DNA of 38,935 nucleotides from Brevundimonas sp. (GTDB lineage Bacteria > Pseudomonadota > Alphaproteobacteria > Caulobacterales > Caulobacteraceae): positions 1 through 38,935 of the forward strand of contig NZ_JACESB010000024.1 in NCBI RefSeq assembly GCF_013912005.1, given 5' to 3'. The notes below the pieces were generated by a model. The model searched no databases, had not been told where the DNA came from, and worked only from the letters and a program-made list of their open reading frames with translations. Positions 1 to 38,935 of this stretch are shown piece by piece. Position 1 is the stretch's first letter. Every line of letters starts with the position of its first letter. The translations under genes and the position numbers were made by a program.

Positions 1-456
1 GATCTCTTCGGGTCCGTAGCCCTTCTCGGCGGCGAGCCGCTGGAAGGCCTCGAACTGGTCGGCGGGGTGCATGGCCTCACGGGTCATGTTTTCGTCGAGG
101 CTGATCTCGTGGGCGTCGTTCTCGGCGTCCACGATGACCCGCACCGGATGGGTCCGCTTGATGGCCTTGCGCTTGGCCAGCAGCCGCAGCCCCTGACGGC
201 GCCCTTCGCCGATGGTGACGAGGTAGTTTCCGGTGGGCGCGCCCTCCCCGTCCCGCTCGATCTCGACCACGGGCGGCTGCAACACCCCCTTGGCCTTGAT
301 GGAGGCCGCGAAGGCCTCGATGGTCGCCGGGCTGTGCGGGGTCTTCCTCGCATTCTTCGGCGAGGCCTTGAGCCGGTTGAGCGGCACGGTGATCTCCGAG
401 CCGTGCTGCGGCGCGGTCGCTTCGGTCGCGGCGGTTTCGATGGATTGAGCAGTCAT
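1..456 (-). CDS. ParB/RepB/Spo0J-family protein, C-terminal part outside window
   Basis: The first 152 residues are visible, read from ATG at 456 with GGAGG just upstream; the gene runs off the left edge. Residues about 23-125 look like the ParB N-terminal nuclease/CTPase fold: a 'PLNRLKASPKNARK' entry, the box II-like GEGRRQGLRLLAK at 83-95, then ENMTREAMHPADQFEAF from 122, which leads into the usual helix-turn-helix region. Spo0J-type ParB proteins bind parS-like sites. Versions with this opening are common on conjugative elements and plasmids of Alphaproteobacteria, where they may act in maintenance or regulation. No ParA is visible here. Family assignment is firm; a role in segregation rather than transcription control is inference. 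Confidence 0.88.
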   Translation of the reverse strand, partial: MTAQSIETAATEATAPQHGSEITVPLNRLKASPKNARKTPHSPATIEAFAASIKAKGVLQPPVVEIERDGEGAPTGNYLVTIGEGRRQGLRLLAKRKAIKRTHPVRVIVDAENDAHEISLDENMTREAMHPADQFEAFQRLAAEKGYGPEEI

Positions 457-769
457 GTCTGCCTCCTTGTGCAAGGGTTGCAGGCACGCGAACTGCGCGC
501 CTGAAACCCTGCCCGTCGGCGAGACCGGGGTAGCAAGGGCCAGGGCGGACCGGCCGGAGGGGGATCGCCCGACCTGCACAAGCCTGCCCGTTATTCCGAG
601 GATCGCGCCTTCGCCGGCGCGGAAGGTCGGGGAGACCGGCCGGTCCGGCGGCGTAGCCGCTTCACCCTGGCCCGCGCGGGGGCGGAGCCCCTAGCGCTTC
701 CGACCGATGACGATCCGATCGCCCTTGCGCGGAATCACGCAGTGAACATACTGGGAACACGGAGAGGAC
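457..769. other. 313-bp intergenic region between divergent parB-like and CoiA-like genes
   Basis: No convincing gene is seen. The region is GC-rich with several short inverted repeats. The 10-mer GACCGGCCGG occurs near 549 and again near 634, the second inside a self-complementary GGACCGGCCGGTCC-like stretch when read with its neighbours. A small GGGGC/GCCCC hairpin lies at about 679-691. The region must hold the promoters of both divergent genes. The repeats could be protein-binding sites, for example for the ParB-like protein, but that is inference. Confidence 0.4.
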
Positions 770-2029
770 ATGGTCGCAACGGTCAGGAAGCCGCAAAGGA
801 CGTTGGAACGGGTCACCGACCTGTCGACCGGCGCGACCATCACCAGCGACCAGCTTCTCGCCATTGATCCCGACCGCTACCAGAAGATCCGCCGCAACGC
901 TGCGGCCGCCCGCCGCGAAGGGGCGGCCGCCTATGTCTGCGAGCAATGCGGCCACGGCGTCTATGCGCCAAAGGAAGCGCGCACCCGCCTGCCCTACTGG
1001 CGTCACCACAAGGGTGCGCCGACGACCTGCCCCTGGTGGACAGGGGACCCCGCCACGGTCGATCAGCGCAGCGCCGCGCAGTTTCAGGGCGCGCAGGAGA
1101 GCCCTCTCCACAGCTGGCTCAAACATCAGGTCGGGGAGATTCTCGCCATCGATCCGGCGACGGAGGCCGGCTCAATCCATATCGACGAGTATCTGAGAGG
1201 CGAGACCGGCCACCGACGGCCCGACGTACGGGCGATCAACAACGGCCGAAGCCTGGCGCTGGAGATCCAGCTCTCAAGCACGCAACTGCCGATCATCGAC
1301 AGTCGAGAGCATTTCTACGGGCGAGAGGGTTACCACTTGGTCTGGCTGACGTGGAAGTTCCAGCCCGTTCCTCGCCGGCTGCTTTTGACGGCGTTCCTCG
1401 ACATTTTCTATTCGCACAACAAGAACCTGTTCTCACTCGATGAACAGGTCCTGGCCCAATCGCGCGAGGAAGGCCGCTTCCTCGTGCGCTGCCATTGGGA
1501 GGACGGGCGCGACTGGCGGTCCGCGATCTTCGCCCTGTCTGATCTGCAATGGCCCGCCTCAGGCTTGCCCTACGCCGTCGCGCCCTGGAACGTCGGCTAT
1601 CTGCGTCGATGGCGAGAGGCCGTCGTGGAAGGGCACCTTCCGTGGCAGGCCCGGCAGGACCTGCTGCAGGAGCTGGTGGAACGCGTCGCCCTCACGGGGG
1701 TGGAGCCCCGCGACCTCGACACCCTGCAGATCCCGGTGCTCGTCAGCCTGATCCTGTCGCTGGAGCTGCGGCAGCCTGTGGCGACCAAGCAGAGCAACCT
1801 GGTCGAGATGCTCAACACCTTCTTCAGCAACAGCGAGGAGCGCCACAAGTTCGCGGGGCTGATCCGGCGTGTGGCCGGAGCGACCGATCAGTTGGCGGCT
1901 CTGCAGAAGCCGAGCGTCGCGCGCAAGCTCCGGGCCTCCCTCACCTCTCCCCAGATCACCCAAGGCTCCGTGGAGGGCCGCATCGTCCACGCACTGTTCC
2001 CTGATATTCTCATGCGCTCGGCGGCCTGA
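770..2029 (+). CDS. CoiA-like / DUF6035-type protein with zinc-binding module and PD-(D/E)XK nuclease motif
   Basis: 419 residues; ATG at 770 follows GGAGAGG. An N-terminal Cys/His cluster (C57-x2-C60, H79-H80, C87) resembles the zinc-binding segment of CoiA-like proteins. RPDV at 150-153 and EIQ at 165-167, followed by LSSTQL and REHFY, match the CoiA nuclease core, in which a PD...ExQ motif replaces PD...ExK. The remaining ~220 residues are helical with no motif I recognise. CoiA of Gram-positive bacteria is a competence protein; homologues on alphaproteobacterial mobile elements are uncharacterised. It lies divergently beside the parB-like gene, so it is probably element backbone, perhaps for DNA processing or defence. 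Fold call fairly sure; function unknown. Confidence 0.7.
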   Translation: MVATVRKPQRTLERVTDLSTGATITSDQLLAIDPDRYQKIRRNAAAARREGAAAYVCEQCGHGVYAPKEARTRLPYWRHHKGAPTTCPWWTGDPATVDQRSAAQFQGAQESPLHSWLKHQVGEILAIDPATEAGSIHIDEYLRGETGHRRPDVRAINNGRSLALEIQLSSTQLPIIDSREHFYGREGYHLVWLTWKFQPVPRRLLLTAFLDIFYSHNKNLFSLDEQVLAQSREEGRFLVRCHWEDGRDWRSAIFALSDLQWPASGLPYAVAPWNVGYLRRWREAVVEGHLPWQARQDLLQELVERVALTGVEPRDLDTLQIPVLVSLILSLELRQPVATKQSNLVEMLNTFFSNSEERHKFAGLIRRVAGATDQLAALQKPSVARKLRASLTSPQITQGSVEGRIVHALFPDILMRSAA

Positions 2030-2073
2030 CGACCGGTTCCGGCGCGCGCGGCGGCGCCAACCGCGCTCTTGCG

Positions 2074-3465
2074 CTACGGGGCGGCCGGGCGAAGGAAGTC
2101 CTCAAGGCGCGGGGCAGGCTGGTCCAGGTCCGTGATATGGGTCTCCGACCAGAGGATGGAGGTCTCGTAGAAGGACGTGCACACCCGCTCGCCGTCCTGT
2201 TCGAACCAGTGGGTCGCTTCGGGCAGAAGGGCGTGCGGGACTGGGTGTCGGGCGTAGGGATTGTGGAACACCTCCATCTCCGCCGACCAAGGTTCATAGC
2301 CCTGGGGCCAGAGCCCGCGGTACTCCGGACTCGCGACGTCAAGACAGAAGGGCTCGCCCTCCAGAGCCCCCGGCCGCCGATCGAAGAAGCGCCCGATGCG
2401 GCTGTAACGCAGCCCCTTGGCCTCGGCTCCAGCGGACACCATCACCCGGTTGAGCTTCGAGATGGCGCAGGCGTTGGAGAAGATGACGGCGGACAGCTCG
2501 GCGTGGTCGGCGTTGGCGAACAGTCCGGCGGGAAAGGCCGACGGCCCCTGCAGGTGCGCCGCCCTGGTGGTCCGCGCCACCTTGCGCCCGCCGTCGTCGG
2601 CAACCTCCGCCCCTTCGCCGTAGAGGTAGCCGATCAGGCCTTCGCGGCTCCAGAGCATCGACGCGGGCGCATGGAAGTCCGCGACCGCCAGCATGAACGG
2701 CTTGCCGGTGACGTGCGGCATCCGATCGTAGCCGCGCTGCAGCTTGCTGCCGAGGGTCTTGGCGAACCGAACAGCCGCCGGTCCGAAGAACAGCGCGTCT
2801 CGCTCAGTTGGCGGCGCGCTTCTCGGCGCGTTGACGTGCTCGAACGGCACCTCGGGGTTGGCGGTCACCGCTTCGACCCAGGCCTCTCCGCCCAATGGGT
2901 TCTGGATATGGAAGTCCGGGGAGTCCACAGGCTGACTGACGAGAAGCCCCTGCTCGCGGAAGGCTGCGAGCAGCTGAGCCTCCCACATCCGCGTGTGGAA
3001 GTTCCGGGTCTGGCAGTCGCCCGCCCAGTTCCGGTCCGGATTGGGCAAGGCGAGATAGAGCTGGTTCAGGACCCATGCGGCGAGATGGTGCGTGGGTCGC
3101 AGGAGAACCGAGAACTGATCGCCGGGCGTCCGACCCTTGAGATCGTGTAGCGGAGGCCGTGGCGCGGTGTTGGGCGGGAGAGGCTCTGGGGGCGCGCCGA
3201 TGCGCAAAAGGAGCTCGAGGCGGGCCTTGGCGTCCTCAAGGCTTGCAAAGCCGATCTCCTCCCCGGTCACCGTCCAGACGTGATCGACGCGGCGTCGCAT
3301 GGCGATGATCCCGAGCGAACCGTCCTCCGTCTTCTGGGTGACGATGCCGCACACCATCCCCGCTGCGTCGCCCCACGCGCCAATGGGCGGGCGGTCGCCA
3401 AAACCGTGGCCCCGCGGCAGGGCGAGCGCGAAGACGTCGAACATCGTCTGTGGGATCAACTTCAT
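2074..3465 (-). CDS. Uncharacterised protein with a possible restriction-endonuclease-like core
   Basis: 463 residues from ATG at 3465; an upstream ATG at 3504 would add 13 residues but would overlap the start of the divergent gene. I do not recognise a named function. It resembles a scattered family of hypothetical proteins with an ExL helix followed by PDF and a short beta-strand Glu. Here that reads E162...PD at 183-184...WVEAV at 196-200, then a K-rich GSKLQRGY helix and a strand 'PFMLAVADF'. This layout is compatible with a PD-(D/E)XK fold in which the usual Lys is replaced. A later HAELSAVIFSNACAISKLNR block is the family's most recognisable stretch. No signal peptide or membrane segment. 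It is divergent from the 3503 gene and sits between element backbone and metal cargo. Confidence 0.6.
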   Translation of the reverse strand: MKLIPQTMFDVFALALPRGHGFGDRPPIGAWGDAAGMVCGIVTQKTEDGSLGIIAMRRRVDHVWTVTGEEIGFASLEDAKARLELLLRIGAPPEPLPPNTAPRPPLHDLKGRTPGDQFSVLLRPTHHLAAWVLNQLYLALPNPDRNWAGDCQTRNFHTRMWEAQLLAAFREQGLLVSQPVDSPDFHIQNPLGGEAWVEAVTANPEVPFEHVNAPRSAPPTERDALFFGPAAVRFAKTLGSKLQRGYDRMPHVTGKPFMLAVADFHAPASMLWSREGLIGYLYGEGAEVADDGGRKVARTTRAAHLQGPSAFPAGLFANADHAELSAVIFSNACAISKLNRVMVSAGAEAKGLRYSRIGRFFDRRPGALEGEPFCLDVASPEYRGLWPQGYEPWSAEMEVFHNPYARHPVPHALLPEATHWFEQDGERVCTSFYETSILWSETHITDLDQPAPRLEDFLRPAAP

Positions 3466-3502
3466 GACCCTATATGGACGCGGTGATCCGGAGAGCGAAC
3501 CC
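3466..3502. promoter_or_regulatory. 37-bp divergent start region of two uncharacterised genes
   Basis: The two start codons are only 37 bp apart, so both promoters must overlap each other or the opposite coding sequence. A TATATG element at about 3471-3476 can serve as a -10 toward the plus-strand gene, whose start is preceded by GGAGAG. No -35 box is convincing. This tight arrangement suggests co-regulation of the pair. Confidence 0.3.
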
Positions 3503-4102
3503 ATGAGCTTTGATGACCTGATGCAACGCCCCTTCCGATGGCCGAAGGCGGACGACAGACTTTTTCAGGTCTCGGCCCGGTGGGACGGGAACGCCGTGTT
3601 GGCTGAGCATCCGCATAGCCGAATGGTGCTGATGCTGACCGGCTACAAGCGGGCGGCGGACAGTCTGGTCAAGCAGGCCGTCGAGGATACGGCCGATCGT
3701 GACACCCTCGTCTTCCCGATCATCTTCAACTACCGCCAATTCCTCGAACTCTCCCTGAAGTATCTGATCTCGACCTACGGCCGGACCGTCGGAGTTGATC
3801 CCATCTGGAAGTCTCACGACCTCACCAAACTGTGGACGCAGTTCGAGGCGGTGCTCCAGGCGTTCGGGAGCGACGACGAGGACGGCGCGACCGCTGCGGT
3901 CGGCAGGCTCGTCGCGGAGTTCGCGACCGTCGATCCCGGCTCTTTCTCGTTCCGATATCCGGTCGACACCCAGGGGCGGCCGATCGAGCTGGCCCACGGC
4001 TATATGGACCTCTCCGTCCTTGCCGATGTCATCGAGGGCGTAGACGGCTATTTCACCGGCTGCGACGGCTATCTGGACGCCTTGGCGAGCGCGGGACCCT
4101 GA
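3503..4102 (+). CDS. Uncharacterised helical protein, possibly HEPN-like
   Basis: 199 residues. I chose ATG at 3503 because GGAG lies 8-12 nt upstream and the frame before it is antisense to the neighbouring gene. The protein appears all-helical and soluble. The segment FPIIFNYRQFLELSLKYLI (about residues 72-90), followed by a spaced SHDLTKLW, recalls HEPN-like families, in which a 'R...LE..LK' helix is followed by 'H.L..LW'. The canonical HEPN RNase motif Rx4-6H is not evident, so catalysis is doubtful. It is divergent from a possible nuclease-fold gene and convergent with the acyltransferase (2 bp between stops). Fold inference is weak; no function is proposed with confidence. Confidence 0.6.
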   Translation: MSFDDLMQRPFRWPKADDRLFQVSARWDGNAVLAEHPHSRMVLMLTGYKRAADSLVKQAVEDTADRDTLVFPIIFNYRQFLELSLKYLISTYGRTVGVDPIWKSHDLTKLWTQFEAVLQAFGSDDEDGATAAVGRLVAEFATVDPGSFSFRYPVDTQGRPIELAHGYMDLSVLADVIEGVDGYFTGCDGYLDALASAGP

Positions 4103-4104
4103 CC

Positions 4105-5235
4105 CTAGGCCACCGGCCGATCCGCGCTGACCCCCGGCGCAGGCGTCGCAGGCCTCGGCGGGTTCAACCAGGCCTGAACCGGCCGGTCGAACCCATACCG
4201 GAACGCCGCCGCCCCCATGAACGCCGCCGCCAGACCGGCGGCCCAGACGCCCCAGCGCATCCCGATGGACCAGTCCGACTGTCCGACGGCGTCGAAGACG
4301 CCGAACCAGACGATGCGGGCGACTTCATTGGTGAGAAACATCGCGAACGACATCAAGCCGAGGTGTTCGATCAGGCGCGACGAGCGCACCACGGGCAAGG
4401 CTCCAGCCGCCCAGATGATGGGCGTCATCAGCAGCAGGGAGGCCAGGCCGAAGGGGCCAACGGCCTGACCGAGCGCGAGCGCACCGAAAGCGCCGAGTCC
4501 CAAGGCGCCCGCCACGGACGGACGCACGTAGACGCGCGCACCGACCACGGCGGCGGCCACGCCCAGCAGGAAGAGCGGAAGGGCGCGGAGGAATCCGAAC
4601 CGCAGGGGCAGGCGATAGACCGGATCGCCCAGCCAGACGCGGCTGGCGACGTCGGCGGCGAGAAGCAGGGTGATCGCGATCGCGGCCGTGGCCCGGGGTC
4701 GGCTCCAGAGCGCCCGGCAGATCCAGGGCAGGAGCAGATAGCAGCCGATCAGAGCCGACAGCGTCCAGGTCGGCGCGTTCCAGCCGACGCCGCCCGGCAC
4801 GCCATAGGCCTGCACGAGCAAGACCTGGGCGGGCAGCTGGCTCCAGTCGAACCATTGGGGATTGCTCGGTCGGACCCCGGCCAGAGCGGCGGCCGCGACC
4901 AAGGCCGCGAGACCGGCGATCACGGCCAGATGGGCCGGGAACACGCGCAGCAGCCGCTGGCGCGCGTAGGCCCCGACGTCGATCCCGCCCGAGGCCAGGC
5001 GCTCGCCGTAGATCCGGGCCAGCACATAGCCGGAGTCGATGATGAAGAAATTGGTCAGCAGGAACCCCCGGTCGAACACCGGATGGATCTGTCCGAGCGG
5101 CAGCGGGGCCGCTTCCCGGAAGTGGTAGAGGATGATCAGCGATCCCGCGGCGAACCGCAGCACGTCCAGCCACCCTCCGCGGGCGATGCGCGCGGGGCGG
5201 CGGGCCTGACCTTCCCCGTCGGAGCTTCTCGTCAT
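4105..5235 (-). CDS. Acyltransferase 3 family membrane protein (OafA/YrhL-like)
   Basis: 376 residues with about ten hydrophobic segments. The N-terminus has the family pattern WLDVLRFAAGSLIILYHF, which carries the active-site-type RF...YH, then the 'NFFIIDSGYVLAR' loop (residues about 57-70) where many relatives have FFxxSGF. Members transfer acyl groups from cytoplasmic donors to sugars or other acceptors at the membrane. Start: ATG at 5235, overlapping the stop of the upstream small membrane gene as ATGA, so the two are translationally coupled. It is an unusual partner at the end of a metal-resistance gene string; its acceptor is unknown. Possibly it modifies surface glycans under metal stress (inference). 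Confidence 0.85.
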   Translation of the reverse strand: MTRSSDGEGQARRPARIARGGWLDVLRFAAGSLIILYHFREAAPLPLGQIHPVFDRGFLLTNFFIIDSGYVLARIYGERLASGGIDVGAYARQRLLRVFPAHLAVIAGLAALVAAAALAGVRPSNPQWFDWSQLPAQVLLVQAYGVPGGVGWNAPTWTLSALIGCYLLLPWICRALWSRPRATAAIAITLLLAADVASRVWLGDPVYRLPLRFGFLRALPLFLLGVAAAVVGARVYVRPSVAGALGLGAFGALALGQAVGPFGLASLLLMTPIIWAAGALPVVRSSRLIEHLGLMSFAMFLTNEVARIVWFGVFDAVGQSDWSIGMRWGVWAAGLAAAFMGAAAFRYGFDRPVQAWLNPPRPATPAPGVSADRPVA

Positions 5236-5642
5236 TCGCGCTTCCCTGTGGCGGCGGGGCGTTCGTTGGCGTGAGGATGGTAGTGCACGTCCGCCCGCAC
5301 CCCGTACAGGATGAGCGTTCCGGCGACGCAAAGCACGCCGAGCCCGCCGGCGATCATCAATCCGGCCCGGTCGCGGGGACCGAACACCAGACAGCCGCCC
5401 GTCACCAGGCTCATCATCACGCCGTAGCCGATGTAGAGCGGCGTTCCGTAGGCGCCGAGCAGGGAGAAGGCCATGCACAGGACGACGAAGGCCGCGATCA
5501 GGCTGGCGCCGACGGCGATTACGACATCAAGTACTGGCCGGGGCTTCGGCGGCCGGCGCGGGCTCGAGCCGCGGCGGCCCTTGTAGCGCCCTTGGCGCCA
5601 GCGGATGCTGCGGCTGCGGACCGTGAAGCGCTTGCCGGCCAT
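5232..5642 (-). CDS. Small membrane protein of unknown function
   Basis: 136 residues from ATG at 5642. The first ~38 residues are strongly basic (many Arg and Lys), followed by three to four hydrophobic segments (about 40-62, 68-86, 92-112) and a His-containing tail (HYHPHAN). I recognise no family. It lies 4 bp after the DUF305 gene and overlaps the acyltransferase start, so it is part of the same transcription unit. The His-rich tail could contact metal, but this is only suggestive. Alternative upstream starts exist in the frame but would overlap the DUF305 coding sequence. Confidence 0.6.
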   Translation of the reverse strand: MAGKRFTVRSRSIRWRQGRYKGRRGSSPRRPPKPRPVLDVVIAVGASLIAAFVVLCMAFSLLGAYGTPLYIGYGVMMSLVTGGCLVFGPRDRAGLMIAGGLGVLCVAGTLILYGVRADVHYHPHANERPAATGKRE

Positions 5643-5646
5643 GGGG

Positions 5647-6090
5647 TCAGGGCCGTTCTGAGACTGCCGGCGCGTCCTCGTGCCGCGCCAGCATGATCCG
5701 CATCCGCAAAATTTCGGCTTCCTGGGCGCGGATGATCTCCTGCGCCAGGCCGCGCACGTCATCCGCCTCGCCCTCCTCCACGGCGATCCTGGCCATGGCG
5801 ATCGCGCCTTCGTGGTGGGCGATCATGCCGCGCAGGAAGTCGATGTCGGCGTCGCCGGAGTAGTCGATGTTCATTGCCTGGTGCATGCGGTCGGCGGCCT
5901 CCCGATAGGCGCGGGTCGACGGCGTATCCGAGGGCGCGCCCTCGTGGCCGGCGTGCCCATCAATCGCTCGCGCCTCGACCGGCGGCGGGGCGGAGGCGTC
6001 GGGGGCGCCTCGACGGGACAGAATGCCGAAGGCGAAGGCGGCGACGGCGAGGAAGACCGCGATCACCGAGATCCAACCGGTGCGCTTCAT
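5647..6090 (-). CDS. DUF305 (CopM-like) membrane-anchored metal-binding protein
   Basis: 147 residues from ATG at 6090, preceded by AAAGGA. An N-terminal hydrophobic segment (residues about 6-25) acts as signal or anchor, followed by a linker with HAGH. The DUF305 core carries MHQAMNIDYSGDADIDF and the signature MIAHHEGAIAMA, whose paired His and Met residues bind copper or silver ions in characterised CopM-type relatives. It follows the CzcD gene by 82 bp and begins a three-gene block (DUF305, membrane protein, acyltransferase). The likely role is periplasmic metal binding that complements the efflux operon; the metal is not established from sequence. Confidence 0.85.
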   Translation of the reverse strand: MKRTGWISVIAVFLAVAAFAFGILSRRGAPDASAPPPVEARAIDGHAGHEGAPSDTPSTRAYREAADRMHQAMNIDYSGDADIDFLRGMIAHHEGAIAMARIAVEEGEADDVRGLAQEIIRAQEAEILRMRIMLARHEDAPAVSERP

Positions 6091-6172
6091 GGCGTTTTCC
6101 TTTGAGTTTGAAAAAGGGTTTGGATCTCGTCGCCCCTCATGGCGGCGGACCGGGCTGGGTCGTCGCTTCGGG

Positions 6173-7084
6173 TCATACGTGCAGACCTCCGGCGTCACCG
6201 CAGGGCTCGAGCTCGGTCTGGACGGTCGTGTGATGCAGGTCGAAGCGCTCTTCGAGCATGTCGCCGACGGCCTGTCGGACAGCATCGGCGTCGGCGCCCT
6301 CCGACAGCACGACGTGAACCGTGCAGCTCGCCTGATCCGCGCCCGAAACCCAGACGTGGAGGTCGTGAAGGCTGGCGACCCCGGGGGTGGCGAGGATGGC
6401 GACCCGCACGTCCGACAGGGCCACGCCGCGCGGGGCGCCCTCCAGCAGAATGTGGGTGGTGTCGCGCAGCAGGATCCAGGTGCGGGGCAGGACCCACAGG
6501 CCGATGGCGATCGCGACGATCGGATCGACCCAGCGCCAGTCCGTCACGGTGATGACGACGGCGGCGACGAGGACGCCGAGCGAGCCGAGCATGTCCGCCC
6601 AGACCTCGAGATAGGCGCCCTTGACGTTGAGGCTGCGATCCTTGCCGCTCGACAGGATGCGCATGGAGATCAGATTGATCACCAGGCCGGCGGCGGCGAC
6701 GATCAGCATGCCGATCGAGCCGACGGGCTCGGGATCCAGAATGCGCTTGATCCCCTCGTAGAGGACGTAACCGGCGACGACGAAGAGCAGCACGGCGTTG
6801 AACGCCGCCGCCAGGATCTCGAACCGCCTGTAGCCGAAGGTGCGTTTCTCATCCGCCGGCCGCTGGCCGATCTTGATCGCCAACAGCGCGATGGCGAGGG
6901 CCGCCGCGTCGGTGAACATATGCGCGGCGTCCGACAGCAGGGCGAGGCTGTTGAACACCAGGCCGCCGATGACCTCAACGATCAGGAAGGTCCCGGTCAG
7001 CGCCAGGGCGATGGTGAGCTGCCGGGCGTTGGCCCCGGCGGTGTGGTCGTGAGCGTGCCCGTTGGAATGGTCGTGGTTGGTCAT
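6173..7084 (-). CDS. czcD: Cation diffusion facilitator, full-length CzcD-type
   Basis: 303 residues. A His-rich N-terminus (HDHSNGHAHDH) precedes six membrane helices and a C-terminal cytoplasmic domain (about 215-303). The TM2 metal site is SDAAHMFTD (H55, D59); the TM5 site is LEVWAD (E160, D164), where an acidic residue replaces the more common His, as in many CzcD/ZitB relatives. The family exports Zn, Co or Cd to the periplasm in exchange for protons. The ATG overlaps the stop of the preceding short CDF gene as ATGA, so it belongs to the czc operon and would hand metal to the periplasmic side of the CzcCBA pump. Confidence 0.93.
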   Translation of the reverse strand: MTNHDHSNGHAHDHTAGANARQLTIALALTGTFLIVEVIGGLVFNSLALLSDAAHMFTDAAALAIALLAIKIGQRPADEKRTFGYRRFEILAAAFNAVLLFVVAGYVLYEGIKRILDPEPVGSIGMLIVAAAGLVINLISMRILSSGKDRSLNVKGAYLEVWADMLGSLGVLVAAVVITVTDWRWVDPIVAIAIGLWVLPRTWILLRDTTHILLEGAPRGVALSDVRVAILATPGVASLHDLHVWVSGADQASCTVHVVLSEGADADAVRQAVGDMLEERFDLHHTTVQTELEPCGDAGGLHV

Positions 7085-7683
7085 GAAGCGCGTTCCTGTG
7101 GGTGGTCGGAGGCGGCGTTGGCGTCGCGGAGAATCTCGACGCCGCCCTTGATCGCGATCGCCGCGACGAGAACGCCGACGACGAGGTCGGGCCAGGCCTG
7201 GTCGAGCCAGAGGACCAGACCGCCGGCGACGAGGATGCCGCCGTTGGACGCGAAGTCGTTGAAGCTGAAGGTCTCGGCCGCCTTCATGTTGACGTCGCCG
7301 CTGTGCTGGCGGCGGATGAGCTGCAGGCAGATCAGGTTGACGACGGCGGCGACCAGGGCGAGCGCCATCATGGTCGGACCGATCGGCTCGGTTCCGGTGA
7401 TCACCCGGCGCACGGCGTCGACGAGGACGCCGACGGCGAAGACCAGCAACATGATCCCCGACGCCCTTGCGGCGCCCCGTTTCCAGGTCCCTGCCCGACC
7501 GATGGCCAAAAAGCTGATCAGATAGACCGCCGCGTCCGAGGCGTTATCCAGCGCATTGGCCAGCAAGGCGCTGGAATCGGCGGACACGCCGCCGATCCCG
7601 AGCGCCGCCGCCAGGCCGGCGTTGAGGCCGAGAACCGTCAGCAGCGTCCGGCGCTGCTGACGGTCATCCTGGGGCCGGGCCAT
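7081..7683 (-). CDS. Short cation transporter (CDF-like, no C-terminal cytoplasmic domain)
   Basis: 200 residues with five to six membrane helices. The TM2 motif is ANALDNASDA, a D-x3-D in place of H-x3-D, and TM5 has FNDFASNGG. The protein ends about 30 residues after the last helix, so the metal-sensing C-terminal domain of classic CDF proteins is absent. Its start overlaps the czcA stop as TGATG, and its stop overlaps the czcD start. A similar short CDF gene lies at 13912-14589. The natural role is probably divalent cation export, but the altered metal site makes the substrate uncertain. Confidence 0.82.
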   Translation of the reverse strand: MARPQDDRQQRRTLLTVLGLNAGLAAALGIGGVSADSSALLANALDNASDAAVYLISFLAIGRAGTWKRGAARASGIMLLVFAVGVLVDAVRRVITGTEPIGPTMMALALVAAVVNLICLQLIRRQHSGDVNMKAAETFSFNDFASNGGILVAGGLVLWLDQAWPDLVVGVLVAAIAIKGGVEILRDANAASDHPQERAS

Positions 7684-10600
7684 CAGTCTTCGATCCCCTC
7701 GTCCTTGCGATGACGCACCGCCTTGGCCGCGAAGGTCGGGAGGACCAGCAGGGTCAGGGCGGTGGCGGTGATCAGGCCGCCGATGACGACGGTCGCCAGC
7801 GGCTTCTGAACCTCGGCCCCCGCGCCGTGAGCGATGGCCATCGGAATGAAGCCGACGATCGCCACCATGGCGGTAGTGAGCACCGCCCGCAGGCGGCTGG
7901 ACGCACCCTCGATGGCCGCGTCACGGGGCGGCAATCCCGCCTGAAGCCGCTCGCGGATCGCCTGCATGAGCACCAGGCCGTTGAGCGTCGCCACGCCGGA
8001 GACGGCGATGAAACCGACAGCCGCCGAGACGGAGAACGGCATGCCGCGCAGGAGCAGCGCCAGCGCCCCGCCCACCAGGGCGAGCGGCACGCAGGCGAAC
8101 ACCAGACCCGCCTCGGCGAAGGAGCCCAGCGCCATGAACAGCAATACGCCGATCAGGACGAAGACGATCGGAATGACCAGGCCCAGCCGCTGCTCGGCGC
8201 GCTTGAGGTTCTCGAACTGGCCGCCCCAGTCCAGGCGAACGCCCGGGGGGAGCTGAACCTGATCCACCGACTTCTGGGCGTCGGTGACGAAGCCGCCCAG
8301 ATCGCGACCGCGCACATTGGCCTGGACGACCATGCGGCGGCTGCCGTCGTTGCGGCTGATCTGGTTCGGTCCCTCGGCGCTCTGGATGCGCGCGACCGAG
8401 GACAGGGGCACGGTCACGCCGGTCGATGAAACGATCGGCAAGGCCGCCAGCGCCGCCGGATCGTTGCGCGCGTCGTCAGGGAGACGGACCACGACGTCGA
8501 AACGCCGGTCGCCCTCGAAGATGCGGCCGGCCTCGGCGCCGCCGATCGCGGCCGAAACCGCTTCGGAGACGTCGGCCGCCGACAGGCCGTAGTTGGCCGC
8601 GGCGAACCGGTCCACGCTGATCGTCAGGGTCGGCAGGCCGGACGCCTGCTCCACCCTCACGTCGGCCGCCCCGTTCGTCTGGCGCAGGGCGTTGGCCACC
8701 TGGTCGGCGACCCGCTGCATGGTGGCGAAGTCGTCGCCATAGACCATGACCGCCAGATCGGTCCGCACCCCCGAGATCAGCTCGTTGAAGCGGAGCTCGA
8801 TCGGCTGGCTGAATTCGAAGTTGTTGCCGATCTGCCGCGACGCGACTTCCTCGAAGCGGGCGATCAGCTCCTCCTTCTCCAGACCCGGGTTGGGCCAGTC
8901 CTTGCGGTCCTTCAGAACGATGACGCTGTCGGAGATGTTGGGCGGCATGGGGTCCACAGCCGCTTCGGCGGTGCCGGTCCGCGAGAACATGGTCTCCACT
9001 TCCGGCTGGGCCTTGATCGCCCGCTCGATCGCCATCTGCATGGCGAGCGACTGCTCGAGCGAGGCTGACGGAACCCGCAGCGCCTGCATGGCGATGTCGC
9101 CTTCGTCCAGGGTCGGGATGAACTCCCGGCCGAGGGTGGTGAAGGTGACGCCGCCGATGACCAGGGCGCCGAGCGCGGAGAGCAGGACGATCTTCGGACG
9201 ATCGACGGCCGTGCGAATGGCCGGAGCGATCCAGCGGCGCGCGTGGCGCAGCAGGAAGGTCTCGTGCTCGTGGGCATGGCCGTGTTCGTCGACCTCGACC
9301 TTCTTGGGATCCCGCACCAAGAGCGCCGTCATCGCCGGCACGAAGGTGAAGGAGAAGATGAAGGCGCCGACCAAGGCCAGCATAACCGTCGCGCCCATCG
9401 GGATGAAGGTCTTGCCTTCGACCCCTTCCAGCATCAGCAGGGGGGTGAAGACGAGCAGGATGATCAGCTGACCGAAGGCGGCCGGCTTGACCATCTGGCG
9501 CGCCGCCGCGGCGGCGACGCCGAGACGCTCGCGCCGCGTCAGCATGCGCCCGGCCTCCGCGCGCTTCTGACTGAGCATCAGCAGGGTGTTCTCGACAACG
9601 ACCACGGCGCCGTCGACAAGCAGGCCGAAGTCCAGCGCGCCGAGGCTCATCAGATTGCCGCTGATGCCGAACCGGTTCATGCCGATGACGGCGAACAGGA
9701 AGCTGATCGGGATCATCAACGCCGTGATGCTCGCCGCCCGGATGTTGCCGAGCAGCAGGAAGAGCACGACGATGACCAGGAGCGCGCCTTCGGTCAGATT
9801 GCGCGCCACCGTGGCGATGGTCGAGTTCACCAGGGCGCTTCGGTCCAGCACCGTCACGGCCTCGATGCCGGGCGGCAGGGTCTTCTGCACCTCCTCGAGC
9901 CGATCGCCGGCGGCTTGGGCCACGGTGCGGCTGTTGCCGCCCGCGATCATCAGGGCGGTGCCGAGGACCGCTTCGTGTCCGTCGCGGCTGGCGCCGCCCA
10001 GACGCGGGGCCTGGCCGACCTCGACGGTGGCGACGTCGGCGACGCGGACCACAAGGCCGCTTCGATTGACGACAGGCGCCTGGGCGAGGTCCTCGACGGT
10101 CGAGGCCAGCGCGTCCGTGCGAACGGTCAGGGCCTCGCCCGCACGCTGCACATAGCCGGCCCCGGCCTGGGTGTTGGCCCGGTCGAGCGCCTGGATGAGG
10201 TCGCCCATGCCGAGCCCGTAGGCCGACAGACGCGCCGTATCCGGACGAACCGCGTATTCCTTCACATAACCGCCGACCGTATCCACGCCGGCCAGGCCGG
10301 GCGCCGTCCGCATCTGCGGAGCGATGATCCAGTCCTGCACGGTGCGCAGATAGGTGGCGCGCTGTTGCGGGGTGGTGAGGAGATCGCCTTCAGGCGTCAG
10401 ATAGGCGCCGCCGGCCTGCCAGCCGGTCTGGCCCGGCCTGGCCAGGTTGGCGCTGTTGAACGGCTTGTAGTCCACCGTCCACATCAGCACCTCGCCCAGG
10501 CCGGTGGTGATGGGCGCCAGCGCCGGTTCGACGCCTTCGGGCATCGTCTCGCGCGCCTGCGCCAGTCGTTCGGCGACCTGCTGACGGGCGAAATAGATGT

Positions 10601-10904
10601 CCGTCTGGTCGGTGAAGATGACGGTCACCTGGCTGAAGCCGTTGCGGCTCAGCGACCGGGTCGAGGTCAGACCGGGGATGCCGGCCATGGCGGTCTCGAT
10701 CGGATAGGTGACCTGACGTTCGATCTGTTCGGGGGCCAGGGCCGGGGCGACGGTGGTCACCTGCACCTGACGGTTGGTGATGTCCGGCACGGCGTCGATC
10801 GGCAACCGTGTCAGTTCGAGGAGGCCGTAGGCCGCGACGAGCGCCGTGGCCAGGACGATGAACCATCGGAATTTGACCGACAGCTCGATGATGAATTTGA
10901 ACAT
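7683..10904 (-). CDS. czcA: CzcA-type heavy-metal RND efflux pump
   Basis: 1073 residues, normal length for HME-RND proteins. The start MFKFIIELSVKFRWFIVL and the block VDAVPDITNRQVQV are typical. The TM4 charge relay DFGLLVDGAVVVVEN has D425, D431 and E438, matching the spacing of D402, D408 and E415 essential for proton coupling in Cupriavidus CzcA. This motif fits the Zn/Co/Cd or Ni/Co class rather than monovalent Cu/Ag CusA. A cytoplasmic His-rich loop (DEHGHAHEHE, about residue 535) is present. It lies 12 bp after czcB and overlaps the next CDF gene by one base. It forms the inner-membrane part of CzcCBA. Confidence 0.95.
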   Translation of the reverse strand: MFKFIIELSVKFRWFIVLATALVAAYGLLELTRLPIDAVPDITNRQVQVTTVAPALAPEQIERQVTYPIETAMAGIPGLTSTRSLSRNGFSQVTVIFTDQTDIYFARQQVAERLAQARETMPEGVEPALAPITTGLGEVLMWTVDYKPFNSANLARPGQTGWQAGGAYLTPEGDLLTTPQQRATYLRTVQDWIIAPQMRTAPGLAGVDTVGGYVKEYAVRPDTARLSAYGLGMGDLIQALDRANTQAGAGYVQRAGEALTVRTDALASTVEDLAQAPVVNRSGLVVRVADVATVEVGQAPRLGGASRDGHEAVLGTALMIAGGNSRTVAQAAGDRLEEVQKTLPPGIEAVTVLDRSALVNSTIATVARNLTEGALLVIVVLFLLLGNIRAASITALMIPISFLFAVIGMNRFGISGNLMSLGALDFGLLVDGAVVVVENTLLMLSQKRAEAGRMLTRRERLGVAAAAARQMVKPAAFGQLIILLVFTPLLMLEGVEGKTFIPMGATVMLALVGAFIFSFTFVPAMTALLVRDPKKVEVDEHGHAHEHETFLLRHARRWIAPAIRTAVDRPKIVLLSALGALVIGGVTFTTLGREFIPTLDEGDIAMQALRVPSASLEQSLAMQMAIERAIKAQPEVETMFSRTGTAEAAVDPMPPNISDSVIVLKDRKDWPNPGLEKEELIARFEEVASRQIGNNFEFSQPIELRFNELISGVRTDLAVMVYGDDFATMQRVADQVANALRQTNGAADVRVEQASGLPTLTISVDRFAAANYGLSAADVSEAVSAAIGGAEAGRIFEGDRRFDVVVRLPDDARNDPAALAALPIVSSTGVTVPLSSVARIQSAEGPNQISRNDGSRRMVVQANVRGRDLGGFVTDAQKSVDQVQLPPGVRLDWGGQFENLKRAEQRLGLVIPIVFVLIGVLLFMALGSFAEAGLVFACVPLALVGGALALLLRGMPFSVSAAVGFIAVSGVATLNGLVLMQAIRERLQAGLPPRDAAIEGASSRLRAVLTTAMVAIVGFIPMAIAHGAGAEVQKPLATVVIGGLITATALTLLVLPTFAAKAVRHRKDEGIED

Positions 10905-10916
10905 TCGCGCGCCCCC

Positions 10917-12119
10917 TTAGTGGCCGTGCTCGGCCTCGCCCTTGGCGAGTTCGGCTTTGAGGAGGAAGGCGTTGGTTCCGGCGACCCGCTCGGACCCGTC
11001 GAGGCCGCGCAGGATCTCCGTGCGTCCCCCGGCCTGGCGACCGACGAGCACGGGACGGAGCTGGAAGCCGTTCGGGACCTGGATGAAAACGACGCTGGCG
11101 CCGTCGACGGTCTGGATGGCTTCCGTCGGCACGGTCAGGCCGCCGGCGGCTTCACCCGTTACGATCGCGCCGGTGACGGCGGAGCCGGCCGGCGGCAGGG
11201 TCGCTCCCGTCGGGCGCGCCCGGATCACGGTGGCGCCGCTTTCCGCGCCCGCCCCGGCGGCGACGCCGGTGACGACGGCGTCGAAATCGCCCGCGGGGCT
11301 GGAGACCCGCAAGGTCGATCCCGCGCGGACGAGCGCCGCAAGGTGCGGCGGCGCATTGAACACGAGTTCGACGCGGGCGGGGTTGGTCACCTCGGCGATC
11401 ACGCCGCCCTGCGGGACGAAGCCGCCCGGGCCGACCTGAACGCTGGTGACCACGCCGGCGATCGGGCTGTTCACGCTCAGCCGTCCGGCGGCGTTGGGCG
11501 ATCCGGCCGCGCTCGACCGCGCGCGGGCCGCTCGGGCCGCCGCCTCGGCGCTGAGCAGCTGCGCCCGGGACGCCTCGACCTCTTGCCGGGCGACGACGCC
11601 CTGGTCGGCGAGGTTGCTGTTGCGCTGATAGGCCTGGCGCGCGACTTCGGACTGGGCCGCGGCCGCGTCCGCGTCGGCGCGGAAGGTGGCCGCGTCGCCG
11701 CTCACGAGGCTGGCCAGGGGCTGGCCGATCCGAACGGACTGGCCGGGCGCCACCAGCACCCGTTCCACCCGTCCGCCGACAGACGCGGCGACGGCGGCGC
11801 GGGCGTCGATCATGGGTTCGACGCGACCGGAGAGCCGGGTCTCGGCGCCCCCGCCCCGACCGACGCCGACGACGACCAGATTGGCGGCTTGGGCCTGGGC
11901 GGCGCTGAGAGCGACGAAGCCCTCGGGCGCTTCGGCCTCGCCTTCGGCGTGACCGCCCTCCTCTTCGGCGTGACTGGCTTCGCCTTCAGCCGCCGCGCCT
12001 TCGGCGGCGGGCGGATCCGACCGTCCCATGGCGAGGTAAAGACCCCCGGCCCCGAGGATGACGAGGGCGGCGACCCCGCCGATCAGCAAGGTCTTGTTGG
12101 AAGTGCGCTTGCGCATCAT
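10917..12119 (-). CDS. czcB: CzcB-type periplasmic adaptor (membrane fusion protein)
   Basis: 400 residues. There is one N-terminal membrane segment (about 11-32), then a His/Glu-rich stretch (residues about 48-62, with HAEEEGGHAEGEAE) that could bind metal. The lipoyl-like half VGGRVERVLVAPGQSVRIGQ, an alpha-hairpin of about 90 residues, the second lipoyl half (INSPIAGVV-like) and beta-barrel domains follow in the expected order. The protein ends in GEAEHGH. It bridges CzcA and the outer-membrane channel CzcC. Its ATG overlaps the czcC stop (ATGA), so synthesis is coupled. Confidence 0.93.
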   Translation of the reverse strand: MMRKRTSNKTLLIGGVAALVILGAGGLYLAMGRSDPPAAEGAAAEGEASHAEEEGGHAEGEAEAPEGFVALSAAQAQAANLVVVGVGRGGGAETRLSGRVEPMIDARAAVAASVGGRVERVLVAPGQSVRIGQPLASLVSGDAATFRADADAAAAQSEVARQAYQRNSNLADQGVVARQEVEASRAQLLSAEAAARAARARSSAAGSPNAAGRLSVNSPIAGVVTSVQVGPGGFVPQGGVIAEVTNPARVELVFNAPPHLAALVRAGSTLRVSSPAGDFDAVVTGVAAGAGAESGATVIRARPTGATLPPAGSAVTGAIVTGEAAGGLTVPTEAIQTVDGASVVFIQVPNGFQLRPVLVGRQAGGRTEILRGLDGSERVAGTNAFLLKAELAKGEAEHGH

Positions 12120-13369
12120 TGGGCTCCTTGGAAGGGGGCGCGGCCGTCCTGGCGCGCGAGATCGATTTCCGCGCGGACCCGGGCGAGGCGGGCGTCCACG
12201 GCGGCGGTTCTGGCGTTGACCAGGGCGGTACGGGTCGCGCGAAGCTCGAGCTGCGAGATCCGGCCCGCCTCGAAGCCGATCCGCGAGAGGCGGTAGGCTT
12301 CTTCGGCGGAGGTCACCCCGGCGTCGGCGGCGTTGACGCGGCTCACCGAGGCGCGGAGGCGCGCCTGTGCTGCGGCCCGGTCCGCCTGGGCTTCCTGACG
12401 GGCGGTCATCAGCCGGGCGTCGGCCGCCCTGAAGTCCGCCTGGGCGGCTTCGATGTTGCCGCGGTTCCGATCGAACAGCGGCAGGGGCAGGCTGAGGCCG
12501 AAGGTCAGCGCCGTCGCGTCTTCCGCCTCGTAGCGGCGAAGTCCGACGCTGGCGCTGACGTCCGGTCGCGACCGCGTGCGTTCGACCGCGATGCGGCTTT
12601 CTGCGGCCGAGCGCTCAGCCTCGGCCACGCGCACGGTCGGCGTCTGGTCCGTCGGCGAAAGGGCGGTCGCCGGCGCGAGGTCCAGCAAGCTGACGTCGAT
12701 GGTCGTCACCGGCTCGGCGAGCATGGCCACCGCCGTGAGCCGGGCGAAGGCCGCGTCCCGTTCGGCGATGGCTTCGTCGAGACCGGCGCGCGCGGCGGCG
12801 GCTTCGCTCTCGCCCTGGATGCCGCGCAGAAGCGGCTCGCGCCCCTCCTCCACCAGCACCAAGGCCGCGCGGGCGTCGGCGAGGGTGAGGCTCAGGTTCT
12901 CCTCGGCCAAGGTCGCGCGCCGCTCGGCCGCCTCGGCGTCGGCGTAGACCAGCGCCAACCGTCCGGCGGCGTCGACCACGGCCAGATCTCGTCGGAGCGA
13001 GGCGGTCCCGGCATCGGCGCGGGCCGCGTTGATGCGAGCCGTGCGTCGACCCCAGAGCTCAAGATCCTGAGTGATCGAGAGCGTGGTCTCGGCATTGCCG
13101 TAGCCAGAGAAGGGCCCGCTCCCGAACGCGTTCTCGGCATCGAGCGCGAGGGTCGGGTTGGGGCGGACACGCGCCTGGCGCGCCCGGGCTTCGGCGGCGT
13201 CCAGAAGCGCGCCGGCTTCCGTGGTGGCCGGGGTCTGGTCCAGCCGGGCGAGGAGCTCGGCGAACGAAGGCGCAGGGTCAGCCCACGCGGGGCTGGCCAG
13301 CACAGCCGCGATAGCGGCGAGCGCGCAGCCGACCGCGAAACGCGGCGGCCGGCGATATGAGGCAGGCAT
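12116..13369 (-). CDS. czcC: CzcC-type outer-membrane efflux channel (TolC family)
   Basis: 417 residues. A signal peptide (residues 1 to about 31, ending ASPAWA) is followed by two OEP repeats rich in Ala, Arg and Glu, as expected for the long helical barrel. NPTLALDAENAFGSG and the 'LSITQDLELWGRR' block are typical of CzcC-like proteins. Start at ATG 13369 has GGAAG 8 nt upstream. It follows the His-rich gene after 58 bp containing a strong hairpin, and leads the tightly overlapping czcC-czcB-czcA-CDF-czcD run. Confidence 0.93.
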   Translation of the reverse strand: MPASYRRPPRFAVGCALAAIAAVLASPAWADPAPSFAELLARLDQTPATTEAGALLDAAEARARQARVRPNPTLALDAENAFGSGPFSGYGNAETTLSITQDLELWGRRTARINAARADAGTASLRRDLAVVDAAGRLALVYADAEAAERRATLAEENLSLTLADARAALVLVEEGREPLLRGIQGESEAAAARAGLDEAIAERDAAFARLTAVAMLAEPVTTIDVSLLDLAPATALSPTDQTPTVRVAEAERSAAESRIAVERTRSRPDVSASVGLRRYEAEDATALTFGLSLPLPLFDRNRGNIEAAQADFRAADARLMTARQEAQADRAAAQARLRASVSRVNAADAGVTSAEEAYRLSRIGFEAGRISQLELRATRTALVNARTAAVDARLARVRAEIDLARQDGRAPFQGAQ

Positions 13370-13390
13370 GATTCATCTTCCAGAGGGAGT

Positions 13391-13429
13391 GACACGAGAG
13401 AGCCCGCGCGGAAGCGCGGTCGTCGTGTC
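13391..13429 (-). terminator. Nested GC-rich hairpin between His-rich gene and czcC
   Basis: On the transcribed strand an outer 7-bp pair (GACACGA/TCGTGTC, 13423-13429 with 13391-13397) encloses an inner 6-bp stem CCGCGC/GCGCGG (13404-13409 with 13414-13419) and a four-base loop. The structure begins on the stop codon of the His-rich gene. No U-run follows, so it is more likely an mRNA-processing or partial-termination element setting the ratio of the first gene to czcCBA than a full terminator. Confidence 0.45.
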
Positions 13430-13781
13430 AGGCTCTGGGAGGGCGTTTCAGTCCGTCTGGCGCGATGGAGCCGAAGAGATCGCTCAGGGGCAAGGCGTGG
13501 AGCGGCCGGTCGAAGGCCTGCAGAGGCAGGTCTTCGCCGACCGCCGTGCGAGCGGCGGCGGTGTGATGGCAATGGCCGTGCGAGCAGATGCCGTGGTCCT
13601 TGCCGCCGGTGTGGTCGCCTTCGGCCGGATCGTGATCAACCAGGGCGTGGGCGGCGGGCGGTTCGGGCTGGCAGGTCGCTGCGTCAGCGATGGGCGCGAC
13701 GAAGAAGGCGGCGGCGACGAAGGTCACCGCCAGAATCAACTTCGCCCATGTCACCATCGACCAGGTCATCGGCGGCTGCAT
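13428..13781 (-). CDS. Small His-rich periplasmic protein leading the czc operon (CzcI-like position)
   Basis: 117 residues from ATG at 13781 (ATGs at 13769 and 13757 are possible alternatives). A signal peptide WAKLILAVTFVAAAFFVAPIADA ends before ATC. The mature part carries many His plus a few Cys (HGICSHGHCHH at about residues 63-73), a likely metal-binding run, followed by a proline-rich tail. Small secreted proteins occupy this place in other czc operons, where they are thought to buffer or signal metal; homology to CzcI itself is not demonstrated. The upstream gap has the only AT-rich stretch nearby (TTACAAAATA at 13810-13819), so the operon promoter is probably there. Confidence 0.72.
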   Translation of the reverse strand: MQPPMTWSMVTWAKLILAVTFVAAAFFVAPIADAATCQPEPPAAHALVDHDPAEGDHTGGKDHGICSHGHCHHTAAARTAVGEDLPLQAFDRPLHALPLSDLFGSIAPDGLKRPPRA

Positions 13782-13911
13782 ACTTTCGTTCGCCCGTATC
13801 GGCAATCTGTTACAAAATACGCTGCTCCGGCCGCCCCGGCCTTGCGCGACGGGAACGCGCTCCGGCCCGCCCTGCTGCGACGACCGGTCACGCCGGATCG
13901 GGCCCGGCGGA

Positions 13912-14589
13912 TCAAGCGCCCGCTCCAGGCAGGGCGGCGGACGAGCGAGCGTTCACGCGGGTCTCGACGAGCGCCTGACGGGTGATCGACCATGCGGATT
14001 GAAGGAAGATGAAGGCCAGCAGGGCGCCGGCGGCGAGATCCGGCCAGCGCGATCCCGTCAGCCAGACCAGACCGCCCGCCGCGGCGACGCCGAGGTTGTG
14101 GGCCAGGTCGTTGCGCGTACAGAGCCAGACCGATCGAACATTGGCGTCTCCGTCCCTGAAGCGCAGCAGCAGGGTGGCGGCGACCAGGTTTGCGGCGAAG
14201 CCGAACAGACCCAGGCCCGTGATCACGAAGCCCTCCGGCGCGGCCCCGGTCATGGCCCGCCAGACCGCGAAGCCGAGGACCGACAGCCCCAGCACGACCA
14301 GGCTGGCGCTCTTGGCGAGGGCTGCGCCGGCGCGGAGGCGCACCGAGCGGCCGATAACCCAAAGGCTCACGGCGTAGGTCACGCTGTCGGCGAGGAAGTC
14401 GAGGGCGTTGGCGGCGAGCGCGGCCGACCCCTGCGCGAGACTGCCGGCCAAGACCGCGACGAAGCCGACGAGGTTGATGACGATCACGGCCACCAGCACG
14501 CGGCGATAGGCCGGCGTGGAGCCGTCAAACTTCACATCGTGTCCGCAGCAGCCGGCGGCCGGGCGGCAGGCGGTCTCGCTCGTGTCCAT
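13912..14589 (-). CDS. MerR-controlled short cation transporter (CDF-like)
   Basis: 225 residues from ATG at 14589. A Cys-rich N-terminus (CRPAAGCCGHD) precedes about six membrane helices with metal-site motifs ANALDFLADS (TM2, D-x4-D) and TRNDLAHNLG (TM5). As in the 7081-7683 protein, the C-terminal cytoplasmic domain is missing; the two are clearly paralogous in motif order. It is divergent from a MerR regulator with a perfect palindrome between them, so it is the regulator's target. The natural role is probably heavy-metal (Zn, Cd or Pb) export. The Cys cluster suggests soft-metal binding, by inference. Confidence 0.82.
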   Translation of the reverse strand: MDTSETACRPAAGCCGHDVKFDGSTPAYRRVLVAVIVINLVGFVAVLAGSLAQGSAALAANALDFLADSVTYAVSLWVIGRSVRLRAGAALAKSASLVVLGLSVLGFAVWRAMTGAAPEGFVITGLGLFGFAANLVAATLLLRFRDGDANVRSVWLCTRNDLAHNLGVAAAGGLVWLTGSRWPDLAAGALLAFIFLQSAWSITRQALVETRVNARSSAALPGAGA

Positions 14590-14596
14590 GAAGACT

Positions 14597-14627
14597 GGTC
14601 TACATCCTCTAGTCACTAGAGGATCAA
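14597..14627 (-). promoter_or_regulatory. MerR-type operator/promoter of the short CDF gene
   Basis: A perfect 21-bp palindrome lies at 14604-14624: arms ATCCTCTAGT and ACTAGAGGAT around one base. On the minus strand it fills the spacer between -35 TTGATC (14627-14622) and -10 TAGACC (14602-14597). The spacer is 19 bp, the over-long spacing typical of MerR-activated promoters. Only 7 nt separate the -10 from the CDF start codon, so the transcript should be leaderless or nearly so. Toward merR, TATTTT at 14633-14638 lies 6 nt before its ATG, and the palindrome covers the expected -35, giving autorepression. Confidence 0.82.
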
Positions 14628-14644
14628 GCGCCTATTTTCAGCCG

Positions 14645-15070
14645 ATGACGCTCACTCCCGCTCCGCATCTGACCATCGGCAAGCTCTCCGCCGCGACCGG
14701 CGTGAAGGTGCCGACCATCCGCTTCTATGAGCAGGCCGGGCTCCTGCCCGAGCCGCCGCGCACCGCCAGCGACCGTCGGCTCTACGACGAACCCGCACTA
14801 CGCCGGCTCGGCTTTATCCGGCACGCCCGCCAGTTGGGCTTCGACCTCGACGCTATCCGCTCGCTCCTCGACCTTGCCGATCACCCCGACCGCACCTGCA
14901 GTGACGCGAACGCCATCGCGGAACGGCATCTGGCCGATGTCACGGAGAAGATTCGGCAGTTACAGGCGCTCCAGACTGAACTTTCACGGATGACGGCCGA
15001 CTGCGCCGGCGGCCGGGTTTCAGCCTGCAAGGTCATCGAAGTCCTTCAGGACCGAGACTGCCGACATTAA
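14645..15070 (+). CDS. MerR-family heavy-metal-responsive regulator (CadR/PbrR/ZntR-like)
   Basis: 141 residues from ATG at 14645. The winged helix is TIGKLSAATGVKVPTIRFYEQAGLLPEPPR (about 10-39) followed by RRLYDEPALRRLGFIRHAR. A long dimerisation helix follows. Metal-site cysteines are C85, C120 and C128, with 35 residues between the first two as in ZntR, CadR and PbrR, plus a C-terminal C139-x-H141. Such proteins distort the overlong promoter spacer when bound to divalent metal. The target is the divergent CDF gene through the 14604-14624 palindrome. The exact metal cannot be read from sequence. Confidence 0.92.
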   Translation: MTLTPAPHLTIGKLSAATGVKVPTIRFYEQAGLLPEPPRTASDRRLYDEPALRRLGFIRHARQLGFDLDAIRSLLDLADHPDRTCSDANAIAERHLADVTEKIRQLQALQTELSRMTADCAGGRVSACKVIEVLQDRDCRH

Positions 15071-15082
15071 GCAGACCGACAT

Positions 15083-15850
15083 TCAGGCGTTTGGTCGGGA
15101 TTGGGGCGCAACCGCTATCGACGAGAGATCGGTCGCTGCGTCGATCGGAATTCCGACCGCCTTGCGCTCGGAATAGCGATCGACCAGCTGCGCGGCGTGA
15201 GGCCGGGACAGGATGGTGAAACGGACCAGCTCCTCCATCACATCGACGATGCGCTCATAGTAGGCGGACGGCTTCATTCGCCCGGCGTCGTCGAATTCCT
15301 GGAAGGCCTTGGCCACGCTCGACTGGTTGGGAATGGTGATCATCCGCATCCAGCGGCCGAGCAGCCGCAGGGTGTTGACGGCGTTGAAGCTCTGCGACCC
15401 GCCGGAGACCTGCATGACGGCCAGGGTCCGCCCTTGGGTCGGGCGCACGCCGCCCATGCTCAGGGGCAGATGATCGATCTGCAGCTTCATCAGGCCCGAG
15501 ACCTGACCGTGCCGCTCCGGGCTGCACCAGACCATGCCTTCGGACCACAGGGCATGGTCGCGCAGTTCGCGCACCGCCGGGTGGTCATCGTCGCCCGGCG
15601 CCCCCGGAAGAGGCAGGTCCGACGGGTCGAAGATGCGGGTCTCGCATCCCATCCATTGCAGCAGGCGAGCCGCCTCCTCGACGCAGAACCTCGAGTAGGA
15701 CCGTTCGCGCAGCGATCCGTAGAGGAGCAGGATCCGGGGTGGTTGGTCGTGCGGCCCCAGACCGCGGGCCGGATCGGCCGAGAGATAGGCCTTGTCCAAG
15801 GCCGGCAGGTGATCCGGATCGGGAAGCGGGCGCAGGCGGGCGAAGGCCAT
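15083..15850 (-). CDS. arsH: ArsH, NADPH-dependent FMN reductase of arsenic operons
   Basis: 255 residues. The flavin phosphate loop is [11 protein letters not shown] (44-54), and the nearly invariant ArsH blocks are present: [54 protein letters not shown] and the [16 protein letters not shown] helix. ArsH proteins reduce or oxidise organoarsenicals, for example trivalent methylarsenite to pentavalent forms. The start overlaps the stop of the GNAT gene as TGATG, so it is the last gene of the ars operon. Its stop faces the merR stop across 12 bp. Confidence 0.96.
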
Positions 15851-16266
15851 CAGAGGTCCTTGGTCAGATAGGCTGCCGACGCCGGGCAGAGTCCAGCGAA
15901 CTCGCGGGTCCGTCGGATCGCCTCCGGCGCCGTCTGGCGGTTCGCCGCCCGGTAGCCGTGTCGGGTGAAGAAGGGCTCGGCCGCCGTGGTGAGCAGATGC
16001 AGGCGTGCGCCGCCCATGTCGCCGGCGATGATCTCGGCGGCGGCCAGCACCCGGGCTCCCAGGCCCCGCGCTTTCCGGTCGGCGAGGACGACCAGCGAGC
16101 GGACCAGCAGGTCGCGCCCCTCCCCTTCCAGTCCGACATAGCCGACGACGGCGCCGTGGTGATCGGCGCTGAAGTAGCGGCCGGCGTCGGGCGCGGGCAG
16201 GCCTTCGGCCCGCAGCGCGGCGATCAGGCCGGCGTCGGTCGGTTCGATCAGATAGAGGACCACCAT
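15850..16266 (-). CDS. GNAT N-acetyltransferase of the ars operon (ArsN2-like)
   Basis: 138 residues from ATG at 16266. GNAT features: an N-terminal substrate half, [35 protein letters not shown] (about 40-74) with the acetyl-CoA loop R-x-x-GLGA, and [12 protein letters not shown] near the end. The C-terminal [16 protein letters not shown] matches the CPxSAxxMxK-like end of the ArsN2 group found in arsenic operons. The substrate is not fixed; ArsN1 relatives acetylate phosphinothricin-like arsenicals. It overlaps acr3 (TGATG) and arsH, so it is clearly an operon member. Confidence 0.85.
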
Positions 16267-17345
16267 CACCCGGCGTCCGCCGGCGGGACCGTTTCCGGGA
16301 ACCACCGCCGGCCCATCCAGAGGGCGACCGACACCAGCAGGATCAGCACCGGCACCTCCACCAGCGGGCCGATGACAGCGGCGAAGGCGACCGGCGAGGC
16401 CAGGCCGAACGCCGCGATGGCGACCGCGATGGCCAGCTCGAAATTGTTGGAGGCCGCCGTGAAGGCCAGCGCCGTGGTGCGCGGGTAGTCGGCCTCGATC
16501 AGCTTGCCCATCAGGAAGCTGACGACGAACATGACGAGGAAGTAGATCGTCAGCGGAATGGCGATGCGCAGGGCATCCAGCGGCAGGGCCACGACCTCTC
16601 CACCCTTCAGGCTGAACATGGCCACGATGGTGAAGAGCAGCGCGATCAACGTAATCGGTCCGATGCGCGGCAGGAAACGACGCTCGTACCAACCGGCGCC
16701 CTTGCGGGCGATCAGGCAGCGGCGCGTCAAAAAGCCCGCCACGAACGGAACGCCGAGATAGACGAGCACGGCTCCGGCGATGGTCCAGACGCTGACGTCC
16801 ACCACACTGCCCCGCAGGCCGAACAGCGGCGGCAGAACGGTGAGGAAGAGCCAAGCATAGAGGCTGAAGAACAGGATCTGGAAGATCGAGTTGAAGGCCA
16901 CGAGACCGGCCACATACTGGTTGTCGCCTCGGGCCAACTGGTTCCAGACCAGCACCATGGCGATACAGCGCGCCAAGCCGATCAGGATCACGCCGGTCAT
17001 ATATTCCGGCTGATCGCGCAGGAAGATCGCCGCTAGAGCGAACATCAGCACCGGACCCAGAATCCAGTTCTGGACCAGCGACAGCGCGAGGACCCGCTTG
17101 TCGGCGAACACGCGCGGCAAGGCCTCATAGCGGACCTTGGCCAGCGGCGGGTACATCATCAGGATCAGGCCGATGGCGATCGGGATGTTGGTGGTACCGA
17201 CCGAGAGGCTGTCGACCCAGGCGGGCAGGCCCGGCACCATGGTTCCGAGCAGAACGCCGACGGCCATGGCGGCGAAAATCCACACCGTCAGCCAGCGATC
17301 AAGGAACGACAGGCGGCGTGGCGACCTGGCGGGCGCTTCGGTCAT
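16266..17345 (-). CDS. acr3: ACR3-type arsenite efflux permease
   Basis: 359 residues with ten predicted helices. ACR3 hallmarks are [17 protein letters not shown] with the essential Cys at 127 and [15 protein letters not shown] with the conserved Glu at 303. ACR3 exports arsenite using the proton gradient. The start codon overlaps the arsC stop (ATGA), and its own stop overlaps the GNAT start. It is the efflux step that follows arsenate reduction by ArsC. Confidence 0.97.
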
Positions 17346-17767
17346 CGTCCCACCCGCCGGCCGTCGGCGTCGATGACGACCTCTCCGTCTTCCTTGGTGA
17401 AGGGCTTCAGGTTCTCGACCGGCAGCAGGTCCAGCACGGCCTCCGACGGGCGGCAGAGACGAACCCCCAGGGGACCGACGACGATCGGACGGTTGAGCAG
17501 GATCGGATGGGCCTCGATCGCATCGAGCAGTTGCTCATCCGTCCGGTCGGGGTTCTCGAGACCCAGCTCGGCGAAGGGCGTGCCCTTCTCCCGCAGCAGG
17601 TCACGCAGCGGCGCGCCGGTCCGCCCGGCCAGCCAAGCGACCATGGCGCGCGACGGCGGCGTCTTCAGATACTCGATTACGTGAGGCTCGATCCCGACGT
17701 GCCGGATCAGCTCCAAGGCGTTGCGAGACGTCCCGCACGCGGGGTTGTGATAGATTACGATGTCCAT
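17342..17767 (-). CDS. arsC: Arsenate reductase, glutaredoxin-dependent type
   Basis: 141 residues, the length of plasmid R773 Ars[13 protein letters not shown] places the catalytic Cys at 11. Conserved arginines follow in [16 protein letters not shown] and [16 protein letters not shown], which match the arsenate-binding Arg positions of the family. It reduces arsenate to arsenite using glutathione and glutaredoxin. I chose ATG at 17767; the longer frame would run into arsR. It lies 7 bp after arsR and overlaps acr3. Confidence 0.95.
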
Positions 17768-17774
17768 GGCGTCC

Positions 17775-18110
17775 TCACGAGCAACAGGGCGCGAGGTCTG
17801 CCAACAGCGGCTCGCACAGGTCCGCCCTGCCCCCACAGCAGTCCTTGAGCAGGAACAGGACCAGGTCGCGAAGCCGGTCCAGGTCGGCCCGATAGATGAT
17901 CGACCGGCTGCGACGTTCCGACTGGATCAGCCCCGCCCGGCTTAGGACGGCCAGATGGGACGAAAGCGTGTTGGCCGGGATGGCGAGGTGATTGGAGATG
18001 TCACCGGCCGGCAGGCCCTCCGGTTCGTGACGGACCAGGAGACGAAACGCCTCCAACCGGGTCGACTGCGCCAGGGCAGCGAGAGCGAGAATCGAGGCTT
18101 CGGCTTCCAT
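17775..18110 (-). CDS. arsR: ArsR/SmtB repressor with C-terminal Cys sensor
   Basis: 111 residues. Winged helix: LAQSTRLEAFRLLVRH then NTLSSHLAVLSRAGLI (recognition helix about 48-62) and the wing RRSRSIIYRAD. The classic ELCVCDL sensor is absent; instead C91-C92-x5-C98 lies in the C-terminal helix, the same spacing as C95/C96/C102 of Acidithiobacillus ferrooxidans ArsR, plus a terminal CC at 109-110. It should leave its operator on binding arsenite. First gene of arsR-arsC-acr3-GNAT-arsH. Confidence 0.95.
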   Translation of the reverse strand: MEAEASILALAALAQSTRLEAFRLLVRHEPEGLPAGDISNHLAIPANTLSSHLAVLSRAGLIQSERRSRSIIYRADLDRLRDLVLFLLKDCCGGRADLCEPLLADLAPCCS

Positions 18111-18144
18111 AGTTCCGCATTAGTCGAAATATGGAAGTATTCAA
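18104..18144 (-). promoter_or_regulatory. ars operon promoter and possible ArsR operator
   Basis: On the minus strand -35 TTGAAT (18144-18139), a 16-bp spacer and -10 TAATGC (18122-18117) precede the arsR ATG (18110) by 6 nt, so a leaderless arsR transcript is predicted. Inverted arms CTTCCAT and ATGGAAG (18131-18137 with 18104-18110, 20 bp apart) flank the -10 and overlap the start codon; an ArsR site could lie here. The promoter is plausible; the operator is less certain. Confidence 0.5.
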
Positions 18145-18245
18145 GCCGCTGACGCCAGGGGATGCGCAAGCCTACGGTGGAGAGGATACGGCTAGGCCTG
18201 TCGCAATCTTTCGGGTTCGATTCTCCCAGCAAAGCGGAGATTTCG

Positions 18246-18539
18246 ATGGCCCAGGCCAGCCCACCCCTACGCCGCACGATCAAGAAACCTGAACTGCACC
18301 AGATGGTGCCGCTCGCCGACAGCACCATCTGGGAGATGGAGCGCCGGGGCGAGTTTCCGAAGCGGTTCCTTCTGACGCCCCGCTGCGTGGTCTGGGACCT
18401 GGCCGAGGTCGAGGCGTGGCTCGAGCGGCGCCGCAACCAGCCGATCCGCCGCGCCCCGCCGCCCGATGTCCGCCGACGCGTCAGCCGACCCGTCAGAACT
18501 TTGGATCGAAGCGAGGTCCCTCTCCCTCCGGCACACTGA
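18246..18539 (+). CDS. AlpA-family DNA-binding protein, probable excisionase or integrase regulator
   Basis: 97 residues from ATG at 18246, preceded by GCGGAGA. The winged-helix AlpA pattern is clear: IKKPELHQMVPLADSTIWEM (helix-turn-helix, about residues 11-31), then RRGEFPKRFLLTPRCVVWDLAEVEAWL, followed by an Arg/Pro-rich tail. AlpA proteins of P4-like elements control integrase expression or excision. It converges on the integrase gene, and the last 47 bp of the two coding regions overlap tail to tail. This pairing strongly supports a P4-type integration module. Confidence 0.85.
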   Translation: MAQASPPLRRTIKKPELHQMVPLADSTIWEMERRGEFPKRFLLTPRCVVWDLAEVEAWLERRRNQPIRRAPPPDVRRRVSRPVRTLDRSEVPLPPAH

Positions 18540-19746
18540 GCACCGGCGTGAACGTCCGCCCGGCCTCCCAGGCCTCGACCGCGTCCGACCACTGCTGCGC
18601 CATATGCCGTCGCTGCATCTCGAACTCCGCCTTGTTGTAGACCCCGCGCGACGACCGCTCCTCGTGAGCCAAGCCCTTTTCGATCCAGTCCGAGTTGAAC
18701 CCCATCTCGTGCAACAGGGTCGAAGCCGTCCGTCGCAGGTCGTGCACGGTGAACGGCTCCAAAGGCAGTCCCCGCTTCTTCGCCAGCGCGGCGATGGCGG
18801 AGGTCACGCGATTGAAGGTCGCCCGCGACATCGGCGCGTCCGCGTCGTAGCGCGACGGCAGGATGTATTTGGAGTTCCCCGCGCAGGTCTTCAGGGCGAT
18901 CAGGATGTCGAGCATCTGGGTCGACAGATAGACGTTGTGGGGCCGGGAGCGCTTCATCCGCGCCGCCGGGATCGACCAGACGGCGTTCTCGAAATCCACT
19001 TCTGGCCAGACGCCATCCTGCAGTTCGCTCTTTCGCACCATGCTGAGCAGGATGAACTTCAGCCCGAGCCGGATGGTCGGCAGGGTCGCCACCTCTCCGA
19101 GAAGCCCCAGCATGATGCGGATCTCGCTCGGCGACAGGCTGCGGTCTCGCGGCCGGAAGGTCGCGATCGACGCCGGCCCGACGCCGTCGGCCGGATTGTC
19201 GATCTTCTCGCCGTGCAGAATCGCCCAGGCGTAGATCTGTTTGACGATGTCGCGCACATGGATCGCCGTCGCCGGCGCGCCGCGGTCCACGATGGTCTTG
19301 CAGTGCGCCCGGATGTCGTCGGGAGTGATCTCGCTAAGCAGGCGGTTTCGCCACTGCGGCAGCACCTCGCGATTGAAGATCGACCGGCGCATGTTCCGTG
19401 TGCTGTCCGCCATCGGTGCGGTGTCCATCCAACGCTGGGCGACATGCTCGAAGCTGCGCGCCTCTTTCAGACGACGCTTGGCGCGCTGCTTCTCCAGGGC
19501 GGGCGACACGCCGTCCGCGATGGTCCGCTTGATCTCGAACAGACGTTCCCGCGCCTGCGAGAGGCTCAGACCGCCCCGTCCGTAGCGCCCCAGGGTGAGC
19601 GTCTCTCGCCGACCGTTGAAGCGATAGTCGTAGCGGAACGAGATCGCTCCCCCGGGCGAGATGTAGGCGTACAAGCCGTCCCTGTCGGTACTCTTGTAAG
19701 GCTTTGATTTAGGCTTCAAATTCTTCAGAGCGGCATCGGTAAGCAC
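18493..19746 (-). CDS. int: P4-type tyrosine site-specific integrase
   Basis: 417 residues. I chose GTG at 19746 because AGGAGG lies 7 nt upstream and the product then begins with the P4-integrase pattern (M)LTDAALKNLKPKSKPYK; an in-frame GTG at 19764 has no ribosome site. An arm-binding DUF4102 domain (about 1-85) and a core-binding domain precede the catalytic domain. Catalytic residues are visible: Arg in SMVRKSEL, HDLRR, LAHEE and the nucleophile Tyr in GVYNKAEF. It integrates the element into a chromosomal site. It lies directly beside guaA, whose 3' end is the likely target. Confidence 0.95.
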   Translation of the reverse strand: MLTDAALKNLKPKSKPYKSTDRDGLYAYISPGGAISFRYDYRFNGRRETLTLGRYGRGGLSLSQARERLFEIKRTIADGVSPALEKQRAKRRLKEARSFEHVAQRWMDTAPMADSTRNMRRSIFNREVLPQWRNRLLSEITPDDIRAHCKTIVDRGAPATAIHVRDIVKQIYAWAILHGEKIDNPADGVGPASIATFRPRDRSLSPSEIRIMLGLLGEVATLPTIRLGLKFILLSMVRKSELQDGVWPEVDFENAVWSIPAARMKRSRPHNVYLSTQMLDILIALKTCAGNSKYILPSRYDADAPMSRATFNRVTSAIAALAKKRGLPLEPFTVHDLRRTASTLLHEMGFNSDWIEKGLAHEERSSRGVYNKAEFEMQRRHMAQQWSDAVEAWEAGRTFTPVLSVPEGEGPRFDPKF

Positions 19747-19834
19747 GGTAAAACCTCCTCGCACCGGACAGGCCCGGAAATCGGCGGTTCGAGGTCGATA
19801 TTTTCTCGCCTTTTCAGCGTCTTGCTTGAAAAGA

Positions 19835-19908
19835 ATACCGTCAACGGCTCGCCGTGGCCCAGACGGTATGAGCCGGAATCCATGGGAGCAACGGAGCGCG
19901 ATACCGTC
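19835..19908. repeat. Three copies of ATACCGTC upstream of the integrase
   Basis: ATACCGTC occurs at 19835-19842 and 19901-19908 (both extended to ATACCGTCA), and inverted at 19862-19869. The three copies lie within 74 bp between integrase and guaA. They are candidate arm-type sites for the integrase N-terminal domain or sites for the AlpA protein. The inference rests on position and repetition only. Confidence 0.4.
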
Positions 19909-19926
19909 AGACAGGTCGGCATCACG

Positions 19927-19959
19927 AAAAAAAGACCCTCCGAAAGGCTCCGAAGGGTC
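19927..19959 (-). terminator. Rho-independent terminator downstream of guaA
   Basis: On the minus strand the hairpin GACCCT...AGGGTC (19959-19934), with further inner pairing to about 10 bp, is followed directly by seven T (19933-19927). It lies 77 bp after the guaA stop and before the integrase promoter region, so it separates chromosomal transcription from the element. Confidence 0.85.
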
Positions 19960-20029
19960 TCGACAGAATTCACTTTCGCGTCAGCAACTTACAGCCCATT
20001 TCGGAAGCGTTCTCGAAAGCTCCCGAAAG

Positions 20030-20060
20030 GCCCGAATTATTCCCACTCGATCGTGCCGGG
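20030..20060. other. Probable element attachment region at the guaA 3' end
   Basis: The integrase gene is the last element gene and guaA the first core gene; the final guaA codons (IEWE, stop) lie here. The 3' end of guaA is a known insertion site for genomic islands, in which recombination rebuilds the gene end. The second att copy is not in this window, because element genes continue to the left edge, so the exact core cannot be defined. Confidence 0.5.
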
Positions 20061-21599
20061 CGGCTTGGAGGTGACGTCGTAGACGACGCGGTTGACCCCG
20101 CGCACCTCGTTGATGATCCGCGTCGCCGTCCGGCCCAGCATCTCCCACGGGAAGGGGAAGAAGTCGGCGGTCATGCCGTCGGTCGAGGTGACGGCGCGCA
20201 GGGCCAGCACCTTCTCGTAGGTGCGCGCGTCGCCCATCACGCCGACGGTCTTCACCGGCAGCAGCACGGCGAAGGCCTGCCAGATCTGGTCGTACAGACC
20301 GGCATTCCTGATTTCTTCCAGATAGATGGCGTCCGCTTCCTGAAGCGTTGCGACAGCTTCCGGCGTGATCTCGCCCGGGATGCGGATGGCCAGACCCGGC
20401 CCCGGGAAGGGATGGCGGCCGACGAAGGCGTCGGTCAGGCCCAACTCGCGGCCCAGCGCCCGCACCTCGTCCTTGAACAGCTCGCGCAGCGGCTCGACCA
20501 GCTTGAGCTTCATGAAGTCCGGCAGGCCGCCGACATTGTGGTGGCTCTTGATCACCGCCGAAGGGCCGCCGGTGGCCGAAACGCTCTCGATCACGTCGGG
20601 ATAGAGGGTGCCTTGGGCAAGGAACTCCGCCCCCTCGATCTTCGCCGCCTCGCGGTCGAACACCTCGACGAACAGCCGGCCGATGGTCTTGCGCTTGGTC
20701 TCCGGGTCGCTGACGCCCGCCAGCGCGCCAAGGAATTCCCCTGACGCATCAACATGCACCAGCGGAATGTTGTAGTGTTCGCGGAAGAGCGTCGTGACCT
20801 GTTTCGCCTCGTCCTTGCGCAGCAGGCCGGTATCGACGAACACGCAGGTCAGCTGGTCGCCGATCGCCTCGTGGATCAGCACCGCCGCGACCGAGCTGTC
20901 GACTCCGCCCGACAGGCCGCAGATCACCTTCGCCGACCCGACCTGCTCGCGGATCCGGGCGATCTGCTCGTCCCTGTAGGCGGCCATGGTCCAGTCGCCC
21001 TTCAGCCCGGCCACGCCGAACAGGAAGTTGCGGTAGATCTCGGCCCCGCGCGGGGTGTGGTGCACCTCGGGGTGGAACTGGACGGCGTAGATGCGCCGCG
21101 CCTCGTCGGCGATGGCCGCGAACGGCGCCCCGGCCGAGGTGGCGACGACCTTGAAGCCCTCGGGAATGGCGACGACCCGGTCGCCGTGGCTCATCCACAC
21201 CGGCTCGCGGTGGTCCACCGCCCCGACGCCGGCGAACAGCGGCGTCTCCTCGGTGATCACGATCTCCGCCCGCCCGAATTCGCGGTGATGGCCGCCCTCG
21301 ACCTTGCCGCCGAGCACGTCGCAGAGCAGCTGCTGTCCGTAGCAGATGGCCAGCATGGGCAGGCCGAGGTCGAACAGCTTGCGGCCGATGCGCGGGCTGT
21401 CCGGCTCCAGCACGCTGGCCGGCCCGCCCGACAGGATGATGGCCTGCGGCTTCAGCTCGTCGACCACCGCCTCGGCCTTGTCGAAGGGATGGATCTCGCA
21501 ATAGACGCTCGCCTCGCGCAGCCGCCGGGCGATCAGCTGGGTCACCTGGCTGCCGAAGTCGACGATCAGGACTTTCTCGTGGTCGGCGGGCGTGCTCAT
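20037..21599 (-). CDS. guaA: GMP synthase (glutamine-hydrolysing)
   Basis: 520 residues. The class I amidotransferase domain has LAICYGQQ with nucleophile C86 and the H176/E178 pair in VQFHPEVHH. The PP-loop ATPase motif is SGGVDSS (230-236), followed by the C-terminal dimerisation domain ending [11 protein letters not shown]. It converts XMP to GMP with ATP and glutamine. It is the last gene of guaB-MAPEG-rsmB-phosphorylase-guaA; its ATG overlaps the preceding stop (ATGA). Its intact 3' end is the presumed insertion site of the mobile element. Confidence 0.98.
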
Positions 21600-22297
21600 G
21601 GCAAGGTCGGTTCCAGGTGAGGGGCGGATTGGGCCGGGTCTTGGCCGCCCGGTCCGGCGAGTTCAAGGGCGGCGGGGCCGCGAGCGTCCAGAACGGCGGA
21701 CAGCCGGTCCAGCGCGTCGGCCAGATTTTCGTCGACAAGGTGCAGCGTCGAGGTCCAGTCCTCGAGCGCCCTGAGCTCGGCGCGACCATCCGAGACGCCG
21801 CGCAGCGCCACCAGCGGCACGCCAAAGGTGCGGGCCGCGCGGACCAGGGCCCAGGTCTCCATGTCCACCATCTCGGCGTCGATGGCGTCGTAAGCGGCGC
21901 CCGAGACGACATTCGCCCCCGTGGACAGCCGGGCGGCGGGCAGGTCCGGAACAGGGCACGGCAGGGGCAGAACGGCCGGTTCGTCCAGCAACGGCGTCAC
22001 GCCTTTCGCGAAGCCGAGCGGGCTGGCGTCCATGTCGCGATAGCTGACCGAGAGGGCCTGGTAGACGGCGGCGTGCTCCAGCTGTCTCGAGCCGCACGAT
22101 CCGAGCGAGACGATCACATCCGGCAGGCCGTCGACGCCCTCCAGCCGGCTCAACGCCCGCGACAGGACGATCGCCGCCTCGACCGGTCCGACGCCGGTCG
22201 TCAGCGGGTCGATGCGGGCGCGCAGATGGCGGCCGTACTCGACCGCAGTCGCCATCACCGGCAGGACGGCGACGGCGCCGTATCGCTCCAGCCTCAT
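21596..22297 (-). CDS. MTA/SAH nucleosidase or purine phosphorylase-like protein (PNP_UDP family)
   Basis: 233 residues from ATG at 22297, overlapping the rsmB stop (ATGA). Family features are VSLGSCGS (about 63-70, the phosphate/ribose-binding glycine turn), the substrate-binding VDMETWAL (144-151) and the catalytic-type Asp in RGVSDGR (168-172). The C-terminal 25 residues are Pro/Gly-rich and look unstructured. Relatives cleave methylthioadenosine, S-adenosylhomocysteine or other nucleosides. The substrate is not determined here. The place between rsmB (an AdoMet enzyme) and guaA fits either SAH recycling or purine salvage. Confidence 0.75.
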
Positions 22298-23598
22298 CCG
22301 GTCCGCTCGAAGAGCGCGGCGAAGAAGCCGTCGGTGTGCGTGGAGGCGGGAGACAGGCGCAGGCGGTGGCCATCGGCCAGGGCGGCCAGCCGCTCGCGGG
22401 CGGCGTCGGTCAGGCGCGGGCTGGCGAGGGCGTCGGCGACCGGGACCGGCCGGAACGACGGGTGGGCCGCCTCGAAGGCGGCCGTCGAGGCCTCGTTTTC
22501 GCGGCTCAGCATGGAGCAGGTGACGTAGACCAGCCGGCCGCCGGGCCTCACCAGCAGGGCCGCCTGCTGCAGGATCCGGACCTGCAGGGCGTGCAGCCGT
22601 TCGACCTCCTCGGGCGTCAGCCGCCACGCGTCCTCGGGCCGCCGCCGCCAGGTGCCGGCGCCGCTGCACGGCGCGTCGACGAAGACCAGGTCGGCCTGAC
22701 CGTTCAGGTCCTCGGCCCCGCCGCCGTTCTGGCCCAGCAGGCGCAGCTCGGCCTCCACGCCGGCCCGCTCCAGCCGGGGACGGATGTTGTCGAGCCGCTT
22801 CTGGACCACGTCGCAGGCGACCAGCCGCCCCTGCCCTTCCAGCGTCTGCGCCAGCGCCAGGGTCTTGCCGCCGCCGCCGGCGCAGTAGTCGACCACGGTC
22901 ATGCCCGGCGCGGCCCCGGCGAGCCAGGAGACGATCTGGCTACCCTCGTCCTGGATCTCGAACCGTCCGGCCTTGAAGCCTTCCAGGGCCTGGATGTTCG
23001 GCGGCGGCTCGGACGGAAGGCGCAGGCCGACGGCCGAGAACGGCGTCCGCTCCGGCGCCAGCCCCGCCTCGCGCAGCTCGGCCTCGACCGCGTCCACGGT
23101 CGCCACGGCGGTGTTGACCCGCAGGTCGATCGGCGCGCGCGGCGCCATCAGGGCGCGCGCCTCTTCGCCCCAGCCGTCGCCGAAGGTCGCCTTGAAGTCC
23201 TCCACCGCCAGTTCCGGCAGGCCCGAGGCGACCCAGCCCGGCAACTCGCCCTCGCCGGCGGCGGTCAGGCGGCTGCGCTCCTGCTTCGACAGCGGCCGCG
23301 GGCCGTAGCCCTCGCCCGCGTGCAGGGCCTCGATCTCCTCCAGCGGCAGGCCGTCGATCAGGCTGAGGGAGGCGATGACCAGCGCCCGGCCGTCCTCTCG
23401 GCCGCCCATGGCCCACGACAGCCGGCCGCGGGCGCGCAGCACCTTGTAGACCCGGTCGGCCACGGCGCGCCGGTCCTTGGAGCCGGCGTAGCGGTTCTGC
23501 TGGCCCCACGCCTTGAGCACGGCCTCGGCCGGCTGGCGGCCCTGGGCGATTGAGTCCAGCACGGAGGCGGCGGCGGCGAGGCGGGCGGCGGGGGTCAA
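22294..23598 (-). CDS. rsmB: 16S rRNA m5C967 methyltransferase RsmB-like
   Basis: 434 residues from TTG at 23598, chosen because the frame upstream lies inside the MAPEG gene and the protein then begins LTPAARLAAAASVLDSI, the NusB-like domain (about 1-130). The AdoMet-binding core has VVDYCAGGGGKTLALA. The two catalytic Cys motifs are VDAPCSGAGTWRR and VTCSMLSRENE. It methylates a cytosine of 16S rRNA. Start 10 nt after the MAPEG stop. The specific position (967) is by homology only; other NOL1/NOP2/Sun paralogues are possible. Confidence 0.88.
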   Translation of the reverse strand: MTPAARLAAAASVLDSIAQGRQPAEAVLKAWGQQNRYAGSKDRRAVADRVYKVLRARGRLSWAMGGREDGRALVIASLSLIDGLPLEEIEALHAGEGYGPRPLSKQERSRLTAAGEGELPGWVASGLPELAVEDFKATFGDGWGEEARALMAPRAPIDLRVNTAVATVDAVEAELREAGLAPERTPFSAVGLRLPSEPPPNIQALEGFKAGRFEIQDEGSQIVSWLAGAAPGMTVVDYCAGGGGKTLALAQTLEGQGRLVACDVVQKRLDNIRPRLERAGVEAELRLLGQNGGGAEDLNGQADLVFVDAPCSGAGTWRRRPEDAWRLTPEEVERLHALQVRILQQAALLVRPGGRLVYVTCSMLSRENEASTAAFEAAHPSFRPVPVADALASPRLTDAARERLAALADGHRLRLSPASTHTDGFFAALFERTG

Positions 23599-23608
23599 AT
23601 CGGAACTT

Positions 23609-24007
23609 TCAGGCGAACAGGGCGGCGATGACCATGACCAGCCCGGCGGCGGCGACGAGCCAGACCAGCGAGCGAACATAGGCCACGCCAAGGGCGTAGA
23701 GCGGCAGGTAGACCAGCCGCGCGGCGAAGTAGAGGCCGGCCCCCCAGAGCGTCAGGGCGCCGGTCTTGCCGGCGATCTCGGCCATGATCACCGCGGCGGC
23801 GAACAGCGGCAGGGTCTCGAACAGGTTGGCCTGGGCCCGCATCAACCGCCCCGCCAGCCTGCCCGGCGGCGGCGTCGCCTCGTCGCGCGGCCCGGCGTTC
23901 CACTTCGCCCCCAGCTCGGCGGTGCGCGCCATGCCGGCGGCCCCTATCTGCACGAGGGCGAGGATCAGGGTCAAAGCCAGGAAGGTGAATTCCGGCGTCA
24001 TCTCCAT
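23609..24007 (-). CDS. MAPEG-family membrane protein
   Basis: 132 residues from ATG at 24007, preceded by AGGG. Four hydrophobic helices with the family segment RLMRAQANLFETLPLFAA (about 55-72), the glutathione-binding loop of MAPEG proteins, and a C-terminal ARLVYLPLYALGVAYVRSLVW. Bacterial members are mostly uncharacterised and are relatives of microsomal glutathione transferases. It follows guaB by 17 bp and precedes rsmB by 10 bp, so it is co-transcribed with GMP synthesis genes with no obvious functional link. Confidence 0.88.
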   Translation of the reverse strand: MEMTPEFTFLALTLILALVQIGAAGMARTAELGAKWNAGPRDEATPPPGRLAGRLMRAQANLFETLPLFAAAVIMAEIAGKTGALTLWGAGLYFAARLVYLPLYALGVAYVRSLVWLVAAAGLVMVIAALFA

Positions 24008-24024
24008 GGCTTGCCCTATCTTTC

Positions 24025-26161
<2,137 letters not shown>

Positions 26162-26164
26162 GAC

Positions 26165-26875
26165 CTACTTCTTCCCCGTCGCCACCAGATAGACCTCCGA
26201 CGAGCCCTTGCGGCTGGCCTTCGGCTTGATCGGCCGCACGTCCTCGAACTCGGCCCGCAGCCGGGCCAGCACCTCGCCGGCGTCGCTGCCCTGGAAGCTC
26301 TTGGTGACGAAGGCGCCCCCCGGCTTCAGGTTGCGGATGGCGAAGTCGGCGGCGATCTCGATCAGGGCGATGATCTTCAGGTGATCGGTCTGGCGGTGGC
26401 CGATGGTGTTGTGGGCCATGTCCGACAGCACCAGATCGGGCGGCCCGCCCAGCGCCTCCAGCAGCTGCCGGTCCACCCCCGGATCGGTGAAGTCCGCCTG
26501 GATCAGGGTGGCGCCGGGGATCGGCTCGATCATCAGCAGGTCGACCCCGACCACCGCCGCCGCGCCGCGGTCCAGCGCCACCTGCACCCAGCCGCCGGGG
26601 GCCGCGCCGAGATCGACCACCCGCGAGCCGCGCCGGATCAGATGGAGCCGGTCGTCGATCTCCATCAGCTTGAAGGCGGCGCGGCTGCGCCAGCCCTCGG
26701 CCCGGGCGCGCTCCGACCATTCGTCGGCCAGCTGCCGCTTGATCCACTGCTGGCTCGACATCGACTTCTTTTCGGCCGTGCGGATTTTCTGGCCCATGCC
26801 GCGGCCGGCCGCCGTTCCCCCCGAAGGGGGACGCACCATGCGGCGGCGTTCGACCGGCTTATCGTCCTCGCTCAT
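26165..26875 (-). CDS. rlmE: 23S rRNA 2'-O-ribose methyltransferase RlmE (FtsJ)
   Basis: 236 residues from ATG at 26875. A basic N-terminal extension of about 40 residues precedes the core, which begins SSQQWIKRQLADEW. The AdoMet motif is VVDLGAAPGGW (about 91-101). The catalytic K-D-K-E set is readable in FKLMEID, SDMAHNTIGHRQTDHLK, VTKSFQG and SSEVYLVATG. It methylates U2552 of 23S rRNA. Divergent from the cyclophilin gene; short inverted CATAGCC/GGCTATG boxes at 26884-26912 probably contain the two -10 elements. Confidence 0.95.
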   Translation of the reverse strand: MSEDDKPVERRRMVRPPSGGTAAGRGMGQKIRTAEKKSMSSQQWIKRQLADEWSERARAEGWRSRAAFKLMEIDDRLHLIRRGSRVVDLGAAPGGWVQVALDRGAAAVVGVDLLMIEPIPGATLIQADFTDPGVDRQLLEALGGPPDLVLSDMAHNTIGHRQTDHLKIIALIEIAADFAIRNLKPGGAFVTKSFQGSDAGEVLARLRAEFEDVRPIKPKASRKGSSEVYLVATGKK

Positions 26876-26938
26876 GCATCCCACATAGCCGTCACCGGGT
26901 TTGCGGGCTATGACCCCCGCGAAACGAAAGGAGCCGAC

Positions 26939-27400
26939 ATGGCCGAGACCCTGACCTTCACCCTGGACACCGGCGACGGCGAGCCCCGCGACGTCGTCAT
27001 CAAGCTGCGTTCCGACCTGGCTCCCAACCACGTCAAGCAGATCACCGAGCTGGCCTCGGAAGGCTTCTACGACGGGGTGGTCTTCCACCGCGTCATCCCA
27101 GGCTTCATGGCCCAGGGCGGCGACCCGACCGGCACCGGCACCTCGGGCTCCTCGAAGCCGAACCTGAAGCAGGAGTTCTCGGCCGAACCGCACGTGCGCG
27201 GCGTCTGCTCGATGGCCCGCACCTCCGACCCGAACAGCGCCAACAGCCAGTTCTTCATCTGCTTCGACGACGCCACCTTCCTCGACCGCCAGTACACGGT
27301 CTGGGGCCAGGTCATCGAAGGCATGGAGCACGTCGACGCCCTGCCGAAGGGCGAACCGCCCCGCAATCCCGGCAAGATCGTCAAGGCGACGGTGGGCTGA
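26939..27400 (+). CDS. Cyclophilin-type peptidyl-prolyl isomerase, cytoplasmic
   Basis: 153 residues; ATG at 26939 follows AAAGGAG. Cyclophilin core: YDGVVFHRVIPGFMAQGGDPTGTG, then SMARTSDPNSANSQFFICF, FLDRQYTVWGQV and a C-terminal strand. Catalytic Arg is in FHRVIPGFMAQGGD and the Gln/Phe contacts in SQFFI. No signal peptide, so a cytosolic PpiB-like folding catalyst. The HD-type gene starts 4 bp after its stop. Confidence 0.94.
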   Translation: MAETLTFTLDTGDGEPRDVVIKLRSDLAPNHVKQITELASEGFYDGVVFHRVIPGFMAQGGDPTGTGTSGSSKPNLKQEFSAEPHVRGVCSMARTSDPNSANSQFFICFDDATFLDRQYTVWGQVIEGMEHVDALPKGEPPRNPGKIVKATVG

Positions 27401-27404
27401 GCGC

Positions 27405-27980
27405 GTGTTCTCAAGCGCGGTTCGCGATCGGCTCATCGCACGCTATCGCGAGCCGCACCGCCGCTACCACACCCTCGCGCACCTCACCGACTGCCTCGCC
27501 CAGGCGGCGGCCTCGACCGACCTGACCACGGCCGGGCGCGACCTGCTGGAGACGGCCTTGTGGTTCCATGACGCGATCTACGATCCCGCACGGACCGACA
27601 ACGAGGCGGAGAGCGCCCGGCTGGCGCGCGAGGAGCTGGCCGGCGAGGGCGCGCCGGAAGCGGATGTGGCCGAGGTCGAGCGCCTGATCCTGCTCACCGC
27701 CGGGCACGCCGCCGCCGCCGAGGACGAGCTCGGCGCGCGGATGGTGTCGATCGACCTGTCGATCCTCGGCGCGGCGCCGGCCGCTTACGACTCCTACGTC
27801 CGCGGCGTGCGCCAGGAGTACGCCCACGTGCCGGACGAGGCGTGGCGGGCCGGCCGGGCGGCCGTGCTGCAGCGCTTCCTCGACAGTCCGCAGCTCTACC
27901 CCGATCCGGCTTGGGCGGCGCGGTTCGAGGCGCGGGCGCGGGCCAACATCGCCCGCGAGCTGGAGAGCCTGCGGGCCTAG
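27405..27980 (+). CDS. HD-domain-like predicted metal-dependent phosphohydrolase
   Basis: 191 residues beginning with GTG at 27405, 4 nt after the cyclophilin stop. The conserved pattern is REPHRRYHTLAHLTDCL (His at about 22 and 26), LWFHDAIYDPARTDNEAESA (the HD pair at about 54-55 and the DNE-xx-SA) and a later VSIDLSILG Asp. This is the COG4339 group of small HD-superfamily proteins whose substrates are unknown. Convergent with rnd; the stop codons overlap by three bases. Confidence 0.82.
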   Translation: MFSSAVRDRLIARYREPHRRYHTLAHLTDCLAQAAASTDLTTAGRDLLETALWFHDAIYDPARTDNEAESARLAREELAGEGAPEADVAEVERLILLTAGHAAAAEDELGARMVSIDLSILGAAPAAYDSYVRGVRQEYAHVPDEAWRAGRAAVLQRFLDSPQLYPDPAWAARFEARARANIARELESLRA

Positions 27981-29128
27981 CCCTCGATCTCCACCACCTC
28001 GACCCGCGGTCCGTTCAGCACCAGGGCGATCTCGCCGCGCTTCAGCTTCAGCGCGTCCTCGCCGAACAACTGCCGCCGCCAGCCCTTTAGCGCCTCCACG
28101 TCGGCGGCGTCGCTGAGGGCGATCTTCTCGAGGTCGGCGACGTTGGCGATCAGCTTGGTCGCCACGCCGGCGTTGTCGCTCTTGGCCTTGAGCAGCACCT
28201 TGAGCAGCTCGACCACCGACGGCGGGGCCGGCTGGTTGTGCGACGGCCGCTCGATCTTCGGCGCGTGCGCCTCGGGATCGGCCAGCACCCGCTTCAGCTC
28301 CTCGGTCAGCTCGAGCCCGAGCCGCGAGGCGCCGAAGCCCTTGGGCACCGAGCGCAGCCGGTTGAAGGCCTCCGGATCGGTCGGTCCCTGGGCCGCGATC
28401 TCGTCGACGGCGTCGTCCTTGAGGATGCGCCCGCGCGGCTGGTCGCGATCCTGCGCCGCCCGCTCCCGCCACACCGCCGTGGCCTTGAAGGCGGCCAGAT
28501 ACCGCGCCGAATACTTCTTCGGCTTCAGCCGCTTCCACGCCTTTTCAGGATCGGTGTCGTAGAGGGCGGGATCGGTCAGATCCTCCATCTCGGCCATCAC
28601 CCAGTCGAGGCGCCCGTCCTTCTGCAGCCGGTCACGCAGCTTCGGATAGAGGGCCGCGAGGTGGGTGACGTCGCCCAGCGCATAGATCAGCTGGGCGTCC
28701 GACAGCGGCCGCCGCGCCCAGTCGGTGAAGCGGCTGCCCTTGTCGACCTCCTGCCGGAGCATCTGGCGCACCAGCGCCTCGTAGGAGACCTGGTCGCCGA
28801 AGCCCGCCGCCATCGCCGCCACCTGGGTGTCGAACATCGGCCGCGGCACCGCGCCCAGCTTCACGAAGATCTCCACGTCCTGCCGGGCCGCGTGGAACAC
28901 CTTGAGGATCGATTCGTCGCGCAGCAGGTCGAGGAAGGGCTCGAGGTCGAGCCCCTCCGCCAGCGGATCGATGATCGCCGAATCCGTGGGCGAAGCGGCC
29001 TGGATCAGGCACAGCTTCGGCCAGTAGGTGGTCTCGCGCATGAACTCCGTGTCGACGGTGATGAACGGAGCGGCGGCGAGGCGGGCGCAGAAGTCGCGCA
29101 GCGCCCCGGTGGTGGTGATCGGCGTCAT
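27977..29128 (-). CDS. rnd: Ribonuclease D
   Basis: 383 residues. DEDDy exonuclease: D26 and E28 in VDTEF, D84 in HAARQDVEIF, Y149 and D153 in YALGDVTHL. The HRDC domain begins near residue 205 (AVWRERAAQDRDQPRGRIL), followed by a second helical region. It trims tRNA 3' ends. A TATAGC element lies 6 nt before the ATG, again suggesting a very short or absent leader. Divergent from purM. Confidence 0.95.
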   Translation of the reverse strand: MTPITTTGALRDFCARLAAAPFITVDTEFMRETTYWPKLCLIQAASPTDSAIIDPLAEGLDLEPFLDLLRDESILKVFHAARQDVEIFVKLGAVPRPMFDTQVAAMAAGFGDQVSYEALVRQMLRQEVDKGSRFTDWARRPLSDAQLIYALGDVTHLAALYPKLRDRLQKDGRLDWVMAEMEDLTDPALYDTDPEKAWKRLKPKKYSARYLAAFKATAVWRERAAQDRDQPRGRILKDDAVDEIAAQGPTDPEAFNRLRSVPKGFGASRLGLELTEELKRVLADPEAHAPKIERPSHNQPAPPSVVELLKVLLKAKSDNAGVATKLIANVADLEKIALSDAADVEALKGWRRQLFGEDALKLKRGEIALVLNGPRVEVVEIEG

Positions 29129-29209
29129 TCGGGTGCTATAGCCCCGCGCGACCGCTTCGTGGCAAGAGCCGCCGACGCATTTCCGCCTCCAGAATCAGGC
29201 CCGTGACCG

Positions 29210-30247
29210 ATGAGCGACACTCCCGACACCCCGCGCAACGGCCTCACCTACGCCGACGCGGGGGTGGATATCGACGCCGGGGAGATGCTGGTGGACGCCA
29301 TCAAGCCGCTGGCGAAATCGACCCGCCGGCCCGGCGCGGAGGCGTCGCTGGGGGGATTCGGGGCGCTGTTCGACCTCAAGGCGGCCGGTTTCGAGGACCC
29401 ACTGATCGTCGCCACCACCGACGGCGTCGGCACCAAGCTGAAGATCGCCATCGAGACCGGACGGCATGACGGCGTCGGCGTCGATCTGGTCGCCATGTGC
29501 GTCAACGACCTGCTGGCCCAGGGCGCCGAGCCGCTGCTGTTCCTCGACTACTACGCCACCGGCAGGCTGGACGTGGACGCCGCGAAGCGGGTCGTCGCCG
29601 GCATCGCCGAGGGCTGCCGCCAGGCCGGCTGCGCCCTCGTCGGCGGCGAGACGGCCGAGATGCCCGGCATGTACGGCGGCGGCGACTACGATCTCGCCGG
29701 CTTCTCCCTCGGGGCGGTCGAGCGCGGCCACGCCCTGCCGTACCTCGACCGCCAGCAGGCCGGCGACCTGATCATCGGCCTCGGCTCCTCCGGGCCGCAC
29801 TCGAACGGCTATTCGCTGATCCGCAAGGTGGTCGAGAAGTCGGGCCTCGGCTGGAACGCCGACGCTCCCTTCGCGAAGGACAGGACGCTGGCGCAGGCCC
29901 TGATGGAGCCGACCCGCATCTATGTGAAGCCGGTGCTGCCGCTGATGAAGGCCGGACTGGTCAAGGGCGCCGCCCACATCACCGGCGGCGGTCTGGTCGA
30001 GAATCCGCCCCGCTGCATCGCCGACGGCCTCGCGGCAGCCTTCGACTGGGACGCCTGGCCCCTGCCCCACGTCTTCCGCTGGCTGGGCGAGACCGGCGGG
30101 ATTTCGGACCACGAGCTTCGCCGCACCTTCAACTGCGGCGTCGGCTTCATCCTGATCGTCAGCCCCGAGAACGCCGAGCCGGTGCTGGCGGCCCTGCTCA
30201 ACGCCGGAGAGACGGCCTTCGTCTGCGGCCAGCTGATCCCGGCCTGA
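29210..30247 (+). CDS. purM: Phosphoribosylformylglycinamidine cyclo-ligase (AIR synthetase)
   Basis: 345 residues. PurM motifs: [80 protein letters not shown] and [14 protein letters not shown]. It closes the imidazole ring to give AIR in purine synthesis. purN follows two genes later, as in the usual purMN pair, but here a secreted peptidase gene intervenes. Confidence 0.97.
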
Positions 30248-30289
30248 GGCGCGGATCCGCGGGCCGGTCGCCGGCGCGTTGACCCTGCA

Positions 30290-30314
30290 GGCGGCGACCG
30301 GCAAGGTCGCCGCC
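30290..30314 (+). terminator. 10-bp perfect hairpin between purM and the M28 peptidase gene
   Basis: GGCGGCGACC (30290-30299) pairs perfectly with GGTCGCCGCC (30305-30314) around a five-base loop. No T-run follows. It may slow transcription or mark an mRNA-processing point after purM; a partial terminator is possible. Confidence 0.4.
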
Positions 30315-30342
30315 GCCGCGTAAGAGTGAAGGAGTTCCCCGC

Positions 30343-31719
30343 ATGCGCATGCTGCCGGCCGCCATGGCCGCCCTTCTGCTCGCCGGCCCCGCTGCTGCGG
30401 GTCCATCCGCAAGCGACGAGCAGGCGCTGCTGCACCGCCTTGCCGGCGAGGTCCGCCCGGAGCGGATGCGCGCGGACATCGAGGCGATGGTCGGCTTCGG
30501 CACCCGCCACACCCTTTCCGAGACGGAATCGGAGACCCGCGGCATCGGCGCCGCCCGGCGCTGGGTGCAGCGCCGGTTCGAGGGCGTCTCCGGCCAGTGC
30601 GGCGGCTGCCTCGAGATCGTCACCCCGTCCGACACCGTCACCGGCCCCCGCGTGCCGACCCCGACCGAGGTCGTCGACGTGGTCGCCATCCAGCGCGGCA
30701 CGGGCGACCCGAACCGGGTGATCATCATCTCCGGCCACCTCGATTCCCGCGTCAGCGACGTGATGAACTTCACCGACGACGCCCCCGGCGCCAACGACGA
30801 CGCCTCCGGCGTCGCCGCCGTTCTCGAGGCCGCCCGCATCCTGTCGCAGCACAGCTTCGACGCCACCCTCGTCTACGCCGCCCTCTCGGGCGAGGAGCAG
30901 GGCCTGTTCGGCGGCAGGATCCTGGCCGACTACGCGAAGGCCCAGGGCTGGCGGGTCGAGGCCAACCTCAACAACGACATCGTCGGCAACTCCGAGGGCC
31001 AGTCCGGGGTGCGCGACACCACCCGCGTCCGCGTCTTCTCGGAGGGCACCAAGACCGTCGAGACCGAGGCCCAGGAGGAGCGGCGCCGTTACAACGGCGG
31101 CGAGGTCGACTCCGCCTCGCGGAACCTCGCCCGCTTCATCGACGGGCTGGCGGACCGGTACCTGACCAACTTCGACGTCGAGATGATCTACCGCACGGAC
31201 CGCTTCGGCCGCGGCGGCGACCAGGTCGAGATGCTGCGCGCCGGCTTCCCGGCCGTGCGCATCTCCGAGGGCGCGGAGAACTACGACCGCCAGCACCAGG
31301 ACCTGCGCGTCGAGGACGGAGTGCACTACGGCGACACCATCGACGGAGTCGACTTCGACTACCTCGCCCAGGTCGCCCGCCTGAACATCGTCAGCATGGC
31401 GGCCCTGGCCAACGCGCCGGCGACCCCGCTCGAGGTGACTATCGAGGGCGCGGTCAAGCCGGACACCACCCTCCGCTGGCAGGCCGTGCCCGGCGCCGCC
31501 GGGTACCGTGTCTGGTGGCGGCCCACCACCGCCGCGCAATGGACCCACAGCCGCTGGGCCGGCGACGCGACGGAACTGACCCTGCCCGGCGTCGTCATCG
31601 ACGACTACTTCTTCGGCGTCTCGGCCGTCTCGGACGACGGCTACGAAAGCCCGGTCGTCTTCCCCGGCCCCGCCGGCTCCTTCGTGGCGGTCGGGGACCC
31701 GCCCGCCCGGGCCCGCTGA
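30343..31719 (+). CDS. Secreted M28-family zinc aminopeptidase with C-terminal fibronectin-like domain
   Basis: 458 residues with a signal peptide (1 to about 19, ending GPAAA-G). Zinc ligands and catalytic residues of the family are visible: H132 and D134 in SGHLDSR, D152 in GANDDASG, E184-E185 in SGEEQG and D212 in NNDIVGN. The last His probably lies in NYDRQHQD. Residues about 360-450 look like a fibronectin type III module (AVPGAAGYRVWWR, YFFGVSAVSDDG). Two Cys at 86 and 89 may form a disulfide. ATG has GAAGGAG. Its stop overlaps purN as TGATG. An exported peptidase between purM and purN is unusual. Confidence 0.92.
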   Translation: MRMLPAAMAALLLAGPAAAGPSASDEQALLHRLAGEVRPERMRADIEAMVGFGTRHTLSETESETRGIGAARRWVQRRFEGVSGQCGGCLEIVTPSDTVTGPRVPTPTEVVDVVAIQRGTGDPNRVIIISGHLDSRVSDVMNFTDDAPGANDDASGVAAVLEAARILSQHSFDATLVYAALSGEEQGLFGGRILADYAKAQGWRVEANLNNDIVGNSEGQSGVRDTTRVRVFSEGTKTVETEAQEERRRYNGGEVDSASRNLARFIDGLADRYLTNFDVEMIYRTDRFGRGGDQVEMLRAGFPAVRISEGAENYDRQHQDLRVEDGVHYGDTIDGVDFDYLAQVARLNIVSMAALANAPATPLEVTIEGAVKPDTTLRWQAVPGAAGYRVWWRPTTAAQWTHSRWAGDATELTLPGVVIDDYFFGVSAVSDDGYESPVVFPGPAGSFVAVGDPPARAR

Positions 31720-32312
31720 TGGGCGCGGCAGCGCGGCGCCGCCGGGCGGCGGTGCTGATCTCGGGCACGGGATCGAACATGGCCGCCCTCGTCGAGGCGG
31801 CGCGGCAGGACGACTGTCCCTACGCCGTCGCCCTGGTCCTCTCCAACCGGCCGGACGCCGCCGGCCTGGCGCGCGCCGCCGAGGCCGGCGTTCCGACGCT
31901 GGCGGTCGATCATCGCCCCTTCGCCGGCGACCGGGAGGCGCATGAGCGTGCCATCGACGAGGCCCTGCGCCGGCATGAAATCGAGGTCGTCGCCCTCGCC
32001 GGCTACATGCGGCTGCTGACCCCCTGGCTGGTCGGCCGCTGGAGCGGACGGATGCTCAACATCCACCCCAGCCTGCTGCCGAAGCATCCCGGTCTCGACA
32101 CCCACGCCCGCGCCCTCGCCGCGGGCGACACGGAGGCGGGGTGCACCGTCCACCTGGTGACGGAGGGCGTCGACGAGGGGCCGGCGCTGGCCCAGGCCCG
32201 GGTGCCGGTGCAGCCTGACGACACCCCCGACAGCCTCGCCCGCCGGGTGCTCGCCGCCGAGCACCGGCTGTACCCGCGCGCCCTCGCCGAATTCTGCCGG
32301 TCGCTGGATTAG
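31719..32312 (+). CDS. purN: Phosphoribosylglycinamide formyltransferase
   Basis: 197 residues from ATG at 31719, which shares one base with the peptidase stop (TGATG). PurN signatures: AVLISGTGSNMAALV, LSNRPDAAGL, LAGYMRLLTPWLV, LNIHPSLLPKHPGLDTHARAL with catalytic His and Asn, and TVHLVTEGVDEGP with the catalytic Asp. It transfers a formyl group from 10-formyl-THF to GAR. Coupling to the peptidase implies purN translation depends on ribosomes finishing the upstream gene. Confidence 0.96.
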   Translation: MGAAARRRRAAVLISGTGSNMAALVEAARQDDCPYAVALVLSNRPDAAGLARAAEAGVPTLAVDHRPFAGDREAHERAIDEALRRHEIEVVALAGYMRLLTPWLVGRWSGRMLNIHPSLLPKHPGLDTHARALAAGDTEAGCTVHLVTEGVDEGPALAQARVPVQPDDTPDSLARRVLAAEHRLYPRALAEFCRSLD

Positions 32313-32393
32313 CTTTTCGTAATGCTTCGCCTTTGACCGAGACAGGGCCCCGCCGCTGAGTCAGGGTCCCGCCGCTCTGTTCGGGGAACCCTC

Positions 32394-34457
32394 ATGTCCA
32401 AGCTACGCCTTCTCGCCTGCGCCGCCGGCGCCGTTCTCGCCCTCGCCGCGGCTCCGTCGCTGGCCCAGACCCACGCATCGCACGGCGCGCACGCGGCCCA
32501 CGCGCGGCCGGTGATCGGCGCCTGGGGCTTCGATCTGGAGGGCATGGACCGCGCCGTCGCCCCGGGCGCGGACTTCAACCGCTTCGCCAACGGAACCTAT
32601 CTGCGCAACACGGCGATCCCGGCGGACAAGACCTCCTACGGTGCCTTCGACATGCTCTACGATCGCTCGCAGGAGAACCTGCGGACGCTGATCGAGGAGA
32701 GCGCCGCCAACCCGACCTCCAGCCCCGAGGCCGCCCGCATCGGCGCCCTGTTCGCCAGCTTCATGGACGAGGCCCGGGTCGAGCAGCTGGGCGCCGCGCC
32801 CCTCGCCGCCGACCTGGTCGAGGTCCGCGCCGCCGACTCGCACGAGGAAATGGCCGCCCTGATGGGTCGCAGCCAGGGCGGCTTCGGCGGCTCGCTGTTC
32901 GGCCTGGCGGTGTTCGAGGACCTGAAGGAGCCGAACCGCAACAGCGCCTACATCTTCCAGGGCGGCCTCGGCCTCCCCGACCGCGACTACTACCTTGAGC
33001 CCGCGTTCGCCGAGCAGAAGGCGGCCTACCAGGCCTATGTGCGGAAGGCGCTCGAGCTGGCGGACTGGCCTGAGCCGGAAAAGGCCGCCGCCGACATCGT
33101 CGCCTTCGAGACCCGCATCGCCGAACAGCACTGGACCCAGGTCGAGAGCCGCCAGATCGACCGGCTGCACAACCCGACCACCGTCGCGGATCTGGCGGCC
33201 TCGGCGCCCGGCTTCGACTGGGGCGTCTGGGCCGAGGCGGCGGGCGTCGGCCGCGACCGCACCCTGATCGCCGGCAACAACACCGCCTTCCCGGGCATGG
33301 CCCGGGTGTTCGCCGAAACGCCGGTCGCGACCCTCCAGTCGTGGCAGGCCTTCCACACCATCGACCAGGCCGCCCCCTACCTGTCCAGCGCCTTCGTCGA
33401 CGCCAAATTCGACTTCTACGGCAAGGTCCTCGGCGGCCAGCCGGAGAACCGCCCGCGCTGGAAGCGGGGCGTGCAGCTGGTCGACGGATCGCTGGGCGAG
33501 GCGCTCGGCCGCGAATACGTCGCCCGCCACTTCCCGGCCGAATCCAAGGCGCAGATGGAAGAGCTGGTCGCCAACCTCCGCCAGGCCATGACCGCCCGCA
33601 TCGAGGGCCTCGACTGGATGAGCCCCGAGACCCGCCAGCAGGCGCTCTACAAGATGAGCCGCTTCGGGGTGAAGATCGGCTATCCGGAGCAGTGGCGCAG
33701 CTATGACGGCCTGCACCTCGATCCGGCCGACCTCTACGGCAACGTCGAACGCTCCTCGGCCTTCGAATGGGCCTGGAACCTGTCCAAGCTCGACAAGCCG
33801 GTCGATCCGCTCGAGTGGGGCATGACCCCGCAGACGGTGAACGCCTACTACAACCCGCCCCGCAACGAGATCGTCTTCCCGGCCGCCATCCTGCAGGCGC
33901 CGTTCTTCGATCCCAATGCCGACCCGGCGGTGAACTACGGCGGCATCGGCGCGGTCATCGGCCACGAGATCACCCACGGCTTCGATGACCAGGGCCGCAA
34001 GGTGGACGGCGACGGCGTGCTGCGCGACTGGTGGACCGCCGAGGACGCCGCCAAGTTCGAGGAGCGCGCCCGCGTGCTCGGGGCCCAGTACTCGGCGCTG
34101 AGCCCGTTCGAGGGCGTCAACGTCAACGGCGACCTGACCATGGGCGAGAACATCGCCGACCTCGGCGGCCTGCTGCTGGCGCTCGACGCCTACCGCATGT
34201 CGCTGAACGGCCAGCCGGCGCCGGTGATCAACGGCCTGACCGGCGATCAGCGCGTCTTCCTCGGCTGGGCCCAGGTCTGGCGCGAGAACACCCGCGACGA
34301 GGCCCTGCGCCAGCAGGTCACCGTCGACCCCCACGCCCCGGCGCAGTACCGGGCGGGCGCCACGGTGCGGAACATCGACGCCTGGTACGAGGCCTTCGGC
34401 GTGAAGCCGGGCGACGAGCAGTACCTCGCCCCCGAGGCCCGCGCCCGCATCTGGTAG
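32394..34457 (+). CDS. Secreted M13-family (neprilysin-like) zinc metallopeptidase
   Basis: 687 residues. A signal peptide (1 to about 24, ending APSLA-Q) is followed by a His-rich start (THASHGAHAAHA). M13 motifs: NAYYNPPRNEIVFPAAILQ, HEITH (524-528) in VIGHEITHGFDDQG and GENIADLGG with E585 as third zinc ligand and D589. The C-terminus VRNIDAWYEAFGVKPGDEQ and ARIW is typical. It degrades peptides in the periplasm or outside. No lipobox Cys. A monocistronic unit ending at a strong hairpin. Confidence 0.96.
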   Translation: MSKLRLLACAAGAVLALAAAPSLAQTHASHGAHAAHARPVIGAWGFDLEGMDRAVAPGADFNRFANGTYLRNTAIPADKTSYGAFDMLYDRSQENLRTLIEESAANPTSSPEAARIGALFASFMDEARVEQLGAAPLAADLVEVRAADSHEEMAALMGRSQGGFGGSLFGLAVFEDLKEPNRNSAYIFQGGLGLPDRDYYLEPAFAEQKAAYQAYVRKALELADWPEPEKAAADIVAFETRIAEQHWTQVESRQIDRLHNPTTVADLAASAPGFDWGVWAEAAGVGRDRTLIAGNNTAFPGMARVFAETPVATLQSWQAFHTIDQAAPYLSSAFVDAKFDFYGKVLGGQPENRPRWKRGVQLVDGSLGEALGREYVARHFPAESKAQMEELVANLRQAMTARIEGLDWMSPETRQQALYKMSRFGVKIGYPEQWRSYDGLHLDPADLYGNVERSSAFEWAWNLSKLDKPVDPLEWGMTPQTVNAYYNPPRNEIVFPAAILQAPFFDPNADPAVNYGGIGAVIGHEITHGFDDQGRKVDGDGVLRDWWTAEDAAKFEERARVLGAQYSALSPFEGVNVNGDLTMGENIADLGGLLLALDAYRMSLNGQPAPVINGLTGDQRVFLGWAQVWRENTRDEALRQQVTVDPHAPAQYRAGATVRNIDAWYEAFGVKPGDEQYLAPEARARIW

Positions 34458-34481
34458 GCGCCGCCCGACCCCGGAACGGAA

Positions 34482-34511
34482 ACGGCCCCGGCGATCGCTC
34501 GCCGGGGCCGT
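34482..34511. terminator. Bidirectional terminator between the M13 peptidase and lipoprotein genes
   Basis: A perfect 12-bp stem, ACGGCCCCGGCG (34482-34493) with CGCCGGGGCCGT (34500-34511) around a six-base loop, lies between convergent stops. A T-containing stretch (TCTCGTTTC) follows on the plus side and TTTCCG on the minus side. Strength is judged by eye. Confidence 0.75.
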
Positions 34512-34531
34512 TCTCGTTTCTGGCTTCCGCC

Positions 34532-34732
34532 CTACTTGTCGGGCCGGGTCGCCGCGCCGGCGGCGGCGCCGATGGCGGCGCCCGCGACGGTCGAGCCCGT
34601 ATCGCCGCCGATCGCCTGGCCGGCGGCCGCGCCGGCGATGGCGCCCGTGGCGGCCCGCTGTTCCATGGTCGAGCCGCAGGCGGCGAGGAGCGACAGGGCG
34701 GCGGCGGCGGACAGCTTGAGCAGGGTCTTCAT
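34532..34732 (-). CDS. Small glycine-zipper lipoprotein
   Basis: 66 residues from ATG at 34732. Lipobox LLAAC with acceptor Cys19 after a 18-residue signal sequence (MKTLLKLSAAAALSLLAA). The mature part is a glycine zipper: AATGAIAGAAAGQAIGG then STVAGAAIGAAAGAATR. Such entericidin- or osmotic-type lipoproteins sit in membranes; function not known. The start overlaps the DUF1275 stop (ATGA), so the two are co-transcribed. Confidence 0.85.
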   Translation of the reverse strand: MKTLLKLSAAAALSLLAACGSTMEQRAATGAIAGAAAGQAIGGDTGSTVAGAAIGAAAGAATRPDK

Positions 34733-35430
34733 CGGGGTTTCTCCGGGGAGGTTCGGGTCTGGCGGATAACGTCGCGCTGGCGGGCGCGTTCCGCCTGCGC
34801 TTCCGCCCGACGCACCGCGAGCGTCAGGACCAGCACCACGGCGGCCGCCGCCCACAGCGAGAGCACGCCCCAGCGCACGAAGCTGACCGCGCCCAGGGCG
34901 CCGCCCGCGGCGAGCCCCGCCCACAGCAGGAGGAAGGGGACCCAGTCCCACCTCGGGCCGCCGCAGAGGGCGGTGGCGATCCGCTGCCCCATCCGCACCA
35001 GGGTGCCGGTCATGTAGGTCAGGCCGACGCCCACGTCCCCCTGTCGCTGGAAGACGGCGTTCTCCACCCCCATGGCCAAGACCACCGCCGCCATCCCCGC
35101 CGCCGTCCAGCCGGCGGCGCAGAGCCCGGCCGCCAGCAGCAGGAGCGCGGCCTCGACCGCCAGCACCGCCGACCGGCGGTCCTCCCCGACCCGCCGCGCC
35201 ACCAGGGCCCCGGCGACCACCCCGACCACGAACAGGCCGATCAGGCCGGCGGCGACCCCGGCCTGGTCCCATCGCCCCAGGGCGGCCCCCACCCCGAAGC
35301 GGGTCAGGTTGCCGCTCATGAAGGAGACGAAGAAGCCGCCCAGCGTCAGGAAGCCGATGGCGTCGACGAACCCCGCCAGCGCCGACAGGCTGGCCGCCAG
35401 CAGCACCCCGCGTCGTCCGTATTCCCGCAT
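34729..35430 (-). CDS. DUF1275 (YoaK-like) membrane protein
   Basis: 233 residues with six hydrophobic segments. The family start ALAGFVDAIGFLTLGGFFVSFMSGNLTR (about 17-44) is unmistakable; GVENAVFQRQGDVGVGLTYMTGTLVR is the second conserved block. Function is unknown in bacteria. It forms a two-gene unit with the glycine-zipper lipoprotein. Confidence 0.93.
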   Translation of the reverse strand: MREYGRRGVLLAASLSALAGFVDAIGFLTLGGFFVSFMSGNLTRFGVGAALGRWDQAGVAAGLIGLFVVGVVAGALVARRVGEDRRSAVLAVEAALLLLAAGLCAAGWTAAGMAAVVLAMGVENAVFQRQGDVGVGLTYMTGTLVRMGQRIATALCGGPRWDWVPFLLLWAGLAAGGALGAVSFVRWGVLSLWAAAAVVLVLTLAVRRAEAQAERARQRDVIRQTRTSPEKPR

Positions 35431-35464
35431 CCGACTCGCCCCTTGCCGCAGGAGCCTGACACGA

Positions 35465-35496
35465 CAACGGCCGGGTCGTCACCGACCCGGCCGTTG
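35465..35496 (-). terminator. 14-bp perfect hairpin downstream of ndk
   Basis: CAACGGCCGGGTCG (35465-35478) pairs fully with CGACCCGGCCGTTG (35483-35496) around a four-base loop, between the ndk stop and the DUF1275 start. There is no T-run, so it could be a strong mRNA-stabilising or Rho-assisted end rather than a classic intrinsic terminator. Confidence 0.6.
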
Positions 35497-35520
35497 CCTG
35501 AAGCGTCGATCCGACGGCGA

Positions 35521-35940
35521 TCAGCCGACGATCTGGTCTTCCGTGAAGAACTGCTCGATCTCGATCTTCGCGTTCTCGAGCGAGTCCGAGCCGTGCACCG
35601 AGTTCTCGCCGATCGACAGGGCGAACGACTTGCGGATGGTGCCTTCGGCGGCCTGTTCCGGGTTGGTCGCGCCCATCACCTCGCGGTAGCGGGCCACGGC
35701 GTTGTCGCCTTCCAGCACCTGGACGACCACCGGCTCGGCGGTCATCTGGGCCACCAGCTCGCCGTAGAACGGACGCTCGGCGTGGACGGCGTAGAACTTC
35801 TTGGCCTGCTCTTCCGACAGCTTGACGCGGCGCTGGGCCACGATGCGCAGGCCGGCGTCCTCGATCACGGCGTTGATCTTGCCGGTCAGGTTGCGACGGG
35901 TCGCGTCCGGCTTGATGATCGAGAAGGTGCGTTCGGTCAT
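35521..35940 (-). CDS. ndk: Nucleoside diphosphate kinase
   Basis: 139 residues from ATG at 35940. [18 protein letters not shown] opens the fold. [15 protein letters not shown] and the phosphorylated-His motif [11 protein letters not shown] (His at about 117) are standard. It balances NTP and dNTP pools. Preceded by its own promoter region (35941-36020), which also serves the divergent ABC-F gene. Confidence 0.97.
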
Positions 35941-36021
35941 GGGAGTGACTTCTGTTTGGGAGATTGAAGGTCGCGGGCTTATAGACGCGCCCTCCCCGCA
36001 TTCCAACAGCCCGTCATTCGC

Positions 36022-36059
36022 CCCTATCGCTCGCCGCGCGGCGGCTCGCTACCTGAGGG
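36022..36059. repeat. Palindromic interspersed repeat, copy 1 (intergenic)
   Basis: A 38-bp element, CCCTATCGCTCGC...GCTCGCT..C.TGAGGG, 34 bp upstream of the ABC-F start. The centre (GCCGCGCGGC) is self-complementary and can form a hairpin. Copy 2 lies inverted at 37730-37767 with 34 of 38 positions identical. Two of the four differences, at element positions 14 and 22, swap C/G for G/C and keep the stem paired. Confidence 0.8.
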
Positions 36060-36092
36060 GCGACCGCCGTTCTCCCCGGACTTCCCTTCCCC

Positions 36093-38012
36093 ATGCTCCA
36101 GATCACCAACCTGACCTTCAACGCCTGGGGCCGCCAGTTCCTCGACGACGCCTCGGTCAGCCTCCCCCCCGGGGCCAAGGTCGGCCTCGTCGGCCGCAAC
36201 GGCATCGGCAAGTCGACCCTGTTCAAGATCATCCTCGGCGAACTGGCGGCCAACGGCGACGAGGTCTCCCTGCCGAAGACCGCCCGCATCGGCTCGGTCG
36301 ACCAGGAGCACCCGGCCACCCCGGTCAGCGTGCTCGACACCATCCTCGAGGCCGACGTCGAGCGCCACGACCTGATGACCCGGCTGGAGACGGCCGAGCC
36401 CGAGGAGATGGGCGAGATCTGGGGCCGGCTGATTGAGATCGACGCCGACAGCGCCCCCGCCCGCGCCGCCGAAATCCTCGCCGGCCTCGGCTTCAGCCCC
36501 GAGGACATGCAGCGGCCGATGTCGCACTTCTCCGGCGGCTGGCGCATGCGCGTGGCCCTGGCGGCGGCCCTGTTCGCCCAGCCCGACATGCTGCTGCTCG
36601 ACGAGCCGACCAACTACCTCGACCTCGAGGGCGCCCTGTGGCTCGAGGCCCGGCTGAAGAAATACCCGGCCACGGCCCTGATCATCTCGCACGACCGCGA
36701 GATGCTGAACGAGGTCTGCACCCACATCCTCCACCTCGCCAACCGGAAGCTGGAGCTCTACACGGGCAACTACGACGCCTTCGAGAAGATGCGCGCCGAG
36801 AAGCTGCGCCTGCTCTCCGCCACCCGGGCCAAGCAGGACGCCGAGCGGGCCCACCTGCAGGCCTTCGTCGACCGCTTCAAGGCCAAGGCCTCCAAGGCCG
36901 CCCAGGCCCAGTCGCGGGTCAAGAAGCTGCAGAAGATGCAGACGGTCGAGCTGCCGCCCGAGGAGCGCGTCGCCCCCTTCACCCTTCCCTCGCCCGAGCG
37001 CCCCCTGCCGCCGCCGCTGATCCGGCTGGAGAAGGCCTCGGTCGGCTACGAGCCGGGCAAGCCCATCCTGCGCAATCTGAACCTGCGGATGGACCTCGAC
37101 GACCGCATCGGCCTGCTCGGCGTCAACGGCGCCGGCAAGTCGACCTTCGCCAAGCTCATCGCCAAGGCCCTGACCATCGACGCCGGCGAGTTCCACCGGG
37201 ACGGCAAGATGCGGGTCGGCTGGTTCCACCAGCACCAGATCGAGGCCATGGACCCGACCGACACCCCGCTGGAGATCATCCGCCGGGCCATGCCGGACGC
37301 CTCGGAGTCCAGCCGCCGCAGCCGGCTGGCCCAGTTCGGCCTGCCGTTCGAGAAGCAGGAGACCAAGGTCGCGGCCCTGTCGGGCGGCGAGCGCGCCCGC
37401 CTGCTGCTCAACCTGGTGGCCATGGACGCGCCGCACATCCTGATCCTCGACGAGCCGACCAACCACCTCGACATCGACAGCCGCCGCGCCCTGCTCGACG
37501 CCCTCAACGCCTACACCGGCGCCGTCATCCTGATCACCCACGACCGCTCGCTGATGGAGCTGGTCGCCGACCGCCTGTGGCTGGCCGCCGACGGCACGGT
37601 GAAGCCCTTCGACGGCGACATGGACGACTACGCCAAATTCGTCCTCGACCGCGCGAAACAGGCGGGCATGAAGCCCTCCCAGGTGAAGGCGGAGCCGGCG
37701 CCGGCGGCCACAGACGCGGCCAGTTCGGGCCCTCAAGCAGCGAGCGGCCGCGCCGCGAGCGATAGGGCCCCAAAAAAATCCGGCCCCTCCCCGTCCACCC
37801 TGCGCCACGCCGCGAGGAAGGCCGAGGAGCGCATGGCCGCCCTCGCCGCCGACCTCGCCCGGCTCGACGACGACCTCGCCAACGCCGCGGTCCACGATCC
37901 GAAGAAGCTCGAGGGCCTGACCCGCGCCCGCGCGAAGGCCCAGGCCGACCTCGACGCCGCCGAGGCCGCCTGGATGGAAGCCGAGGAAGCGCTGGCGGAG
38001 GCGACGGCCTGA
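36093..38012 (+). CDS. ABC-F ATPase (Uup/YheS-like translation factor)
   Basis: 639 residues, no membrane segments. NBD1: Walker A GRNGIGKST (35-43), signature HFSGGWRMRV, Walker B LLLDEPTNYLDLEG. An inter-domain arm with RAEKLRLLSATRAKQDAERAHLQ follows. NBD2: GVNGAGKST (about 344-352), signature LSGGERAR, Walker B LILDEPTNHLDIDS. The C-terminus (about 575-639) is a coiled coil like that of Uup and YheS. ABC-F proteins act on stalled ribosomes. Residues 546-559 in the linker are encoded by copy 2 of the palindromic repeat, and are followed by a seven-A run. ATG at 36093. Confidence 0.95.
   Translation: MLQITNLTFNAWGRQFLDDASVSLPPGAKVGLVGRNGIGKSTLFKIILGELAANGDEVSLPKTARIGSVDQEHPATPVSVLDTILEADVERHDLMTRLETAEPEEMGEIWGRLIEIDADSAPARAAEILAGLGFSPEDMQRPMSHFSGGWRMRVALAAALFAQPDMLLLDEPTNYLDLEGALWLEARLKKYPATALIISHDREMLNEVCTHILHLANRKLELYTGNYDAFEKMRAEKLRLLSATRAKQDAERAHLQAFVDRFKAKASKAAQAQSRVKKLQKMQTVELPPEERVAPFTLPSPERPLPPPLIRLEKASVGYEPGKPILRNLNLRMDLDDRIGLLGVNGAGKSTFAKLIAKALTIDAGEFHRDGKMRVGWFHQHQIEAMDPTDTPLEIIRRAMPDASESSRRSRLAQFGLPFEKQETKVAALSGGERARLLLNLVAMDAPHILILDEPTNHLDIDSRRALLDALNAYTGAVILITHDRSLMELVADRLWLAADGTVKPFDGDMDDYAKFVLDRAKQAGMKPSQVKAEPAPAATDAASSGPQAASGRAASDRAPKKSGPSPSTLRHAARKAEERMAALAADLARLDDDLANAAVHDPKKLEGLTRARAKAQADLDAAEAAWMEAEEALAEATA
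37730..37767. repeat. Palindromic interspersed repeat, copy 2 (inside ABC-F coding sequence)
   Basis: The reverse complement of this 38-bp stretch matches copy 1 (36022-36059) at 34 of 38 bases. It lies in frame and encodes an Ala/Gly/Ser/Arg-rich piece (GPQAASGRAASDRA) of the linker between NBD2 and the coiled coil, a site where extra residues should be tolerated. Confidence 0.8.
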
Positions 38013-38087
38013 CGACCGGGCGCACGACGGCGATGTTCACGTAACGGGAATCGTTGGACGCTCGACCATCGCACGTGGAGCCCGCCC

Positions 38088-38474
38088 ATGATCCGTCCCG
38101 CCGTCGTCGCCGCCGCCCTTCTCGCCGCCGCCCCGGCCTTCGCCCAGGAGCCGGGTCGCGAGCGCTACCAGCTCGAGGTTTCCGTCGTCCGGAATGGCGT
38201 CGAGATCGTCTCAACCCGCACCCAGATCGTGGAGGACGTCCCCGCCAGCGCCTCGGCGAGCATCAACGGCGTCACCTACGCCTTCGAGGCCGACCTGTTC
38301 ACGGTGCAGGGCGACGGCGGCGACGCGCAGATGATGGTCCAGGCCCATCTGTCGCGCGGGGAAGTCGAGCTGGCCGCCCCGCGCCTCACCTTCCTGCGCG
38401 GCGATCGGGCCGCCGTGCGGGTGGGGGACGACTCCGGCGACCTGCTGACGATGTCTATCACGCCCATCGACTGA
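38088..38474 (+). CDS. Small secreted protein of unknown function
   Basis: 128 residues from ATG at 38088 with GGAG upstream. A signal peptide (1-19, ending PAFA-Q) is followed by a beta-rich mature domain of about 108 residues: [40 protein letters not shown] and later short strands. No Cys, no lipobox, no motif I recognise. It lies between the ABC-F gene and mutL, with 49 bp to mutL. Homology search is needed to place it. Confidence 0.75.
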
Positions 38475-38523
38475 GCCCCGTCGCCTTCTTCCGGCGGCGG
38501 GAAAGCGGCATACTTGCGAATCC

Positions 38524-38935
38524 ATGCCCATCCGCCGCCTCCCCCCCGAGACCGTCAACCGCATCGCCGCCGGCGAGGTGGTCGAGCGGCCGGCCAGCGC
38601 CGTCAAGGAGCTGGTCGAGAACGCCCTCGACGCCGGCGCCCGCCGGGTCGAGGTCCAGGCCGACGGCGGCGGCCTGACCCGGCTGCTCATCGCCGACGAC
38701 GGCTGCGGCATGGCCCCGGACCAGCTGGCCCTGGCCATCGAGCGCCACGCCACCTCCAAGCTCGAGCCGGACGACGCCGGCGACGTCGACCTGCTGCGCA
38801 TCTCCACCCTCGGCTTCCGCGGCGAGGCCCTGCCCTCGATCGGCTCGGTCGCCCGCCTGACCATCACCTCCCGCCCCCGCGAGGGCGGCGACGCCCACAG
38901 CATCACCGTCGAGGGCGGCGCCGCCCTCGCGGGGG
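38524..38935 (+). CDS. mutL: DNA mismatch repair protein MutL, N-terminal part
   Basis: 137 residues visible; the gene continues past the right edge. GHKL ATPase motifs are complete so far: [26 protein letters not shown] (motif I, with the Mg-binding Glu and Asn), DDGCGM (motif II) and [14 protein letters not shown] (motif III, the ATP lid). MutL links MutS mismatch recognition to strand removal. Confidence 0.97.

Follow-up and report, generated by a model that had tools for sequence, protein, structure and literature searches.

Why does one short palindrome occur twice at this locus, in opposite orientations, once between two genes and once inside a reading frame? The locus belongs to a 38,935-nucleotide stretch of DNA from Brevundimonas sp., referred to here as the window. 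The initial annotation described an inverted pair of 38-nt elements at 36022-36059 and 37730-37767, and a repeat search recovered the same pair, complementary at 34 of 38 positions (89%). Differences 14 (C/G) and 22 (G/C) fall on a single pair of the upper stem, columns 15 and 23 of the later alignment, and the compensatory swap read from them was correct. A covariance model lengthens both copies from 38 to 40 nt. Copy 1 (36021..36060, plus strand) is intergenic. It is flanked by an ORF on the minus strand (35521..35940), found both in the ORF list and by the gene caller, which its sequence suggests is ndk-like, and by an ABC-F ATPase gene on the plus strand (36093..38012, 639 aa), identified by profile matches. 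Its outer stem reaches 8 bp (TCGCCCCT/AGGGGCGA). Copy 2 (37729..37768, minus strand) lies antisense within the ABC-F reading frame. The two elements are members of an interspersed hairpin-repeat family of Brevundimonas. Very probably the family is a small non-autonomous mobile DNA, consisting of a hairpin unit that would be moved in trans by an enzyme other than a Y1 transposase, and some of its copies have become protein.

It could be argued that two GC-rich palindromes resemble each other by chance. Folded singly, the copies form a closed two-stem structure on either strand, but their folding energies are just modestly better than those of shuffled sequences (z -1.3 to -3.2), as chance would allow. 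The idea is refuted by copies throughout the genome and the genus together with near-zero reversed controls, and its probability is negligible. A 301-nt DNA query around copy 1 returned copy 2 together with one more place in the source genome, matching at 25/25 nt, and a 26-letter degenerate pattern with at most 3 mismatches found 6 places compared with 1 for the reversed pattern. The covariance model (E up to 0.01) found 7 copies in the source genome. The window copies score 68.3 and 59.3 bits and the next best place in the 38.9-kb window scores 12.4; the two scores are not independent because the 70 copies used to train the model include both.

The search of related genomes that had been proposed for the covariance model showed that the family is widespread in the genus. 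When 150 candidates were scored for each of 40 sampled Brevundimonas genomes, 38 carried 7-93 copies each and 2 had no match. A 26-mer with at most 2 mismatches matched 25 of 25 Brevundimonas genomes and 0 of 16 genomes from other families of the order, and its reversed control gave 1 match across the 41 genomes. In a broader survey of Caulobacteraceae, with counts taken from the best 26 candidates scored per genome, 85 of 249 genomes were positive, 53 of them Brevundimonas; the remaining positives match more weakly and belong to genus codes g13, g23, g24 and g31, and at least 3 Brevundimonas genomes in this sample had no match. Among the matches listed, 99 of 118 named stretches are labelled Brevundimonas. 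The other 19 comprise 17 from unclassified Caulobacteraceae, Caulobacterales, Alphaproteobacteria or 'bacterium' bins and 2 from a Bordetella bin. The latter two contigs (L075 and L128) carry the family and probably reflect a binning error. One of the genomes, G015, is identical to Brevundimonas sp. ACE_PRO1 across 3704 nt, and two of the loci (L056 and L160) derive from one genome. Plasmids and phages gave no match with one 61-nt query and the low-complexity filter on. In IMG/VR, 11 contig stretches (L266-L276) hold exact copies, four of them on one 45.6-kb contig.

The unit has a well defined architecture. Its consensus, from 206 distinct contexts, reads NNNCTANCGCTC-[GCNNC]-GCG-[GNNGC]-TCGCTGCTTGAG-N'N'N'. 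These contexts came from a scan of 157 loci (2 for the reversed control) that allowed up to 5 mismatches and they contain a few false ones; the counts below use the 191 copies with at most 3 mismatches unless 206 is stated. The 40-nt hairpin has an outer stem (NNNCT/AGNNN), a conserved asymmetric internal loop (ANCGCTC / TCGCTGCTTG) and an upper stem of 5 bp closed by a GCG loop. The free upper-stem pairs 11/19 and 12/18 are paired in 202 and 200 of 206 contexts, compared with shuffle means of 101 and 110, and the outer three pairs in 182-197 of 206, compared with 127-152. In an alignment of 70 of the 119 distinct units (A1), selected for diversity, 95.8% of cells are paired in this structure. 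The covariation score is 0.427 against 0.101 for shuffled and at most 0.049 for slid versions, and G-U pairs also occur. RNAalifold, unaided, found the same outer and upper stems, the outer one pair shorter, and paired a small middle stem differently. The scans that supplied most copies fixed the upper-stem letters GC..C / G..GC and left two stem positions and the outer triplet free, so that upper stems deviating at the fixed letters are under-sampled. Units in 30 loci from g13, g24 and g23 retain the outer stem and the two halves of the loop, but their upper hairpin varies: the 26-nt forms lack it, and g24 has a longer arm. The outer stem and internal loop, which persist in these genera, therefore form the core. 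Another hairpin repeat, some 55 nt long (GCCAGGCCGCGTCGGGTCG ... GACCGCGGCCC), lies directly 3' of the unit on the same strand in 10 of its 20 distinct pattern matches (L023:1554, 2068 and 2612; L070; L087:838; L108; L117; L131; L147; L153); a few of the remaining ten resemble chance matches.

The upper stem turns over at fixed positions. Among 59 position-matched copy pairs with both flanks alike, the upper stem differs in 35, of which 31 keep full pairing in both copies. Change per site is 0.188 in the upper stem, against 0.106 elsewhere in the core. The 59 pairs are not independent and include a few poor units (L061 with itself, L270/L276 and L201/L209). Two stem alleles dominate (GCGAC in 74 copies and GCCGC in 72, together 146 of 191), and several pairs switch stems while differing at one other site at most. 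Either very fast compensation or conversion between copies would produce such turnover. An exchange of whole upper stems in place, which the copies seem to show, would speak for conversion as a frequent event. The earlier proposal that the hairpin is under selection rather than a product of chance is supported by the strong covariation and by the position-matched copies whose differing stems stay paired, although gene conversion could yield the latter.

What is the hairpin selected for? One proposal is that a chromosome or nucleoid protein binds it as double-stranded DNA, and dispersed intergenic copies with conserved loop letters would suit such a site. However, a protein reading the duplex does not need stems that vary while staying paired, and species carry anything from 0 to 93 copies, so this proposal is very unlikely. 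The copies do prefer intergenic DNA. Coding sequence makes up 85% of the loci, yet of 191 copies 163 are intergenic, 15 are in genes and 13 lie at locus edges. These numbers rely on a self-trained gene caller that was compared with the ORF list of the window only. Intergenic copies number 92 in codirectional gaps (66 kb in all), 48 in convergent gaps (19 kb) and 23 in divergent gaps (33 kb), which amounts to a preference for convergent gaps and an avoidance of divergent ones. Between codirectional genes, 56 copies lie on the coding strand and 36 on the opposite strand.

An RNA element held by selection, such as a 3'-end stabiliser, attenuator or terminator, would account for the covariation with its G-U pairs, for the enrichment in convergent gaps (16% of gap length but 48 of the 163 intergenic copies) and for the excess of 56 over 36 on the coding strand. 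It does not account for the occurrence of both orientations, the 23 copies in divergent gaps or the antisense placement of 14 of the 15 in-gene copies, and the positions of copies differ between relatives. None of the 7 Rfam matches (E up to 5) in 35000-38935 overlaps copy 1 or copy 2. A terminator was rejected, since the T-run is enriched 5' of the hairpin rather than after it, against the order of an intrinsic terminator, and no terminator-like site was found in 35400-38100. An RNA element kept in place by selection is therefore an improbable reading.

The copies that lie in genes follow a pattern. Eight of the 15 share one frame and read as the peptide (A/P)QAASxRxASDx, namely those in ABC-F (3 genomes), at the N-terminus of ThiC (3 genomes), in ThiD and in SelO, which additionally holds a partial second unit. 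The copy in LysA is read in a second frame. In five others the ORF runs into the TAG of the element and stops there. Three of the five (L096, L098 and L140) are in one gene, presumably fmt-like, whose C-terminus in each is 10 residues. The single sense-strand copy hinges on a doubtful start. The names ThiC, ThiD, LysA, SelO and ABC-F come from family-profile matches. The ThiC N-terminal copies occupy different codons in different genomes, and one of them is present in the source genome and absent in G010. The genome G010 has an extra copy in the middle of ThiC, where the source genome carries a different, GGGATGAGG-rich insert. Repeats of GGGATGAGG / CCTCATCCC form another insert of the source genome (L003 ~2685-2775, the ThiC linker in L226, and upstream of obgE in L250), which is in frame once, inside ThiC.

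The initial annotation likened the copy in ABC-F to the palindromic elements of Rickettsia (RPEs). The likeness holds insofar as the Brevundimonas repeat works like an RPE, being in frame, with one preferred frame and a recurring peptide, in unrelated genes (PMC10969869, as far as its available text goes). It is not an RPE. The unit is 48 rather than about 150 nt, the host order differs, and nearly half of RPEs lie in ORFs according to the same partial text (PMC10969869), compared with 15 of 178 classified Brevundimonas copies (163 intergenic plus 15 in-gene), most of which are intergenic; it is by the description given there that RPEs are set apart.

Copy 2 was said to be an in-frame part of an ABC-F linker, and this is so. 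Its 40 nt touch codons 546-559 (GPQAASGRAASDRA; 37728..37769, plus strand) of the 639, within the linker 525-563. The protein scores above the cut-off of NF000355 ('ribosomal protection-like ABC-F'); its best E-value is to PRK10636, yet it falls under the PRK10636 cut-off. A structure prediction with 26 orthologues, used for its confidence profile only, has a mean pLDDT of 83.6, and the sole stretch below 50 is residues 525-563, with helices predicted to restart at residue 567. Since this stretch contains residues 546-559, copy 2 lies within the part that is predicted to be unstructured. On the element strand copy 2 is preceded at 37769..37778 by seven T and then GGG-type letters, matching the T-rich leader of other copies. 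The seven T are AAAAAAA at 37772-37778 on the plus strand, and belong to Lys-Lys codons that are common to ABC-F orthologues.

A check of the orthologues for residues 546-559, which had been called for, showed that the segment is missing from 13 of 20 Brevundimonas ABC-F proteins with a readable linker and from 7 of 7 out-of-genus proteins in the alignment. Both outcomes that would have counted against the initial annotation, no further copies of the repeat and a linker segment in every orthologue, were thus looked for and did not occur. The other 7 of the 20 carry the element (G000, G010, G015 and G004, and in decayed form G024, G005 and G002). The linker of G016 is lost at a contig end, and this protein was left out of the 20. 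On an ABC-F gene tree built without the linker, with G016 entered as lacking the element, presence requires at least 5 changes, 4 of them forced by the starred branches, and dropping G016 still gives 5. When the decayed copies are omitted 3 changes suffice. Shuffled presence labels need 6.4 changes on average, and because 56 of 500 shuffles need as few as 5, the label is only weakly clustered on the tree. It is possible that the element inserted repeatedly next to the conserved Lys-Lys codons (the A-run), or that an old insertion was lost repeatedly.

The leader is not confined to copy 2. A run of at least 4 T within 14 nt before the unit is found at 25% of the 191 copies, compared with 2.3% of intergenic windows. 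Neighbouring copies no more than 300 nt apart form 30 head-to-tail, 5 converging and 0 diverging pairs. The head-to-tail spacing is 46-70 nt, most commonly 48 nt (14 of 30), and the spacers are T/G-rich and 6-15 nt long, with 8 nt in 14 of 29 pairs. They vary between arrays, and the upper stem often differs between adjacent copies. Insertion itself is seen most clearly upstream of a gene that we take, from its sequence, to be obgE-like. At this site G010 has a copy and the source genome has none, and the difference is 48 nt including the leader, with 0-1 nt of possible target duplication at this one site. The target-site duplication expected of a MITE is thus not seen there. Because this length equals the commonest array spacing, 48 nt is taken as the mobile unit, on the strength of one clean site. 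The clean site could also be a precise deletion in the source genome. Of five G010 copies compared with the source genome, this one is clean and the other 4 are not, owing to replacement, decay or divergence; 10 further empty-site alignments across the loci include none that is clean and several that are suggestive. Since no mover was found, mobility rests on the distribution of the family and on this site.

Three further observations speak against a mobile DNA family. Individual copies have leaders of different sequence, which is not what a normal transposon end looks like, the array spacing varies over 46-70 nt, and some Brevundimonas genomes gave no match. On the reverse strand a typical copy is a stable hairpin with some 8 A/C-rich bases after it, and these bases differ between copies. 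They resemble an untemplated tail, and the clean site shows that the stretch came with the insertion. It is conceivable that no DNA transposase was involved and that the family spread as a bacterial retroposon similar to a SINE, through hairpin RNAs that were captured with their short A-rich tail, although we give this only a slim chance.

If the family is mobile DNA, what moves it? The obvious candidates are the RAYT (TnpA-REP) transposases, which accompany GTAG REPs, short imperfect palindromes described in the available portions of Di Nocera 2013 (PMC3733652) and PMC8266576. The Y1 domain of these transposases (PF01797) is absent from the source genome; a search of 61 Brevundimonas genomes found it in 1, and a search of 21 additional genomes in 2, both of genus code g23. 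The 21 comprise 18 of other genera and 3 Brevundimonas, two of which are shared with the set of 61, and 18 of the 21 carry the family or weaker relatives by the covariance survey. The same search matched 5 of 14 control genomes, Caulobacter vibrioides included. The Y1 match among the 61 is at contig 64 34518-34838 of G018 (L039). No family copy lies within 2044 bases around it, and none was found in the six loci around Y1 matches. RAYT was rejected as the general mover on these grounds. A recurring neighbour gene was also considered as the mover, and the 45 largest protein clusters near copies look like ordinary conserved genes, with no transposase by eye.

Could the family nevertheless be a true REP, moved on a tagged hairpin by a RAYT that has diverged, was recently lost or is supplied elsewhere? 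The size, the intergenic and convergent preference, the unpaired interruptions of the hairpin and the clusters all agree with this. On its reverse strand the consensus has GCAG within the outer stem, at a distance of 3 nt to the upper hairpin; some families allow a degenerate GYAG tag, with which these letters agree, and copy 1 reads GTAG. However, PF01797 is scarce although the copies look fresh, the loci around Y1 matches lack copies, the tag is enclosed by the outer stem instead of terminal, and the upper hairpin is lacking in the 26-nt relatives. A RAYT-moved REP is accordingly an unlikely explanation with a small but real chance, and judging from the letters GCAG a distant tie to GTAG REPs may be left open.

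The comparison with described REPs runs in both directions. Like GTAG REPs, the Brevundimonas repeat is a short imperfect palindrome present in tens of copies, intergenic with a convergent bias, with complementary stem variation, occasional copies in ORFs and stop codons given to flanking ORFs. Unlike them, it occurs with a Y1 transposase in just 1 of 61 genomes, it has a T-rich leader and a closing outer stem that covaries, and its upper hairpin is optional in relatives. GTAG REP dimers are head-head or tail-tail and rarely head-tail, at least in the part of the literature available, whereas the Brevundimonas pairs are mainly head-to-tail. The CGTC-tagged REPs are mostly alphaproteobacterial, with RPE-4 and RPE-6 among them, and have a CGTC-type tag, an 8-9 bp stem, a 4-5 nt loop and a CCA-like tail, as the accessible text states (PMC3733652). 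The Brevundimonas repeat shares with them the alphaproteobacterial host, the missing transposase association and the ability to be intragenic; however, its 206-copy consensus has no CGTC, TGTC or CCTC tag, no CCA tail and no single 8-9 bp stem. The CGTC families form mostly head-head dimers, with rare groups, in the same portion of text (PMC3733652), unlike the head-to-tail Brevundimonas arrays. REPs inside ORFs, REPs that donate stop codons and CGTC REPs without a transposase association are already described there (PMC3733652), so that the corresponding properties of the Brevundimonas family are not new. What distinguishes the family from REPs is its T-rich leader, an outer stem that closes the unit and covaries, the head-to-tail order of its arrays and the lack of a RAYT. 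In its behaviour it resembles REPs and RPEs, yet features that define each of them, such as the RAYT association of the former and the length near 150 nt of the latter, were looked for and are missing.

A last relative was sought closer to the host. GANTC, the CcrM site, occurs at 21 of 191 copies (11%) compared with 17.7% of random windows. GANTC is thus not enriched at copies, and a link by way of this site to the CcrM-associated intergenic repeats (CIRs) of Caulobacter was rejected. The CIRs resemble the family in being repeats of the same bacterial family, but they are strictly intergenic by the description in the available text (PMC10969869), which sets them apart, and the Brevundimonas repeat is not. 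The initial annotation knew of no account of the element in Caulobacterales; titles and abstract beginnings of the papers listed likewise show none for Brevundimonas or Caulobacteraceae, and where two Brevundimonas papers speak of 'palindromic repeats', CRISPR is meant.

We return to the preferred reading, a mobile hairpin family moved in trans. Its unit would be the 40-nt hairpin, commonly after a T/G-rich leader of about 8 nt, 48 nt in total. The folded single strand is probably recognised by a trans-acting enzyme other than a Y1/RAYT transposase. Insertion would occur without target-site duplication, often beside an existing copy and in the same orientation, and most surviving insertions would be intergenic. 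When the element lands antisense in a gene, its stop-free frame would be read as a short polar peptide, QAASxRxASDx. Such a peptide may be tolerated in linkers and N-termini, and residues 546-559 of the ABC-F protein are suggested to have arisen from copy 2 by this route.

The family adds a large repeat without a recognised mover to a bacterial family that contains model bacteria. It would offer a clean system for how REP-like elements spread without RAYT, and the same question applies to the CGTC repeats. The in-frame copies in ABC-F and ThiC suggest that a short hairpin DNA has repeatedly been turned into protein linkers, and the differences in copies from species to species make both insertion and its effect directly testable.
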